Assembly (NCBI GenBank): GCA_958295645.1
Contig: OY282361.1
Coordinates: 372,001 to 436,000 of the forward strand
Direction: 5' to 3'
Source: Longimicrobiales bacterium
GTDB taxonomy: Bacteria > Gemmatimonadota > Gemmatimonadetes > Longimicrobiales > Gaopeijiaceae
DNA length: 64,000 nt
In this document: piece by piece, positions 1 to 64,000 of the stretch
Layout: each line of letters starts with the position of its first letter
How positions within the stretch are numbered: the first letter of the stretch is position 1
The notes under the pieces: model-generated
What the model was told of the DNA's origin: nothing
What the model saw: the letters and a program-made list of their open reading frames with translations, nothing else
The model's database searches: none
Program-made: the position numbers and the translations under genes

Positions 1-2
1 AG

Positions 3-926
3 GGCGTGCCGCAAGGCCGCCTCGACGCCGAACACCTCCTCGCGGGCGCACTCGGAGTCCGCCGCCTCGACCTCTACCTGCGCTTCGACCAGCCCCTGGA
101 GCCCCGCGACCTGGCCGCCTACAAGCCGCTCCTCCGCCGACGCGCAGCCCGCGAGCCCCTCCAATACGTGCTGGGCACGGCCCCCTTCCGCACGCTCGAC
201 TTGGCCGTCGACCCTCGCGTCGCGATCCCCAGGCCCGAGACCGAACACCTGATCGACGCGCTCGCGGAGGCGGCGTCGCCGGCCGGCCCCTTCGAAGCCG
301 CCCTGGACATCGGCACGGGCTCGGGCGCCATCGCCATCTCGCTGGCGGCGGAGGGGCTCGCCCAGACCGTCACCGCGACCGACGTCTCCGCCGAGGCGCT
401 GGCCGTCGCCCGTGCCAACGCCGAGGCCTGCGGGCAGGCCGCCGTCTCGTTCCGCCACGGCGCGGGAACGCAGGCCGCCGAGCCGCAGACCTACGACCTG
501 ATCCTGTCCAATCCGCCCTACCTGAGCGAGGCCGGCTGGGTGAGCGCCGAGCCCGAGATTCGGGAATGGGAGCCCCGTCTGGCGATGGTCGGAGGCGCCC
601 GGGGCCTTGGCGTGCTCAGGGCGCTGACAGCGGGCCTCGGCCAACTCCTGCGCCCGGGCGGCTGGGTGGGATTCGAGGTGGGCGACGGGCAGGCCGACGA
701 CGCCGCGGCGATGCTCCGCGCGACCGGATTGGGGGAGACCGCGAGCGTGCGCCGCGACTTGGCCGGGAGGCCGCGCTATGTTTTGATGAGGCGAGACGCC
801 GGGCAGGCCGCGCGGCGCGAAGGAGCCCCGCGGATTCGCCCTTCCCCGCCCGCGACGCCGGCCAGGCCGGCATCCAGCCTGCAACTGCGCGGATCTGCGG
901 TCCACAAGGAGCCGGAGAATGACTGA
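3..926 (+). CDS. prmC: Peptide chain release factor N5-glutamine methyltransferase PrmC (5' end cut by window)
   Basis: This enzyme methylates the Gln of the GGQ motif in release factors RF1 and RF2 using S-adenosylmethionine. Counting from the GTG at base 6, the N-terminal helical domain is seen at 1-70, the PrmC hallmark IPRPETE at 74-80, the SAM-binding motif DIGTGSG at 101-107 and the catalytic NPPY at 169-172. The frame is open to the window edge and the protein begins inside the usual N-terminal domain, so the true start lies upstream. The last 45 or so residues, after GRPRYVLMRR, are Pro/Arg/Ala-rich and not typical of the family. The stop overlaps the next gene's ATG by 8 nt. Confidence 0.93.
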   Translation, partial: GVPQGRLDAEHLLAGALGVRRLDLYLRFDQPLEPRDLAAYKPLLRRRAAREPLQYVLGTAPFRTLDLAVDPRVAIPRPETEHLIDALAEAASPAGPFEAALDIGTGSGAIAISLAAEGLAQTVTATDVSAEALAVARANAEACGQAAVSFRHGAGTQAAEPQTYDLILSNPPYLSEAGWVSAEPEIREWEPRLAMVGGARGLGVLRALTAGLGQLLRPGGWVGFEVGDGQADDAAAMLRATGLGETASVRRDLAGRPRYVLMRRDAGQAARREGAPRIRPSPPATPARPASSLQLRGSAVHKEPEND

Positions 927-1278
927 AGTCCTGGAAATGGCGGAATCGCTCGGCCGAACGATCGGGCGCACCTCGGAACACCGCGTTCTCGCGCGGGCCG
1001 TCGAGGCCGCCGACAACGACCGCGAGTTCGTCGCGCTGAACAACGACCTGCAACGCCTGTGGGAGGCCATGAGAGCCACGGTGGCCCGGGGCGAGGAGCC
1101 GGACGGAGGCGACTTGCGCCGGCACGACGAGATCGCCGGCAAGCTGCACGCCCTCTCGGTCTACCAGAGCTTGGTGGCGGCGCAGACGAACTTCGACAAG
1201 CTGATGACCAAGGTCGACGAGACCATGCGGGAAGGCATGCGCAAAGGCGCCTCTTCGCCGATCCTCGTCGTTTCCTGA
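919..1278 (+). CDS. YlbF/YmcA-family protein
   Basis: This 119-residue protein is almost entirely alpha-helical and matches the YlbF/YmcA (Com_YlbF, DUF964) pattern: a long first helix, the segment DREFVALNNDLQRLWEAM at about 34-51, then a second helical hairpin ending near 110. In Bacillus, YlbF, YmcA and YaaT form a complex that affects RNase Y and phosphorelay activity. In other phyla the role is not established, so only the fold-level family is claimed. The ATG lies inside the 3' end of prmC, suggesting translational coupling. Confidence 0.72.
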   Translation: MTEVLEMAESLGRTIGRTSEHRVLARAVEAADNDREFVALNNDLQRLWEAMRATVARGEEPDGGDLRRHDEIAGKLHALSVYQSLVAAQTNFDKLMTKVDETMREGMRKGASSPILVVS

Positions 1279-1290
1279 TCCGCGCGCTTC

Positions 1291-2008
1291 TTGTCCGCCC
1301 CGGAGACCGCGACGCGCGAAAGTGGCCTGAAGGCGCTTCGACGGCCCGTCTACAACCTGATCGATCCGGTCGTGCAGTGGCTGGTGCGCCGGGGCGTGCA
1401 CCCCAACTTCATCACAGTGATGGGGTTCGTCGCGACCGTGATCGCCGGCGTCCTCTACTCGCGGGACCACGTCCGCACCGCCGGGTTCCTCGTCCTGCTG
1501 GGCGGGCTGCTCGACATCTTCGACGGCCGCGTGGCCCGGGTCTCGGGGCTTGCCTCCAAGTTCGGCAACTTCTTCGACTCGACGCTCGACCGAATCTCCG
1601 AAATCGCCATGTACCTGGGCTTCATGACCCTGTACAACGACTACGGAGCGGCCATGGCCGACGTGTGGATGATCTACGTCATCACGCTCGCCCTTGGCGG
1701 CTCCTTGATGGTCAGCTACACTCGCGCCAAGGCCGAAGCGCTCGGCTTCGACTGCTCGGTGGGATTCATGCAACGCGCCGAACGCATCGTGCTGCTCGGC
1801 TTGGCCTCGCTCCTCTTCGGCCTCGCCTGGAACGGCGTCGTCCTGAGCTGGCTGATCGTGATCGTGGCGGTTCTGACCAACGCGACCGCCGTGCAGCGCA
1901 TCGTCTGGGTCTACCGCCACGGCAAGGGCGTGCCTCTGGGGCGCGCCGCGGGCGCCCACTCCAAGCGTCCGAACGCGGGCGCCGAGCGCAACGGAAAGGA
2001 AGGAACCG

Positions 2009-2022
<14 letters not shown>
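1291..2022 (+). CDS. CDP-alcohol phosphatidyltransferase, probably inositol-phosphate lipid synthase
   Basis: This integral membrane enzyme transfers a phosphatidyl group from CDP-diacylglycerol to an alcohol. The family signature D-G-x2-A-R-x8-G-x3-D-x3-D is complete, with D78, G79, A82, R83, G92, D96 and D100. Several hydrophobic segments follow (about 105-130 and 155-215). The start is TTG at 1291. The next gene, overlapping by 14 nt, makes inositol 3-phosphate. By analogy with actinobacterial PgsA1 and archaeal archaetidylinositol-phosphate synthase, the acceptor is therefore most likely inositol 1-phosphate; this is inference from context. A PgsA or PssA role is the alternative. Confidence 0.85.
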
Positions 2023-3322
<1,300 letters not shown>

Positions 3323-3386
3323 GCGGGTGAACGAGGGGACGCCGGGCAGGGGCCTGCGCCCCGAGGCTTGCGGAGAGGGCGGCTAG

Positions 3387-4088
3387 GTGACGGCGGAACG
3401 CGGTGCGACGCCGGGGCGCTTCCTGGTTCTCGAGGGCGTCGAGGGAGCGGGGAAGTCCACCCAGGCCAGGCGGCTGGCCGAGTGGTTGCGCGGGCGGGGA
3501 CTGCCCGTGGTGGAGACACGCGAGCCGGGAGGGACGGGCGTCGGGGAGCGGATCCGCGAGCTGTTGCTGCACGAGCGCGGCCCGCAGATCGGGGCGCCGA
3601 CCGAGCTTCTCCTGGTGCTGGCCGCCCGGGCGGCGTTCGTGCGCGAGATCGTCAAGCCGGCGCTGGAGCAGGGCGCCTGGGTCGTGTCGGACCGCTTCGC
3701 GCCGAGCACGTTCGCGTACCAGGGCTTCGGACGCGGCATTTCGCGGGATCGCATCGCCGTCCTCAACGACTACGCCACGGACGGCCTCCTGCCCGATCTC
3801 TGCCTCGTGCTGGACCTGCCGGTGGAGGACGGCTTGGCGCGCAAGAGCGGCGGAGGCCCCCACGACCGCATCGAGTCGGAGGGGCTCGATTTCCTGCGAC
3901 GGGTTCGGCGTGGGTACCTTACGATGGCGGGGGAGGACGCCCAGGCGGTCGTCGTGCCTGCCGGCGGGTTGCCGGAGGAGGTCGAGCGCCTCGTCCGCCG
4001 GGAAGTCTCGGATCGGATGGCCGGGGCATGGAACGCGCCGAGCGGGCAACCGCGGCCGAGCGCGAAACCGCGACGGGAGGAGAAATGA
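3387..4088 (+). CDS. tmk: Thymidylate kinase
   Basis: Phosphorylates dTMP to dTDP in the cytoplasm. The P-loop GVEGAGKST is at 17-25, the dTMP-binding TREPGGT at 44-50, and the DRF motif at 102-104 followed by STFAYQG. The lid region holds KSGGGPHDR. Length (233 residues) is normal apart from a short Pro/Arg tail. The GTG start sits directly after a TAG triplet in the same frame, so it is the first possible start. The stop overlaps the next ATG as ATGA. Confidence 0.95.
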   Translation: MTAERGATPGRFLVLEGVEGAGKSTQARRLAEWLRGRGLPVVETREPGGTGVGERIRELLLHERGPQIGAPTELLLVLAARAAFVREIVKPALEQGAWVVSDRFAPSTFAYQGFGRGISRDRIAVLNDYATDGLLPDLCLVLDLPVEDGLARKSGGGPHDRIESEGLDFLRRVRRGYLTMAGEDAQAVVVPAGGLPEEVERLVRREVSDRMAGAWNAPSGQPRPSAKPRREEK

Positions 4089-5707
4089 AGCCGGTCGGAT
4101 CGATGCGGGCACGCACGATGCTCCTGGTCCTCGCCTCCGCCTCCGCCGGATGGCTGGCCCACCGGAAGTTCGGGTCCGACGCCCGCCTGCCCCAGGGCGC
4201 CGACGTGCTCGCCGACGTCCTGAGCCGCATCGAAAGCCAGTACGTGGAAGAGGTGGAGCTGGACGACATCTACGGCTCGCTGGCGGACGACCTCGTTCGC
4301 CAGCTGGGCGACCCTTATTCGCGCTTCATCACCGAATCGGACTGGGAAGAGCAGCGCATCGGCGTCGAGGGAGACTACGGCGGCGTGGGCCTCGAAGTCG
4401 TGGACCAGGACGGCCACATCACCGTAGTGGCGCCCATTCCCGGCACGCCGGCGGCGAAGGCGGGCGTCAGGCCCGGCGACCGCATCGTGGAGGTGGACGG
4501 CGAGTCCGTGGAGGGTTGGGCGACGGATCAAGCGGTCCCGCTGCTGCGCGGCAAGCCGGGCACGGACGTGCGAATGGGCGTCCGGCGGATGGGCGTGGAG
4601 TCCGTCATGGCCTTCGAGATCACCCGCGAGCGCGTCGTGGTGCCGCAGGTGCCGTTCGCGGCGCTCCTGGACGGCGGCGTGGGATACGTCCCGCTCGCCT
4701 CCTTCGGCGGAAGCGCGGCCGCCGCGGTTCGGGCCGCGGTCGATTCGCTGGCGGGCGAGGGCATGCGTTCGCTGGTCCTGGACCTGCGCAGAAACTCCGG
4801 CGGGCTTCTCGAAGAAGGACTGGATCTGACCGACGTCTTCCTCGACAAGGGTCTCGAAATCGCGGAGATACGGGGTCGCAATTCCGAGCCCGAGGTGCAC
4901 CGCGCCAAGACCGGGCAAGCCTACCCGGACCTGCCCGTGGCCGTGCTCGTCGGCCGCTCCACCGCCTCCGCGTCGGAGATCGTGGCCGGCGCGCTGCAGG
5001 ATCACGACCGCGCGTTGCTGGTGGGCACGCGCACGTTCGGCAAGGGACTGGTGCAAAGCCTCATTCCGCTGTCCGGCGGCAACGTGCTGAGGCTCACCAC
5101 GGCCCGGTGGTTCACCCCCGCGGGCCGGATGATTCACGACCAAGGCGAAGGGCGCTCCGAGAGACGGGAAGGCGCGCCGACGATCTTGGGAGCGTGGGCG
5201 GAGCGCCCGGCCGACCTGTCGCAGGCCCCCCAGGTCACGTCGCGAGGGGGTCGCACGCTGTACGGCGGCGGCGGAATCACCCCGGACCTGTGGACCTCGG
5301 GCGACACGCTCACCACGCGTGAAGCCGCCGTGGTCGACGCGGTGTTCGAGTCGGCGGGCGGCGAGTTCTTCCCCGCCGTGCACCGGTGGGCAGTGCGCTA
5401 CCTGCTGGATCACCCCGGCCTGGCGCCCGGATTCGCGGTCGCCGACGAGGACTTGGAGGATGTCCACGCGACCTTGGCCGAGCGAGGGCTTTCCGTGAGC
5501 CTCGGCGAATTCATGGAGGCCCGCCGCTTCTTCGCCCTGCGCTTGGCGGGCGAGGTGGCGCACCAAGCCTGGGGCGACCAGGGCCGTTTCCAGCGCCAGA
5601 CGGCTGTCGACGCCCAGCTGGAGAAGGCGCGCGAGCTGTTGGCGCAGGCTTTCTCGCCGGAAGAGCTGTTTGCCCTGGCGGGGACCCCGCTGGCGGAGGG
5701 GCGGTAG
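4085..5707 (+). CDS. S41 family C-terminal processing protease (CtpA-like)
   Basis: A periplasmic or membrane-anchored serine protease that cuts C-terminal tails. A basic start followed by a hydrophobic stretch (about 11-24) acts as uncleaved anchor or signal. A tail-binding domain covers about 40-95 and a PDZ domain about 100-185 with GVGLEVV and AKAGVRPGDRI. The catalytic core shows STASASE at 292-298 and K320 in RTFGKG, the Ser/Lys dyad. The C-terminal part (about 400-540) is a helical extension. The ATG is fixed by the ATGA overlap with tmk. It is the last core gene before the defence island, which begins 27 nt downstream. Confidence 0.92.
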   Translation: MKPVGSMRARTMLLVLASASAGWLAHRKFGSDARLPQGADVLADVLSRIESQYVEEVELDDIYGSLADDLVRQLGDPYSRFITESDWEEQRIGVEGDYGGVGLEVVDQDGHITVVAPIPGTPAAKAGVRPGDRIVEVDGESVEGWATDQAVPLLRGKPGTDVRMGVRRMGVESVMAFEITRERVVVPQVPFAALLDGGVGYVPLASFGGSAAAAVRAAVDSLAGEGMRSLVLDLRRNSGGLLEEGLDLTDVFLDKGLEIAEIRGRNSEPEVHRAKTGQAYPDLPVAVLVGRSTASASEIVAGALQDHDRALLVGTRTFGKGLVQSLIPLSGGNVLRLTTARWFTPAGRMIHDQGEGRSERREGAPTILGAWAERPADLSQAPQVTSRGGRTLYGGGGITPDLWTSGDTLTTREAAVVDAVFESAGGEFFPAVHRWAVRYLLDHPGLAPGFAVADEDLEDVHATLAERGLSVSLGEFMEARRFFALRLAGEVAHQAWGDQGRFQRQTAVDAQLEKARELLAQAFSPEELFALAGTPLAEGR

Positions 5708-5734
5708 GGGGCTTCGACTTCGAGGGAGTGCGTC

Positions 5735-7306
5735 GTGACCATAGGAGCGCTGCAACAGAGACCAAGTTGTGCGAGGGGCAGTGGCAACCACGACAGCGTC
5801 ACGACGGAGCGCCGAAACCTCGAATGGAAGACGTCGTGGCAGGACGAGTACCTAAAGTGGATCTGCGGGTTTGCGAATGCCCAGGGCGGCGTGCTGGAAG
5901 TGGGGAGGGACGACGGCGGCACGATCGTGGGAGTGAAGGACGTTCTTCGTCTTCTGGAGGAAATACCTAACAAGGTTCAGTCGCTCTTGGGCATCGTCGT
6001 GGACGTGAACCTGAGGTCGGAGGAAGGTGTCGAGTACTTGCAGATCTTGGTCGGTTCGTATCCGCATCCGGTCAGTTACAAGGGGGAATTCCACTACCGG
6101 AGCGGGTCCACGAAGCAAGTGCTCACGGGAGATGCGCTGAGCCGGTTTCTTATGTGCAAGCTCGGCAGGACTTGGGACGACGCTCCGATGGCTGGAGTGG
6201 GCGTCATGGACTTGGACCGACGAGCGATCGACGCGTTTCACCGGCTAGCGGCCGCCAGCGGGCGGTTGCCGCGGGATGTGCTGGACGAGTCCGACTCCGA
6301 AGTAGTCGAGCGGCTCAATCTGCGGGAAGGCGCACGCCTGAAGCGGGCGGCGTTGCTGCTTTTCCACCCGGCGCCCGACCGCTTCTTCAGGGAAGCTTGC
6401 GTCAAGGTCGGATACTTTCGGGGTGCGGAGTTGCTGTTTCAGGACGTGATCGAGGGAGACCTGTTCACACAGGTGGACCGAACCGTGGACCTTCTGTACA
6501 CGAAGTACACGCGGGCGCTTGTGTCGTACCGGGGCGTGCACCGGGTGGAGACGTTTCCCGTGCCTGCGGAAGCGATGCGCGAAGCAGTGGTGAACGCCGT
6601 GATTCACCGGGACTACACTCGCCCTGCACCCGTTCAGATTCGGGTCTACGACGACCGCATCATGCTTTGGAATCCAGGGCGCTTGCCGGAGGGTTGGTCG
6701 CTGGAGAGGCTTACCGGGACGCATCCTTCGCAGCCGTGCAATCCCGTGGTAGCCAACGCGTTCTTTCGGGCTGGTCTGATTGAAGCCTGGGGCCGGGGCA
6801 TCCAGCGGATCATCGAGGGTTGCGAGGCGGTAGGAAGTCCGTTGCCACGATGGCGGATCGAGCCGGAAGGCGGGCTGTGGGTCGAGTTCCCGTTCTCGAC
6901 CGCGTACCAAGCGGCCGACGCCCGGGCCATCCTGGGGGAGGCAAAGGCCGACGAGGGCAGCGCGCGAACTACCCAAGAACAATCATCGACTACCCAAGAA
7001 AACGATTGCACTACCCAAGAACTAGAACAGGCTACCCAAGAAACAGAACAGACTACCCAAGAACGCGCGCCCAAGATGGCCCCGACTACCCGAGATCGCA
7101 TCCTGGCTCTCCTCAAGGCCAAGCCTAGCATCACCCGACGCCTGATCGCCGAGCGCATCGGCATCACGCCGGATGGCGTCAAATACCATCTGGCGAAGTT
7201 GCGGAAGGCCGGGATCATCCGGCACGTCGGCCCGACCAAGGCGGGGCGCTGGGAAGTGCTGAAGCAGCACGCCGCCCGGGCCACAAGCAGGGCGGGGAAC
7301 CGATGA
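5735..7306 (+). CDS. Schlafen AlbA_2 / GHKL-type ATPase-like regulator with C-terminal winged helix
   Basis: This is a predicted DNA-binding regulator of the group often labelled RecG-related. The AlbA_2 domain is at about 28-150 (LEWKTSW, FANAQGG, DGGTIVGV). An HATPase_c_4-like domain covers about 280-390 (EAMREAVVNAVIHRDYT, WNPGRLPEGW, GRGIQRI). A Thr/Gln/Glu heptad linker at 412-446 leads to a winged helix at about 450-510. The family is common beside restriction systems, where a regulatory or RNA/DNA-sensing role is suspected but unproven. The GTG start gives 28 extra residues before the domain. The gene opens the defence island and ends 7 nt before the restriction subunit, so the two are probably co-transcribed. 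Confidence 0.82.
   Translation: MTIGALQQRPSCARGSGNHDSVTTERRNLEWKTSWQDEYLKWICGFANAQGGVLEVGRDDGGTIVGVKDVLRLLEEIPNKVQSLLGIVVDVNLRSEEGVEYLQILVGSYPHPVSYKGEFHYRSGSTKQVLTGDALSRFLMCKLGRTWDDAPMAGVGVMDLDRRAIDAFHRLAAASGRLPRDVLDESDSEVVERLNLREGARLKRAALLLFHPAPDRFFREACVKVGYFRGAELLFQDVIEGDLFTQVDRTVDLLYTKYTRALVSYRGVHRVETFPVPAEAMREAVVNAVIHRDYTRPAPVQIRVYDDRIMLWNPGRLPEGWSLERLTGTHPSQPCNPVVANAFFRAGLIEAWGRGIQRIIEGCEAVGSPLPRWRIEPEGGLWVEFPFSTAYQAADARAILGEAKADEGSARTTQEQSSTTQENDCTTQELEQATQETEQTTQERAPKMAPTTRDRILALLKAKPSITRRLIAERIGITPDGVKYHLAKLRKAGIIRHVGPTKAGRWEVLKQHAARATSRAGNR
6968..7063 (+). repeat. Five in-frame 21-nt repeats coding TTQExxx heptads
   Basis: The 12-mer ACTACCCAAGAA starts at 6968, 6989, 7010 and 7052, with a one-base variant at 7031 (GCTACCCAAGAA). 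The period is exactly 21 nt. Each unit encodes Thr-Thr-Gln-Glu (Ala-Thr-Gln-Glu in the fourth) plus three variable residues. The array forms the linker between the ATPase-like and winged-helix domains of the AlbA_2 protein. Base identity in the core, with free variation between, suggests copy-number change by slippage or selection on the TTQE core. Confidence 0.9.
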
Positions 7307-7313
7307 TTGGGAC

Positions 7314-10300
7314 ATGCCCGTGAACCCGCGCTTCTTTGCACGGCCCGTCCTCAACTCGCCGTACACTGCGCCGAATCGGCACTGGCGCTTGGACGGCGAA
7401 GGGCAGCCAACGCACGAGATCGTCCCGAGTCGCCGGCCGGCCGACTTCACGACGCCCGTCCCGAAGCCTCGCCGGGCCGGCCGGGGCGCGGTCGTCGGCT
7501 CGGAGCAGGCCGCGTTGGTGCTCGACGAAGGACGCGGCCTGTCCACCGCCGACCAGCAGTACCTGAAGGGCGTCATCAACCGAGTTCGCGAGCACGTGAC
7601 CCGCTGGCGCGCTATTCCGAACCCGAACGACTGGCGCGTCACGCCCGAGACGGCGCGCATCCTGCGCCACTGGCGGTCCCACCGGTTCAGCGGCGTCCGC
7701 CCCTTCTTCTGCCAAGTGGAGGCCGCCGAGACGGCCATCTGGTTCACGGAGGTCGCGCGGCGCACCAAGGCGGGGCGCGAGCTGTTGCAGCACTTGGAAG
7801 ACGCCAGCCTCGACGCGAACCCGGACCTGCCGCTCTCCCGCATGGCGCTCAAGCTGGCAACCGGCGCAGGCAAGACGACGGTCATGGCGATGCTCATCGC
7901 ATGGCAGACGATCAACGCCGTCCGCCATCCCGGTAGCCCTCGGTTCAGCCGGGGGTTCCTGGTCGCGGCGCCGGGCATCACCATCCGCGATCGCCTTCGA
8001 GTTCTCCAGCCCAACGATCCGAACAGCTACTACAAGTCTCGCGAGCTGGTGCCGGCCGACATGCAACGCGACCTGGACCGAGCCAAGATCGTGATCACCA
8101 ACTACCACGCCTTCATCCGCCGCGAGAAGATGAAGCTGGCGAAGGGCAGCCGGGCGCTGTTGCAGGGTCGGGGGCGGAGGCCGGAGATCGTCACCAAGGA
8201 GACGGAAGGCCAGATGCTCCAGCGCGTGATGCCGGAGCTGATGGGCATGAAGCGCATCATGGTCTTCAACGACGAAGGGCACCACTGCTACCGCGAGAGG
8301 CCGCCCGAAGCCAGCGAGGAACGCAGCATCCAGAGCGAAGAAAGGAAGGAGGTCAACAAGAACAAGGAAGCCGCCCGCGTGTGGATATCGGGCTTGGAGG
8401 CGGTGCAGCGCAAGCTGGGCATCGTTCGCGTCGTGGACTTGTCGGCGACGCCGTTCTTCCTTCGCGGCTCGGGCTACGCCGAGGGCACCCTCTTCCCCTG
8501 GACGATGAGCGACTTCTCTCTGATGGACGCCATCGAGTGCGGGATCGTCAAGCTGCCCCGCGTGCCCATCGCCGACAACATTCCCGGCGGCGAGATGCCC
8601 AAGTTCCGCAACCTCTGGGAACACATCGGCAAGAAGATGCCCAAGAAGGGCCGGGGCAAGAGCGCCTCGCCCCTGGATCCGCGAAAGTTGCCGGTGGAGC
8701 TGCAAACCGCCTTGGACGCCCTCTACGGCAACTACGAGAAGGTGTTCGAGCTTTGGCGCAAGGCCGAGACCGACGTGCCGCCCTGCTTCATCGTGGTGTG
8801 CAACAACACGTCGACGTCCAAGCTCGTGTTCGACTACGTGTCGGGGTTTCTCTGTCCGCCCCTGGACAAGTCCTCGCATCCCGGCAACCAGCGGCTGCAC
8901 AACGGCCGCCTGTCTCTCTTCCGCAACTTCGACGAGAACGGCGTGCGCTTGGCCCGTCCCCGCACGCTGCTCATCGACAGCGAGCAACTGGAGTCCGGCG
9001 AGGCGCTCGACACCGGCTTCCGCAAGGCCGCCGCCGCCCAGATCGACCAGTTCCGGCGCGAGATCGTCCAGCGCACCGGCGACCGCCGCCAAGCGGAGAA
9101 CCTGTCGGACGCGGACATCCTGCGCGAAGTCATGAACACCGTCGGCAAGGCGGGTCGGCTGGGTGGCGACATTCGTTGCGTCGTGTCCGTCTCGATGCTC
9201 ACCGAGGGCTGGGACGCCAACAACGTCACGCACGTCCTGGGCGTGCGCGCCTTCGGAACCCAGCTGCTGTGCGAGCAAGTCGTGGGCCGCGCCCTCCGGA
9301 GGCAGTCCTACGACCTGAACGACGACGGGCTCTTCAACGTCGAGTACGCCGACGTGCTGGGCATTCCCTTCGACTTCACCGCCGAGCCCGTGATCGCGCC
9401 GCCGCAGCCGCCCCGCGAGACGGTGGAGGTGCGGGCGATTCGTCCCGAGCGCGACCCCTGCGAGATCCGCTTTCCCCGCGTGCAGGGCTATCGCGTGGAG
9501 CTTCCCGAGGAGCGCCTGTCCGCCACCTTCGACGACGACGCGACCCTGGCGCTGACGCCCGAACTGGTCGGCCCAACCATCACCCGCAACCAAGGCATCA
9601 TCGGCAAGGGCATCGATCTGACCTTGAAGGGCCTGGAGAAGGTCCGCCGAAACGAACTGCTCTACAACCTGACGTGGCGGCTGCTGGAGACCAAGTGGTG
9701 CGACGCGGGCGACGAACCCAAGCTGTACCTGTTCGGCCAACTCAAGCAGATCACGGGCCGCTGGCTCGACGACCACCTCGTGTGCACCGGCGGCACGTTC
9801 CCGGCCCAGCTCATGTACCTGGAACTCGCGGACATGGCCTGCGAGCGGATCACCCGGGGGATCGTCTCGCGTCACCAGGGCGACCGCCCCGTCAAAGCGA
9901 TCGTGGACCCCTACAATCCCTGGGGCTCCACCGCCTCCGTGCGATTCACCACCTCCAAGACGCGCCGCTGGAGGACCGCCGCCGACCAGTGCCACGTCAA
10001 CTGGGCCGTCTGCGACAGTGACTGGGAGACGCAGTTCTGCCGCGTGGCCGAGGCCGATCCGCGCGTTCGCATCTACGTCAAGAACCAGGGTCTGGGGCTC
10101 GACGTCCCTTACCGACACGGCTCCGAGTCGCGCACCTACGTCCCCGACTTCGTCCTGCGGGTGGACGACGGCCACGGCGAAGACGATCTTCTGAACCTCG
10201 TGGTCGAGATCAAGGGGTACCGCCGGGAAGACGCCAAGGACAAGAAGCAGACGATGGACGCCTACTGGATCCCCGGCGTGAACAACCTGGGCGGCTTCGG

Positions 10301-10382
10301 CCGCTGGGCGTTCGCGGAGCTGAAGGACGCGTGGGCGATGGAAGAGGCGCTGGACGCGGCGATTGGGGGGTGGCCGACCTAG
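7314..10382 (+). CDS. Type III restriction endonuclease subunit (Res), BPTD_3080-like
   Basis: A 1022-residue SF2 helicase-nuclease that acts with the Mod protein at 11642 to cleave unmethylated DNA. Walker A ATGAGKTT is at 182-189, the DEAD-box variant DEGHH at 320-324 and LSATPFF near 380. The C-terminal PD-(D/E)xK nuclease shows P944-D945 and E965-I-K967. The ATG at 7314 follows the AlbA_2 gene by 7 nt. Classical type III operons run mod then res; here res comes first and two small genes separate it from mod. Size and motifs indicate an intact gene. Confidence 0.9.
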   Translation: MPVNPRFFARPVLNSPYTAPNRHWRLDGEGQPTHEIVPSRRPADFTTPVPKPRRAGRGAVVGSEQAALVLDEGRGLSTADQQYLKGVINRVREHVTRWRAIPNPNDWRVTPETARILRHWRSHRFSGVRPFFCQVEAAETAIWFTEVARRTKAGRELLQHLEDASLDANPDLPLSRMALKLATGAGKTTVMAMLIAWQTINAVRHPGSPRFSRGFLVAAPGITIRDRLRVLQPNDPNSYYKSRELVPADMQRDLDRAKIVITNYHAFIRREKMKLAKGSRALLQGRGRRPEIVTKETEGQMLQRVMPELMGMKRIMVFNDEGHHCYRERPPEASEERSIQSEERKEVNKNKEAARVWISGLEAVQRKLGIVRVVDLSATPFFLRGSGYAEGTLFPWTMSDFSLMDAIECGIVKLPRVPIADNIPGGEMPKFRNLWEHIGKKMPKKGRGKSASPLDPRKLPVELQTALDALYGNYEKVFELWRKAETDVPPCFIVVCNNTSTSKLVFDYVSGFLCPPLDKSSHPGNQRLHNGRLSLFRNFDENGVRLARPRTLLIDSEQLESGEALDTGFRKAAAAQIDQFRREIVQRTGDRRQAENLSDADILREVMNTVGKAGRLGGDIRCVVSVSMLTEGWDANNVTHVLGVRAFGTQLLCEQVVGRALRRQSYDLNDDGLFNVEYADVLGIPFDFTAEPVIAPPQPPRETVEVRAIRPERDPCEIRFPRVQGYRVELPEERLSATFDDDATLALTPELVGPTITRNQGIIGKGIDLTLKGLEKVRRNELLYNLTWRLLETKWCDAGDEPKLYLFGQLKQITGRWLDDHLVCTGGTFPAQLMYLELADMACERITRGIVSRHQGDRPVKAIVDPYNPWGSTASVRFTTSKTRRWRTAADQCHVNWAVCDSDWETQFCRVAEADPRVRIYVKNQGLGLDVPYRHGSESRTYVPDFVLRVDDGHGEDDLLNLVVEIKGYRREDAKDKKQTMDAYWIPGVNNLGGFGRWAFAELKDAWAMEEALDAAIGGWPT

Positions 10383-10384
10383 CG

Positions 10385-10864
10385 ATGGACACTCGAACCT
10401 ACACCAACTCGGAGCTCGACGCCCTGCGGGCGATGCCGAAGCACGTGACGAACCCCAAGGCGCGTTGGGCCGACAAGCCGAAGAGCAGGCCCGGTCACCG
10501 CCAGCGCACCTTTCGCGCTTCGGCATCGGGCGAGGGGGATGTCGGATTCATAGTTTTTCAGAGGGCCAGCCTTTCCGATCAACGCGATTTCTCTTGCGGA
10601 CTCGTGTGGACACCTCGCAATGGTCCTCGGCTTTCGCTTGCACGCTACAATGGCCCCGGGCACGAACACGGCGACATCTTTTTTCGTCCACACATCCATC
10701 TTGCTTCGGCACGGGCCATCGCGGAGGGAAGGAAGCCCGATTCCGAAGCGGAAGAGACCGACCGGTTTGAGACTGTCGAAGGCGCCCTAGCCTGCCTGAT
10801 AGCCGATTGCGCCGTAACCGGCCTGCGCACGGAGCCGGACCAACCAAGGCTGACTTTGACATGA
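10385..10864 (+). CDS. Unknown 159-residue protein between res and mod
   Basis: No family is recognised with confidence. The protein begins YTNSELDALRAMPKH, then has a strand-rich middle (GFIVFQRASLSDQRDFSCGL, LSLARYN) and a motif DIFFRPHIHLASARAI with two histidines, and ends in a helical segment rich in acid residues. The ATG lies 2 nt after the res stop, and the stop overlaps the next ATG. It is therefore tightly coupled to both the restriction subunit and the DUF1828-like gene. Local GC is lower than in the core genes. A longer start inside res at 10331 is possible but less likely. Confidence 0.75.
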   Translation: MDTRTYTNSELDALRAMPKHVTNPKARWADKPKSRPGHRQRTFRASASGEGDVGFIVFQRASLSDQRDFSCGLVWTPRNGPRLSLARYNGPGHEHGDIFFRPHIHLASARAIAEGRKPDSEAEETDRFETVEGALACLIADCAVTGLRTEPDQPRLTLT

Positions 10865-11640
10865 CGCTTGATCTTGGTGCCGTCCGGAAGCTACTCTGCG
10901 AACGATTGTGCCACGATGTGGAGGTAGTCCAGCCCTTTGACGATGCCCTCATGGTCCGAACGCACTTTCGGTTCCCGGACGGCGACACCTACCCCATCCA
11001 TCTTTCTGTCTCGGCCTCGGGAGGATTGGTGCTGTCCGATCGCGGCCACACGTTGATGCATATCAGCTACGAGCACGAGGTGGACTCATTTATGGACGGA
11101 ACCCGAGGGATGCTCATGGAACGCATCATGACAGAGAGCGGTCTGCATTGGAATGGCGGCGCTTTCTGTCTTGATACATCGCCAGAAAAGCTGTCCGAAG
11201 CTGTTTTCGTGTTCGGCCAGGCGTTGACGAGAATTTACGATCTGACCCTTCTATCGCGGTCCAATGTCGGATCCACGTTCTATGATGATCTGGCTGATCT
11301 CTTGACTAGTCTGATCGACGAATCACAAGTCGAGCGAGACTATCGGCCGGCGGTACCGAATTCGGATGCCTATCCCGTGGACTACATGATCAAGGGCAAC
11401 CAGGAGAATCACGTCTTCCTCTATGGTGTGCCTAATCGGGACAAAGCTCGATTGACGACCATCATGTTGTCGCACTTCCACAGAAGCAGCCTTAGCTTTG
11501 AATCGATCATTGTCTTTGAGAATCAGGCAGAGATTCCAAGGCTTGACCTCGCTCGACTGACGGATGTCGGCGGGGACATGGTCTCTTCTCTAGCGGCAAC
11601 GGACGACCTGGGTCGCAAACTGCGCCAGCGCACGGCCTGA
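10861..11640 (+). CDS. DUF1828/DUF1829-like protein
   Basis: This 259-residue protein resembles the two-domain DUF1828-DUF1829 family found in phages and mobile regions. The N-terminal part (about 15-60) has the DUF1828 pattern of a dGD...hlsv strand followed by GGLVLSDRGHTL. The C-terminal part (about 150-255) has DYMIKG and VFLYGVP strands and a final LATDDLGRKL-type segment like DUF1829. No catalytic site is evident and the biochemical role of the family is not known. The ATG overlaps the preceding stop, and mod starts 1 nt after this gene's TGA. Base composition is clearly AT-richer than the housekeeping genes, consistent with transfer. Confidence 0.7.
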   Translation: MTLDLGAVRKLLCERLCHDVEVVQPFDDALMVRTHFRFPDGDTYPIHLSVSASGGLVLSDRGHTLMHISYEHEVDSFMDGTRGMLMERIMTESGLHWNGGAFCLDTSPEKLSEAVFVFGQALTRIYDLTLLSRSNVGSTFYDDLADLLTSLIDESQVERDYRPAVPNSDAYPVDYMIKGNQENHVFLYGVPNRDKARLTTIMLSHFHRSSLSFESIIVFENQAEIPRLDLARLTDVGGDMVSSLAATDDLGRKLRQRTA

Positions 11641-11641
11641 C

Positions 11642-14602
11642 GTGGCGAGGCGACGCCGAGAGCCAAAGCAGGTGGAGGCGCTGACCCACGCTGAGGCGTC
11701 TCGCAGGAACATACCCACCGCCGAATACCAGCCGGTCATGGACCCTGCGGACGACGAACCCATCCAGGTCGCCTACGAGCGTCGCAACCGCGACCTTGAC
11801 CCCCAACTGGTGTGGCGTGGCAAGGATATGCAGGACTGGTCCGACCTAGCGGTTCCGGCTCCACCGCTGTTCATCCAAGAAAAGATTCATCCGAAAGTCT
11901 TGATCGACGACCTTCGTCGGCAGAGCCGGGAATCCGCGGCGGCGGGCGAGGATGAACACCCCGACCTCTTCGCCGACTTCAACGGCCTCCCCGAGGGCGA
12001 CGCCAAGACCGAGTTCTACCAGCACGACGCCAACTGGTCCAACCGGATGATCCTCGGCGACAGCCTCCAAGTCATGGCTTCCCTGGCCGAGCGGGAGGGC
12101 CTGCGCGGCAAGGTCCAATGCATCTACATGGACCCGCCCTACGGCATCAAGTTCAACTCCAACTTCCAATGGTCCACCACCAGCCGGGACGTGAAAGACG
12201 GAAAAGCCGAACACATGACCCGCGAGCCCGAGCAGGTGAAGGCGTTTCGGGATACCTGGCGAGACGGTGTTCATTCCTACCTGACGTACATGCGGGATCG
12301 GCTGACGGTTGCTCGCGATCTCTTGACCGAGAGCGGATCGATCTTCGTGCAGATTGGAGACGAGAACGTGCACCGGGTGAGGGCTTTGATGGACGAGGTG
12401 TTTGGGGAGCAGAATTTCGTCAGCTCAATTACGTGCCGTGTTACTAGCGGCACTACGAAGGGACGTTCAATAAAAGGGGTAGCCGACTTTCTGCTTTGGT
12501 ATTGCAAGGATGCTACGAGAACGAAGTTTCGTCGTTTGCTTGAGAGGCGCGACGTCTTGACTGGAATGTACAATCAAGTGGAAGAAGTCGACGGCTCGCG
12601 GCGGTCGATGTCGCCAAAGGAAAGGCAGGATGCGACTACCCTGCCAAGGGGTGCTAGAGCATTCCGAAAATTGCCGTTGCACTCCATGAACACCGGCGAT
12701 CACGAGCCGCGGCCTGCGTTTGGATCCACGTGGCGAATACCGCCAATGCGAAGTTGGCGGTATTCGCCACGTGGATTTCAACGCCTGCTCGCGGCGAATC
12801 GCGTTCAGGCGGACAAGACAGCGTTGAGTTCGATCTACTACCACGGCGACTACGCTGCTTCTGAAATCAGCAACTTGTGGACGGACACCGGCCCGGAGAT
12901 CGCCAAGTCCTATGTTGTCCAAACAAGCAGGCGATTGATTCAACGCTGCGTCTTGATGACCACCGATCCCGGCGACCTCGTCCTGGACCCTACCTGCGGC
13001 TCTGGCACCACCGCTTACGTCGCTGAGCAATGGGGACGTCGCTGGATTACCATCGACACGTCTCGGGTCGCTCTTGCCTTGGCCCGTGCCCGCGTGATGG
13101 GAGCTCGCTATCCGTACTACCTGCTCGCGGACTCGAGGGAAGGGCTGGAGAAGGAAGCACGGCTGGCGAGAAGGACGCCTGATGAAGCCAGAGCAACCTC
13201 CGGTGACATTCGCCAGGGCTTCGTGTACGAGCGTGTGCCTCACATTACGCTGAAGTCGATCGCGAACAACGCGGAGATCGACGAGATATGGGAGCAGTAT
13301 CAGCCGATTTTGGAGCAGCTTCGAGCCCGCATCAACAAGGCACGCGACGAAGAGTGGGAGGAATGGGAGATTCCGCGACATGCCGAAGAACCTTGGGACA
13401 AAAAAGCTTCTGTGCTTTTCACTCGCCTCAAGAAGGAGCAATGGAAGAAGGAAGCCAACACCTCCAGCGTCCACCGACTTCTCGATGAAATGAACGCGGT
13501 CCTGGGACGACGCTACACGATGGAGTCGTTGCCCAAGCGTCCTGCGGATCCGTGGCCCAAGGAGCACGCGACGATTCATGCGGAGTGGTGGAAGGGCCGA
13601 GTCGCGCGGCAGAAGGAGATCGACGCATCCATCGCGGCGAAGGCCACCTACGAATACCTGTACGACAAACCCTACGAGGACAAGCGCAGGGTTCGCGTGT
13701 CCGGCCCCTTCACGGTGGAAAGCCTCTCGCCGCACCGGGAACTGGGGGTCGCCGAGAACGACGATCTCGTGGACAGCGTGGCTGAAGAGAACCTTGGCTA
13801 CGGGACGAAGCCGGACTTCGTCGGGATGGTCCTGGAGAACCTGCGCACGGCCGGCGTACAGCAGGCCCACAAAGAAGACAAGATCGCATTCTCCTCGCTG
13901 TCGCAGTGGCCCGGCCGGCTGGTGTGCGCGGAGGGTCGGTTCGTCAAGGACGGGGGCCGGTCTCGGACCGAACAACGGGCGGCAGTCTTCGTCGGCCCCG
14001 AGTTCGGGACGGTCGCACGGCCCGACTTGGCGGCTGCGGCGCGGGAGGCAGGCGAGGCGGGATTCGACGTGCTGATTGCATGCGCCTTCAACTACGGGCC
14101 ACACGCGGCCGAGTTCAACAAGCTTGGCCGCATTCCCGTGCTGAAGGCGCGGATGAACGCGGACCTCCACATGGCCGAGGACCTCAAGAACACGGGCAAG
14201 GGCAACTTGTTCGTGGTCTTCGGGGAGCCGGACATCGAGATCCTGCCGGCCAACGACGGTGCCCCGGACGACGATCGCATTCGCGTGAAGATTCGCGGCG
14301 TCGACGTTTTCCACCCGGGTAGCGGCGAGATACGCAGCGACGGCCCCGACGGAATCGCCTGCTGGTTCATCGACACGGACTACAACGAGGAGAGCTTCTT
14401 CGTGCGCCACGCGTACTTTCTCGGCGCCGGCGATCCGTACAAGGCCTTGAAGACGACCCTCAAGGCCGAGATCGACCCGGAAGCGTGGGCCACGCTCAAG
14501 AGCGACACGTCCCGGGCCTTCGACCGTCCGAAGACGGGCCGCATCGCGGTCAAGGTCATCAACCACCTGGGCGACGAGGTGATGAAGGTGTTCCGAGCAT
14601 GA
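11642..14602 (+). CDS. Type III DNA adenine methyltransferase subunit (Mod)
   Basis: A 986-residue site-specific N6-adenine methyltransferase that gives the type III complex its specificity. The catalytic DPPYG is at 164-168 and the SAM motif DPTCGSGTT at 449-457. Motif IV precedes motif I, the beta-class order of Mod proteins. The region between them (about 250-440) is the expected target-recognition domain. It is noticeably AT-richer and contains a perfect inverted repeat at 12724-12776. A long C-terminal part (about 480-986) is normal for the group paired with BPTD_3080-type Res. The start is GTG at 11642, one base after the previous stop. Confidence 0.9.
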   Translation: MARRRREPKQVEALTHAEASRRNIPTAEYQPVMDPADDEPIQVAYERRNRDLDPQLVWRGKDMQDWSDLAVPAPPLFIQEKIHPKVLIDDLRRQSRESAAAGEDEHPDLFADFNGLPEGDAKTEFYQHDANWSNRMILGDSLQVMASLAEREGLRGKVQCIYMDPPYGIKFNSNFQWSTTSRDVKDGKAEHMTREPEQVKAFRDTWRDGVHSYLTYMRDRLTVARDLLTESGSIFVQIGDENVHRVRALMDEVFGEQNFVSSITCRVTSGTTKGRSIKGVADFLLWYCKDATRTKFRRLLERRDVLTGMYNQVEEVDGSRRSMSPKERQDATTLPRGARAFRKLPLHSMNTGDHEPRPAFGSTWRIPPMRSWRYSPRGFQRLLAANRVQADKTALSSIYYHGDYAASEISNLWTDTGPEIAKSYVVQTSRRLIQRCVLMTTDPGDLVLDPTCGSGTTAYVAEQWGRRWITIDTSRVALALARARVMGARYPYYLLADSREGLEKEARLARRTPDEARATSGDIRQGFVYERVPHITLKSIANNAEIDEIWEQYQPILEQLRARINKARDEEWEEWEIPRHAEEPWDKKASVLFTRLKKEQWKKEANTSSVHRLLDEMNAVLGRRYTMESLPKRPADPWPKEHATIHAEWWKGRVARQKEIDASIAAKATYEYLYDKPYEDKRRVRVSGPFTVESLSPHRELGVAENDDLVDSVAEENLGYGTKPDFVGMVLENLRTAGVQQAHKEDKIAFSSLSQWPGRLVCAEGRFVKDGGRSRTEQRAAVFVGPEFGTVARPDLAAAAREAGEAGFDVLIACAFNYGPHAAEFNKLGRIPVLKARMNADLHMAEDLKNTGKGNLFVVFGEPDIEILPANDGAPDDDRIRVKIRGVDVFHPGSGEIRSDGPDGIACWFIDTDYNEESFFVRHAYFLGAGDPYKALKTTLKAEIDPEAWATLKSDTSRAFDRPKTGRIAVKVINHLGDEVMKVFRA
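12724..12776. repeat. Perfect 23-bp inverted repeat inside mod
   Basis: Arms 12724-12746 and 12754-12776 are exact reverse complements around a 7-nt loop (TGCGAAG). Each arm also holds a small inverted repeat, TGGCG-N5-CGCCA, so a cruciform with branched arms is possible. The element is read in frame as part of Mod residues 362-378 (STWRIPP...WRYSPRG), between motif IV and motif I. No stop or frameshift results. It looks like a palindromic element inserted within a coding region. No second full copy was noticed in this window. Confidence 0.92.
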
Positions 14603-14921
14603 GTTCCACGCCGACGTCCCAGTCCCAACCGACTCGGAGCGAAGTCCTGGACGTTTTGCGCACCCACAAGAGCGAACTGGCTCGCCGATTCCGCGTCGAG
14701 GACCTCGCCCGCTTCGGCTCCTTCGGACGCGACCATGCCACCGAGGACAGCGACATCGACATCCTGGTTCGTTTCAACGCGCCGGCGACGCCGAGGTGGT
14801 TCTTTGGAACGCAGGCTTACTTGGAAGACTTGCTGGGACGACGCGCGTGGACCTCGTCACGGACAAGGTGCTGCGCCCCGAGTTCCGGCCCTACGTGGAA
14901 GCCGAAGCGATCCGTGTCTGA
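14599..14921 (+). pseudogene. MNT-type nucleotidyltransferase antitoxin, frameshifted
   Basis: The product starts as a minimal nucleotidyltransferase: RFGSFGRDHATEDSDIDILV holds the GS...D-x-D active site at about 40-57, followed by YLEDLLG. At about 14841-14850 the family ending VDLVTDKVLRPE, then PYVEAEAIRV, continues in the frame one base back and ends at TGA 14919-14921. One missing base therefore separates the two halves. The unshifted frame instead runs on as arginine/serine-rich sequence. Such proteins pair with HEPN toxins and modify them or block their RNase activity. A sequencing error is possible, but the partner is also broken. Confidence 0.8.
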
Positions 14922-15075
14922 GCGGAAGGCGAAGCCCCGGGACTGGCAAGAGGCCGCCATGTCGGCCGAGTGGACGATGCCTTCTGATCCATGGCGTCAG
15001 ATGGTTGGACGAATGGGCTCTACTAGGGCTGTGAACCCGAAGCGTAGCCGGATTTCTTCCTCCAGTTCGTACTGA
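14914..15075 (+). pseudogene. Truncated HEPN (DUF86-like) toxin remnant
   Basis: A GTG at 14914 overlaps the end of the nucleotidyltransferase and opens with SERKAKPRDW, matching the usual start of DUF86/HEPN partners (RDWR/RDWK). Similarity stops after about 12 residues. The rest of the frame, to 15075, is unrelated. The position directly after an MNT gene supports the reading. The toxin body has been deleted, with the break point falling beside the oppositely oriented DUF4411 gene. Confidence 0.5.
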
Positions 15076-15548
15076 AGTCCAGGTGACGTCAACTCGAACG
15101 TATTGCAAGTCTGTATTTCAAGAGCCCCGGCGACGTCAGGCAAGTGCCGATTCGCTCGTTGCTTAGTGGGCTTGGATACCTCCGTGGTCACAATACAACG
15201 GCTTGATGGATCCCGAAGCGCATACGCGATTAGGAACGGGTCGCATCCAAGAGTTTGGATTTCGTCGTCCGTAAGGTCGCGAGCGTAGCCCTGATGTACT
15301 GCTTGGTCGACTAGACGCGGCTCAGGTTCTTCATTCAGCACAAGCGCGTTCTTGAAATCCATAATGCGCACCCTCCTGGCCAACCCGCACTTACCGCATG
15401 CCACTTCTGCGTGAATCTCTACCGGAATCTTGACATGCTCTTCCACGCCCATGTGTGAAAGCCATTCCCAAAACTCGGGAACGCGAGCCATCGGATAGTA
15501 ATCGCGATCTGCATCAATCAACACATTCGCGTCAAGAAGATACAACAT
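14997..15548 (-). CDS. DUF4411 family protein, PIN-like toxin candidate
   Basis: A 183-residue protein starting LYLLDANVLIDADRDYYP, the DUF4411 form of a PIN-domain first strand with Asp near residue 7. A second acid cluster lies at PVEIHAEV (about 42-49), and a third motif CDPFLIAYAL (about 122-131) supplies another Asp. PIN proteins are metal-dependent RNases. The family usually follows an XRE-ImmA/IrrE gene, as here: the ATG overlaps the 3' end of that gene by 17 nt. The frame also covers the dead HEPN fragment on the other strand. A toxin role is inferred from the pairing. Confidence 0.85.
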   Translation of the reverse strand: MLYLLDANVLIDADRDYYPMARVPEFWEWLSHMGVEEHVKIPVEIHAEVACGKCGLARRVRIMDFKNALVLNEEPEPRLVDQAVHQGYARDLTDDEIQTLGCDPFLIAYALRDPSSRCIVTTEVSKPTKQRANRHLPDVAGALEIQTCNTFELTSPGLQYELEEEIRLRFGFTALVEPIRPTI

Positions 15549-16746
15549 CTGCCGCGCGATTGTTTACCGATGCCTTCGAGAGAACGCGGTGAACGTTGTT
15601 GGCAGCGACGGCTAGGAGTCTTCCGGCCTTGATTGTCGTCAGTTCGCCCGAAGCCACGAGCAGGCGGACGACATCGAGCATTCGTGCACCCAGCCTATGC
15701 CGTCGCACTTTGTAGTAGCTGGGTCCGCCCTGTGCCCTGCCGAGTTCGGCTTCGCGTTTCGCGGCCCACTTGTCTCGGTAGTGCCTCGACAACGCCCGCC
15801 AGTCGACATGGGAGAACATACCCAGACGGTAGAGACGATACGCGACCATAGACGCACTGACGTTGCGGCCTCGAGAGAAATCGCCTACGAGATCGGCAAC
15901 AGCAGAAATCGCATGCGTCTTTGGCAGTCGAATCTTGGAGAGTTCGTGTTTTGGAAGCAAGTATTCCGATGCTACGTCATTGCAGAATCTCTCAATGGAC
16001 AGTTCTGGTACGCCTCCGCTGACGGCCGTTTGGCCCAGCCATATGTGCGTCAACTCGTGAAGAAGCGTGAAGGCCCAGGCCCGACGATGGTCGTTGAGAT
16101 TGACGACCGCGAACGGTGCGATGGGGTCAGCAAGCGCGAAGCCTCGAAAAACGTCGGCATCCATGTTCGTATGGTGGCTACCTAGATTGCCTTCCAGAAG
16201 TACGAATACGCCGGTTGCTTCGGCATGTGCACGCAGTACTCGGAAGGCATCGGTCGCCGTCGAGGCCTGTCGGAAATCATCAAGTTGCATGCCCAAAGTC
16301 TCGCGAATCGAGACCAGGACGGACTGCACGCCGTCTTCTATCGACCGCGAACCGACGAAGGCAAGTGCTTGGGCACCCTCTTGCTCCTCCATCGCGGACC
16401 GCAGAATCGCCATTCGTGCGCGGACTCTTCGAAACAAGGCGTCCAAGCATGCGTCATCCCGAGGAGAGTGCTCGGTCAACACCGTGTTGCGGCAATCTTG
16501 TCCTCGTTGCCCGGATGGAGGCGGCGCAGACATGTAGAAGACCACGAGCGGCCGGCGATACTGCTTGGCCATCGTCGTCAACATCGGTCGGCTGGGAGCG
16601 ACAAGGCCGTCCTCCAGAGCCTGCAATCTCTCGGTGGCCGTGATGCCCTTGGCGTCTTTCAGGTGCAACTTGGAGACGGCTTCTTCGCGGCTCAGGCCTG
16701 CGGTTTCCCTGGCCCATCGGAGCACCTGCGGACTTACGTCAGGCAT
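15532..16746 (-). CDS. XRE-family HTH with ImmA/IrrE metallopeptidase domain
   Basis: Residues about 5-65 form a helix-turn-helix (VLRWARETAGLSREEAV, then a TATERLQALEDG segment). The ImmA/IrrE zinc peptidase domain covers about 160-290 with HELTHIWLG as the HExxH motif and a downstream ERFCNDVASEYLLP carrying the third acidic ligand. A helical C-terminal extension reaches residue 404. Members cleave repressors or act as antitoxins to DUF4411 proteins, which is the gene immediately downstream. GC is lower than in the flanking core genes. The stop of an AAA+ ATPase fragment overlaps this gene's start by 8 nt. Confidence 0.88.
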   Translation of the reverse strand: MPDVSPQVLRWARETAGLSREEAVSKLHLKDAKGITATERLQALEDGLVAPSRPMLTTMAKQYRRPLVVFYMSAPPPSGQRGQDCRNTVLTEHSPRDDACLDALFRRVRARMAILRSAMEEQEGAQALAFVGSRSIEDGVQSVLVSIRETLGMQLDDFRQASTATDAFRVLRAHAEATGVFVLLEGNLGSHHTNMDADVFRGFALADPIAPFAVVNLNDHRRAWAFTLLHELTHIWLGQTAVSGGVPELSIERFCNDVASEYLLPKHELSKIRLPKTHAISAVADLVGDFSRGRNVSASMVAYRLYRLGMFSHVDWRALSRHYRDKWAAKREAELGRAQGGPSYYKVRRHRLGARMLDVVRLLVASGELTTIKAGRLLAVAANNVHRVLSKASVNNRAADVVSS

Positions 16747-16933
16747 CCGTCCGTGCCCTTCGAGTTCTTGCTTTCTCGTACCGATACGCGGCCACGATGT
16801 GATCTTCCGTAAGGTGCGAACCGTCGCCCAGCAGAACCATCTCCTTCATCGCCCGGCGCAAGACGCGCTCCACGTCCGCGTGGCTCGCACCGTCGAACTG
16901 TCGCAACAGGTTGCCGTTCGCCACAGCCAAGCT
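16739..16933 (-). pseudogene. C-terminal remnant of an AAA+ ATPase
   Basis: About 64 codons, reading LLRQFDGASHADVERVLRRA, then MKEMVL and LTEDHIVAA before the stop at 16739, match the small helical lid of AAA+ ATPases (GaSxADVER...A, then a sensor-like tail). Upstream of 16933 the frame turns into proline/arginine-rich sequence with no Walker motifs, so the ATPase core is gone. The stop overlaps the start of the XRE-ImmA/IrrE gene, indicating a former three-gene operon. Confidence 0.6.
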
Positions 16934-17259
16934 CCTTGGTGGTGCCGTCCTGGACGGCGTTCGAGGAGGGGCGACGCCGTGAATCCTACTAGAGGCCCTT
17001 TCGAGCCGCAACCGGACTGATCGTCGTGTCGGACCTGGACGCGGGCCGGGTGTTGCATGGGGCGAGGGGCGGGTGTCATGAGGCTGTTCCGAGCATGAGC
17101 GGCCCCACGCCGCCGCTCTCCGCTCCCCAGAATCGGTCCGAATCGACCATGGCGGCGGCCCGCCCGGCAGTACAGGTTTCAGGGGTCGGCGGCCGTCCCG
17201 TCCGGAACCATGGCGGCTCCGCTTCGCCAGCTTGTCGCCCGCAACGCTCGGAGGACCGT
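16934..17259. other. Gene-free right border of the defence island
   Basis: No convincing coding region is seen in these 326 bases. The stretch holds a short sequence resembling the mod/MNT junction (17078-17116) and a GGAGG ribosome site for obgE at 17250-17254. It marks the change from mobile, lower-GC sequence back to the core gene block. Confidence 0.6.
17078..17116 (+). repeat. Degenerate copy of the mod-MNT junction (14582-14616)
   Basis: The 15-mer TGTTCCGAGCATGAG occurs at 14589-14603, spanning the mod stop and the MNT start, and again at 17085-17099. Similarity extends on both sides: the codons before the stop read VMKVFRA at mod and VMRLFRA here, and CCACGCCG follows the ATG in both. 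This suggests a remnant of a second mod-type 3' end, so that the toxin-antitoxin block at 14.6-17.0 kb is bracketed by related sequence. Confidence 0.5.
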
Positions 17260-18267
17260 TTGTTCGTCGATTCTGCGACAATTGAGGTGTGTGCGGGCGC
17301 GGGCGGGGCCGGGGCCGAGGCGTTCCGGCGGGAGAAGGGGGTGCCGCGCGGCGGCCCCTCGGGGGGCGACGGGGGGAAGGGAGGCGATGTCGTCTTGGTC
17401 GCCGCCGGCGGCCTCTCGACGCTGAGCGAGTTCCGGTACCGCAAGCATCACCGCGCGGAGCGGGGCGCGCACGGCGAGGGGTCGAACCGCACGGGGAGGA
17501 GCGGCCAGGACTTGGAACTGCGCGCGCCGCCCGGCACCGAGGTTTTCGACGACGAGACGGCGGCCAAGGTGGGCGAGCTCGTCGAGCCGGGGCAGCGGCT
17601 CGTGGTGGCGCGAGGCGGACGGGGCGGGCGGGGCAACGCGCGCTTTGCTTCGCCGACGCGGCAGGCGCCGCGGCGCTGGGAGTCCGGAGGGGAAGGGGAA
17701 CGGCGGCGGCTTCGCCTGGAGCTCAAGCTGCTCGCCGATGTCGGGCTGGTCGGGGAACCGAACGCGGGGAAGTCCACGTTGCTCTCTCGCGTCAGCGGCG
17801 CCAAGCCGAAGATCGCCGGCTATCCGTTCACCACGCTGTCGCCTGTGCTCGGGGTCGTGGACTTGCCGGACTTTCGGTCGTTCGTGCTGGCGGACATCCC
17901 CGGCATCATCGAAGGCGCGCATGAAGGCAAGGGCCTGGGCCACCAGTTTCTCCGCCACATCGAGCGCACGCGGGCGCTGTTGCTGCTGGTGCCCGCCGAC
18001 GTGGCCGATCCGAGCGCCACGCTCGCCGGACTGCGCGCGGAGTTGGAGAAGTACTCCGCCCAGCTGGGTCGCCTGCCGTTCGCGGCGGTGCTGTCGAAGG
18101 CGGATCTGTACGCTGGGGGCGTCCCCGTCCGCAGTCTGCCTGCGCCGGGTGCTTGGGCCACGTACAAAGTGAGCGCAACGACCGGCGAAGGGATCGCGGA
18201 GTTGCTGGAAGGGTGCTGGCGGCAGGTTCGCGCGGCGCCGGACGCCGACGAGGAGGACGAATGGTAG
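17260..18267 (+). CDS. obgE: GTPase Obg/CgtA
   Basis: A 335-residue P-loop GTPase that binds the 50S ribosomal subunit. The glycine-rich Obg fold covers 1-158. The G domain shows G1 GEPNAGKS at 165-172, switch sequence YPFTTLSP, and G3 DIPG at 212-215. The TTG at 17260 is chosen because FVDSATIEV matches the universal Obg N-terminus and GGAGG lies five bases upstream. Longer upstream readings are Arg/Ser/Pro-rich and unlike the family. The C-terminus ends in an acidic DADEEDEW. Its stop overlaps the dprA start. Confidence 0.95.
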   Translation: MFVDSATIEVCAGAGGAGAEAFRREKGVPRGGPSGGDGGKGGDVVLVAAGGLSTLSEFRYRKHHRAERGAHGEGSNRTGRSGQDLELRAPPGTEVFDDETAAKVGELVEPGQRLVVARGGRGGRGNARFASPTRQAPRRWESGGEGERRRLRLELKLLADVGLVGEPNAGKSTLLSRVSGAKPKIAGYPFTTLSPVLGVVDLPDFRSFVLADIPGIIEGAHEGKGLGHQFLRHIERTRALLLLVPADVADPSATLAGLRAELEKYSAQLGRLPFAAVLSKADLYAGGVPVRSLPAPGAWATYKVSATTGEGIAELLEGCWRQVRAAPDADEEDEW

Positions 18268-19415
18268 AGCGGCTGGCAGGCGCGCGGTCGCGCACGCGCG
18301 GTCGGCGCGAGGGCAGTTGGCGCACGACGGATTCGAAGCCCGCGCGCACCGAAGGCCCGCCGAGCGCCTTGTTGCTTCGGGCGTTGCCGGGCGTGGGTCC
18401 GGTGCGCTTCCGCAAGTTGGTCGACCGGTTCGGGAGCGCCGCCGAGGCGTTGGCCGCTTCCCGCGGCCTGTTCGCGGGGATTGCGGGCGAAGAGGCGGCG
18501 CAGGCCCGGGCCGCCGGCAGCTGCGTCGCCCAGGCTTGCCAAGTCGCCGAGCGTTGCGAGCGGCTTGGTGCGCGAGTCCTCGTCTACGGCGCCGACGGCT
18601 ATCCGCCGCGCTTGGGCGAGTTGCGTGTGCCACCTGCGGTGCTGTTCGTGCTCGGTAGGCTGGAGCTGCTCGCCGCGGACTGCGCCGCCGTGGTGGGCTC
18701 CCGAAGAGCGACCGCGTACGGTCGGCGCGTCGCCCGGCGGATCGGCCGAGCCCTGACCGAGCACGGGCGCTGCGTGGTGTCGGGATTGGCCTTGGGGATC
18801 GACGCCGAGGCGCACCGGGGCGCATTGCCGGGACCGACGGTCGCAGTTCTGGGTTCCGGCGTCGACGTCCCCGCTCCCGCCAGCAACGCGGACCTCTACG
18901 AACAGATCGTCCGAACCGGCGCGGTGGTCTCGGAGTACGAGCCCGGCACGCAAGCCGCGCCCGCCCACTTCCCGGCGCGGAACCGCATCATCGCCGCGCT
19001 CTGCGCCGACATCGTCATTGTGGAGGCATCCTCGCGAAGCGGCGCGCTGATCACGGCCGAGATCGCCCTCGACCTGGGCCGCGACATCCACGCGGTGCCC
19101 GGCCCCATCGACCGCCCGACCAGCCGGGGCGCCAACCAGCTGTTGGCGGATGGCGCGGAGATCGTGCTGGACGCCAGCCTCGGAGGCGCGGCCGACTCGT
19201 CGCGGCCCCTGCCCCCGGAGCCGGAACTGCGCGCAGTCCTCGCAGCGCTTCCCGCGACCCCTGTCACGCTCGACGAACTCGCGCACTTGGTGGACGAGCC
19301 CGTCGACTCGGTGGCGGCGTCGGCCACCGTCCTGGAACTGCGCGGCCTCCTGGCCCAGACACGCGACTGCCGCTTCATGAGGACTCCGGGCCGGGCCGCT
19401 GGTCTCGTGCCATGA
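18261..19415 (+). CDS. dprA: DNA-processing protein DprA
   Basis: DprA loads RecA on incoming single-stranded DNA during natural transformation. The 384-residue protein has an N-terminal SAM-like helical part (ALPGVGPVRFRKL, about 36-48). The Rossmann-like DprA core has AVVGSRRATAYG, SGLALGIDAEAHRGAL, AVLGSGVDVPAP and FPARNRIIAALC. A DprA winged-helix tail (TPVTLDELAHLVDEPVDSV) closes the protein. The ATG at 18261 follows AGGAGGA by a few bases and overlaps obgE by 7 nt. Confidence 0.94.
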   Translation: MVERLAGARSRTRGRREGSWRTTDSKPARTEGPPSALLLRALPGVGPVRFRKLVDRFGSAAEALAASRGLFAGIAGEEAAQARAAGSCVAQACQVAERCERLGARVLVYGADGYPPRLGELRVPPAVLFVLGRLELLAADCAAVVGSRRATAYGRRVARRIGRALTEHGRCVVSGLALGIDAEAHRGALPGPTVAVLGSGVDVPAPASNADLYEQIVRTGAVVSEYEPGTQAAPAHFPARNRIIAALCADIVIVEASSRSGALITAEIALDLGRDIHAVPGPIDRPTSRGANQLLADGAEIVLDASLGGAADSSRPLPPEPELRAVLAALPATPVTLDELAHLVDEPVDSVAASATVLELRGLLAQTRDCRFMRTPGRAAGLVP

Positions 19416-20590
19416 CGTCCCTCCATCCAACGGCTCCCGACGCCTCGTCGAGCCTCGTCCGCAACCTCTACGTCCACGCGCCCTTCTGCGCGCGCCGTTG
19501 CGTCTACTGCGACTTCGCAGTCGAAGTCGATCGTTCGCCGGACGGTCGCCGCTGGACGTCGACCATCGCTCGCGAACTCGCCTTCCTCCTCGACACCGGC
19601 GAAGCGGCCCTGGCGCCGACGCTCGCGACTCTCTACGTGGGCGGCGGCACGCCGTCGCTTTTGGGCCCCGGCCTGGCCGGCGGGATCGCGGACGCGGTGG
19701 GCAGGCCGCGCGTGGCCGGCTCCGAACTGGAGTGGACCATGGAGGCCAATCCCGAGTCGTTCACGCCCGCGGTCGCCGAGCAGTGGGCCGCGCAAGGCGT
19801 CAACCGCGTCTCCGTCGGGGCGCAGAGCTTTTCCGCGCCTGCGCTCAAGTGGATGGGACGCCTTCACGAGCCCGGGGGCGTCGGGCAGTCCGTCTCCGCG
19901 GCTCGTCGCGCGGGCGTGTCGAACATCTCGATCGACCTTCTCTTCGGACTCCCCGGCGAGGTGCCGCGCTCTTGGGAAGCCGACTTGGACCGTGCGCTCG
20001 CGCTGGACGTCCCGCACCTCTCCGTCTACGGCCTGACGGTGGAGGAGGCCACGCCGCTCGCCCGCGCGATACGCGAAGGCAGGACCAGTCGCCCCGGGCA
20101 CCGGCGCTACCAGGAAGAGTACCTGCTCGCCGCCGAGAGGCTGGCCGCCGCGGGATACGAGCACTACGAAGTGTCGAACTTCGCCCGTCCGGGGTTCGCG
20201 TCCCGCCACAACCAGTCGTACTGGAACGGGTCGCCTTACTTGGGTCTCGGCAACGGCGCCCACAGCTGCCAAGGACGACGAAGAAGCTGGAACGTGCGCG
20301 ACTGGCGGGCCTACGAGCAGCAGGTGGCTCGGACCGGAAGCGGACGCGTCGGCGAGGAATCCCTCTCCAGCGACCAGTCCCGCTTGGAAGACGTCTGGCT
20401 GGGACTTCGCACCTCGGCGGGCATCGACGCGGCCTCCTTGGGGCCGGCCGCGGTCCGCACGGCCGAGAGCTGGCGGCTCCGAGGCCTTGCCCGAGTCGAA
20501 GACGGCGTGATTCGCCTCCTGCCCGAAGGATGGCTTCACCTGGACGACTTGGCCGTCGAAATGGACTTGGCCGCGCCCTTCGCCCGTTGA
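19412..20590 (+). CDS. hemW: Radical SAM protein HemW (coproporphyrinogen III oxidase-like)
   Basis: HemW binds haem and a 4Fe-4S cluster and is thought to deliver haem to respiratory enzymes. The radical SAM cysteines are C26, C30 and C33 in CARRCVYCDF, the CxxxCxxC spacing followed by the HemW-type YCDF. GGGTPS and MEANPES follow, with the HemN_C domain near the end (LSSDQSRLEDVWLGLRT). At 392 residues it lacks the N-terminal extension of true HemN, so HemW is the better name. ATGA overlap with dprA. Confidence 0.92.
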   Translation: MTSLHPTAPDASSSLVRNLYVHAPFCARRCVYCDFAVEVDRSPDGRRWTSTIARELAFLLDTGEAALAPTLATLYVGGGTPSLLGPGLAGGIADAVGRPRVAGSELEWTMEANPESFTPAVAEQWAAQGVNRVSVGAQSFSAPALKWMGRLHEPGGVGQSVSAARRAGVSNISIDLLFGLPGEVPRSWEADLDRALALDVPHLSVYGLTVEEATPLARAIREGRTSRPGHRRYQEEYLLAAERLAAAGYEHYEVSNFARPGFASRHNQSYWNGSPYLGLGNGAHSCQGRRRSWNVRDWRAYEQQVARTGSGRVGEESLSSDQSRLEDVWLGLRTSAGIDAASLGPAAVRTAESWRLRGLARVEDGVIRLLPEGWLHLDDLAVEMDLAAPFAR

Positions 20591-20693
20591 CCTCCCCGCT
20601 GGTCCGGCGATTTTCTATAGTTTGGGGGCGTCCCTTTGCTTTGCCTCCGCGCCCCCCGGGGCCCTCGCCCGAGACCGTGCGCCCGAGACCGCC

Positions 20694-21752
20694 ATGGAAC
20701 TTGTGCAACGCACCGCAGACCGCTCGCTGTCGGAGCGGGAGAAGACCGTGCTGGAGGCCGTCATCCGCACCTACGTGGAGACCGCCGAGCCCGCGGGCAG
20801 CCGCACGCTCGCCCGCCGGTACGCGTTCGGCGTCTCCGCCGCCACCATCCGCAACACGATGGCCGACTTGGAGGACAAGGGCTACCTGACCCACCCGCAT
20901 CCTTCCGCGGGGCGCGTGCCCACGGACATGGCCTACCGCTTCTTCGTGGACCGCATCATGGAGCCCGAAGTGCTCACGCCGTCGCAGCAGGCCCAGATCG
21001 AGAACCAGGTGTGGGCCAGCGACTCGACGGTCGAGCGCGTCGTGCGCAACGCCACTCGGGCGTTGGGCGTCCTGGTCAGCGGGCTGGGCGTGGGGTCGGT
21101 GCCGCAGCTGGACAACGCCCGCCTCAAGAAGCTGGACTTGGTGGCCGTCTCCGCCAACAAGGTGCTCATGGTCGTGACGGTGCTGAGCGGGCTGGCGCGC
21201 ACCGTCTACGTCGATCTGCCCGGCGCGGCGCCCGAAAGCATGCTTGCGGAACTCCAGCGGGTGCTCAACGAGCGCCTGGCCGGCCTCACCTTTCGAGAGA
21301 TCCGCCAGTCCTTCGGGGACCGGCTTCGCGACGCCGCCGGCGACCGGGTCACCCAGGACGCGCTGAACATCTTCATCGAGTCCAGCGAAGACCTCTTCGG
21401 GGCCGCGCCCGAGAGGCGCGAACGGGTCCTGCTGGGACGAACGTCGGCCATCGCGACTCAGCCGGAGTTCGCCACCAGCGAGCGGCTGATGGACCTGATC
21501 GAACTCACGGAGCGCAAGGACATGCTGGCCTCGATCCTGGGCGAGCGGGCGACGGCGAGCGGGCCCTGCGTGACCATCGGCGCCGAGCACGGCCCCGAAC
21601 TGGCCGGCTTCACGCTGATTACCTCCGGCTACCGTCTCGGGGGACTGCAGGGGATCGTCGGGGTCATCGGACCCACGCGGATGCCCTACGAGAAGGTCGT
21701 GGCGATCGTGGACTACACGTCGTCGCTGGTCACCCGAATGCTGGAGCCCTGA
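20694..21752 (+). CDS. hrcA: Heat-inducible transcription repressor HrcA
   Basis: HrcA represses class I heat-shock operons by binding CIRCE. The N-terminal winged helix (SEREKTVLEAVIRTYVE and SAATIRNTMADLEDKGY) is typical, followed by HPHPSAGRVPTDMAYRFFVD. The ATG at 20694 gives 352 residues, the family length; longer readings add Ala/Arg-rich sequence. No CIRCE palindrome is visible in the 100 bases upstream. A possible -10 box TATAGT is at 20616-20621, but no -35 stands at proper spacing. dnaJ follows after 44 nt; grpE and dnaK are not adjacent. Confidence 0.94.
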   Translation: MELVQRTADRSLSEREKTVLEAVIRTYVETAEPAGSRTLARRYAFGVSAATIRNTMADLEDKGYLTHPHPSAGRVPTDMAYRFFVDRIMEPEVLTPSQQAQIENQVWASDSTVERVVRNATRALGVLVSGLGVGSVPQLDNARLKKLDLVAVSANKVLMVVTVLSGLARTVYVDLPGAAPESMLAELQRVLNERLAGLTFREIRQSFGDRLRDAAGDRVTQDALNIFIESSEDLFGAAPERRERVLLGRTSAIATQPEFATSERLMDLIELTERKDMLASILGERATASGPCVTIGAEHGPELAGFTLITSGYRLGGLQGIVGVIGPTRMPYEKVVAIVDYTSSLVTRMLEP

Positions 21753-21796
21753 GCCCCGCGCCGCCGCCGCGCACACCGAATCGCGACTGACGATAC

Positions 21797-22939
21797 ATGG
21801 CCGACTACTACTCTTTGCTCGGCGTTCGCAGGGACGCCAGCCAGGAAGACATCAAGAAGGCGTACCGGAAAGTGGCGCTCAAGCACCACCCGGACCGCAA
21901 CGCCGGCTCCAAGGAGGCGGAGGAGCGCTTCAAGCAGGCCACCGAAGCGTACGAAGTGCTGCGCGACGCCCGAAAGCGGGCCCGCTACGACCGGTACGGC
22001 AAGGAGGGCGTCCGAGGTGCGGGCGGCATGTCCGGCGGCATCGACTTCGCCGACGCGCTGGAGGTCTTCATGCGCGACTTCGGCGGCTTCGGCGGCATCG
22101 AGGAGCTCTTCGGCGGCCGTCGCAGGCGGAGCGGCGAGCCCGCCCGAGGGCAGTCGTTGCGGATCAAGATTCCGCTGACGCTCCAGGAGGTGTGTTCCGG
22201 CGCGACGAAGTCGGTGCGCGTCGGGGTCCTCGACGCCTGCGACGCCTGCGGCGGAACCGGGGCCGAGGGCGGGGCGCGTCCGTCGCCGTGTCCCGACTGC
22301 GGAGGCGCGGGCGAGCAGCGCCGAGTCCAGAGATCGGTGTTCGGCGACTTGGTGAGCGTGGTCACCTGCGGACGTTGCCGGGGCGAGGGCACGCTCGTCA
22401 TGAACCACTGCCGGGCCTGCCGCGGCGAAGGGCGGACGAGGGCCAGCCGGGACATCCGCGTGAGGGTGCCGCCGGGGGTCTCCTCCCAGAACTACATCAC
22501 GTTGCGCGGCGAGGGCAACGTGGGATCGCGGGGCGGCCCGCGCGGCGACGTGGTGGCCCATCTGGAGGTGCAGGAGGACGAGCGCTTCAGGCGGGACGGC
22601 GACGACCTGCTGGCGGAGGCGCCCGTCACGTTCAGCCAAGCCGTGCTGGGGGCGCGCATCACGGTGCCCACCGTCGAGGGCGAGACTGCGGTGGAGGTGC
22701 CGGCCGGGACGCAGAGCGGAACGGTGGTCCGCATCCGGGGCGAGGGCGTGCCCGTGCTCAACGGCCGCCAGCGGGGCGACCTGCTGTGCAGCTTGATCGT
22801 CTGGGTGCCGGAGCGGCTCACCGCGGAGCAGGAGAAGGCCGTGCGCATGCTGGGCGCGTTGGAGGACCCGCCGCCCGAGCGGCTTGACCGCGAAGGCAAG
22901 CGAGGTTTCTGGTCGAAGGTGAAGGAGGCCCTGGGCTGA
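21797..22939 (+). CDS. dnaJ: Chaperone protein DnaJ
   Basis: A type I J-protein, 380 residues. The J domain has YYSLLGV and HPD at 31-33. The Gly/Phe-rich region at about 72-112 is followed by four CxxCxGxG zinc modules ([32 protein letters not shown]), then the client-binding beta domains. It stimulates DnaK ATPase and holds unfolded proteins. It sits directly after hrcA, so HrcA may autoregulate a hrcA-dnaJ unit, although no operator is seen. Confidence 0.95.
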
Positions 22940-22992
22940 CGGGAGGCGCTGGGCGGAGCAGGAGGCGCCGGGCTAGTCGGCCGAACCGGCTC

Positions 22993-23445
22993 TCAGCAGC
23001 CGCGGGCGCCCTCGGGAGGGAATTGGCAGCCTTGGGCCGTTTCGTGCGTCCGGAGGCAGATGGCTTGCGCTCGTTCGGCGTTCAGGACCCATCGGCAGAC
23101 GCTGGTTCGGGAGACTGGATCGACCTCGGCGGCGAGCGTGGCCAGGGTGCGCCAAAGGTGGCTGGCGAGAGCGCTGTGATCGGGCTCGTCGTTCGGCGAC
23201 ATGAGGACCATCCAGGCCACGAGGATCTGCTGTTGCTTCCTCTGGCGGGTCGCGAAGGCGTCGGTGTGCGCTTCGAGGAGCAAGAGGCGGCCGCCCGACT
23301 GGTCCGCGAGCGTCCGTAGCGTCCGCAGCGTGGCGCGCGCATCCGGACGTCGCCGGCGCAGCTCGCTGCGGAGCTGTTGCACGGGGAGGGCGCCCGGCCC
23401 GCTTCGGCGGAGCACGTCCACGATCTCTTCTATTGTTCTGGTCAT
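22993..23445 (-). CDS. Hypothetical helical protein, 150 residues
   Basis: No family is recognised. The product begins TIEEIVDVLRRSGPGALPVQ, then QQLRSELRRRRPDARATLR, which resembles a small winged-helix or helical bundle at the N-terminus. A middle region contains QILVAWMVLMSPNDEPDHSA. The amino-acid mix is balanced, unlike the Arg/Pro-rich antisense frames around it, which supports real coding. It stands alone on the minus strand between dnaJ and the YqeY-like gene, with 157 nt of free sequence upstream. Confidence 0.55.
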   Translation of the reverse strand: MTRTIEEIVDVLRRSGPGALPVQQLRSELRRRRPDARATLRTLRTLADQSGGRLLLLEAHTDAFATRQRKQQQILVAWMVLMSPNDEPDHSALASHLWRTLATLAAEVDPVSRTSVCRWVLNAERAQAICLRTHETAQGCQFPPEGARGC

Positions 23446-23602
23446 GAGCAGTCCGTGGTTGGTGAAGGGGGCGACCGCACGGCCTAGAAGCGTATCGCCG
23501 TCGGCGGGCGTTTCCTATGGCAGGATGGGACCACTTTTTGCGGCGACGCGGCGGCGGCGGCATTATTCAAGGCAGCCACGCCGAACGAAAGGGGAACGAA
23601 CG

Positions 23603-24040
23603 GTGGGCATTTCGCCGAAAGAGAAGTTGCGCGCCGACATGGCGGAAGCCCGCCGGGCCAAGGATCGGGCCCGCACGCTGGTGCTGTCCACGATGCTGGC
23701 CGAAGTGAGGAACCGGGAGATCGAGGCGGGCCGCGAACTCGGCGCCGAGGACGTGGTGGCGGCGGTGGCCAAGGCCGTCAAGCAGCGGCGCGAGGCCGCG
23801 GCTCAGATGCGGGCCGCGGGGCGCGAGGAGCTGGCCCGGAGGGAAGAGCAGCAGGCGGAGGTTCTGCAGGAGTACCTGCCGTCGGAGTTGTCGGAGGCCG
23901 ACGTGCGCGGGCTCGTGCGCGAGATCGTGGACGCCGGCGCCTCCCACCTCGGCGCGGTCATGGGACGTCTGATGCCGAAGATTCGCGGCCGCTTCGACGG
24001 GAAGGCCGCTTCGGAGATCGCGAGGCAGGAGCTTGGGTAG
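23603..24040 (+). CDS. GatB/YqeY domain protein
   Basis: A 145-residue helical protein related to the C-terminal domain of the tRNA amidotransferase subunit GatB. It opens SPKEKLRADMAEARRAKD, continues RTLVLSTMLAEVRNREIE and VLQEYLPSELSEADV, and ends in the tail domain GKAASEIARQEL. A tRNA-binding role is assumed from GatB; the free protein's function is not settled. The GTG at 23603 follows a GGGGA stretch. The stop lies inside the mutS2 start region. Confidence 0.88.
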   Translation: MGISPKEKLRADMAEARRAKDRARTLVLSTMLAEVRNREIEAGRELGAEDVVAAVAKAVKQRREAAAQMRAAGREELARREEQQAEVLQEYLPSELSEADVRGLVREIVDAGASHLGAVMGRLMPKIRGRFDGKAASEIARQELG

Positions 24041-26552
24041 CGAGGACTCGCCTTCCCCGGCGCGCACCGCCGAGGCCGGGAGACGGAGACACCGCTGCGA
24101 CCACGCGAGCGGCTCTTCCCAACGAGCGCTGAGCGTGCTCGAGTACCCCCGGGTGTTGGAGCACGTGGCCTCCTTCGCCGCGACGGGCGCCGGGCGAAGC
24201 GCCGTGCTGGCCATGACGCCGACCGGGGACGCGGCCGAAGTGCAGGCGCGCCTGGAGGCCGTGACCGAGACGCGGCGCTTCCTAGCCCGAAGGCCGCAAT
24301 GGACCCTCTCCGGTTTCGTCGACCCTGGCGACGCGCTGTCGCGCTTGGCGTTGGAGGGCTCCGTGCTGGCGGGCCCCGATCTGGTCCGGCTCGGCTCTCT
24401 GCTGGGCGCGGCCGGCTCGCTTCGCCGCGCGCTCGCCGAGGACGCGCGCGACCTCCCAGGCCTTCAGGCTCTGCGCGAGCGCCTGTTCGCGGACCGCGGC
24501 CTGGCCGCCTCCATCGGCAGAGCGGTGGGCGAGGACGGGCGCGTGCTCGACACCGCCAGCAAGGAGCTGGCCCGGCTCCGCTCGCGCTTGGCGGGCGCGC
24601 ACAGACGCGTCGTGGCCCACCTGGAGGCCGTCCTGGCCAAGCTTGCGGAACGCTACCGGGTGGCGGACGCCTCGGTCACGATCCGCGACGGCCGGTACGT
24701 GATCCCCGTCCGGCGCGAAGGCAAGGCCGTCGTGGGCGGCTACGTTCACGACGAGTCCGCCTCGGGCGCGACCGTCTTCGCCGAGCCGCCCTCCGCCATC
24801 GTCATGACGAATGCGGTTCGGGAGATGGAAAGGGCCGCCGAGCGGGAAGTCCACCGAATCCTTCGCGAACTGACCGGCCGTTGCAGGCCCTTCGCCGCCG
24901 CGTTCTCCGCCTCCCTCGCGGCGCTCGCCGAGATGGACCAGCGGGTCGCCTTGGCCCGGACGGCGGACGACTGGGACGGACACGCCCCCGAAATGTCCGC
25001 CGCCGCCGCCTCCTTGTCCGTCAGGCGTGGCCGCCACCCGCTGCTCGCCGCCGCGCGCTCCGATCCCGTACCCTTCGACCTGGACCTCGAACCCGGAGGG
25101 GCCGTGGTGGTGGTCACCGGCCCAAACGCCGGCGGCAAGACCGTCTTCCTCAAGTCCGTGGGCCTGATCTCCGCCTTGGCGCAGTCCGGCGTGATCCCCC
25201 CCGTGGGCCCGGGCACGCGCCTGCCCGCCTTCCGCTCCTTCTTCGCGGACATCGGCGACGAGCAGTCCATTTCGGACAGCCTTTCCACGTTCTCGGCCCA
25301 CCTGCGCAACCTCGGCGGCGTCCTCGCGGGCGCCTGCGACGGCTCCTTGGTGCTGGTGGACGAACCCGGCGCCGGCACGGACCCTCGCGAAGGCGAAGCG
25401 CTGGCCCGCGCCTTGGTGGAGACCCTGGCGGACCGGGGTTGCGTGGCCGTGGTCACCTCGCATCTGGGCGGCCTGAAGCGCCTGGCGGCGTCCGGCAACC
25501 GCGTCTTCAACGCCTCGCTGGAGTTCGACGCCGAGCAGATCGAACCCACCTTCCGATTCCTATGGGGACGCCCCGGCCGCAGCTACGGCCTGGCGATGGC
25601 GCGCAGCCTCGGGTTTCCGGCGGCGACGCTCGACCTCGCCGATCGCTTCCGGGACGACGCCGACGCTCGCCTGGACGAACTTCTGTCGAGCTTGCAGAAG
25701 CAGGAGGGCCGCGCATCCCGCCTGTCGGAGCAGCTGGGCCGCGAACGCGAACACGCCCGCGCCCGCCTGGAGGGCTTGGAGCGCCGCGAGCGCGCGGTCC
25801 TCGAGTCGGAGCAGTCCCGCTTGGCCGAGGCCCGCGCCCGCGCCCGCCGGATGCTGCTCGACGCCCGCCGCGAGGTGGAAGAGGCCATTGCGCGCCTCGA
25901 AGCCCGCGTCGCCGCCGGCCATCCGCTGGAAGAGGCCGCGCGGCAGGCCCGCCGTTCCGTCGAGACCGCGGCCCGGGCGTTGCAAGAGACGGACTCGGCC
26001 GCCGCCGGCCATCCCGCGAAGCCTCCGCCGCACGGCCAACCCGCCGGGCCGGTCTCGCCTCCCGACCGCCTCGACGCCCAGCCCCCGTCGCCCGGCCAAT
26101 GGGTCGCCATCGCGGGGTCGGGCGCCTGCGGCCGCGTGGTGGCGCTCGACGGCGACCGCGCCGAAGTCGACGCCGGCGGCCTCCGCATGAGGGTGCCGCT
26201 GGTCCGTCTCCGTCCGGCGGACGAGGGCGCCGCCTCCCGCAACGGCCGTCCCCCGCAACGGAGCCGCCGTCCCCAAGACCCCCAGCCGTCCCACGCATTC
26301 GCTTCGAATCCCTCCCCCGAGATCGACCTCCGGGGCCAGCGGCCGGACGAAGCCGAGACCTCGCTGGCGAGAGCGGTGGACGACGCGGTCGTGGCCGGCC
26401 TCCGCGATCTCCGCGTCATTCACGGCAAGGGAACGGGCGCCCTGCGAGAGCGCGTGGCCCGCGTGCTCGGCGAAGACCCCCGCGTCGAGGAGTTCCGCCC
26501 CGGCGGGCCGGGCGAGGGCGGATACGGCGTCACCGTGGCGCGGGTGGGCTGA
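24033..26552 (+). CDS. mutS2: Endonuclease MutS2
   Basis: An 839-residue MutS-like ATPase that suppresses recombination or rescues collided ribosomes, depending on species. RALSVLEYPRVLEHVASF marks the N-terminus. The ATPase core has Walker A GPNAGGKT (about residues 362-369) and the Walker B region LVLVDEPGAGTDP. A coiled-coil arm covers about 540-640. The C-terminal Smr nuclease domain (about 760-839) shows IDLRGQRPDEA and HGKGTGALRE. The start is TTG at 24033, overlapping the YqeY-like gene by 8 nt. A Pro/Ala-rich stretch precedes the KOW-like segment. Confidence 0.94.
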   Translation: MGSEDSPSPARTAEAGRRRHRCDHASGSSQRALSVLEYPRVLEHVASFAATGAGRSAVLAMTPTGDAAEVQARLEAVTETRRFLARRPQWTLSGFVDPGDALSRLALEGSVLAGPDLVRLGSLLGAAGSLRRALAEDARDLPGLQALRERLFADRGLAASIGRAVGEDGRVLDTASKELARLRSRLAGAHRRVVAHLEAVLAKLAERYRVADASVTIRDGRYVIPVRREGKAVVGGYVHDESASGATVFAEPPSAIVMTNAVREMERAAEREVHRILRELTGRCRPFAAAFSASLAALAEMDQRVALARTADDWDGHAPEMSAAAASLSVRRGRHPLLAAARSDPVPFDLDLEPGGAVVVVTGPNAGGKTVFLKSVGLISALAQSGVIPPVGPGTRLPAFRSFFADIGDEQSISDSLSTFSAHLRNLGGVLAGACDGSLVLVDEPGAGTDPREGEALARALVETLADRGCVAVVTSHLGGLKRLAASGNRVFNASLEFDAEQIEPTFRFLWGRPGRSYGLAMARSLGFPAATLDLADRFRDDADARLDELLSSLQKQEGRASRLSEQLGREREHARARLEGLERRERAVLESEQSRLAEARARARRMLLDARREVEEAIARLEARVAAGHPLEEAARQARRSVETAARALQETDSAAAGHPAKPPPHGQPAGPVSPPDRLDAQPPSPGQWVAIAGSGACGRVVALDGDRAEVDAGGLRMRVPLVRLRPADEGAASRNGRPPQRSRRPQDPQPSHAFASNPSPEIDLRGQRPDEAETSLARAVDDAVVAGLRDLRVIHGKGTGALRERVARVLGEDPRVEEFRPGGPGEGGYGVTVARVG

Positions 26553-26553
26553 C

Positions 26554-28362
26554 GTGATTTCGGATCGCGTCGTCGAGGAGGTGCGCGCGCGGGCGGACAT
26601 CGTGGGCATCATCGGCGAGTTCGTGCGGCTCAAGAAGGCGGGCAAGGAGTTCAAGGGCCTGAGCCCGTTCAAGGAGGAGCGCACGCCGTCGTTCTGCGTG
26701 GTCCCGTCGAAGGCGTTCTTCCACGACTTCTCCTCCGGCGAGTCCGGCGACGTGTTCAAGTTCCTGATGAAGCACCAGGGCATGTCCTTCGTGGAGGCCG
26801 TCAAGTTCGTCGGCGCCAAGAGCGGCGTGGAGGTTCGCGAGGAGAGGCGCGGCAGGTCGCGCGACGAACTCCTGCGCCCGCACTACGAAGCGCTGGCCTT
26901 CGCGGCCGCCTTCTTTCGCGAGCGTCTCGAGGCGGAGGGAGGCAAGGCGGCCCGCGAATATCTGCAAGGCCGGGGGATCGGCATGGAGGTGGCGGAGCGG
27001 TACGGCCTCGGACATGCGCCGGACGGCTGGCAGGCGTTCCGCGAGGCCGCCGCCGTGCACGGCATCGACGAGGGACTGCTGTTCGAGCTCGGACTCCTCA
27101 AGAGGAGCGAGAAGGCCGGCGCCGCGAGCGCCTACGACGCCTTCCGAAACCGGATCGTCTTTCCCATCCATTCCATCGCGGGACGGGTGACCGGCTTCGG
27201 GGGCCGCCTTCTGGGCAAGGAGGGAAGGGGAGCGCCCAAGTACCTCAACTCCCCCGACAGCCCCGTCTTCCACAAGGGAGAGATCCTGTACGGCCTCGAC
27301 AAGGCCAAGAACCACGTCCGCCGCGAAGGCTGCGTCCTGGTCGCGGAGGGATTCATGGACGTCGTCTCGCTGGGCGCGGTGGGGATTCTCAACGCCGCAG
27401 CCCCGCTGGGCACCTCCTTGACCGACGCGCACGCGGCTCTCCTGGCCCGGTACTCGAAGGAGGCGCGACTTCTGTTCGACAGCGATTCCGCGGGACTGCG
27501 GGCGACGTTTCGGGCAGCGGACGTTCTCCTGGCCAGCGGCGTCCATCCTTCCGTCGCGACCCTGCCCGACGGCGAGGATCCCGACTCGGTGGCCCGCTCG
27601 GGCGGCGCGAAGGCCGTGATGAAGTTCGTCTCGCAGGCCGTGGACGTGCTCGACCGGAAGGTCGCCATCCTCGAAGAGCGCGACTACTTCTCCTCCATCG
27701 AGAAGAAGCGCAACGCGCTCGACCGGCTCTTGCCGACGTTGCGGGCCGTGCGCGACCCGGCGCTGCGCGACATGTACTTGGCGAAAGTGTCGGAGCTGAC
27801 GGGCGTGGAGCGCGCGACCCTGGACGCAGAGCTGCGCAAGGAGCCCGACGGCCTGACCGCGCCCTCCCGCGCCCAGCCGCCCTCCCGCCGCCGTCCCGCG
27901 CCCAGGTTCCACGGCCGCGGGCCGGAGCGCACGCTGGTGCAGCTGCTGTTGCGCGACCGCACGTGGATCGACAGGGCGGCCGAGAAGATCGGCCCCGCCG
28001 ACTTGGAAGATCGCGCCTGCCGTGCGATTTTCCAGGCGTTGATCGACGATCCGGAAATCAAGATCCTGCCTGCGGAGACCGCTCCCGAGACCGTGCGCCG
28101 ATTCGAGGACTTGATGGCCGATCGCGAGGATCTGGCGCCGGCGAGCCGCATCTTCGACGATGTCGTGTCGAGGATTCAGGCGCGCGAGATCGAACGCCGC
28201 AACCTTGACGTCCCGGGCGATGCCGACGAAGCCGAGAAGGCTAGGCTCGCCCAGGAGAAGGAGGAGCTGGTGAAGCAGAAGAACGCTTTGCGTCCCGACT
28301 GGAGCAAGACCGCCCGCTGGATCGGCGCTCCCGCGCGGCGAGACGCGCAAGGCGCCCCGTGA
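26554..28362 (+). CDS. dnaG: DNA primase DnaG lacking zinc ligands
   Basis: Synthesises RNA primers at the replication fork. The TOPRIM core is complete (VAEGFMDVVSL, DSDSAGLRATF), and the C-terminal helicase-interacting part is present to residue 602. The N-terminal zinc module is altered: where CHC2 primases have Cys, His, Cys and Cys, this protein has S37, K40, D58 and S61 (GLSPFKEERTPSF and HDFSSGESGD). The same replacement pattern is known from alphaproteobacterial primases, so the fold is probably retained without metal. The GTG start lies 1 nt after mutS2. Confidence 0.94.
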   Translation: MISDRVVEEVRARADIVGIIGEFVRLKKAGKEFKGLSPFKEERTPSFCVVPSKAFFHDFSSGESGDVFKFLMKHQGMSFVEAVKFVGAKSGVEVREERRGRSRDELLRPHYEALAFAAAFFRERLEAEGGKAAREYLQGRGIGMEVAERYGLGHAPDGWQAFREAAAVHGIDEGLLFELGLLKRSEKAGAASAYDAFRNRIVFPIHSIAGRVTGFGGRLLGKEGRGAPKYLNSPDSPVFHKGEILYGLDKAKNHVRREGCVLVAEGFMDVVSLGAVGILNAAAPLGTSLTDAHAALLARYSKEARLLFDSDSAGLRATFRAADVLLASGVHPSVATLPDGEDPDSVARSGGAKAVMKFVSQAVDVLDRKVAILEERDYFSSIEKKRNALDRLLPTLRAVRDPALRDMYLAKVSELTGVERATLDAELRKEPDGLTAPSRAQPPSRRRPAPRFHGRGPERTLVQLLLRDRTWIDRAAEKIGPADLEDRACRAIFQALIDDPEIKILPAETAPETVRRFEDLMADREDLAPASRIFDDVVSRIQAREIERRNLDVPGDADEAEKARLAQEKEELVKQKNALRPDWSKTARWIGAPARRDAQGAP

Positions 28363-29120
28363 CGACCAGCGCCGCTTCCATCTCGGTCGTGCTGCGACGG
28401 TTGCAGTCGGTGGACCTGCAGATTCGCGAGGTGCGCGGTCGCATCGGCTCCTTCGATCCTCAGTTGGCCGAAGTCGACGCCACGGTGCAGCAGCTGGGGG
28501 CCGACGCCGAGACCACGTCGGGCCGGGTCGAGGAGCTGCGCACCGAGGAACGCCGCCTGCAACGCACCTCGAGCGACATGCAGGCTCGCTTGAAGAAGCT
28601 CCGGGAGCGCGCCAAGGTGGTGAGGACGGTTCGCGAAGAGGCGGCGGTTCAGGCCGAGACGGGCCATGTGCGGCGCGTGCTGGACTCGGAAGAGCAGGAG
28701 AGGATCAACCTGCTCGACCAGGTCAAGCGCTTGGAGGATCGGCTGGCCAGCCAGCAAACGGCCTTGGAGGAGGGGAAGTCGGCCGCCGAGCCGCGCCGCC
28801 GGGAACTCGTGGCGGAACGGGATGCGGCTCACGAGGAGTTGGCCGCGTTGGAGGACCGCCGGGAGGGCTTTGCGGCCGGCATCGACTCGCGCTACATGCG
28901 CGTCTACGACAACCTCATTCGCAGTGGACGGAAGGCCGCGGTGGCGCCGATGGCGGAGGACGGCGCCTGCGGGGCCTGTTTCTCCGTCATCCCCCTGCAA
29001 CTTCAGAACGAGATCAGAACTTCGGCGCCGCTGGTGATTTGCGAGGCCTGCGGCGTCATCGTCACCGCTCCCGAAGAGACGGATCAGGGCGACCCCGAGC
29101 CCTCCCCAGCGGAGACGTGA
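28359..29120 (+). CDS. C4-type zinc ribbon / coiled-coil protein (CdsZ-like)
   Basis: About 170 residues of heptad-rich coiled coil (LQSVDLQIREVRGRI onward) are followed by a C-terminal zinc ribbon with CGAC (about 205-208) and CEAC (about 229-232) and the family phrase PLQLQNEI. Related proteins are annotated as nucleic-acid-binding or regulatory proteins of the zf-RING_7 type; function is not firmly known. It is coupled on both sides: its GTG overlaps the dnaG stop and its stop overlaps the recJ start. Confidence 0.85.
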   Translation: MTTSAASISVVLRRLQSVDLQIREVRGRIGSFDPQLAEVDATVQQLGADAETTSGRVEELRTEERRLQRTSSDMQARLKKLRERAKVVRTVREEAAVQAETGHVRRVLDSEEQERINLLDQVKRLEDRLASQQTALEEGKSAAEPRRRELVAERDAAHEELAALEDRREGFAAGIDSRYMRVYDNLIRSGRKAAVAPMAEDGACGACFSVIPLQLQNEIRTSAPLVICEACGVIVTAPEETDQGDPEPSPAET

Positions 29121-30865
29121 TCCCGGCTTCGGCCGACGACGGCAGCTGTCGGCCGCCGACGCCCCGCTGGGAACTTGCGCCGCGGCCGCCGACCGAAGCG
29201 GTGCGGCGCTTGCAGGAAAGCTTGCGATTGCCGCCCGTGCTGTGCCGCCTCCTGGCCGCAAGGGGCTTGGCCAGCCCGGAGGAGGCGAAGCGCTTCCTCC
29301 GCCCGAGGCGCGCGCAGTTGCTGGACCCGGCGGGATTGCGCGGAGCCCCCGAGGCCGCCCGCCGTCTGGCATCGGCCGTCGAGCGGGGCGAACGGGTCGT
29401 CGTGCACGGCGACTACGACGCCGACGGGATCGCCGGAACCGCGCTGGCCGTCCACTGGCTGCGCGATCTGGGAGGGAAGGCCGAGGGCCTCTTGCCCAGC
29501 CGGCGAGACGGCTACGACCTGTCGCGCGCGGGACTGGAACGCGCGGTCGCGCAGGGCGCAGACGTGCTCATGACGGTGGACTGCGGCATCCGCGCCGGGA
29601 AATGGGTGCGGCGGGCTTCCGAGAAGGGCGTCGACGTAGTGGTCACCGACCATCACCTCCCGGGGGCCTCGTTGCCGCCGGCGCTGGCTGTGGTCAATCC
29701 CAATCAGCCCGGCTGCGAGTACGCAAACAAGGGCCTCTGCGGCGCGGCGGTCGCCTTCAAGGTGTTGCAGCTGGCCGCGCGGCTGCTCGGCCGTCCCGCC
29801 GAGGAGGCTTGGCCGCACCTGGACTTGGTGGGCTTGGCCACCGTGGCCGACCTCGTCCCGCTCGTCGGCGAGAACCGCGTCCTGGCGAGGCTGGGGCTCC
29901 ACGCCGTCGGCAGCACGGCCCGGCCGGGCCTGCGCGCGCTTGTCGAGAAAGCCTGCGGGGGGTTGCGGGACGGTGTGCCCGACTCGGCGGACGTGGCCTT
30001 TCGGATTGCGCCGCGGATCAACGCCGCGGGCAGGGTCGGGCAACCGGAGACCGCCCTGCGGCTTCTGCTTGCCGAGGACGCCGGCGAAGCCCGCCGCCTG
30101 GCCGATGTCCTGGAACGCGACAACGCGTTGCGCAAGTCCTTGCAGAAGGACACGCTCGCCGACGCGCTCGCTCAACTGGAGCGCGACTGCGATCCGGTGC
30201 GGGACGGCGCCGTGGCGTTGGCGAGCGACGGCTGGCACCCGGGGGTGATCGGAATCGTGGCCTCGCAGGTCGTCGAGCGGGTGTCGCGCCCCGTCGTGCT
30301 GTTCGCGATGGACGGCGAGGCCGGCCGGGGAAGCGCCCGCTCCATCCCCGACTTCGACATTCACGCCGCCCTGCAAGCTTGCTCCGAGCACTTGGACCGC
30401 TTCGGCGGACACCGGGCCGCGGCCGGGATGGAGATTCGCCGCGTCCGCCTCGACGAGTTCGGAAAGGCTTTTCGCGCCGAGGCCCGGAAGCGGCTGGCCG
30501 GCTGCGACCTCCGCCCCGCGCTCGCCGTGGACGTGGAGGTCGGCCTGGAGGAGTTGCGCGGCCCCTTCTTTCGCTACTGCCGCTACATGGGTCCCTTCGG
30601 CCAAGGCAACCCGGACCCGGTGTTCGCGGTGCGCAACGCGCAGGCCCAGCGGCCTCGCCGCTTCGGACGGGGGTCGCACATCGAGTTTCGACTGGCCGGC
30701 GGCGGCTCCGGCCTGCGCGTGGTCGGCTTCGGCATGGGCGGTCGGCTGTCGCCGGAAGAGCTCTCCTCCGGGCCGGTGGACGTGGCCTTCACGTTGGCGG
30801 AGAACCGCCGCGGGCCCTACCCTACGGTTGAAGGCCTAGCGGTGGGGATTCGCTCCTCGGGGTAG
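29117..30865 (+). CDS. recJ: Single-stranded-DNA exonuclease RecJ
   Basis: A 5'-3' ssDNA exonuclease of the DHH superfamily used in RecF repair and mismatch repair. The protein is 582 residues from the GTG at 29117. Motif I HGDYDADGIAGT is near 98-109, motif II MTVDCGIRAG, and motif III VTDHHLPG. The DHHA1 domain holds GWHPGVIGIVASQ and FGGHRAAAGM, and an OB fold follows with PFGQGNPDPVF. The start is set by the GTGA overlap with the zinc-ribbon gene. Confidence 0.94.
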   Translation: MIPASADDGSCRPPTPRWELAPRPPTEAVRRLQESLRLPPVLCRLLAARGLASPEEAKRFLRPRRAQLLDPAGLRGAPEAARRLASAVERGERVVVHGDYDADGIAGTALAVHWLRDLGGKAEGLLPSRRDGYDLSRAGLERAVAQGADVLMTVDCGIRAGKWVRRASEKGVDVVVTDHHLPGASLPPALAVVNPNQPGCEYANKGLCGAAVAFKVLQLAARLLGRPAEEAWPHLDLVGLATVADLVPLVGENRVLARLGLHAVGSTARPGLRALVEKACGGLRDGVPDSADVAFRIAPRINAAGRVGQPETALRLLLAEDAGEARRLADVLERDNALRKSLQKDTLADALAQLERDCDPVRDGAVALASDGWHPGVIGIVASQVVERVSRPVVLFAMDGEAGRGSARSIPDFDIHAALQACSEHLDRFGGHRAAAGMEIRRVRLDEFGKAFRAEARKRLAGCDLRPALAVDVEVGLEELRGPFFRYCRYMGPFGQGNPDPVFAVRNAQAQRPRRFGRGSHIEFRLAGGGSGLRVVGFGMGGRLSPEELSSGPVDVAFTLAENRRGPYPTVEGLAVGIRSSG

Positions 30866-30965
30866 CGGATCGTCCTCGCAGCCTTGCCGGAAGTCGCCAA
30901 AGCAGCGGCCTGCGCCCTCCCGGCCGAGCCGCTCGACTTGTTCGCCCACGCCGGAGTTGCGGCCC

Positions 30966-31529
30966 TTGCGGATCATCGCGGGTAAATGGAGAGGCCGGAG
31001 GATCTCGCCGGCCTCCGGTCTGCGCCTCCGTCCGACCTCGGGCCGCGTGCGCGAGGCCTGGATGTCGATCCTCGGGCCGCGCGTGGCGGGAGCAACGGTC
31101 GCGGATCTGTTCGCGGGCTCCGGCGCGCTGGGGCTGGAAGCGCTCAGCCGAGGCGCGGCCCACGTCACCTTCGTGGAGCGGAGCCGCCACGCCGTCCGCG
31201 TTCTGGAGCGCAACATCCGCAACTTGAACGCGGCGGGCGAGAGCGCCGTGATATGCGGCGACGCCATCTCGCATGTGCGCGAGCTGGGCGACGCCCGCTA
31301 CGACATCGCCCTCGCCGACCCTCCCTACGGCCAGGGCCTCGCCGGTCAACTCCTCGGCCTCTACGAGCAGAGTCCCTTCGCCGCCGAGCTGTGGATCGAA
31401 CACGGCGCGCTGGAACCCGTGCCCAGTTGCGCCGCCGCCTTCCGGAGGCGCTACGGCCGCACTATGCTCACCAGCGTTCGCACGCCGTTGCGCGCCTCCC
31501 CGGCTCCCTTCGCCGACTCGATGCCATGA
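30966..31529 (+). CDS. rsmD: 16S rRNA (guanine966-N2)-methyltransferase RsmD
   Basis: Methylates G966 of 16S rRNA during 30S assembly. The N-terminal LRIIAGKWRGRRI, the SAM motif DLFAGSGALGLEALSRGA and the catalytic ADPPYG are all present in 187 residues. The TTG at 30966 is preferred over the TTG at 30957 because RsmD proteins normally begin MRIIAG and GGAG ends nine bases before it. It is followed by coaD with an ATGA overlap, the usual rsmD-coaD pairing. Confidence 0.92.
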   Translation: MRIIAGKWRGRRISPASGLRLRPTSGRVREAWMSILGPRVAGATVADLFAGSGALGLEALSRGAAHVTFVERSRHAVRVLERNIRNLNAAGESAVICGDAISHVRELGDARYDIALADPPYGQGLAGQLLGLYEQSPFAAELWIEHGALEPVPSCAAAFRRRYGRTMLTSVRTPLRASPAPFADSMP

Positions 31530-32032
31530 GCGTTCGCCCGATCGTCGCCGTCTACCCCGGTTCGTTCGACCCCGTGACGCTCGGCCACGAAGACGTGGCC
31601 CGCCGCACGCTGTGCTTCTGCGACCGCTTGATCGTCGCCGTGGCCGAGTCCTCGTCCCAGACCAAGAAGACCATGTTCTCGGTCTCCGAGCGGCTGGAAC
31701 TCATGAAGGCCGTGTTCGCGGGCCAGCCCCGGATCACCTGCGTCTCCTTCACGGGCCTCCTGGTGCACTTCGCCGAACAAGCCGGCGCCCGGTTCATCAT
31801 TCGAGGGCTCCGCGCCGTGTCCGACTTCGAGTACGAGTTCCAGATGGCGCAGATGAACCGCGAACTGCGTGGCGACATGGAGACCCTGTTCCTGGCTCCG
31901 GAAGTCGAGCACTCCTTCCTGTCCGCCTCTCTCGTGCGCGAGGTGGCCTCCATGGGCGGAGACGTGAGCCGCTTCGTCTCCGCGCCCGTGCTGGACCGGC
32001 TGCGCGGCCTCTCGAACTCCCGGGCGGAGTGA
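31526..32032 (+). CDS. coaD: Phosphopantetheine adenylyltransferase
   Basis: Transfers AMP from ATP to 4'-phosphopantetheine, the penultimate step of coenzyme A synthesis. YPGSFDPVTLGHEDV near 9-23 contains the nucleotidyltransferase TxGH motif. RGLRAVSDFEYE and the closing FLSASLVREVASMGG (the ISSTxVR equivalent) are intact. The 168-residue length fits the family. Confidence 0.95.
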   Translation: MSVRPIVAVYPGSFDPVTLGHEDVARRTLCFCDRLIVAVAESSSQTKKTMFSVSERLELMKAVFAGQPRITCVSFTGLLVHFAEQAGARFIIRGLRAVSDFEYEFQMAQMNRELRGDMETLFLAPEVEHSFLSASLVREVASMGGDVSRFVSAPVLDRLRGLSNSRAE

Positions 32033-32144
32033 CGTGGGGCTCCCGACGCTTCCCCGGGCGTCTTCCTCTGCCCCGCTCGCAACGCCTTCGGCGGCGTCCG
32101 TTCAGCGTGCCTAGGACGTATGGGCCGCCTCTCGTTCGGGCGCC

Positions 32145-33035
32145 ATGCGTGACTTGGCCGCCTTCCCCTCGGCCTCCGGCGTGACTTTCGCCGAGCGCTT
32201 GGCGGAGAGGGCAGCCCCGCTCCAACGCCGAATCGCATTTCCGGAGACGGACGACCCGCGGGTTCGGCGGGCGGCCGCCACACTGGCACGCCTGTCGGTC
32301 GCGGAGCCGGTGCTGTTGTCGAGGCCCGAGAGCGCCGATGCCCGCTCCGACGACCCGCTCGCGCAGGCCATGCGCATGTTGGCCGAGGGCGCCGTGGACG
32401 GTGTCGTGGCGGGAGCGACCTGCCCGACGGCCACGGTCGTGCGGGCCGCGCTTCGCCACGTGGGTCTTCGTGCCGGCGTGCGCACGCTGTCGGCTTGCTT
32501 CTTTCTCGAGGTGGGGGACTTCCGCGGTCTGGGCGACGAAGTCCTGGCCTTCGCCGACCCGGCCGTCGTCCCGAACCCGTCCCCGGAGCAGTTGGTCGAG
32601 ATCGCCTCGGAGGCCGTGCGGCTGTGGCGGCTGGTCGTCGGCGACGAACCAGCGGTCGCCTTCCTCTCGTACTCGACGGCGGGCAGCGCGGACGGCCCCT
32701 CCGTGGACAAGATGCGCGAAGCCGCAGTCCGGTTCCGCGAATCGAATCCCGCAGTCGCCTCCGCCGGCGAGATGCAGGCCGACGTGGCCCTGTCGCCGGA
32801 GGTCGCGCGTACCAAGTTTCCCGGATCGGCGTCGGGCGGCAGGGCAAACATCCTCGTGTTTCCCAACCTCGACGCCGCCAACATCGGCTACAAGCTCGTG
32901 CAGCGTCTGGCGGGCACGCCCGCCTCGGGACCGATCCTCCAAGGACTCGCCGCCCCCGTCAACGACCTGTCGAGGGGCGCCTCCGAAGCGGACATCGTCA
33001 CCGTCGCCGCGATCACCGCGTTGATGGCCGGCTGA
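32145..33035 (+). CDS. pta: Phosphate acetyl/butyryltransferase-type acyltransferase
   Basis: Interconverts acyl-CoA and acyl phosphate. The family fold is seen in RIAFPETDDPRVRRAA, DGVVAGATCPTATVVRAAL, SYSTAGSADGPSVDKM and FPNLDAANIGYKLVQRL, the last being the Pta signature. At 296 residues it is somewhat shorter than typical Pta (about 325), with a compact N-terminus. Acetyl rather than butyryl preference is likely but not decided by sequence alone. No acetate kinase is adjacent. It lies just before the second restriction unit. Confidence 0.85.
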   Translation: MRDLAAFPSASGVTFAERLAERAAPLQRRIAFPETDDPRVRRAAATLARLSVAEPVLLSRPESADARSDDPLAQAMRMLAEGAVDGVVAGATCPTATVVRAALRHVGLRAGVRTLSACFFLEVGDFRGLGDEVLAFADPAVVPNPSPEQLVEIASEAVRLWRLVVGDEPAVAFLSYSTAGSADGPSVDKMREAAVRFRESNPAVASAGEMQADVALSPEVARTKFPGSASGGRANILVFPNLDAANIGYKLVQRLAGTPASGPILQGLAAPVNDLSRGASEADIVTVAAITALMAG

Positions 33036-33123
33036 CGATCCGGAGTATGGTGACTGGGAAGGTCGGCTACATTCTGTTTCCGCCTAACGACTGCCAGCAG
33101 GCAAGACAACGGGAGGCCCTGCC

Positions 33124-33681
33124 ATGAGCGGATACGATCCCCTAGACTACGACAACTTGGCTCGTAGCATCGTCAACGCACTTCTAGATACCAGCCTCTT
33201 GTCGTTGCCGCCGGAGCACTTCGAAGGATCGGGCGTCTACGCGATCTACTATACGGAGCCACTCGAGTACAGAGCGGACGCCTTGGCGCGGGGCACCCCG
33301 ATCTATGTGGGAAAAGCCGTTCCGACGGGCGGAAGAAAAGGTGTCGTGCCAGGGGGTGTCGACAGGGCTCTCTATCGACGTCTGCGGGATCACGCCAAAT
33401 CAATAACGCATGCGAACAACCTGTCTCTTGACCACGCCAAGTGTCGATACTTGGCATTGGTTCCGGTGTGGACAACTTTGGCGGAGCGCTTCCTCCTCAC
33501 ACATTTTAGGCCATTGTGGAATACAGTGCTAGATGGATTCGGAAATCACGACCCCGGCCATGGTCGGCGCAACAGCGCATGCCCGCGATGGGACATCTTG
33601 CATCCCGGGCGCCCGTGGGCCGCAGAGCTACGGTTATCCGAGACCAAGGAAGACATCTTGGCGGATATCCAGGACCGGTAA
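33124..33681 (+). CDS. Eco29kI-family GIY-YIG type II restriction endonuclease
   Basis: This 185-residue protein carries the compact GIY-YIG nuclease fold: GVYAIYY at 37-43, PIYVGKA at 59-65, RLRDHAKSI near 86-94, E121 as the likely metal-binding glutamate, and LWN with N133. The following GFGNHDPG at 138-145 and HPGRPWA at 160-166 are typical of Eco29kI relatives, which cut CCGCGG. Specificity here is not proven. The gene converges on a methyltransferase gene 11 nt away, forming a restriction-modification pair inserted between pta and the STAS gene. Confidence 0.87.
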   Translation: MSGYDPLDYDNLARSIVNALLDTSLLSLPPEHFEGSGVYAIYYTEPLEYRADALARGTPIYVGKAVPTGGRKGVVPGGVDRALYRRLRDHAKSITHANNLSLDHAKCRYLALVPVWTTLAERFLLTHFRPLWNTVLDGFGNHDPGHGRRNSACPRWDILHPGRPWAAELRLSETKEDILADIQDR

Positions 33682-33692
33682 TAATTCTTCGC

Positions 33693-35237
33693 TTAAGGTG
33701 CCCGAAGTTCCACGGCCGTCTCGTACAGGCGCGTCGCCTGCGCAGCCTTGCCGGCACGCACCGATGAATTGACCAAGCTGTTGCCCGTTCGCTTGGTGCG
33801 GACCAAGTGCATGCCCGCCAACTCGAACCCTTCCGCCTCGGCGATGTCGGCGAACAGTCTGTCCGTCTTGAATTCGATTCCCTGAAGAACGTTGTTGCCT
33901 ATCACGACCACTACCGTACCGCCGGGTCGCATCAGCGGTCTCGTTATTCGGCAAAACCTCTGGCAGTCGTTGAAGTACGACGCCGCGTAGTTGGCCCAGC
34001 CGGGACCTCCGTATGCTCCCTTGTGGGCGTTGCGTTTTCTCAATTCCCGAAGTTGCCGATCGAGATGCTGCAGTCTCGGGCGGAGCGACACTTCCGGCCC
34101 CGCGCGCACCGTCTGCCAGAACTGGCCGAAGCTCTTCAGCTCGATTGCTTTGAGATCCGCAGTGTCCTTGACCATGTCCAACCAGAACAGATGGGGACGA
34201 GTGTTCCGAATGTAGTGATAGTTGTTCAAGTAGGGTGGCGAAGTGACGATCAGGTCGATGCTGTGAGCTTCTACAAGATGCGAATGCTCCATGTACGAGA
34301 TGGGATGAACAGTTGCTGCCGCAGGACGATCGCTCGTGCTCATGTCGTCTCCGAAAGCGACGATGTCCTCGTGAATGTCTCGCAGCTTTTGCCGCATTAC
34401 GCCGGAAACGTCCGCTTGTTCGATGTTCGGCCTGCCTGCGCCCGCCCGCGTGCCGAGACTGGGTTCGTAGGAATAGTTGGAGAAACCGACCATCACGGAG
34501 CCCAGCGACAATCGAAAGATGTCGCTGATCCAGCCGGTCGTCTCGTCGCGAATGAAGTCCAAGCAGGAAAGCACTTGAGGCTCCACGCCCGGGCTGAAGA
34601 AGGGCACGCGACTCTTGAAGGCAGGGGGAGGAACAGAGGAAGGTTGTCTGCTGCCGTGCCAACGGCTGTCGTCGCTGTAGTCCTCGAAGTGCTCGATGGC
34701 CGCCTCGAGCTTCGCAGGATCGTAAAGAGCAGCCCCTGCCTTGACTCGGCAGGCGAGGGCGGCGTACGGGTTGATTTCGAAGCCGACGGCGTCGTCGCCG
34801 TTGCGAACCGCCTCGACGAGGGTGGTCCCCACGCCGGCGAAGGGGTCGAGCACGCGAAGCGCTTCCCTCCTCGTCCTGACGGCTTCCAGAACGCCCCCGA
34901 CAAATGCACTTGAGAACCCGGCGATCCACGGCACCCATCGGTGCAGCTCGCGCTTGTGGTTGGCGGCGAAGGCCGTGTCGCCGAATCCAGCGAGCCGCAA
35001 CTCATACTGAGTCGTGGGTTCGGCGACATCGCCGGTGGTCTTGCGCGAGGCCAATCGTGCCTTGGACTCGTAGCGGTCGGCAAGCCATTCCTCCAGGGCA
35101 CTCCGAAGGAAGCGCCATTCGCGCCCGACCTTGCGAGCAGGCACCCTGCCCTCTCTCGCCATCTCGCCGAGCGTCTTGCGGCCGACGCGAACCAGCTTCG
35201 CCGCCTCCGCTAGCGTAAGCACTTGGTCTTTGGTCAT
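33693..35237 (-). CDS. DNA amino-methyltransferase with N-terminal excisionase-type HTH
   Basis: A 514-residue protein. Residues about 6-55 (LTLAEAAKLVRVGRKTLGEM, then WRFLRSALEEWL) are a MerR/excisionase-type helix-turn-helix. The methyltransferase has the SAM motif DPFAGVGTT at 131-139 and catalytic TSPPY at 332-336. Motif I comes before motif IV, and the SPPY form favours N4-cytosine, though N6-adenine cannot be excluded. The protein lacks the PCQ motif of C5-cytosine enzymes. It faces the Eco29kI-like nuclease tail to tail and presumably protects the same site. The HTH may regulate expression or aid target binding. Confidence 0.85.
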   Translation of the reverse strand: MTKDQVLTLAEAAKLVRVGRKTLGEMAREGRVPARKVGREWRFLRSALEEWLADRYESKARLASRKTTGDVAEPTTQYELRLAGFGDTAFAANHKRELHRWVPWIAGFSSAFVGGVLEAVRTRREALRVLDPFAGVGTTLVEAVRNGDDAVGFEINPYAALACRVKAGAALYDPAKLEAAIEHFEDYSDDSRWHGSRQPSSVPPPAFKSRVPFFSPGVEPQVLSCLDFIRDETTGWISDIFRLSLGSVMVGFSNYSYEPSLGTRAGAGRPNIEQADVSGVMRQKLRDIHEDIVAFGDDMSTSDRPAAATVHPISYMEHSHLVEAHSIDLIVTSPPYLNNYHYIRNTRPHLFWLDMVKDTADLKAIELKSFGQFWQTVRAGPEVSLRPRLQHLDRQLRELRKRNAHKGAYGGPGWANYAASYFNDCQRFCRITRPLMRPGGTVVVVIGNNVLQGIEFKTDRLFADIAEAEGFELAGMHLVRTKRTGNSLVNSSVRAGKAAQATRLYETAVELRAP

Positions 35238-35441
35238 ATGTTCCCTTAAAGTCTGTCAAACGCCCGCAAATATCCAACCAGCAAGTTAACGTCGTCGCCT
35301 TCTCATGGTCAATCGCCCGACTCGGCAGGATGCCGCCGGCTCGCTCGCTTGACCGCCACGGCGGCAAAGGGCAGATTTGAGCTTCGGCAACTTTGGCAGA
35401 TGCCGCCAACGCAGTCTCCGCAGACGAACAGGGGCCGGGCC

Positions 35442-35774
35442 ATGGCGTTCAGCGTGCACAAACGGGACGGGATCGCGGTCGTCGAGGTGAGCGACAAGCT
35501 CATCGTGGCCAACCGCCAGGCGCTCAAGGACAAGGTGCTGGCCGAGGTCGGCGAGGGCGGCCGGAAGTTCGCCATGGACTTCTCGGGCACGACCTACATC
35601 GACTCCTCCGGTCTGGGCGTGCTCGTGAGCTTGTCCAAGAAGATCCGTTTCGAGGGCGGGCGCCTTCGCCTGTCGGGGCTCGACGACGATCTGCGCTCGC
35701 TCTTCGAGCTGACGAAGCTGGACACGCTCTTTCAGATCGACGACACGCTGGAGGAGTCGCTAGCGGCGTTCTGA
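35442..35774 (+). CDS. STAS-domain anti-sigma factor antagonist
   Basis: A 110-residue SpoIIAA/RsbV-type protein. The strand-turn YIDSSGLGVLVS holds the phosphorylatable serine (S55 or S56), and the four-helix STAS pattern is complete to the C-terminal helix. In the usual scheme a kinase phosphorylates this serine and a PP2C phosphatase removes it, switching binding to an anti-sigma factor or other partner. Both activities appear fused in the next gene. The ATG at 35442 gives the normal family length; an upstream extension to 35349 is unlike the family. Confidence 0.92.
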   Translation: MAFSVHKRDGIAVVEVSDKLIVANRQALKDKVLAEVGEGGRKFAMDFSGTTYIDSSGLGVLVSLSKKIRFEGGRLRLSGLDDDLRSLFELTKLDTLFQIDDTLEESLAAF

Positions 35775-35825
35775 GGGGCGGCCGTTCGGCTGCCTCCGGG
35801 ACGGCGCGCGAGCCGCGGCGACATC

Positions 35826-37427
35826 GTGGTCGTCAAGGGCGCTTCCCCGCCGGTCGCGGAATTCGTGGAATTCGTGGAGTTCGTCGAGGGCGTCGAGGGC
35901 ATCGAGCCTGCGGTGGACCATCTGACGAGTTGCTGCGCCGGGATGTGCAGCGATCCCAGGCGGCTCCGCTTCAACCTGCGCATCGGCCTCACCGAAGCCA
36001 TCTCGAACGCCGTTCTGTACGGCGGCAGCCGAGGAGACAAACGGGTTCGCGTGGAGCTGCGCGCCGTCCCAGGCGAGATACGGGTGCGCGTCGCCGACTC
36101 CGGCCAGGGATTCGACCCCGACACCGTGCCCGACCCCCGTCTGCCTGCCAACATCGCCAAGCCGTCCGGCCGCGGCATCTTCCTCATGCGCGCGTTGATG
36201 GACGAAGTGTCGTACGACGAGGAAGGAAATTCGGTGACGCTCGTCTTGCGGGATCCGTCGAGCGCCGCCGCCTCCGGCGCCGAACCGTCCGTCGCCTCGA
36301 GCAGCGAACCGTCGACCGCCCCCAGCAGCGAGCCGTCCGCCGCCTTCAGCGCTGCCGAGACCGACGAGGCGTCTCCCCTGCCGCGCTTGCCGGAAGCCGC
36401 GGTGGCCACGCTGGAAGACTTCCGTAGCGCGCTCGAGATGGACGTTCGCGCCTGGCAAGTTGGGGAGTTGCACCGCCAGCTTGTCGTCTCTCCGCTCGAA
36501 TCCGAGGGGCCGTTTCGACCGTCCGAATCGTTTCAGGTCGAAGTCGCGGAGGGATCCGTCCTGGAAGTCGAAGTCGCCTGTCGCGACGGCCGGAGCAGGT
36601 CCGTCGGCCTTCTGGCGGCGACGTTGCGGCGAACCTGCGAGCTGGCCCGCGTGGCCGAAGACCAGATGTCTCGCGAGATGCAGTTGGCGCACGATCTGCA
36701 ACTCAAGCTCATTCCCCCCATTCCCTCGGTCGCCGGCATGGAAGCCTCCGCCCGCGTGGTCCCGAATGCGTCGGTGGGCGGCGACTTCTACCAAGTGCTG
36801 GCGCTCTCGGAAGGGCGGATCGGCGTGATGATCGGCGACGTCTCAGGACACGGCCTGTCGGCCGCCCTGATCATGGCGCACGCCATCAGCGCGGCGGCCA
36901 TCTCCGCCGAGGGCGGCGCTCGCCCGGCCACGGTGCTGGAGCGCATCCACAACGCCATCGGCGACGAGCTGGAGTCCACCGAGATGTTCGTGACGCTCTT
37001 CTACGGCGTGCTCTCGCCCGAGGAGCCCGAGCTGGTCTATTCCAACGCCGGCCACCCCCACGCCTTCCTGATTCCCGGCGCCGGAAGCCCGCAGCGCCTG
37101 GGCGCCACCGATCCCCCCATGGGCATCGCTCCCGTGCCCTTCGCCGAGGCCGAGGCCCCGTGGCGCTCCGGCGAGGATCTCCTCCTCCTCTTCACCGACG
37201 GCCTTTCGGACACGCTGGCCTCGCGCCGCCGCCGAAACGGCGAAGCACGGGTCGTGTCCATGGCCGCCCAGCACCGAGACCAGCCGCCCGAGCGCGTCCT
37301 GGAACGCCTGTTCGGCATGCGCGCCCCCGCCCGCTCCTTGCTGGCGGACGACCGAACCGCGTTGCTGGTGCGCACGGCCCGGCTGGACGGAGGAGATCGT
37401 TCGCCCTCGCAAGCGGACGCCGCGTGA
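35826..37427 (+). CDS. Fused RsbW-like HATPase kinase and PP2C/SpoIIE phosphatase
   Basis: A 533-residue two-domain signalling protein. The N-terminal HATPase domain (about 28-140) has the N-box TEAISNAVLYG with E56 and N60, G1 DSGQGFD near 90-96, and GRGIFLM. A Ser/Pro/Glu-rich linker spans about 142-190. The PP2C-type domain (about 290-515) has GGDFYQV, GDVSGHGLS, SNAGHPHAFL and FTDGL. It can thus both phosphorylate and dephosphorylate a STAS partner, most simply the protein encoded 51 nt upstream. No sensor or membrane segment is obvious. The start is GTG at 35826, and rsmA overlaps the stop by GTGA. Confidence 0.9.
   Translation: MVVKGASPPVAEFVEFVEFVEGVEGIEPAVDHLTSCCAGMCSDPRRLRFNLRIGLTEAISNAVLYGGSRGDKRVRVELRAVPGEIRVRVADSGQGFDPDTVPDPRLPANIAKPSGRGIFLMRALMDEVSYDEEGNSVTLVLRDPSSAAASGAEPSVASSSEPSTAPSSEPSAAFSAAETDEASPLPRLPEAAVATLEDFRSALEMDVRAWQVGELHRQLVVSPLESEGPFRPSESFQVEVAEGSVLEVEVACRDGRSRSVGLLAATLRRTCELARVAEDQMSREMQLAHDLQLKLIPPIPSVAGMEASARVVPNASVGGDFYQVLALSEGRIGVMIGDVSGHGLSAALIMAHAISAAAISAEGGARPATVLERIHNAIGDELESTEMFVTLFYGVLSPEEPELVYSNAGHPHAFLIPGAGSPQRLGATDPPMGIAPVPFAEAEAPWRSGEDLLLLFTDGLSDTLASRRRRNGEARVVSMAAQHRDQPPERVLERLFGMRAPARSLLADDRTALLVRTARLDGGDRSPSQADAA
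35859..35903 (+). repeat. Five 9-nt tandem repeats coding (EFV)3-EGV-EGI
   Basis: GAATTCGTG occurs twice, then GAGTTCGTC, GAGGGCGTC and GAGGGCATC, at exact 9-nt steps. They encode residues 11-26 or so at the N-terminus of the kinase-phosphatase fusion, just ahead of the HATPase fold. The first two units are identical, consistent with recent slippage. Confidence 0.85.
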
Positions 37428-38266
37428 ACAAGCACCGCGCCAAGCGCTCGCTGGGACAGAACTTTCTCGTGTCCGCCCCCGTCCAGCGGAAGATCGTCGC
37501 GGCCTGCGGCCTCCGGGAGGGCGAGCAGGTTCTGGAGATCGGCCCGGGCCGCGGCGAACTCACCCGTCACTTGGCCGCGACCGGGGCGCGCGTGGTCGCG
37601 GTGGAACTCGACGACGCTCTAGCGGCGAGGCTACGCGCCGCCTACCGGGACCATCCGGCGGTGACGATCGTTCACGGGGACGTGCTCGAGGAGGACTTGG
37701 CGGCTCTGACCGACTGCTGGCCGGCGACGCGGGTAGTCGGGAACATCCCCTACAACATCACGACGCCGATCCTCTTTCGCTTGCTCCGGCCGCCTTGCCC
37801 GGCGGACATCGTGCTCATGGTGCAGGCCGAGGTTGCGCAGCGGATGCTGGCCGCGCCCGGCGGCAAGACCTACGGCGCCCTCTCCGTCGGAGTTGCCCTC
37901 CATGCGCGCGCCAGTCGTCTCTTCCCGGTGCCCAGAGGCGCGTTTCGCCCCACGCCGAAGGTGGACTCCGTGGTGGTTCGCGTCGTGCCTCGGTCGCCCG
38001 TGGCGCTGGCCCCTGCGGAGGCCGCCCGCGTGCGCACTCTGGTGCGCGCCGCCTTCTCTTGGCGCCGAAAGCAAATCGGCACGATCCTCCGATCCCATCC
38101 CGATCTGCGGCTCCCGCCGGAGAAGGCGACCGCAACCTTGCAGGCGCGATCCCTCGATCCAAGGCTGCGCCCGGAGCAGCTTGCCCCAGCGGACTTCGTG
38201 GCCTTGAGCGCCGTCCTCCCGGAAGCCGTGCCCCCAGGCGAGCTCCTGGAGCGCCAGCCCGCCTGA
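37424..38266 (+). CDS. rsmA: 16S rRNA dimethyladenosine transferase RsmA/KsgA
   Basis: Dimethylates two adjacent adenines near the 3' end of 16S rRNA. The 280-residue protein starts KHRAKRSLGQNFLV, then shows the SAM motif LEIGPGRGELTRHLA and catalytic NIPYNITTPIL, with the C-terminal helical domain ending in LQARSLDPRLRPEQL. The GTG at 37424 is fixed by the GTGA overlap and the standard N-terminus. Confidence 0.95.
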   Translation: MNKHRAKRSLGQNFLVSAPVQRKIVAACGLREGEQVLEIGPGRGELTRHLAATGARVVAVELDDALAARLRAAYRDHPAVTIVHGDVLEEDLAALTDCWPATRVVGNIPYNITTPILFRLLRPPCPADIVLMVQAEVAQRMLAAPGGKTYGALSVGVALHARASRLFPVPRGAFRPTPKVDSVVVRVVPRSPVALAPAEAARVRTLVRAAFSWRRKQIGTILRSHPDLRLPPEKATATLQARSLDPRLRPEQLAPADFVALSAVLPEAVPPGELLERQPA

Positions 38267-38321
38267 ACCGCGCTCTGGACGGAACCAGTCTTGGCGACGG
38301 TGCGACGTGTTAGCTTCCCCC

Positions 38322-38339
38322 TTGTGAACAATTTCACAA
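38322..38339. promoter_or_regulatory. Rex operator overlapping the rex start codon
   Basis: The 18-mer TTGTGAACAATTTCACAA is a perfect inverted repeat (TTGTGAA-CAAT-TTCACAA) matching the known Rex operator form TTGTGAAnnnnTTCACAA. The GTG proposed as start of rex lies inside the left arm at 38324-38326. Binding here would block initiation of rex transcription or early elongation, so autorepression relieved by NADH is likely. No other full match was noticed in the window. Confidence 0.85.
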
Positions 38340-38992
38340 ACCGCATTCCGGACGCGACGGTGCGCCGGTTCTCCTTGTACCTGCGGTTGCTGGAGGAGTT
38401 CGAGCGGGCGGGGAAGGCGACGACTGCCAGCACGGCGCTCGCGGAGCACACGGGCGCCACGGCGGCGCAAGTGCGCAAGGATCTCCAGCACCTGGGCTCC
38501 ATGGGGAAGCGCGGGCTCGGGTACTCGGTCCCGGAACTCGTCGGAGTTCTGCGACGCACGCTCGGACTGGACACGAGTTGGCGCGTGGCGTTGGTGGGCG
38601 CGGGCCGGATCGGCAGGGCGCTCTTCGAATACGGCCTCTTTCGGCAGCGGGGATTCGTCATCACGACCGTGATCGACGCCGATCCCGCCAAGGTGGGCAG
38701 GAAGCTGCGGGACGTGCGGATTCGGAGCAGCGAGGAACTGGAGCGGGCGCTGCTGGAAGACCGGACGGACTTGGCGATCCTCGCGGTGCCGGCCGCGGCG
38801 ACACAGGAAATGGCGGACCGGGTCGTCGGCGCGGGCGTCAAGGCGGTGCTGAACTACGCGCCGGTGCAGCTCCGGGCGCCGGCCGGCGTGACGCTGCGTC
38901 ACGTCAGCATGCTCGTGGAGCTGGAGAGCCTGTCCCACGCCCTCGTGCGGCTGCGGCGACATCCCCCGGCGCCGTCCTCCGGAGCCTCATGA
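38324..38992 (+). CDS. rex: Redox-sensing transcriptional repressor Rex
   Basis: Rex senses the NADH/NAD+ ratio and releases DNA when NADH is high. The winged helix covers about 5-80 (IPDATVRRFSLYLRLLEEF, AAQVRKDLQHLGSMGKRGLGY). The Rossmann domain has ALVGAGRIGRAL and LNYAPVQLRAP. The GTG at 38324 is chosen because Rex proteins usually start a few residues before IPxAT. A TTG at 38291 would add 11 residues and put the operator inside the gene. There is no clear ribosome site, so a leaderless transcript is possible. The stop overlaps the exonuclease start. Confidence 0.93.
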   Translation: MNNFTNRIPDATVRRFSLYLRLLEEFERAGKATTASTALAEHTGATAAQVRKDLQHLGSMGKRGLGYSVPELVGVLRRTLGLDTSWRVALVGAGRIGRALFEYGLFRQRGFVITTVIDADPAKVGRKLRDVRIRSSEELERALLEDRTDLAILAVPAAATQEMADRVVGAGVKAVLNYAPVQLRAPAGVTLRHVSMLVELESLSHALVRLRRHPPAPSSGAS

Positions 38993-39843
38993 GGGATCCC
39001 GCCCCCCGCCTCTCTCTTCTCCAGGTTGCTTGGGCCGCGCTGCAGGACGGGCCGGTTCACACGACCGATCTGGCCGCCGGCGTCCTGCGGCTTCGAGGCC
39101 GGCCGGGCGCGGCGTCGGCCGCGGTGTTCGCGTTGCTGGGCGCCGACGACCGCTTCGTGGTGGACGGCGACGGCCTGTGGAGCGTGAGAGGCGGGGCGGA
39201 CCGGCCGGGCACGCCGCTCTCCCGTCTCTCGTACGCCGTGGTGGACGTCGAGACCACGGGCGGCACGTACCAAGCGGGCCACCGCGTCACGGAGATCGCG
39301 ATCGTGGAGGTTCGGGGCGGGGCGGTCGCGGACGTGTTCGAGACGCTGGTCAACCCGGGGCGGCGGATCCCGCGCTGGGCCACGCGCCTCACGGGGATCA
39401 GCGACGGCATGGTCGTCGCCGCCCCGGCCTTCGACGAGATCGCCGAACAGGTCTTCGAGCGCCTCTCGGGCCGCGTGTTCGTTGCGCACAACGCGAACTT
39501 CGACTGGAGCTGGACGCGCGCCCAGCTCCACGAGGCCCTGGGCGACGCGCCGGCGGTGGACCGGCTCTGCACGATCAGCCTGGCGCGCCGCTTCGCTCCG
39601 GAGCTGGGACGGCGCAACCTGGACGCGCTCGCGGAACACTTTCGGATCGCGATCGAGGGGCGGCACCGCGCGGCCGGCGACGCGATCGCCACGGCGCGCG
39701 TTCTGTTGCGATTGCTGGACCGGGCGGAGTCGCGCGGCGTGGGCGACCTGCATTCCCTCAAGTCGCACCGTCCACCGCGCCGCCGCCGCAACCAGCCGGA
39801 TCTCTTCGTCGAAGCCAGCCGCCCGGTGCTCGGCAGCGGCTGA
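38989..39843 (+). CDS. DEDDh-type 3'-5' exonuclease (DnaQ/PolC exo-like)
   Basis: A 284-residue nuclease of the DNA polymerase III epsilon/PolC proofreading superfamily. VVDVETTGG carries the first Asp-x-Glu, HNANFDW the second Asp, and HRAAGDAIAT the His and final Asp, giving a complete DEDDh site. About 75 residues precede the exonuclease domain and resemble a small helical or winged module. A basic tail ends in QPDLF, which resembles a beta-clamp binding peptide. It may act as a free-standing proofreader or repair exonuclease. ATGA overlap with rex. Confidence 0.87.
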   Translation: MRDPAPRLSLLQVAWAALQDGPVHTTDLAAGVLRLRGRPGAASAAVFALLGADDRFVVDGDGLWSVRGGADRPGTPLSRLSYAVVDVETTGGTYQAGHRVTEIAIVEVRGGAVADVFETLVNPGRRIPRWATRLTGISDGMVVAAPAFDEIAEQVFERLSGRVFVAHNANFDWSWTRAQLHEALGDAPAVDRLCTISLARRFAPELGRRNLDALAEHFRIAIEGRHRAAGDAIATARVLLRLLDRAESRGVGDLHSLKSHRPPRRRRNQPDLFVEASRPVLGSG

Positions 39844-39998
39844 GTCGCGCCCACGGGCGGCGGCCGCGAACCCCGGCCGTTGCGACCGGAACGCTCGCGG
39901 ACAGGGGGCGCCGCGGCCCCGGTTGCAGGCGGTCAATCCGGCGTATCGGTATATTCAAGGTCTTTGCGGTTTCTTCTCGACTGCGCGAGGGGCACGGC

Positions 39999-41243
39999 GT
40001 GAATCCAGCGAATGGCGCGATGCCAGCGAAGGGCGTGAATCCGGCGACGACGCCGGTTGTCTTGGCCGGGGCGAGAACGCCCGTCGGGCGCTTCATGGGC
40101 GGGCTGGGTTCGCTGTCGGGGCCCGAGCTTGGGGCCGTGGCGGTGCGGGCCGCGGTGGAGCGGTCGGGCGCCGATCCGGCGGACGTGGACGAGGTCGTGC
40201 TGGGCAACGTGGTGAGCGCCGGGGCGGGGCAGGCGCCGGCCCGCCAAGCGGCGATAGGCGGGGGCGTGCCGGTCTCGGTGCCGTCGGTCGGGATCAACAA
40301 GGTCTGCGGGTCGGGACTCAAGGCGGTCATGCTGGCCGCGCAGGCCGTGCGGGCGGGCGACGCCTGCCTAGTCGTGGCCGGCGGGTTCGAGTCCATGTCC
40401 AACGCGCCCCACTACGTGCGCGGCCTCCGGGGCGGCGTGAAGTTCGGCGACCAGAAGCTGGAGGACGGCCTCGTCCACGACGGCCTGTGGTGCTCGTTCG
40501 ACCAGCGCCACATGGGGGGACACGCGGAATACACGGCTGCGAAGGCGGAGGTCACGCGGGAGCAGGCGGACGCCTTCGCGGCGGAGTCGCACAGAAAGGC
40601 CGTGGCGGCCATCGACCAGGGCGAGTTCGTGCCCGAGATCGCGCCGGTCCACGTGAAGACGCGAAAGGGCGCCTCGGTCGTGGACGTGGACGAGTGCCCC
40701 AGGAGGGACACGTCGCCCGAGGCCCTGGCGCGGTTGCGTCCGGCGTTCCCCCGCGACGCGCCCGACGGCGTCGACAACCTGGTGGTGACCGCCGGCAACG
40801 CCCCGGGCCTCAACGACGGCGCGGCCGCGCTGGTGGTGGCCAGCCAGGAGTACGCCGACGCCCACGGCCTGCGGTACCAGGCGGTGATCACCGCCGCCGC
40901 CGCCGCCGGAACCGACCCGCGCGATCTCTTCTTCGCGCCGGTCGAGGCCGTCCGCAAGCTCGTGCGCGGCGAGCGTTCGGAAGTCGGCGACTACGGCCTG
41001 GCCGAAATCAACGAGGCGTTCGCGGTGCAGGCGGTGGCCAACGCGCGCGAGCTGGGCGTGGATCCGGACCGCCTGAATCCCAGGGGCGGCGCCGTCGCGC
41101 TGGGACATCCCATTGGCGCCTCCGGAGCCAGGATTCTGGTGACGCTGCTCCACGCAATGGCGGACAAGGATGTCGAGCGCGGCTTTGCGACCCTCTGCCT
41201 GGGGGGCGGCGCCGCGGTCGCGCTGTCCGTGAGACGGGCGTAG
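39999..41243 (+). CDS. Acetyl-CoA C-acetyltransferase (thiolase)
   Basis: Condenses two acetyl-CoA to acetoacetyl-CoA or runs thiolysis in reverse. The nucleophile is C103 in NKVCGSGLKAV. EINEAFAVQ, GGAVALGHPIGASGAR and the second cysteine in TLCLGGGAAVAL complete the site. The GTG at 39999 gives 414 residues with about 18 extra residues before the usual TPVVLAGARTPVG start. A possible -10 TATATT lies at 39950-39955. Together with the Hbd and acyl-CoA dehydrogenase genes downstream it forms most of a short-chain acyl-CoA pathway. Confidence 0.93.
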   Translation: MNPANGAMPAKGVNPATTPVVLAGARTPVGRFMGGLGSLSGPELGAVAVRAAVERSGADPADVDEVVLGNVVSAGAGQAPARQAAIGGGVPVSVPSVGINKVCGSGLKAVMLAAQAVRAGDACLVVAGGFESMSNAPHYVRGLRGGVKFGDQKLEDGLVHDGLWCSFDQRHMGGHAEYTAAKAEVTREQADAFAAESHRKAVAAIDQGEFVPEIAPVHVKTRKGASVVDVDECPRRDTSPEALARLRPAFPRDAPDGVDNLVVTAGNAPGLNDGAAALVVASQEYADAHGLRYQAVITAAAAAGTDPRDLFFAPVEAVRKLVRGERSEVGDYGLAEINEAFAVQAVANARELGVDPDRLNPRGGAVALGHPIGASGARILVTLLHAMADKDVERGFATLCLGGGAAVALSVRRA

Positions 41244-41296
41244 CCGGCTGGGCGCGGCGCGCATCAAGACACATCGAGCCAAAGAGGAACGACAGG

Positions 41297-41893
41297 ATGT
41301 TCGAATCCAAGACCAGCGGCATCGCCGCCACGCGCCCGTGGACGCTGGAGGCCGCGCACGTTCTCTCGCGGAGCCATCGCGTGGGCATCGTGGTCTGGAC
41401 GGTGGCCTTTTCGCTGCTCACGGCGGCCGGCGCGTATCTCGCGGTCCCTCTGGGCTTCACGCCTGTGCCGATCACGCTGCAGACGCTCTTCGTGCTCTTG
41501 TCGGGCGGACTGCTGGGGCCGGTCGCGGGGGCGGCCTCGCAGCTGCTGTACTTGGCGCTGGGGGTGTCGGGCGTGCCCGTCTTTGCCTTCGGAGGGGGAG
41601 GGTTGCCTTGGGTGCTGGGCCCCACCGGCGGCTATCTGCTGGCCTTTCCGCTCGCTTCGGCGTTGGTTGGGTGGATTTCCGGAGACTCTCGGGGGCTGTT
41701 CCGGCCGGCTGCGGGGCTCGTGGCCGGCACGATCGCGGTCTTCTGGTTCGGCGGCTCTTGGCTCTTGGCCACGACGGACGGGACGCCGCGGGAGATCTTC
41801 GCGGTCGCGGTGGCGCCTTTCCTCACGGGCGCGGTGCTCAAGGCCGCCATCGCGCTGGTGGTGATGCGGGGACTCCGGAGACACGTTCGCTGA
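41297..41893 (+). CDS. bioY: BioY-type biotin transporter substrate-binding subunit
   Basis: A 198-residue integral membrane protein with about six hydrophobic segments. Family hallmarks are the FTPVPITLQTLFVLLSG loop and the GVSGVPVFAFGG-LPWVLGPTGGYL signature. BioY binds biotin as the S-component of an ECF transporter or works alone. The ATG at 41297 follows a GAGGAA-like ribosome site. No energising ATPase genes are adjacent. Confidence 0.93.
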   Translation: MFESKTSGIAATRPWTLEAAHVLSRSHRVGIVVWTVAFSLLTAAGAYLAVPLGFTPVPITLQTLFVLLSGGLLGPVAGAASQLLYLALGVSGVPVFAFGGGGLPWVLGPTGGYLLAFPLASALVGWISGDSRGLFRPAAGLVAGTIAVFWFGGSWLLATTDGTPREIFAVAVAPFLTGAVLKAAIALVVMRGLRRHVR

Positions 41894-41990
41894 CCGCGCT
41901 TCCGTTGGACGCCGGGCGCAGGGAGGGCAAGGAGAGGGCCCAAGGCCTTGCGGTCGGCGAATCAGCCTCTGCCCCTGGGCATCCCGGCTG

Positions 41991-42851
41991 GTGAAGCCGG
42001 ATCGCGTAGCCGTCGTCGGCGCGGGCACGATGGGCGCCGGCATCGCGCACGTCTGCGCGTTGGCGGGCGTGCGCGTGGACCTGATCGACGTGTCGGAGCA
42101 GGCGGCGGCCCGGGGCAAGGAGGCCGTCGCCCGCAACCTGGACCGCCAGTTGGCGAAGGAGAAGATCACGCGCGGCCAACTGTCCGCGGCCATCGACCGC
42201 ATCTCCCCTTCGGACGACCTCGCCGCCGCCGCCGCAGCCGGGCTGGCCGTCGAAGCGGTGCCCGAGTCGGCCGACCTCAAGTTCGAGACCTTCGCGGCGC
42301 TCGACCGGATTGCGCCGCCCGAAGCGATCCTGGCCTCCAACACCTCCTCCATCTCCATCACCGCCATCGCCGCCCGCACCCGGCGCCCCGGCAAGGTGAT
42401 CGGCATGCACTTCATGAATCCCGTGCCGGTCATGAAGCTGGTGGAAGTGATCCGGGGACTGGCGACCAGCGACGAGACCGCCCGGGCCACCTCGCAGTTC
42501 GCGCAGGCGCTCGGCAAGAGGCCCGTGGAGGTTCGCGACTTCCCCGGCTTCGTCTCCAACCGGGTCCTGGCGCCGATGATCAATGAAGCCGTCTTCGCGC
42601 TCATGGAAGGCGTGGCGACTGCCGAGGCCATCGACGAGGTGACGACTCTGGGCATGAACCATCCCATGGGCCCGCTGGCGCTCGCCGACCTGATCGGCCT
42701 GGACACCTGCCTGGCCATCCTCGAGGTCCTCCACCGCGAGATCGGCGACGACCGCTACCGCCCGTGCCCCCTGTTGCGCCAGTACGTCGCGGCGGGCTGG
42801 CTGGGACGGAAGACGGGCCGCGGCTTCCACGCATACGGCGGATCCGCCTAG
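41991..42851 (+). CDS. 3-hydroxybutyryl-CoA dehydrogenase
   Basis: Oxidises 3-hydroxyacyl-CoA with NAD+, or reduces acetoacetyl-CoA. The N-terminal dinucleotide fold has GAGTMGAGIA at 10-19. The catalytic histidine is in GMHFMNPVPVMKLVE, and the helical C-terminal domain holds FPGFVSNRV and GMNHPMGPLALADLIGLD. At 286 residues it is the single-domain Hbd/PaaH type, not fused to a crotonase. It begins with GTG and ends 3 nt before the acyl-CoA dehydrogenase gene. Confidence 0.93.
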   Translation: MKPDRVAVVGAGTMGAGIAHVCALAGVRVDLIDVSEQAAARGKEAVARNLDRQLAKEKITRGQLSAAIDRISPSDDLAAAAAAGLAVEAVPESADLKFETFAALDRIAPPEAILASNTSSISITAIAARTRRPGKVIGMHFMNPVPVMKLVEVIRGLATSDETARATSQFAQALGKRPVEVRDFPGFVSNRVLAPMINEAVFALMEGVATAEAIDEVTTLGMNHPMGPLALADLIGLDTCLAILEVLHREIGDDRYRPCPLLRQYVAAGWLGRKTGRGFHAYGGSA

Positions 42852-42854
42852 ATC

Positions 42855-44063
42855 ATGCTCACCTCCGAACAGGTGGACGTGCAGCGCCTCGCCCGCGACT
42901 TCGCCGACCAGGAGATCGCCCCCCGCGCCGCCGCTTGGGACCGCGAGCGCGGCTTCGACCGGGCCGTGCTGGACGAGCTTGCGGCGCTGGGCTTCATGGG
43001 CATGCTGGTTCCCGAGCGGTACGACGGCCTGGGGCTGGACGTGCCCACCTACGTGGTCGCCCTTGAAGAGATCGCGCGCGGGGACGCCTCGCTGGCGCTC
43101 GCCGTCGCCATCCAGAACGGGCCGGTGCCGCACCTGCTCCTGGAGCACGGTACCGAGGAGCAGAGGAGGCGGTGGCTGCCCCGGCTGGCCTCGGGCGAGG
43201 TGGTCGCGGGCTTCGCGCTGTCGGAGGAGGGGGCCGGCAGCGACGCGTCCGCGCTGGCGACGACGGCCGCCGAGGAGGACGGCGGATGGACGCTCACGGG
43301 CTCCAAGCGGTGGGTGACCAACGGCGGGGCGGCGGGGTTGGTGGTGGTCTTCGCCCGCACGGGGGGCGGCGGTGGCGGGGACCGCGAAGAACGCCGGGAG
43401 GGGGAGGCGCACGGTCGCCTCGCGCGTCCGGCGATTGGCGCGTTCTTGGTGGAGACGGCGGCGCAGGGTTACCGTGTTGGGGAGAGGGAAGCCACCATGG
43501 GGCACCGCGCCTCCGAGACGGTGTCGGTGCACCTCGAGGGCGTGCGGGTGGGGCCGGACATGTTGTTGGGCGACCCCGCCGGCGGTCTCGGCCAGGCGCT
43601 GGGCGCGCTCGACCTCGGACGGATCGGGATCGGAGCGCAGGCCGTCGGCATTGCGCAGGCGGCGATGGAGCACGCCACCGCCTACGCCTGCGAGCGGCGG
43701 CAGTTCGGCCGTCCGTTGGCGCGGTTCGGCGCGGTGCGGGCCAAGCTGGCGGCCATGGCGGCCCGAATCGCGGCCTCGCGGGCACTGGTCATGGACGTGG
43801 CCCGGCGCTGGAAGGCGGGGCCGCATTCACGCGCACGCGCTGCCCGTTCGGCGATGGCCAAGCTGGTGGCCAGCGAGACCGCCGCATGGGTCACCGACCA
43901 AGCGGTGCACGTGCTGGGCGGGTATGGTTACATGCGGGAGTTCCCGGTCGAGAGGCTCATGAGGGACGCCAAGGGGACGGAGATATTCGAGGGAACCAGC
44001 GAGATCATGAGACTGGTGATCGGGCGTTCCATGACGGAACGCCGAATCGCCGGAGCGACTTGA
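42855..44063 (+). CDS. Acyl-CoA dehydrogenase
   Basis: An FAD enzyme that introduces the alpha-beta double bond in acyl-CoA. FALSEEGAGSD (FAD/substrate region), WVTNGG, the ACERRQFGRPL segment and HVLGGYGYMREFPVERLMRDAK are conserved. The catalytic base is the first Glu of EGTSEI near residue 382. A Gly/Glu/Arg-rich insertion (about 173-195) lies between the middle beta domain strands and is unusual. Short-chain (butyryl-CoA-like) use is suggested by the neighbours; electron-transfer flavoprotein genes are not in the window. Confidence 0.92.
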   Translation: MLTSEQVDVQRLARDFADQEIAPRAAAWDRERGFDRAVLDELAALGFMGMLVPERYDGLGLDVPTYVVALEEIARGDASLALAVAIQNGPVPHLLLEHGTEEQRRRWLPRLASGEVVAGFALSEEGAGSDASALATTAAEEDGGWTLTGSKRWVTNGGAAGLVVVFARTGGGGGGDREERREGEAHGRLARPAIGAFLVETAAQGYRVGEREATMGHRASETVSVHLEGVRVGPDMLLGDPAGGLGQALGALDLGRIGIGAQAVGIAQAAMEHATAYACERRQFGRPLARFGAVRAKLAAMAARIAASRALVMDVARRWKAGPHSRARAARSAMAKLVASETAAWVTDQAVHVLGGYGYMREFPVERLMRDAKGTEIFEGTSEIMRLVIGRSMTERRIAGAT

Positions 44064-44094
44064 GCCGCCCCGCGGGGGCGAAGAGGACAGCAAT

Positions 44095-45381
44095 ATGGAG
44101 ATAGCGGTAACCTCGGCGGCAGAGACCGCCACGCAACCGGGCCTGTTCGGCCTCATGGCGCAACGCCGCCACGAGCAGCTGGCGCTGTGGAGCGAACCGG
44201 AGCTGGGCTACCGGGGCATCATCGCCATCCACGACACGACCCTTGGACCCGCGCTGGGCGGGACGCGCTTCTGGAACTACGAAGCCGACCGGGACGCCAT
44301 CGTGGACGCTTTGCGCCTGTCGCGGGGCATGACGTACAAGGCCGCGGTCAGCGGCGTCAGCCTGGGCGGCGGCAAGTCCGTCATCATCGGCGACAACCGC
44401 ACGGCCGACCGCGAGGAAATCTTTCGCGCTCACGGGCGGGCCGTCGAGTCCCTGAAGGGCCGCTACATCACCGCCGAAGACGTGGGCACTTCCGTCCACG
44501 ACATGGAGTTCGTCCGGGAGGAGACGGAGCACGTCGTCGGTCTCCTGGGACGCTCGGGCGACCCGTCTCCCGTCACCGCGTACGGAGTCTTCGTGGGGAT
44601 GAAGGCCTGCGCCATGGAGCGCTACGGGGACGACTCGCTGGAGGACAGGAAGGTCGCGGTGCAGGGCCTGGGCAACGTGGGCCGGCATCTGTGCGGCTAC
44701 CTCGTCGAAGCCGGCGCGCGCCTGGTGATCACCGACATTCGTCCGGACCGCCTGCGCGCGGTCGCGGCCGAGCTGCCCGGCGCCGAGACGTCGGCCCCGA
44801 ACGACATCTACGCCGCCAAGGCCGACATCTTCGCGCCCTGCGCCTTGGGGGCGGTCGTCAACAACCGGACCCTGCGGGTTCTCAGGGTCGACATCATCGC
44901 GGGAGCCGCCAACAACCAGCTCGCCGAGAGCCGCCATGGCGAGCTGCTTCACGCCCGCAACATCCTGTACGCCCCCGACTACGTGATCAACGCGGGCGGG
45001 CTGGTCAACGTCTACGGCGAACTCCAGGGGTGGGACACGGACCAGGGCAAGCGCAAGGCGGGCGAGATATACGAAACCCTTCTGCGTATCTTCAACCTTT
45101 CCAAGAACCAGGACGTGGCCACAAGCGTTGCGGCCGACCGCTTCGCGCGGGCGCGGATTCTGGAGGCTCGCCGCCTTCGGTCCCGGCGGCCCGGACGGAG
45201 CCGGACGGAAGCGAACGGAGGCCGGGAGCCGAATGGAACACCTCAAGAGAGACGACCCGCTGGTGTACGGGGCCGCACGCGAGGAGGAGCGTCGGCAACT
45301 CGGCTGGCTGGCGATGATCGCCAGCGAGAACTTCACGTCGCCGGCGGTCCGGGAGGCGCTGGGAACGGTCTTCACCCATAA
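44095..45381 (+). CDS. Leu/Phe/Val-type amino-acid dehydrogenase
   Basis: Deaminates branched-chain or aromatic amino acids with NAD+. Glu/Leu dehydrogenase features are [10 protein letters not shown], the substrate lysines K82 and K94 (MTYKAA, LGGGKSV), TAEDVGTS and the NAD motif [11 protein letters not shown]. The recognisable family sequence ends near residue 362 (ARILEARRL). The frame then runs a further 65 codons, the last 49 within glyA, as Arg/Gly-rich sequence. A lost stop codon or a base error near 45185-45235 is likely, so the true 3' end may be near 45200. Confidence 0.87.
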
Positions 45382-46474
45382 GTACGCGGAGGGCCTTCCC
45401 GGCCGCCGCTACTATGGGGGTTGCGTCGTCGTGGACGGCGTAGAGGAGACGGCCCGCGACCGAGCGACCGAGTTGTTCGAGGCCGAGCACGCCAACGTGC
45501 AGCCGCACTCGGGCGCGCAGGCCAACATGGCCGCCTACTTCGCGCTGCTGAAGCCCGGGGACCGCGTGCTGGGCATGAACCTCAGCCACGGCGGTCATCT
45601 GACGCACGGCTCGCCCGTCAACTTCAGCGGACAGCTCTACGACGTGGACGCGTACGGCGTGCGGCCCGACGACGGTCTGGTCGACTACGACGCGTTGCGC
45701 GACCAAGCCGTGCGGACGAGGCCGAAGCTGATCGTGGCGGGCGCGACAGCTTATCCGCGCATGTTGGACTTCGAGGCCTTCGGCCGCATTGCGGAGGATG
45801 CGGGCGCCTTCCTGCTCGCCGACATCGCCCACGTCGCCGGGCTGGTGGCGGGTGGGCAGCATCCCAGCCCGGTGCCGCACGCGCATGTGGTGACCGCGAC
45901 GACCCACAAGACGTTGCGCGGCCCCCGCGGCGGGTTCGTCCTGTGCCGAAGCGAGCATGCCGCTGCCATCGACCGGGCCGTGTTTCCGTGCGTGCAGGGA
46001 GGCCCGCTGATGCATGTCGTGGCGGCGAAGGCGGTCGGCTTCGGCGAGGCGTTGCGGCCGGAGTTTCGAGCCTACGCCGGGCGAGTCGTCGAGAACGCCC
46101 GGACTCTGGCGCGCGTACTGGCGGGTCGGGGCGTCGAAATCGTCTCCGGGGGCACGGACACGCACTTGGTGCTCGTCGACCTGCGGAACCGCGACCTCAC
46201 GGGCAAGGAGGCGGAGGCGGCCTTGGAGTGCGCCGGCATCACCACCAACAAGAACACCGTGCCGGGCGATTCCCGCTCGCCCTTCGTCACTTCGGGCCTC
46301 CGCATCGGCACTCCCGCGCTCACGACGCGAGGCATGGGCCGCACCGAAATGGAGCGCATCGGAGCCTGGGTCGCCGACGTGCTGGAGCGCCCCGAGGACG
46401 AGACGCTGATCAAACGCGTACGGGGCGAATCGGCGGAGCTGTGCGCCGCCTTTCCGCTGTTTCCGGGGAACTAG
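45233..46474 (+). CDS. glyA: Serine hydroxymethyltransferase
   Basis: A PLP enzyme that interconverts serine and glycine with tetrahydrofolate. The N-terminus [32 protein letters not shown] and QPHSGAQAN are conserved, and the PLP lysine is K226 in [12 protein letters not shown]. At 413 residues it is full length. The ATG at 45233 is required by the N-terminal homology. It overlaps the open frame of the preceding dehydrogenase by 149 nt. Confidence 0.95.
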
Positions 46475-46508
46475 CGGAGCCCGCCCCAGTGTGTGACATT
46501 ATCGCTTC

Positions 46509-46889
46509 ATGAGCAACCTTCAATCCCGCGACGAGATTCTGGCTTGGCTTCGGCGGCGGTATCCGCGCTTCCACAGCGACGCCTACGGATTCGTGCTCGA
46601 GGCGTTGAACACGGTCATTGCCGGATTGGGCACGAGACGCCACATATCCGGCCGCGAGCTCGTGGACGGCGCGCGCGGCTTGGCCATGGAGCGCTTTGGG
46701 CCGCTGGCCCGGGCGGTGCTGGAGCATTGGGGCATTCATTCGACGGACGACTTGGGCGAAATGGTCTTCGCGCTCGTGGACGTAGGCGTTCTCGTCAAGC
46801 GGGAAGAGGACTGCCCGGAGGACTTCAAGGACCTCTTCGACTTCGAGGAAGTCTTTGACCGCAACTATCCCTGGACCGTGGCGACCTAG
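46509..46889 (+). CDS. Minf_1886-family protein
   Basis: A 126-residue conserved protein of unknown function: YPRFHSDAYGFVLEALNTV near 17-35, HISGRELVDGAR, FGPLARAVLEHWGIHSTDD and a final DFKDLFDFEEVFD. This pattern is shared by the Minf_1886 family of several environmental phyla. A CATTAT box at 46497-46502 ends 6 nt before the ATG, so the message may be leaderless. A zinc-ribbon gene follows after 21 nt. Confidence 0.8.
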   Translation: MSNLQSRDEILAWLRRRYPRFHSDAYGFVLEALNTVIAGLGTRRHISGRELVDGARGLAMERFGPLARAVLEHWGIHSTDDLGEMVFALVDVGVLVKREEDCPEDFKDLFDFEEVFDRNYPWTVAT

Positions 46890-46910
46890 GCGCGCCGAGG
46901 AGACGGGCTG

Positions 46911-47111
46911 ATGAGCACGGCCGAAGCGAATTTGACCACGTGCAGGAAGTGCCGCGAAGGCGTCATGCTGCCGCTGTCCGACTATGGACGGGACGGCGCT
47001 TCGATTCGCTACAAGGCGTGGGTCTGTTCGCACCCCGACTGTGGGTTCAACATTCGCATCGACAACGGCGAAGTCACGTTCGGCCGTCTGATCGGACAGA
47101 GCCGCAAGTAG
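46911..47111 (+). CDS. Small zinc-ribbon protein, 66 residues
   Basis: The protein has CRKC at 11-14 and CSHPDC at 39-44, a likely zinc ribbon, ending in a short strand pair (NIRIDNGEVTFG). Function is unknown. The ATG follows a GAGGAGACGGG ribosome site. It appears to be co-transcribed with the Minf_1886-type gene and lies just before the NAD(P)HX repair gene. Confidence 0.7.
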   Translation: MSTAEANLTTCRKCREGVMLPLSDYGRDGASIRYKAWVCSHPDCGFNIRIDNGEVTFGRLIGQSRK

Positions 47112-47113
47112 CC

Positions 47114-48895
47114 GTGGCCCCGGACAGCCCCGGGGGGCCGTTCGGGAAGCCCGGAACGCGAGGCCCGGCGATGGTCGGCGGCGATTCGGGCGCCTCGGGG
47201 GTTCCGTTTGGCGAGTCCGGCGTGGTGGCTCCCACCGCGGCCCAGGCAGCGCGCTTCGACGAGTTGGCCATCCGGCGGCACGGGGTTCCGGGCGCGGCGT
47301 TGATGGAGAACGCGGGGAGACAGGCGGCGCTCCTGGTGCAACGGTTGCATCCGCGGGGGCGGGTGGTGGCCCTGGTCGGTTCCGGCAACAACGGCGGCGA
47401 CGCGCTGGTGTGCTTGCGTGCGCTGGCGGCCTGGGGGCGGGAGGTGGCGGCCGTCGTGGTGGGGCGGCGCCCGGCGCCCGATCCGGTTTTGCACGGATGG
47501 GATATGCGGCGGACGACTTTCGATCCGGAGAGGCCGGGCGCTCGGGACGAGGCGGCGGGCCTGTTGTCCGAGGCGTCGGTGGTGGTGGACGGACTGCTGG
47601 GCACGGGCATCAAGGGGGCGCCCCGGCCGGCCTGCGCTCAGGTCGTCGAGGCCGCCAACGAGGGACAGGCTCCCGTGGTCGCCCTGGACGCGCCCTCGGG
47701 CGTCGACGGCGCGACCGGCCGAGTTCCCGGCGCGAGCGTCGCGGCCGAAGTCACGGTGGCGTTCGGCTGGCCGAAGCTGGGGACGTTGCTGTATCCGGGC
47801 CGGGCTCGTTGCGGCCGAATCGTGGCGGTCGAGATCGGCCTGCCCCCTGGTCCCTCGGGCGTCGCGGGCGCTGGGGCCCCGGGCGTCGTGGGTGCTGGGC
47901 CGTCCGGCATCCCGGGCGCGGGCGCCGGCTCGTCCTGCGGCTCGGGCCGGCTCACCGGTTCTGGTTCGGGTTCCGGCTCCGGCCCGGAGGAGCCGTGGGC
48001 GGAACTCGCGACACCGGGCTGGGTGTCGGCGAGGCTGCCGGGCCGTGCGCCCGGGACGCACAAGAACGCGGTCGGGGCCTTGGCGGTCGTCGCGGGGTCG
48101 GCGATGCCGGGCGCGGCGGTGCTTCTCGCGAGGAGCGCGTTTCGTTGCGGGGCAGGGCTGGTGCGCGTCTGCGCGGCCCCGCCCGGCGTCGAACTGGTGG
48201 CTGCGTTGCCGGAGGCGATCTTCGTGGCGGCCGACAGCGAGCGGGAGGTGGCCGAGGCCGTGGAGGCGAGTGCGGCGCTGGCCGTGGGTCCCGGACTTGG
48301 CGCCGGCCCGGCCGCGGCTCGCCACCTGGGATGGGCGCTGCGGGCCCGCCAGGGCCGGCCCGTCGTGGTGGACGCCGATGCGCTCACGCTGCTGGCGGGC
48401 GGGGCGGCGGGAGGATTGCCGGAGTTGGCGGCGGGGGGCGAGGTCGTGCTCACTCCGCATCCCGGCGAAATGGCGCGGCTGGTGGGGACGGACGTGGCGG
48501 CCGTCCAGCGCGACCGTCGGGGGGCGGCTCGGTCGCTGGCCGCCTCGACCGGCGCGGTCGTCCTGCTCAAGGGCACGCCTTCCTTGGTGGCCGGCCCCGG
48601 CGGAGGCCTGCTCGTCTCCACCTGCGAGAGGCCGTCCGACTTGGCTGTGGCGGGAATGGGCGACGTCCTGGCCGGCGCCGTGGGGGCCTTCCTCGCCCAG
48701 CGCGTGCCCGCGTTCGAAGCCGCTGGACTCGCCTTGGGAGTGACGGACAGGGCTGCGGCCGCCGCCGGCTTGGGTCCGGCTCTCTCTCCCTCCGACGTTG
48801 TGGAGGCGGTCCCCGGCGCCTTGGCCGCGCGCGGGCCGGGCCGCACCAGCTTGCCGTTCCCCTTCGTCGTCTTCGACCAGCGCCTGCCGAGGTAG
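47114..48895 (+). CDS. nnr: Bifunctional NAD(P)HX epimerase / ADP-dependent dehydratase
   Basis: Repairs hydrated NADH and NADPH. The N-terminal epimerase half has GVPGAALMENAG, VALVGSGNNGGDAL and ALDAPSGVDGATG. The C-terminal ribokinase-like dehydratase half has APGTHKNAVGALAVVAGSAMPG, VVVDADAL, LTPHPGEMARL and AGMGDVLAGAVGAFL. A Gly/Ser/Pro/Ala-rich linker (about 47850-47990) joins them and is longer than usual. The GTG at 47114 is the first in-frame start after the upstream gene; an ATG at 47171 would give 574 residues and is equally possible. Confidence 0.9.
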   Translation: MAPDSPGGPFGKPGTRGPAMVGGDSGASGVPFGESGVVAPTAAQAARFDELAIRRHGVPGAALMENAGRQAALLVQRLHPRGRVVALVGSGNNGGDALVCLRALAAWGREVAAVVVGRRPAPDPVLHGWDMRRTTFDPERPGARDEAAGLLSEASVVVDGLLGTGIKGAPRPACAQVVEAANEGQAPVVALDAPSGVDGATGRVPGASVAAEVTVAFGWPKLGTLLYPGRARCGRIVAVEIGLPPGPSGVAGAGAPGVVGAGPSGIPGAGAGSSCGSGRLTGSGSGSGSGPEEPWAELATPGWVSARLPGRAPGTHKNAVGALAVVAGSAMPGAAVLLARSAFRCGAGLVRVCAAPPGVELVAALPEAIFVAADSEREVAEAVEASAALAVGPGLGAGPAAARHLGWALRARQGRPVVVDADALTLLAGGAAGGLPELAAGGEVVLTPHPGEMARLVGTDVAAVQRDRRGAARSLAASTGAVVLLKGTPSLVAGPGGGLLVSTCERPSDLAVAGMGDVLAGAVGAFLAQRVPAFEAAGLALGVTDRAAAAAGLGPALSPSDVVEAVPGALAARGPGRTSLPFPFVVFDQRLPR

Positions 48896-48912
48896 GGGCG
48901 AGGAGCGCCGAA

Positions 48913-50031
48913 ATGAGCGACGGCCCGGGCGGGGCTGGTTCCTTGACGCGCACGGGGGCCGGGCAAGGCGGCGAGGTCGCGCAGGCGGCGAGCGAGGACG
49001 AAATCGTCCGCCGGCTGGCGGCGATAGGGTGGAAGGGCAGCCGGGCGGTGGTCCTCGGGCCGGGCGACGACGCGGCCGTCCTGAGAGGAGGGCTGGTCGT
49101 CAGCGCCGACATGAGCGTGGAAGGCGTGCACTTCCGCTTCGACTGGATCTCGGCCGAGGAAGCCGGATTTCGCGCAGGAGCCGCGGCTCTGAGCGACATG
49201 GCGGCGATGGGCGCCGACCCCGTGTCCCTGCTGGTCTCGGTCGCGCTTCCCATGGAGGGCGCAGCCGGGGTGGCCGGCGGGCCGGCGGGCCCCGAGGCGT
49301 TGCAGCGAGGCGTTGCGGCGGCGGGCGACAGGGCAGGCGTTCCGATCGTGGGCGGCGACGTGTGCCGCTCTCCCGGGCCGCTGGTGGTGGACGTGGTGGC
49401 CGTGGGCAGAGCCGTCCGGCCGCTGGTGCGCAGCGGCGCTCGGCCGGGCGACTCTCTGTGGGTTTCGGGCGCGCTCGGCGGGCCGGCGGCGGCGGTGGCA
49501 GCCTGGAGCCGGGGACTGGAGCCGGGCGATGCCGCGCGCAGCCGCTTCGTCGCGCCGCCCCATAGGATCGGGCTCGGGCGAGCCCTGGCGGCGGAGGAAT
49601 TGGCCAGCGCGGCGATCGACGTCTCCGACGGTCTGGTGGCCGACGCTCGCCGGATCGCGGAGCCTTCCGGAGTCCGGCTCTGCATCGACGAAGAACTCGT
49701 TCCGGTGGACGCCGCCGCGGGCGGGGACTTGAACTTTGCCCTGCAAGGGGGCGAAGATTATGAACTAATGTTTACAGTCCCGGCCGGCGCGGCGTCGCGC
49801 ATTGCGCGGATTGGACGGGAGCTGTCGGTGCCGTTGACCCGGATTGGCGTCGTCGAGCGCGGAAGGGGCGTCCTCATGGAACGCAGCGGGAAGCGGCGGA
49901 GCAGCGAAGGACTCGGCGGATACGACCACTTCGCCGAGGCGGAGCCGGCGCAGGCGCCGCGACTTGGGCGGGCGGGCGGAGACCACGATTCCGGGGGACT
50001 GGGCACGACGCCGCCGGCGGGCAAGCCATGA
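48913..50031 (+). CDS. thiL: Thiamine-monophosphate kinase
   Basis: Phosphorylates thiamine monophosphate to the active diphosphate. LGPGDDAAVL near 48-57, SADMSVEGVHFRFDW, ALSDMAAMGADP, VGGDVCRSPG and AIDVSDGLVADA are the AIR-synthase-like motifs, and GGEDYELMF is near the C-terminus. The ATG at 48913 follows GAGGAG. The last 50 residues are a low-complexity tail. ATGA overlap with plsC. Confidence 0.93.
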   Translation: MSDGPGGAGSLTRTGAGQGGEVAQAASEDEIVRRLAAIGWKGSRAVVLGPGDDAAVLRGGLVVSADMSVEGVHFRFDWISAEEAGFRAGAAALSDMAAMGADPVSLLVSVALPMEGAAGVAGGPAGPEALQRGVAAAGDRAGVPIVGGDVCRSPGPLVVDVVAVGRAVRPLVRSGARPGDSLWVSGALGGPAAAVAAWSRGLEPGDAARSRFVAPPHRIGLGRALAAEELASAAIDVSDGLVADARRIAEPSGVRLCIDEELVPVDAAAGGDLNFALQGGEDYELMFTVPAGAASRIARIGRELSVPLTRIGVVERGRGVLMERSGKRRSSEGLGGYDHFAEAEPAQAPRLGRAGGDHDSGGLGTTPPAGKP

Positions 50032-50864
50032 TGCGGGCGGCATGGACGTATTGGGTCGGCCTCCTCTGGACGGTTCGCGTCTGCCTGATGGTCATCGTCC
50101 GCGCGGCCCTGAAGTCGCCGTCCCTGGAGTCCTACCAGCAGGAGGGCCCGACGCGCTGGGGCGTTGCGATCTTGCGCGCCGCGAAGGTGCGCGTGGTCTG
50201 GAAGGACGCCCATCGGCTTCGCCCGCAGGCCCAGATCCTCGTCGCCAACCACCAGAGCTGGTTCGACATCTTCGTGCTGGCGGGCACTCTTCCGGTCAAG
50301 TACAGCTTCGTCGGCAAGAAGGAGTTGGCGAGCATTCCCGGCTTTGGCGCGGCGTGGCGGAGGGTGGGGCACTACGCGATCGACCGGGGCGACAACAAGG
50401 CCGCGGCCGCCGCCCTGGGACGGGTGGGCAAGCGCATTGCCGCGGACACGGCCACGGTCGTCATGTTCCCGGAAGGGACCCGCTCCGAGTCGGACCGGAT
50501 GGCCGAGTTCAAGACGGGCGCCTTCCTGCTGGCCATCAAGGCGCAGGTCCCCGTCGTGCCCGTCGCGCTGGTCGGGACGCATCCCATCATGCCCAAGGGC
50601 AGCTGGGCGATCCGTCCGGGCTTGGTCCGAGTGCACGTGGGGGAGCCCATCCCGACGGCCGGGCTCTCGCGAAGGGACCGGCATGCGCTGGCCCGGCGCA
50701 CGCACGACGCCGTAGCCGAACTCTTGCGCGCCGCCGGCGGACTTCGGGAGCGTCTCGGGACCCAGGGCGGCGACGCCGCTCCGCCGGGCGCCTCCAAGCC
50801 GCTCGTGGCGCGCGCGGGAGACCCCCGTCCCGAGACGGAATTGTCGCCGGCGGGCGGCCACTGA
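50028..50864 (+). CDS. plsC: 1-acyl-sn-glycerol-3-phosphate acyltransferase
   Basis: Acylates lysophosphatidic acid in the inner membrane to make phosphatidic acid. An N-terminal hydrophobic helix (about 5-26) anchors it. The acyltransferase blocks are NHQSWFD at 74-80 (the HX4D catalytic pair) and FPEGTRS at 147-153, with VPVVPVALVGTHPI following. The C-terminal 45 residues are Pro/Gly-rich. It overlaps thiL by 4 nt and precedes eno by 15 nt. Confidence 0.92.
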   Translation: MMRAAWTYWVGLLWTVRVCLMVIVRAALKSPSLESYQQEGPTRWGVAILRAAKVRVVWKDAHRLRPQAQILVANHQSWFDIFVLAGTLPVKYSFVGKKELASIPGFGAAWRRVGHYAIDRGDNKAAAAALGRVGKRIAADTATVVMFPEGTRSESDRMAEFKTGAFLLAIKAQVPVVPVALVGTHPIMPKGSWAIRPGLVRVHVGEPIPTAGLSRRDRHALARRTHDAVAELLRAAGGLRERLGTQGGDAAPPGASKPLVARAGDPRPETELSPAGGH

Positions 50865-50879
50865 CCGGAGAGGCTTCGC

Positions 50880-52157
50880 ATGGCCGTCGTCGCCGACATA
50901 GCGGCTCGCGAGATACTGGACTCGCGGGGGAATCCCACGGTCGAAGCCGAGGTCGTCCTCGACACCGGGGAGCGCGGCCGCGCCTCCGTTCCCAGCGGGG
51001 CGTCGACGGGGGCGCACGAGGCGCTGGAACTCCGCGACGGCGATCCGGGGCGCTACGGTGGACGGGGCGTGTCGCAGGCGGTGGCCAACGTTCGGTCGGA
51101 GATCCTGCCCGCCGTCAGGGGCATGGACGCGATGGAGCAGCGCCAAGTGGATTCGGCGATGATCGAGCTCGACGGGTCTCCCGCGAAGCGTCGTCTCGGC
51201 GCCAACGCCATCTTGGCCGTGTCGGTCGCCACGGCGCGCGCGGCCGCTGAACATGCGGGCGTCCCGTTGTACCGGCACCTCGGCGGCGCGGGCGCCTGCA
51301 CGCTTCCCGTTCCGATGATGAACATCCTCAACGGCGGGGCGCACGCCTCCAACAACATCGACATCCAGGAGTTCATGGTGATGCCGGTTGGGGCGGACAC
51401 CTTCGGGGAAGGCCTGCGCATGGGCGCCGAGATATTCCATGCGCTCAAGCGGGTGCTGGCCGAGAGCGGCAAGAACACGGCGGTGGGCGACGAGGGCGGG
51501 TTCGCGCCGAACGCCGGCTCCAGCGACGAAGCCGTCGAGGCGGTTCTGAAGGCCGTCGAGAGAACCGGCCGCCGACCCGGCGAGGACGTCCTGATCGCGG
51601 TCGACGCCGCCGCCTCCGAACTGCTGGAGGGCGAACGCTACGTGTTTCCCAAGTCGACGGCGCAGCCGCTCGCCACCGACGGCATGATCGCGTTCTGGGA
51701 AGACATGACCGCGCGTTTTCCCGTCGCCAGCCTCGAAGATCCGCTGGGCGAGGACGACTGGGAGGGATGGACGGCCCTGACGGCGAAGCTGGGTTCGCGC
51801 TGTCAGGTCGTGGGCGACGACCTGCTGGCCACCAACCGCGGACGGCTCGAACGGAGCTTTCGCGAGAACGCCGCCAACGCCGTCCTGGTCAAGGTGAACC
51901 AAGCGGGCACGCTCACCGAGGCGCTCGACGTGGCGCGCTTGGCCCGCGAAGCAGGCTACGGCGTGGTCGTGTCTCACCGATCCGGGGAGACCGAAGACAC
52001 GCTGATCGCCGACTTGGCCGTCGCGCTGGGTTGCGGCCAGATCAAGACCGGTGCGCCGAGCCGCACGGACCGCGTCGCGAAGTACAACCAGTTGCTGCGA
52101 ATCGAGGAAGCGCTCGGCGGCCGCGCGCGCTACCCGGGAAGGAGTCTGTGGCCATGA
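50880..52157 (+). CDS. eno: Enolase
   Basis: Converts 2-phosphoglycerate to phosphoenolpyruvate. [16 protein letters not shown] at the start, [18 protein letters not shown], the metal/catalytic region [24 protein letters not shown] and the signature [13 protein letters not shown] are all intact in 425 residues. [10 protein letters not shown] and [20 protein letters not shown] close the barrel. The ftsB-like gene overlaps its stop (ATGA), the common eno-ftsB arrangement. Confidence 0.96.
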
Positions 52158-52507
52158 GACGACTGTTCTTGCCCTGCGTGCTGGGATTGGCTCTCTACAT
52201 CGCCGTCGCGGGCGGCGAGTACAACGTGCTGGAGACCCGTCGCGCCCGGGCGGAGCTGGAGGCCCGCCGCGACCGCCTTCCGGCCGCCCGCCGCGAGATC
52301 GACTCGCTCAGGGCCCGAATCGATTCCCTCCAGCACGACGACGCGATGCTGGAACGGTTCGCCCGCGAGCGGTACGGATTCATCCGCGACGGCGAGCTGC
52401 TCTACCGCATCTCCGAACCGGCGTCCGACGTGCCGACGGCCGAACGGGGCCGCGCGGCCCCAGAACGTGCGCTCGTCTCCAGAGTGTCCGAGGACGCGGG
52501 GCGCTGA
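52154..52507 (+). CDS. FtsB/DivIC-like septum formation initiator
   Basis: A 117-residue bitopic protein: a transmembrane helix at about 5-22, a coiled coil at about 30-70 ([28 protein letters not shown]), then [19 protein letters not shown], the conserved FtsB/DivIC end that contacts FtsL and FtsQ. It should take part in divisome assembly. Its position right after eno supports ftsB. The C-terminal 30 residues are a variable tail. Confidence 0.88.
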
Positions 52508-52604
52508 CTCCAGGGCGGGACCACGCGGCCCGCGGCCCGGGCTGCCGGAGGCTGTGCGGGCGTGGCGCCGACCGCCGGAGCGTCAGCGGACCGGCGACGG
52601 AGCT

Positions 52605-53573
52605 TCAGCGTTGGACAAGCTCGACCCGCGCAAGGATCAGCTGCGGGACGCCCCAGCGTTCGTCTATGTTGTACAACAGAACTCGGTCGTCCTGGAAGAG
52701 GATGCTGGCCCCCCAGCGCCGTCCCTCGTGGCCATCCGCAAAGACGACGGGCGTCGCCTCCAGGCTAGCCGGATCCAGGACATAACCGGTGGCTCCTCCA
52801 AAGGACGAGACATCGACGAACAGGCGTCCGTCGTCCAGCGGTTGCAGCGTTGTCGCCATTATGACGTTCAGCACGATCGATGGGCCGCCGAAGGCTTCCA
52901 CCTGTTCGTCGCGCCCCCGAAGCTTTTCCGACCGCGCAGGCTCCGGAAGGAAGTTGGCGCCGAGCAAGGCGCCGTCGGGCGCATAGCTGATCAGCGCCAG
53001 ATGCGAGCCGTCGAACACGTGAATGGCGCCGTCGGGAGCGACCGCGACGAGATTGGTGCGCCTTCGGAAGACGAAGGCGTCCTCGTCGTCGGGTCGGAGC
53101 CTGGGCGGGATTGGCGCAAGGTCGGCCTGCCCGCCCTGGTGGAGTTGCGACAGGTAGTGTGACCGCGAACCGTCGTCCGCAACGAGGATTCCTAGCTCGG
53201 GGTGCCAAGCCACGTCGGTGGGGTTGGAACGCAGGGTCGTGCTCTCCAAGAATGTGCCGTCGTGCTCGACGTAGGACACGCGAACCCTGCCTTGGTCCAG
53301 GACCGCGATCCGACTTCCGGCGGAGGCGAGCGCTGGGACATATCCGTACTCGCCTGGGCCCTCGCCCTCCCTGCCCGTCGTCTGCAGGAGGTTCAGATTA
53401 TGGTCGAAGAGCGCTAGACGGTCGTTCCCAGCGTCGGCGACCAGGTAGCCCTGCGCTGTGAGTTCGGCGTCGGAGACTCCAAACAGCGGATCCTCGTCCA
53501 GGCGGGGCGCTTGGACAACGACCTCGCCTATCTCGAAGGCGGAAGGCCCTTCAGCGAAGTAGCCGGATTCCAC
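52605..53573 (-). CDS. 6-bladed beta-propeller (NHL-like) protein, N-terminus uncertain
   Basis: A 322-residue protein with repeated blade motifs: GYLVADAGNDRLALFDHN, GEGPGEYGYVPAL, NLVAVAPDGAIHVFDGSHLALISY and FVDVSSFGG. Such propellers are usually secreted lipoproteins. Here no signal peptide is seen; the start (GTG 53573) lies within a 24-nt tandem duplication and an in-frame TGA stands about 36 nt upstream. The gene may therefore have lost its signal sequence. It is the only gene between the enolase operon and the tRNA, on the opposite strand. Confidence 0.75.
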   Translation of the reverse strand: MESGYFAEGPSAFEIGEVVVQAPRLDEDPLFGVSDAELTAQGYLVADAGNDRLALFDHNLNLLQTTGREGEGPGEYGYVPALASAGSRIAVLDQGRVRVSYVEHDGTFLESTTLRSNPTDVAWHPELGILVADDGSRSHYLSQLHQGGQADLAPIPPRLRPDDEDAFVFRRRTNLVAVAPDGAIHVFDGSHLALISYAPDGALLGANFLPEPARSEKLRGRDEQVEAFGGPSIVLNVIMATTLQPLDDGRLFVDVSSFGGATGYVLDPASLEATPVVFADGHEGRRWGASILFQDDRVLLYNIDERWGVPQLILARVELVQR

Positions 53574-53595
53574 GTCAGCGAAATAGCCGGATTCC
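53551..53595 (-). repeat. 24-nt tandem duplication at the propeller gene start
   Basis: Bases 53551-53571 and 53575-53595 are the same 21-mer except for one base, offset by exactly 24 nt (eight codons). On the minus strand both encode ESGYFA followed by D or E. The duplication stands at the proposed start and suggests a replication-slippage or insertion scar at a rearranged 5' end. Confidence 0.85.
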
Positions 53596-53637
53596 AGGTT
53601 CAGGCTTCATGACCCCGGTTTTCTTGCGTCGTGGCGT

Positions 53638-53668
53638 GTCGGCGGGCGGGGCAAGCCCGCCCGCCGAC
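53638..53668. repeat. Perfect 13-bp hairpin with 5-nt loop
   Basis: GTCGGCGGGCGGG (53638-53650) pairs exactly with CCCGCCCGCCGAC (53656-53668) around GCAAG. No T-run follows on either strand, so a standard intrinsic terminator is not supported. The hairpin lies in the gene-free stretch between the propeller gene and the tRNA. Confidence 0.8.
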
Positions 53669-53789
53669 GAATGGGTAATCGTGTAGGAGATGCTGCTTCC
53701 GGCGATGCTGATTGTGAACGACTTCTCCACGGTGTAAGTGCCACGGAGCGTGCCGATCCTCGGGTTGCTGGAACCTAAGGTACCAAGCC

Positions 53790-53829
53790 GCCATGGAAAT
53801 GTCCGAGGTGGCGCGCCATGGAAATGTCC
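53790..53829 (-). repeat. Direct repeat resembling an insertion-sequence end
   Basis: The 15-mer GCCATGGAAATGTCC occurs at 53790-53804 and again at 53815-53829, a 25-nt step. Read on the minus strand the unit is GGACATTTCCATGGC. Closely spaced copies of GGACATTTcnAT-type units are a feature of some IS21-family termini, so this may be the leftover end of such an element. No transposase sequence is present nearby. Confidence 0.5.
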
Positions 53830-53950
53830 TCCCCTTGGGGTGGTTCGTGGGCCGCTCTCTGGGCCTCTGCGGGAGGCCGAGAGCACATCGTAGCGTGGCA
53901 TTGCGGCGGCGACGCTCCCGCCTTTGGCAGCGGCCGGCTCCTCCCTGTCC
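53830..53950. other. Gene-free sequence before the tRNA
   Basis: With 53600-53829 this makes about 375 bases without a convincing gene. The minus strand upstream of 53800 can be read as a beta-rich fragment (TVEKSFTISIAGSSISYTI), possibly debris of a surface protein, but it is short and has no clear start. Nothing else is recognised. Confidence 0.45.
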
Positions 53951-53980
53951 TTGACACGCCGCCGCCGCTTCGGGAGCTTT
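53951..53980 (+). promoter_or_regulatory. Candidate tRNA promoter
   Basis: A perfect -35 TTGACA lies at 53951-53956. At a 17-18 nt spacing stands GAGCTT or AGCTTT (53974-53980), a weak -10. Initiation would fall a few bases before the tRNA at 53991. The exact -35 and its distance support a housekeeping promoter. Confidence 0.5.
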
Positions 53981-53990
53981 CGACCACTTC

Positions 53991-54064
53991 GCCGGAGTAG
54001 CTCAGTCGGTTAGAGCAGCGGAATCATAATCCGCGTGTCGGGGGTTCGAGTCCCTCCTCCGGCA
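53991..54064 (+). tRNA. tRNA with anticodon CAT (probably Met)
   Basis: A 74-nt cloverleaf: acceptor GCCGGAG pairs with CTCCGGC before discriminator A54064. The D arm is GCTC...GAGC, and the anticodon stem GCGGA/TCCGC encloses ATCATAA with anticodon CAT. The T arm GGGGG/CCCTC closes TTCGAGT. CCA is not encoded. The acceptor's first base pair is G-C, so it is not a standard initiator. Elongator Met is favoured, but a lysidine-modified Ile tRNA cannot be excluded from sequence alone. Confidence 0.92.
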
Positions 54065-54146
54065 TCGGCCGAGATCAGAGGGAGGCCCGCTGGACATCGG
54101 CATCCCGGCAGGACTGGCCCCCGCCATCCTTCGGACGGTCCAGCAA

Positions 54147-55988
54147 TTGGCCGTGAAACCAAGCCAGACGTCCGCGCCCTCTTCTGCGCTCCCGCCCGCT
54201 CCTGGGACGGCGACTCTCGAGGCGGCCGGCCCGGTTCAGCGGCGGGTTCGCCTGGAAGTCCCGGAGCACGTCCGTCTGGACTACGACTTGGCGGATCTGG
54301 GATCCCGCTTCGCCGCCTTCCTGGCCGACTTGGCGCTGCTCGGCGCGACGCTGGCCGTCTTCCTCCTCGCGGCCTCTCGCTTTGCCGCCGGCCCGGGTCT
54401 GTTGGAGGCACTCGGCCGAGCCGCGGCGATCATCGTCCTCTTCGCGGCGACTTGGGGCTACTTCGCCGGGTTCGAAGCGCTCTCGGACGGACGGACGCCG
54501 GGCAAGCGTCTGCTGGGTCTGCGAACGCTTCACGCCGGCGGCCAGCCCCTCACGGCGAGAGGCGCGATCATTCGCAACTTGGTCCGCGTGGTGGACTTGC
54601 AGCCTGCGCTGACGGGGGCGGTCGGCGGCTTGGCGATGATGGCGAGCGGTCGCACGCAGCGCCTGGGGGACTTGGCCGCGGACACCATCGTCGTGCGCGA
54701 CGACGGCTGGGGACGCCCTCCCTGGGAACACGCTCCGAAAGCCGGAGGACGGGGCCGGCCGCGGCTCGGCGAAGAGCAGTTTGCGCTGCTGTCGAACTAC
54801 ATGCGGCGCAGGGGCGACTTGGCCCCGGCGGTACGGGCGCGCTTGGTCGTTGCGTTGGTGGAGGCGATGCGAACCGTCGTTCCCCCGGATCGGACGGCCA
54901 GGCCAGGCGGCGGCGAGGACTACCTGGAGAGCCTCTACCGCGAGGAGTCCGGGCGGCGAGGCGGCGAGGCGGAGGGATGGAAACGGCAGGCCGCCGCTCT
55001 CGCGCGACGACGCGGCAAGGCTTGGCGCGCGTACGGCGGTCTAGTGGCGAGGGCCAGGAAGCGCGGCTTGACCCGGCTCGCCGACGACGAAGTCCGCAGG
55101 TTCGGACGGCTGTACCGCGGCATGACGGCGGACTTGGCCCGCGCCCGCGCCTACCGAGCGCCGGCGTCGCTGCTCTACGCCCTCGAGAAGTGGACGGGGA
55201 CGGGCCACAACCTGCTCTACCAAGCGGAGAGGCGGTTCGGTTTCTCGGCGGGGCGCTGGATCGGCGTCGTTCTCCCGCGGGCCGTCCGCGCCCAAGCCGG
55301 CGGCGTGGGGCTGGCGGCCCTGATTCTCTTCGGCTCTGGGATGGGGACGTACGCGGCCGTCCGCGCCGACCCTGGTCTTGCCCGGTACATCGTTCCGGCG
55401 GCCATGTTCAGCCGCGCCGAGAACACGCCGCAGGGGGATGCCACCGCGGCGTACGTCGACGTGCAGGCGTCGGGGATGCCCGTGCTCGCCTCGGGCGTGA
55501 TCACCAACAACTTGACGGTCTCGTTCATGGTCTTTGCGGGCGGAATGCTCGCGGGCACGGCCACGGGACTGGTCTTGGCGATCAACGGGGTCTTCCTCGG
55601 CGCGGTCTTCGCTCTCTACGCGAACGCGGGCGTCTTCGCGGTGCTCCTCGCTTTCGTGGCGCCGCACGGCGTGCTCGAGCTCGCCGCCATATGCATCTCG
55701 GGCGGGGCCGGATTCGGACTGGCGCGGGCGATCCTGCTCCCCGGGCGGCGCAGCCGTCGGCGGGTGCTGGCCGAACAAGCCCGGCGCTCCTTGTCCACGC
55801 TGGGATGCGCGGCTCTGCTGCTCCTGCTGGCGGGACTCGTCGAGGGCTTCTATTCGCCGTCGGGGCTGCCGCCGGAGGCGAAGTTCCTCTTCGGCGGCGC
55901 GAGCGCGGTCGGCTTGGCGCTGTACTTCGGGATGGCGGGGCGGGGCGGGGGCCAAGCGGCTGGTGCTACAGGAGCCCGCGCTCCCTGA
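54147..55988 (+). CDS. RDD-domain and SpoIIM (DUF95) fusion membrane protein
   Basis: A 613-residue membrane protein. The RDD domain (about 45-185) has SRFAAFLADLALL, SDGRTPGKRLLGLR and QRLGDLAADTIVV. A soluble helical part (about 205-370) follows. The C-terminal membrane part (about 385-600) resembles stage II sporulation protein M: NNLTVSFMVFAGGMLAGTAT, ALYANAGVFAVLLAFVAPHG and ELAAICISGGAG. In many genomes separate RDD and SpoIIM genes flank MoxR-DUF58 clusters; here they are fused and converge on such a cluster, overlapping DUF58 by 23 nt. The start is TTG 54147 or GTG 54153. Sporulation is not implied. Confidence 0.85.
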   Translation: MAVKPSQTSAPSSALPPAPGTATLEAAGPVQRRVRLEVPEHVRLDYDLADLGSRFAAFLADLALLGATLAVFLLAASRFAAGPGLLEALGRAAAIIVLFAATWGYFAGFEALSDGRTPGKRLLGLRTLHAGGQPLTARGAIIRNLVRVVDLQPALTGAVGGLAMMASGRTQRLGDLAADTIVVRDDGWGRPPWEHAPKAGGRGRPRLGEEQFALLSNYMRRRGDLAPAVRARLVVALVEAMRTVVPPDRTARPGGGEDYLESLYREESGRRGGEAEGWKRQAAALARRRGKAWRAYGGLVARARKRGLTRLADDEVRRFGRLYRGMTADLARARAYRAPASLLYALEKWTGTGHNLLYQAERRFGFSAGRWIGVVLPRAVRAQAGGVGLAALILFGSGMGTYAAVRADPGLARYIVPAAMFSRAENTPQGDATAAYVDVQASGMPVLASGVITNNLTVSFMVFAGGMLAGTATGLVLAINGVFLGAVFALYANAGVFAVLLAFVAPHGVLELAAICISGGAGFGLARAILLPGRRSRRRVLAEQARRSLSTLGCAALLLLLAGLVEGFYSPSGLPPEAKFLFGGASAVGLALYFGMAGRGGGQAAGATGARAP

Positions 55989-57276
55989 CTTCGACGTACA
56001 TGTCGAGCGAGCGGGCCAGCGTGTCTCCGGGATGGGCGTCCACCACGAGGATGCCGGAGCGTCGCATCGCCGCCAGCGCAGTCGCGCGTGCCTGCACGAG
56101 TTCTTCGGCGGCGGCGCGGTGGAAGGCGGACCGCTCGTCGAGCGCAGGCGCCTGAGCCGCGGCCGTCAACTCCGGGTTCTGGATGGCCACCGCGAGCGGA
56201 AGATGCACGCGGGCGGCCCGGGCGAGCGAACGCACCAGGGCGCGGGAGACGGTCTCGTCGATCACGTCGCAGAACAGGATCAGGAGCGACCGCTTGCGGA
56301 AAGTTCGGGCCAGAGCGGCCAGGGCCAGCGGGTAGTTCGGCTCGACGAGCCGCGTCCGCACGCCGGCGAGCGCCTCCGCGAGCTGGGCTGGATTGGGGCG
56401 GCGGGGCGGTGCGACGTACCTTACCTCGTCGTCGAAGACCAGAACCCCGACCCGGTCGCCGTAGGCTCGGGCGCGGCTCGCGAGAAGGAGCGCCGCGGCG
56501 AGCGCGAAGTCGGCTCTTTCGCGGTCGAGCACCCGTTCCCGCATGTGGCGGCCGGCGTCGATGGCCAGCACCACGTTCTGATGGCGCTCGGCTTGGTAGG
56601 TACGTACGGCGAGCCGGCGGCGCTTGGCCGAGACCTTCCAGTCGAGAGTGCGAGGGTCGTCGCCGCGCACGTAGTCGCGCAGGCTCTCGAACTCGCGCCC
56701 TTCGCCCGCTCGCCGGATCCTGCGCTGGCCGCTGTCCAGGAGAGGCCGCCGGACGGCATGCGGCCCCCGCTTTCGGAACTCGCGGATCCCGGGTTGCACG
56801 CGAATCGTGTCCGTGCAGGCCGTCGTCTCCTGCTTCCAGGCGAGCCCCCGGGGCCCGAGAGCACGGACATGGATGGAGCCGAGATTCGGAAAGCCCCGCT
56901 CGCGCGGCCTCACCCGGTACGAGAGCCGCACGGTGGAACCCGCCGGCACGGCGACCTGCGCGAACGGGTCCCATCCGTCCCCTTCACCCGCTTCGGCGCG
57001 CACCAGCGACGGGTCGGCGTCGTCGGTCAGCCTCACCTGAACGTCCCGCGGCCCCTGGTTGGCCAAGTCCACCGCCACCTCGCCCTCCTCTCCCAGCGAG
57101 AGCGCCGTCGGCGCGTGGCGCACCGCCGACGGCAGCCGCGCCCGCCGCCCGTCCAGGAACGTCAGAACGAGGACGGCCAAGTCGGCCGCCAACGCGCCCG
57201 CCGCCGAGACCAGAAACAGCAGGGAGGCCGCCCCGAACAGCCACAGAGCCCGCGTGGCGGGGACCATTGCGGTCAC
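55966..57276 (-). CDS. DUF58 domain protein
   Basis: A 436-residue protein with two N-terminal hydrophobic segments (about 8-42), a beta-rich domain, then the DUF58 core: GREFESLRDYVRGDDPRTLDWK, RQYQAE-like RTYQAERHQNVVLAID and a von Willebrand A-like fold with DAGRHM and LILFCDVID. The DxGxxM form is a partial MIDAS. DUF58 proteins work with MoxR ATPases. It is the last gene of the minus-strand operon, 37 nt after moxR. Confidence 0.88.
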   Translation of the reverse strand: MTAMVPATRALWLFGAASLLFLVSAAGALAADLAVLVLTFLDGRRARLPSAVRHAPTALSLGEEGEVAVDLANQGPRDVQVRLTDDADPSLVRAEAGEGDGWDPFAQVAVPAGSTVRLSYRVRPRERGFPNLGSIHVRALGPRGLAWKQETTACTDTIRVQPGIREFRKRGPHAVRRPLLDSGQRRIRRAGEGREFESLRDYVRGDDPRTLDWKVSAKRRRLAVRTYQAERHQNVVLAIDAGRHMRERVLDRERADFALAAALLLASRARAYGDRVGVLVFDDEVRYVAPPRRPNPAQLAEALAGVRTRLVEPNYPLALAALARTFRKRSLLILFCDVIDETVSRALVRSLARAARVHLPLAVAIQNPELTAAAQAPALDERSAFHRAAAEELVQARATALAAMRRSGILVVDAHPGDTLARSLDMYVEVRERGLL

Positions 57277-57313
57277 GGCGGGTTGGCCAAGCTTCGGGGC
57301 ATCGTCCGCACGG

Positions 57314-58261
57314 CTACTTGGGCGCTTCGATCCGCTTGAGGAGCACCGCGAGCTCGTCGTCGGACGACCTCCCCTCCACCTCGGCCTCCGGGGCCAGGAC
57401 GACCCTGTGGCGGAGCACCGGAAAGGACAGCGCCTTCACGTCCTCGGGGACGACGAAGTCGCGTCCTTCCAGGAACGCGTGCGCCTTGGCGGCCTGGTAG
57501 AGGGCCACGCCCGCGCGCGGGCTCGCGCCCAACGTGAAGGCCGGTTCATCTCTCGTGGCCCTAATGATGCGGGTCACGTAGCGCCGGACGCGCTCGTCCA
57601 TGTGGAGGCGGTCCACCGCGCTGCGCGCTTCAAGGAGTTCCTCGCGCGAGACGTGCTCGCCGAGGGCGTACGTCCGCTCGTCGTCCGCCCGGAAGCCCGC
57701 GTCGTAGCGGTCCAGGATCTGCCGCTCCGCCTCTTCCGGCGGGTAGCCGGCCACGATCTTCATCGTGAAGCGGTCCACTTGGGCTTCCGGCAGTGGGTAC
57801 GTGCCTTCGTACTCCACCGGATTCTGCGTCGCGAACACCGTGAAGGCCGCGGGCAGGGGCCGGGTCTCCCCGTCGACGGTGACTTGGCGCTCTTCCATGG
57901 CCTCCAGGAGCGCGGCTTGGGTCTTGGGCGGCGCCCGGTTGATCTCGTCGGCCAGGAGCAGGTCGGTGAACACGGGTCCGGCGCGGTACTCGAAGCGGCG
58001 CCCCGACTCGTCCAGAATGTTGACGCCCACGAGGTCGCTGGGCATGAGGTCCGGCGTGAACTGAACCCGGCCGAAGGCGAGCCCCAGGCCGCCGGCCAAG
58101 GCGCGCACGGCCAGCGTCTTGGCGGTGCCGGGCACGCCCTCGACCAGCGCGTGCCCTCCGGCGAGCAAGGTCACCGCCATCTGCCGAACCATGACGTCCT
58201 GCCCCAGCACGATCTGCTCCAGCCCGCTCAACAGCCTGCGCGTTCCCTCGAACGAGGTCAT
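57314..58261 (-). CDS. MoxR-family AAA+ ATPase
   Basis: A 315-residue AAA+ chaperone-type ATPase. Walker A GVPGTAKT is at 42-49, Walker B LLLADEINRAPPKTQ near 96-110, sensor 1 ATQNPVEYEGTYPLPEAQ, and the arginine-finger helix QVDRFTMK. MoxR proteins are thought to remodel or metal-load vWA-domain partners, here most likely the DUF58 product. The start overlaps the DUF4350 gene stop by 4 nt. Confidence 0.93.
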   Translation of the reverse strand: MTSFEGTRRLLSGLEQIVLGQDVMVRQMAVTLLAGGHALVEGVPGTAKTLAVRALAGGLGLAFGRVQFTPDLMPSDLVGVNILDESGRRFEYRAGPVFTDLLLADEINRAPPKTQAALLEAMEERQVTVDGETRPLPAAFTVFATQNPVEYEGTYPLPEAQVDRFTMKIVAGYPPEEAERQILDRYDAGFRADDERTYALGEHVSREELLEARSAVDRLHMDERVRRYVTRIIRATRDEPAFTLGASPRAGVALYQAAKAHAFLEGRDFVVPEDVKALSFPVLRHRVVLAPEAEVEGRSSDDELAVLLKRIEAPK

Positions 58262-59631
58262 GAAGTTCTCCTTCGTCCGTATTGGTCGACTCCGCCGGCG
58301 ATCGCCACCAAGTTGGGCGGACTGGACCGCCAGCCCTTCCTGACGCGCTCGACGGCGCTCTTGTGCCTGCCCCTGCGCTCCAACGCTTCCAGCGCCGCCC
58401 CGGCCTCGTCGCGGTTGCGGGGCGCCGGGAGGCCGGCCGCTCGGGCCAACCGAGCCGTGAGCAGCAGCGCCGCCGTGTCGCGCGCCCCGGACCGCTCGTA
58501 GAGCCTCGCCAGGGCCGAGACGTGCTGCAACGGGGAGTGTCGCGTTTCCCTGGGAGGGTCGCGGGGGGCGCCCAGCCGCATGCCCGCGAAGGCGAGCGCG
58601 GCCAAGCCCGCCAAGGCCAGTTGCAGCAGGGCGCGGCCGGCCGGCGTGCCCAGGAGAAACCCCGCCACCGCGCTCGCAGGAGAGCCCAAGCCGTACACGC
58701 CGTGGTGGAATTCGTCGAAGAAGACGGTGTCGCCCGGAGCCGTGTATGCCAAGGCGGCGCGCACGGCCAGAACCGCCAGCGGGTCGTCCTTGCTCTGTTC
58801 GTTGGACAAGGGCGCCGCGTTCGCGAACATGACGATGCGGCCTTCGCCCAGCGTGGCCAACCCGGCCGCAACGCCGTCGCCGGGTGCCGCCAGCAGCGTG
58901 TCGATGGGCACGGCCGACGCACCGGCCGCGGCCGCCGGGCGGCCCAGGGGTTCCGGTGCGTCGTCCGCATCCCCCGCGTTGTCCGCATCCCGCGCACCCG
59001 GCGCGTCGCCCGCATCTGGCGCCTCCCCCGCCTCCCCGGCGTCGTCCGCACCCGGCGCGTCGTCCGCGTCCAGCGCCTCCCCCGCCTCCCCCGCGATCGC
59101 GTAAGACCCCGGGAGAGCGGGAGGCAGGCCTGCCGTGAGGGCGTGCGGAGTCCAGGCCGGCCCGGGCTCTTCGGCGACCGCGCCGCCCGGTCTCGGCGTT
59201 TCGGGCGCGGTGTGGCGGAGCACCAAGCCCAGGGAGTCCAGGATCAAGGGCGCCACCTCCGGCCGCCGGGCGCGCGGCCTGAAGGCGGATCTCCTGAACG
59301 AGGGGGCGTAGAGAAGCGTGCCGCCAGCGCGCACCCAGTCCAGGAGAGCGCCGGCCTCGCGCGGACTCGGCGGGTTGGTGGGCTCCAGGACCACCAGCGT
59401 GCCGCGCAGGGGGTCCGCGTCTGCGAACGGCGTCATCCGCTGGGCGGTGGGCCTCCCCAACCGGGCCAGCGACCGGCTCAGCCCGGCCACTCCGTCGGGG
59501 CTCGTCCTCAAGCTGCTCCGAACGACGACGCCGTCTTCAGCGAAGCCGTCGCGGCCAAGCAGGTACGTCCCGAGCGCGAGCACGGCGGCGAACCCGGTCG
59601 CCACCGCCACGGCCTTCGCGTTGCCGGTCAC
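58258..59631 (-). CDS. DUF4350 domain membrane protein
   Basis: A 457-residue protein with an N-terminal membrane segment (about 7-26). The DUF4350 domain has SSLRTSPDGVAGLSRSLARLG, LVVLEPTNPPSPREAGALLDWV and GGTLLYAP. After a long Ala/Asp/Gly/Glu-rich insertion it continues with GEGRIVMFANAAPLSNE and VFFDEFHHGVYG, then a second membrane segment. The acidic insertion (coded at about 58960-59095) is built from imperfect ADDAPGA/AGEAGEA units and is not part of the family. Operon position between DUF4129 and MoxR is typical. Confidence 0.85.
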   Translation of the reverse strand: MTGNAKAVAVATGFAAVLALGTYLLGRDGFAEDGVVVRSSLRTSPDGVAGLSRSLARLGRPTAQRMTPFADADPLRGTLVVLEPTNPPSPREAGALLDWVRAGGTLLYAPSFRRSAFRPRARRPEVAPLILDSLGLVLRHTAPETPRPGGAVAEEPGPAWTPHALTAGLPPALPGSYAIAGEAGEALDADDAPGADDAGEAGEAPDAGDAPGARDADNAGDADDAPEPLGRPAAAAGASAVPIDTLLAAPGDGVAAGLATLGEGRIVMFANAAPLSNEQSKDDPLAVLAVRAALAYTAPGDTVFFDEFHHGVYGLGSPASAVAGFLLGTPAGRALLQLALAGLAALAFAGMRLGAPRDPPRETRHSPLQHVSALARLYERSGARDTAALLLTARLARAAGLPAPRNRDEAGAALEALERRGRHKSAVERVRKGWRSSPPNLVAIAGGVDQYGRRRTS

Positions 59632-60251
59632 GCCTCGCCCCCGGCGCCGCGGGCCAACGCCTCCAGGTCGCGGTACGCATCCGGCGTAGGGCGTCGTCGG
59701 CCGAACGACAGCTCCTGGAAAGCCCGGAGGAACCGGCGCGCCTGGGCGCCCGCCAGACCGGCCGGGACCTCCCGAGCGTACTCGCCGGGGGTCTTGGACG
59801 CGTGGAACCCCAGCGTCCCGCTTCGGTCCAGGCGGAGAAGCAGTCCCAGGTACAGCGCCGTGGCGGCCTGCCGGTAGAGTCCCGCGGCGGCCCGGGCAGC
59901 GGCGACGCTGGCCCAGTCCTCGGCGGTGCGGGGCGCGTCGGCTCCTGCGTCTCCGCCGTCTTCAGTTCCCCCCGCGCCCGGACGCGCCCTCCGGAGTCCC
60001 GCGGCTCGCCACAGCCCCCAAGTCGCCAAGATCGCCACGGCCAGCGCCGCCAGCGTGCGCAGGTCTGCTGGCACGGCCTCCGCGAGTCCCCGCAGGAGAT
60101 CCCTGACCCGATCCCAAATCGCCCAACCTCCGATCCAGTCGCCGAAGAGGCGGCCGAGCCCGGACGACTCCCTCCGAAAATCCGGCCCGCTCAGCACTTC
60201 GTTGATCACGCGGGCGATCTCGGCGGCCGTCGGCCCTGGGTCTTGCAGCAC
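59628..60251 (-). CDS. DUF4129 domain membrane protein
   Basis: The 207-residue product has one transmembrane helix (about 68-86, LRTLAALAVAILATWGLW) and the cytoplasmic DUF4129 domain: AAAGLYRQAATALYLGLLLRLDRSG, KTPGEYAREV and FQELSFGRRRPTPD. The GTG at 60251 is chosen because it lies 4 nt after the upstream stop and starts VLQDPGPTAAEIARVI. A longer ATG start at 60311 would overlap the previous gene by 56 nt. DUF4129 proteins accompany MoxR/DUF58 systems; biochemical role unknown. Confidence 0.82.
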   Translation of the reverse strand: MLQDPGPTAAEIARVINEVLSGPDFRRESSGLGRLFGDWIGGWAIWDRVRDLLRGLAEAVPADLRTLAALAVAILATWGLWRAAGLRRARPGAGGTEDGGDAGADAPRTAEDWASVAAARAAAGLYRQAATALYLGLLLRLDRSGTLGFHASKTPGEYAREVPAGLAGAQARRFLRAFQELSFGRRRPTPDAYRDLEALARGAGGEA

Positions 60252-60255
60252 GGGG

Positions 60256-61161
60256 TCAGCGCGCCAGAGCGTCCGCCGCGGCTTCGATGTCGTACCCCTC
60301 GGCGCGCACAAGCCGGTCGTGATACAGCACCATGTGGCAGGCCACCCAGAGGGGCATGGTCACCGCCGAGACCAAGAGCCCCACCGCTGCCCACAGCCAC
60401 TGCTGGCCGCCACCGGCCGAGACGAGGGACGCGGATCCTCCGGTCAGGTACTCCCACGTGCCGGCGAAGGCGTCCACGGCCAGAGTCGGCAGCAACACCA
60501 TCACCAAGGCCACGCCGACGAGGGCCGCCATGCGCCAGCGGTCGCCCCGGGCCAGGCGGAAGGACCTCCGCAGGGAACTCAACCCGCCCCGGTCCTCCAC
60601 GACCACCACAGGCAGAAGCACGGCCGTGCCCGCGACCATCCAGACCAGAAGCGCCAGTCCCGGGAGACTGAACAGCAACATGGTCGCCAAGCCGGCGAAG
60701 ACGCCGCCGACGGCGATTGCGGCAGCCATTGCGGCCGCCGCGACGGAGAACGCGAGGACAAAGGCCCCGGAGCCGCCCAACAACATGACCGAGCCTGCCG
60801 CCGCGATTCGGTGCAGACGTGCGAGCCCGCGCCCGTAGCATTGTGCGACGGCAGGTGGCGGCGCGCCCCTCGTTCTCGCGGCCATGCCGACGGCCAGCGC
60901 CATCTTCGCCACCGTGTCCGCCAGAACGACCACGACGACCAACACCGTGGCGTTGGCCAGAACGCCCGCGTCGACGCTCGTTGCTGGAAAGCCGAGCATG
61001 ACTTCGGCCATGGCGTTCTGGGCGACGACGGTCAGAAACGCGGCGGGCAAGAGGCCCAACAAGGCAACCTGCGTGTACCAGGCGAAGTCGCGCCGGTACA
61101 GTTGAAAGGAGAGGTCCAGCACCTCGCCGAAGCCGAGTGGCCGGAGTGGCAGCTCGGACAT
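60256..61161 (-). CDS. Multi-pass membrane protein of the MoxR operon
   Basis: A 301-residue protein with about six hydrophobic segments, starting SELPLRPLGFGEVLDLSFQL, a motif typical of DUF7544/glycerophosphoryl-phosphodiesterase-type membrane domains placed before DUF4129 genes. VVVEDRGGLSSLRRSFRLARGDRW is the conserved mid-section loop. It is the first gene of the five-gene minus-strand operon. Function unknown. Confidence 0.8.
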   Translation of the reverse strand: MSELPLRPLGFGEVLDLSFQLYRRDFAWYTQVALLGLLPAAFLTVVAQNAMAEVMLGFPATSVDAGVLANATVLVVVVVLADTVAKMALAVGMAARTRGAPPPAVAQCYGRGLARLHRIAAAGSVMLLGGSGAFVLAFSVAAAAMAAAIAVGGVFAGLATMLLFSLPGLALLVWMVAGTAVLLPVVVVEDRGGLSSLRRSFRLARGDRWRMAALVGVALVMVLLPTLAVDAFAGTWEYLTGGSASLVSAGGGQQWLWAAVGLLVSAVTMPLWVACHMVLYHDRLVRAEGYDIEAAADALAR

Positions 61162-61515
61162 GGACGGGCTCCCCGGCGTGGATGGGTTCCCCATTGTCCC
61201 AGGCGGGACGCGAAGCATGCGACCCGGCAACGGCCGCTGCCAGGAGCAAAGATAGCCCTCCTCGGCTCTCGCGGCGCCGGATTGATTGCTTTCCTCGCAT
61301 CCGGCACCTTCACTTGGGAGAGGCGACTCGCGCAGTTGCGAGAGAGCGCCAAGGTCACCGCCACGACCTTCTTCTTCGTGGCGACTCGCGCGCAGTTGCG
61401 AGAGAGCGTCGCGTGCCGGGCGCCGAGTGGACGGGGACGGAGCCGAGGAGACTGCGAAGATGAAATGGACGCCGTGGTTCATGGCCGAGGTGGCCGCAGC
61501 GGACGCCGCCGCCGG
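61162..61515. other. Divergent intergenic region with repeats
   Basis: This stretch separates the minus-strand MoxR operon from the plus-strand SDR gene, so both promoters should lie here. No strong -35/-10 pair is seen. The main structure is a pair of direct repeats at 61322-61348 and 61380-61408. No gene is recognised. Confidence 0.55.
61322..61408. repeat. Two direct copies of a small palindromic unit
   Basis: Copy 1 (61322-61348) and copy 2 (61380-61408) share GGCGACTCGCG then CAGTTGCGAGAGAGCG, copy 2 carrying two extra bases (CG). Each contains an inverted repeat, CTCGC-GCAGTT-GCGAG. A related sequence on the opposite strand, CTCGACTGCGCGAG, lies upstream of the thiolase gene near 39977-39990. 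This may be a dispersed REP-like element. Confidence 0.65.
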
Positions 61516-62313
61516 ATGACGCCGATGGCGCCGGCCGCCCAGCCCGTGGCCTTTGTGACGGGAGCCTCCTCCGGGATCGGGCGGGCCCTTGCGGTTCGGC
61601 TGGCCCAGGAAGGCTACGCCGTGGGACTCGCGGCGCGCCGCGCCGAACGGTTGCGGGAGGTTGCGGGCGACGTCGGCGACTATCACGGCGCCGCCTCCGT
61701 GCACGAGTGCGACGTGTCCGACTCCGAACAGGTCAGCAAGGCGGTGGCGGCCTGCCGCCTGGCGCTCGGACCCATCGATCTCTTGGTCGCCAACGCGGGC
61801 GTCGGGGCGGTCGCGTCCGCGACGGATCTGGACGCCGAGGACGTGAGCCGCATTCTGGCCGTCAACTTCATGGGCGCCGTGCACGCCGTGGAATGCGTTC
61901 TTCCCGAGATGCTGCGGCGAGGTTCGGGCCATCTGGTCGCGATCGCCAGCTTGGCCGGCCTCAACGGGATGCCGCAAAGGGCCGCGTACTGCGCGTCGAA
62001 GGCCGCCATGATCGCCTTCTTCGAGAGCCTTCGGATGGAACTCCGTCCCGCGGGCGTCGCCGTGACCGTCGTCAACCCTGGCTTCGTGCGCACCGAGATG
62101 ACGGTGGACGACGGTCGGCCTCGGCCGTTCATCATGGACGTCGACTCCGCCGCGGAGCACATCTGGCGGGCGATCTCGGCGCGACGCGTTTCCGCGGCCT
62201 TCCCGTGGCAGCTGGCGCCGGCCGCCATGTTGGCTCGCGCACTGCCCCGGAGCGCCTACGATTGGCTCGTGCGGCGGCTGTTCAGGCCCCCCCGCGGGCG
62301 CCCGCCGGCGTGA
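61516..62313 (+). CDS. Short-chain dehydrogenase/reductase
   Basis: A 265-residue SDR. TGASSGIG near 14-21 binds NAD(P), NAG is in VANAGVG, the catalytic serine is in IASLAG, and YCASK supplies Tyr and Lys. VNPGFVRTEM follows. ARRAER after the second strand suggests NADPH preference. The substrate cannot be told. An alternative ATG is at 61525. The stop overlaps the tilS start. Confidence 0.88.
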   Translation: MTPMAPAAQPVAFVTGASSGIGRALAVRLAQEGYAVGLAARRAERLREVAGDVGDYHGAASVHECDVSDSEQVSKAVAACRLALGPIDLLVANAGVGAVASATDLDAEDVSRILAVNFMGAVHAVECVLPEMLRRGSGHLVAIASLAGLNGMPQRAAYCASKAAMIAFFESLRMELRPAGVAVTVVNPGFVRTEMTVDDGRPRPFIMDVDSAAEHIWRAISARRVSAAFPWQLAPAAMLARALPRSAYDWLVRRLFRPPRGRPPA

Positions 62314-63926
62314 CCGGGACGCCCCGGACCGGATCGTTCGAGGACCGGTTCCGGCAGCACGTGCGGGATTCCGAGGCCTTCGCGGGCGCCGCCGCGGTGA
62401 TCGTCGGGGTCTCCGGCGGCCTCGATTCCATGACGTTGCTCCACCTGCTCCGTTTCTGCGGGGGCGCTCCGCCCGGCGCCGAACTCCAGGCCGCGCACTT
62501 CGACCACCGCATGAGGCCGGAGAGCGGCGAAGACGCCTCCTGGGTTGCCGCCGTCTGCCGCGACTGGGACGTGAAGGTGCATTTGGACCGCGCGCCCGCG
62601 CCCGTCCGGAGCGAGGCCGAGGGACGCGAGCTTCGCTACCGGTTCTTCGAAGAGGCGCGGCTCGCCGCGGGCGTCCCGGCGGTCGTGGCGACCGGGCACA
62701 CGGCCGACGACCAAGCGGAGACGGTTCTGTTCCGCATCGCGCGGGGAAGCGGTCCAACGGGACTTGCCGGCGTGCTTCCGACCCGGACGCCCGGCCTCGT
62801 GCGGCCCCTGCTGCCGTTCTGGCGGAGCGAAATCCGCCTCTTCGCGCAGAACAGGGACGTGCCCTTTCGCGAGGATCCGTCGAACCGCGATCTGCGCTGG
62901 ACCCGCAACCGCTTGAGGCGCTTGGTGCTCCCGGCCTTGGAGGACGCGGTGCCCGGCGCGGCGGCCGCCCTCGCATCGCATGCCGAGGCCAGCCTGCTGC
63001 AAGCCCGGGCTCTCGACGAACTCCTGGACCAGCGGATCGCCACCTTGACGGCGCCGCGGCCCGAAGAGTCGCCGCCGCCCGCCGCAGGCCTGACCCTGGA
63101 CCGCGAAGCGCTCGCCGCCCTCTCGGACCCCGTGCTTGCGCTCGTCCTCCGCCGAGCCGCCGCGCGGACCGGAACCCAACTCGGCCGCCGCGCCACGCGG
63201 GCGCTGGTGCGCTTCGTCCGCCATGCCCAGAGCGGAAGGCGGCTCGCACTTCCCCGCGGCGCCGTCGCCGAGCGCCACCTCGGACGCATCGTCTTCCGCC
63301 CCGCCCCAGCCCCGCCGCCGCCATCCCCGGCCGACCTGCCCGGCCTTGCGGCCGCGCCCGGGTCCCGGCCGCCCCAGCCTGCCGTCGACGCGCCCGCCGA
63401 CCCCCCAACCGCCTCCGCCGCCCGCCCCGCCGCGCCCGCCCGCGTGCTTGTCACGCCCGAGCCCGGCGAAGGCGCCTATACGTGCGAGGCAATGCGCGTG
63501 GAGGTCGCTTGGGGCCCGGTCCGCCTGCGCCACTTCCCCCATGTGGCGAGCTTTCGCAAGAAGGATGTATCGTTTCCCCTGGTGGTTCGGCCCTGGGCGC
63601 CGGGCGACCGCGTGGTCGTGTCCTACGGCAAGAAGAAGGTGAAGAAGCTGCTCCTCGAAGCGCGCGTCTCCCAGTGCGACCGCCCCGGACTGCCGGTCCT
63701 GGCCGTCCCCGGCGGACCCGTCGTCTGGGTGCCGGGCGTGACGGACGGCGCTCGGCCGGCCTGGCGTCGCCGAGAGCCGCGCCCAGATTTGCCCAGAACC
63801 GAAAGCGCCCCCGAGGACCACCCGTCCCCCTGCTCGGAGCAGCCCCGGACGCCGCCCGCTCCACCTTCTCCCTGGTTCGTGCACGTCAGGTCGTCCGTCG
63901 CACCCCTGCCGGGAGTCCCCTCGTGA
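62310..63926 (+). CDS. tilS: tRNA(Ile)-lysidine synthase
   Basis: Modifies C34 of tRNA-Ile(CAU) to lysidine. The PP-loop SGGLDS near 35-40, HFDHRMRPES, ATGHTADDQAETVLFRIARG and REDPSNRD are all typical. The C-terminal part has a long Pro/Ala-rich insertion (about 330-385) before the TilS_C domain (RPWAPGDRVVV, KKKVKKLL). At 538 residues it is longer than usual because of that insertion and a low-complexity tail. GTGA overlap with the SDR gene. Confidence 0.92.
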   Translation: MTGTPRTGSFEDRFRQHVRDSEAFAGAAAVIVGVSGGLDSMTLLHLLRFCGGAPPGAELQAAHFDHRMRPESGEDASWVAAVCRDWDVKVHLDRAPAPVRSEAEGRELRYRFFEEARLAAGVPAVVATGHTADDQAETVLFRIARGSGPTGLAGVLPTRTPGLVRPLLPFWRSEIRLFAQNRDVPFREDPSNRDLRWTRNRLRRLVLPALEDAVPGAAAALASHAEASLLQARALDELLDQRIATLTAPRPEESPPPAAGLTLDREALAALSDPVLALVLRRAAARTGTQLGRRATRALVRFVRHAQSGRRLALPRGAVAERHLGRIVFRPAPAPPPPSPADLPGLAAAPGSRPPQPAVDAPADPPTASAARPAAPARVLVTPEPGEGAYTCEAMRVEVAWGPVRLRHFPHVASFRKKDVSFPLVVRPWAPGDRVVVSYGKKKVKKLLLEARVSQCDRPGLPVLAVPGGPVVWVPGVTDGARPAWRRREPRPDLPRTESAPEDHPSPCSEQPRTPPAPPSPWFVHVRSSVAPLPGVPS

Positions 63927-64000
63927 CGCCGCCTCCACCCGCCGCCGCCCGACAAGACCGCGCGGCCGTCCCGCTACCCGCTCCGCCCGCCGCCCGACAA
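63923..64000 (+). CDS. Start of a following gene, cut by window
   Basis: A GTG overlapping the tilS stop (GTGA) opens 26 codons of Pro/Ala/Arg-rich sequence to the window edge. In many bacteria hpt or ftsH follows tilS, but nothing in these codons identifies the product. Confidence 0.35.
   Translation, partial: MTPPPPAAARQDRAAVPLPAPPAARQ

Follow-up and report, generated by a model that had tools for sequence, protein, structure and literature searches.

A Rex operator that contains the predicted start codon of rex in a Longimicrobiales bacterium

Results

The rex locus and its operator

The window (the whole 64,000-nt stretch of DNA analysed here) carries a rex gene on the + strand at 38324..38992, with a predicted start codon, GTG at 38324-38326, that lies inside a Rex operator and in frame with the Rex reading frame ending at 38992. 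Translation from this GTG yields a protein of 222 amino acids that scores 228.2 bits against the Rex equivalog model NF003992 (cut-off 226 bits) and that also exceeds the cut-offs of NF003993 and NF003995. Its N-terminal winged-helix DNA-binding domain (PF06971) spans residues 8-54, the Rossmann NAD(H)-binding domain (PF02629) spans residues 84-181, the VGAGRIG motif is present, and the protein matches by sequence the Rex structures 1xcb, 3ikt and 2vt2. Only 57 nt separate the rex GTG from the end of the preceding gene on the same strand, rsmA/ksgA (16S rRNA dimethyladenosine transferase; 37424..38266), which has a probable GTG start in a frame open from 37160 and was assigned to its family by eye from sequence motifs. 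A similar gene end is visible upstream of rex in relatives, e.g. at locus L060. Just upstream of ksgA-rex, at 35349-37427, translations read by eye revealed a STAS-domain anti-anti-sigma-like protein and, after it, a fusion of an RsbW-like kinase with a PP2C-type phosphatase.

On the + strand, positions 38322-38339 read TTGTGAACAATTTCACAA, a perfect Rex operator (ROP; listed without strand). It is a 7-4-7 inverted repeat with TTGTGAA and TTCACAA as its 7-bp arms, both free of mismatches, and CAAT as its spacer. The initial annotation had described an exact 18-bp Rex site with the GTG in its left arm, and this description holds: the operator encodes residues 1-5 of Rex (VNNFT) together with the first base of codon 6, and it occupies the same register in 19 further species. 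Both arms agree with the Staphylococcus aureus Rex consensus TTGTGAAW4TTCACAA (PMC2883068), the spacer differing by one C, and the operator fully fits the Streptomyces coelicolor consensus TGTGAACNNNTTCACA in the form in which PMC5355995 quotes it. At up to three mismatches TTGTGAACAATTTCACAA was the sole match in the window, where dinucleotide shuffles gave an expectation of 0.01. A scan of viral contigs for the exact 18-mer returned two matches.

Rex as the likely binder of the operator

The central 16 bp of the palindrome exactly match the CRP consensus TGTGA-N6-TCACA, as they would in any Rex operator of this form, so the element could be read as a CRP/FNR-type site and not a Rex operator. 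A promoter regulated in this way would call for a regulator with a cNMP-binding domain in the genome. The genome of the window (G000; 2.89 Mb in one contig) encodes no such domain (PF00027), which was found in 10 of 14 control genomes, while it encodes exactly one Rex-type DNA-binding domain. In addition, the outer TT/AA and the inner AA/TT pairs of the operator are conserved, and nearly all relatives have the operator beside rex. We therefore regard the CRP/FNR reading as highly improbable.

The initial annotation had proposed a genome search for the same 18-mer to define the regulon. The genome of the window contains three strong operators: the one at rex, one at 735863 before the ATP synthase genes (families PF09527 and PF00119) and one at 785996 before nuoA-nuoB (PF00507 and PF01058). 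Near-perfect operators outside rex were thus confined to the atp and nuo operons, which form a standard Rex regulon; in Streptomyces, Rex classically targets complex I and ATP synthase (PMC5355995). Given a single Rex, the lack of any cNMP-binding domain in the genome and the position of the other sites at atp and nuo, Rex, as first annotated and as the comparison bears out, is the only candidate binder; it likely binds its own operator, making rex its own target. A window match at 53712 with two mismatches was set aside, since comparable matches arise in shuffles.

We also considered whether the three sites represent a shrunken regulon. This was rejected, because a survey of 58 genomes (that of the window and those of relatives) identified genome G024 (OX639991.1) as the outlier: it contains 30 operator-like sites at no more than one mismatch (loci L247-L279; none with a reversed-pattern control), compared to 0 to 6 in each of the other 57 genomes. 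The sites in G024 adjoin genes as varied as a glycosidase, a peptidase and an ABC permease, and no CRP/FNR protein was found in this genome. Its Rex regulon may be much expanded, or a further regulator may recognise the same site. At three of its loci a GTG start seems to lie inside the operator as well (L250, an ABC-2 permease; L261, a gene after AGGAGG; L272, a CoxM-like N-terminus).

The predicted start codon of rex

Of the 58 genomes surveyed, 56 encode Rex, and 35 allowed both the N-terminus and the operator to be located. In 33 of these 35 genomes the operator ends 26-97 nt upstream of the first conserved codon, and in the remaining two, the genome of the window and G024, 5 nt upstream of it. 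In a further scan, covering 84,980 species, we looked for Rex operators no more than 30 nt away from a Rex N-terminal motif and obtained 97 matches, about 80 of which were true rex genes as judged by translation; as exact half-sites and a set N-terminal motif were required, diverged rex genes were missed and the figure is no census.

The operator GTG is the start in 19 species beside that of the window, with N-termini such as VNEFT, VNDFT or VNTFT, giving 21 start-in-operator loci in 20 species (one species is represented twice, by L018 and L065). At 18 of the 21 loci, all except the window and a pair of nearly identical loci, no ATG, GTG or TTG other than this GTG is available downstream of the last in-frame stop; this stop is in many cases formed by the TAG or TAA of the -10 box. 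The conserved Ile/Val codon lies at a distance of either 21 or 36 nt from the GTG in every case, the 15-nt insertions having occurred in two separate subclades with preservation of the frame, whereas leadered relatives show all three phases for the distance between the operator GTG and the conserved codon. Conservation across the clade and its being the sole possible start at most loci thus bear out GTG 38324 as the start codon.

These data also bear on a different reading of the locus, in which most rex transcription would originate at a greater distance upstream, through ksgA read-through or at an unseen promoter, with translation from TTG 38291 or GTG 38300 and with the operator acting as a roadblock within the coding sequence. 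In the window the frame is indeed open up to TTG 38291, and ksgA ends close by. This openness results from one extra base after the -10 element, and the clade does not share the N-terminal extension: in 18 of its 21 members either an in-frame stop closes the frame or no start codon precedes the operator. TTG 38291, which the initial annotation had named as the alternative start, moreover constitutes the first three bases of TTGGCG, a motif found at the -35 position in relatives. With a sole GTG start at 18 of 21 loci and insertions that preserve the frame, translation from TTG 38291 is strongly disfavoured, and we consider this reading as a whole improbable.

Predicted promoter and leaderless message

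A predicted -10 element, TAGCTT (38311..38316, + strand), lies 7 nt before the GTG; it aligns in 19 relatives and its position is enriched in the genome. The clade carries TAGCTT, TAACTT or CAGGTT at this place, spaced from the GTG by 6 nt, or by 7 nt in the window and L052. In 15 of 19 relatives TTGACG, TTGACA, TTGGCG or TTGCGG occurs 16-18 nt upstream of the -10 element (TTGGCG or TTGACG in L047, L052, L058, L066, L067, L114, L125, L126, L135 and L142). The -35-like TTGGCG of the window (38291..38296, + strand) is separated from the -10 element by 14 nt, in contrast to the 16-18 nt of relatives with a clear -35, so that the promoter must rely on an extended -10 (TGT-TAGCTT) or on another element. 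The TGT at 38308-38310 (+ strand), which directly precedes TAGCTT, may compensate for the short spacer.

Transcription starts about 7 nt after a -10 element and should thus begin at the GTG. The GTG is preceded by GTGTTAGCTTCCCCCTT, which contains no Shine-Dalgarno sequence. The locus hence combines two features of leaderless genes, a -10 element at a distance of 6-8 nt from the start codon and the lack of a Shine-Dalgarno sequence, and the conserved -10 geometry of the clade supports the leaderless message that the initial annotation had proposed from the invisible ribosome site.

For comparison, we surveyed start spacing in 1.26 Mb of stretches from the genome of the window. TANNNT occurred 6-7 nt before candidate ATG codons 16 times as against 3.6 expected (approximately 1.8 per distance elsewhere), while for GTG candidates alone the -10 spacing was not enriched, presumably as in-frame GTGs are for the most part internal codons. 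The genome-wide test accordingly supports leaderless ATG genes only and leaves leaderless GTG starts less certain. Shine-Dalgarno counts near candidate starts were too noisy for classing genes.

Transcription starts often scatter by a few bases, and the 7-nt spacing places the usual +1 at 38322-38324. The message could on this account have a short leader, starting several bases upstream of the GTG (38317-38322), with the GTG translated without a Shine-Dalgarno sequence and the circuit otherwise the same. A leader of 1-5 nt would be functionally leaderless, and the fixed spacing of 6-7 nt across 20 species argues for selection on a +1 at the GTG; we thus give the short leader very little probability.

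A model of autoregulation and its relation to known systems

Taken together, we propose that rex, responding to NADH/NAD+, probably represses itself through an operator that covers both its transcription and its translation start on a leaderless message. A sigma-70-type promoter with TAGCTT as -10 element would start transcription at, or within 1-2 bases of, GTG 38324. At high NAD+, a Rex dimer bound to 38322-38339 (about -2 to +16) would block open-complex formation or promoter escape; NADH would release Rex, and Rex would then be made when it is next needed for re-repressing the regulon. The transcript start at the GTG and the binding of Rex are here predicted from the sequence, and the mode of repression and the NADH response of this Rex are presumed from its family. 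For acuR, GTG was shown to initiate poorly when the message has no leader (PMC3017554). By the same token weak translation is predicted for a leaderless rex message with GTG, which would suit a repressor.

On a leaderless message, the same palindrome would form a 5'-terminal RNA hairpin, GUGAA-CAAU-UUCAC (38324..38337, + strand; 5 bp, -3.9 kcal/mol), whose stem includes the start codon. The element might therefore act twice, as a DNA operator over +1 and as an RNA hairpin that hides the start codon and keeps Rex low even when derepressed, so that one 18-bp element would set both transcription and translation of the sensor. We view this double role as rather doubtful. The hairpin follows from the operator palindrome and so is no independent evidence of function, its folding z-scores in the window were unremarkable, and as the arms are fixed by Rex, covariation cannot serve as a test.

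Rex self-regulation as such is known. The Streptomyces rex-hemACD system resembles that of the window in repressor family, operator consensus (TGTGAACNNNTTCACA) and the core targets nuo and atp, but there Rex protects -39 to -17, over the -35 and not over +1 (PMC5355995), whereas the operator in the window covers the start codon and the predicted +1. A layout close to our proposal is found at S. avermitilis cydA1, where the Rex footprint runs from -3 to +25 and so includes the transcription start and the region after it (PMC5355995); cydA1 is, however, a target gene and not rex itself. Self-repressors with leaderless messages are likewise known. The mRNA of acuR in Rhodobacter sphaeroides (acuR-acuI-dddL) begins exactly at the start codon, and the operator overlaps the promoter (PMC3017554), much as proposed for rex. 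AcuR differs in being an acrylate-responsive TetR-family repressor with an operator upstream of the ATG that does not extend over the first codons, and in having been proven experimentally. According to the citations of them in PMC3017554, lambda cI and tetR of Tn1721 are further self-regulating repressors made from leaderless messages; they belong to other families and differ from rex in ligand and operator layout. Within a collection of open-access papers we found no report of a Rex operator containing the rex start codon, nor of a leaderless rex. What appears to be new is hence the operator that contains the rex start codon, a compaction of the autoregulatory circuit in which the same 18 bp have to accommodate repressor binding and the start of transcription and also to supply the start codon and the opening codons of rex itself.

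Evolutionary origin of the overlap

In a tree of 100 Rex proteins, all 21 start-in-operator loci form one clade (support 100/97), recovered in all bootstrap trees, and by this tree the overlap of operator and start arose once. The clade corresponds to one branch of mostly metagenomic Gemmatimonadota. The window is its deepest branch, and the leadered G012 and G010 are successive outgroups. The C that follows the left operator arm is invariant throughout the clade; we dropped it as a sign of coding constraint, since the close outgroups have the same C.

Relatives with a leader have the operator immediately after the -10 box or overlapping it, e.g. TTGACG-17-TATC TTGTGAAC in L026, so that the transcription start already lies inside the operator. 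The part of the initial annotation that placed operators upstream thus needs amending in one respect: relative to the promoter, the operator of relatives is not far upstream but just downstream of the -10, over the transcription start. With an ancestral transcription start in the operator, the clade seems to have lost its leader and to have recruited the operator GTG as start codon. The arrangement thus likely originated by loss of the 5' leader, and on this comparison its peculiarity is leader loss and not relocation of the operator. Together with its leadered outgroups, the clade offers a natural series for studying how leaderless genes arise and what they cost, and it provides comparative evidence for leaderless messages in the Gemmatimonadota, a phylum whose translation has received little experimental study.

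Operators close to the rex start were also seen in two other clusters. One comprises 21 Gemmatimonadota loci, mostly soil MAGs according to sample names, in which the ATG overlaps the last operator base or lies one base after it; at several of the soil MAG loci (L048, L057, L062, L070, L079, L092 and similar ones) AATAAT or AATAGT within the operator is a possible -10 element. The other belongs to Syntrophaceae and related deltaproteobacteria (L053, L054, L059, L063, L077, L084, L115 and L123). Operators that crowd the rex start thus recur. In the Syntrophaceae cluster the rex operator is TTGTGAAAGGAGTCACAA (or with AAGGGG), its spacer has the Shine-Dalgarno-like AAGGAG and a TTG start follows just after the operator, which may here serve the repressor and the ribosome at once.
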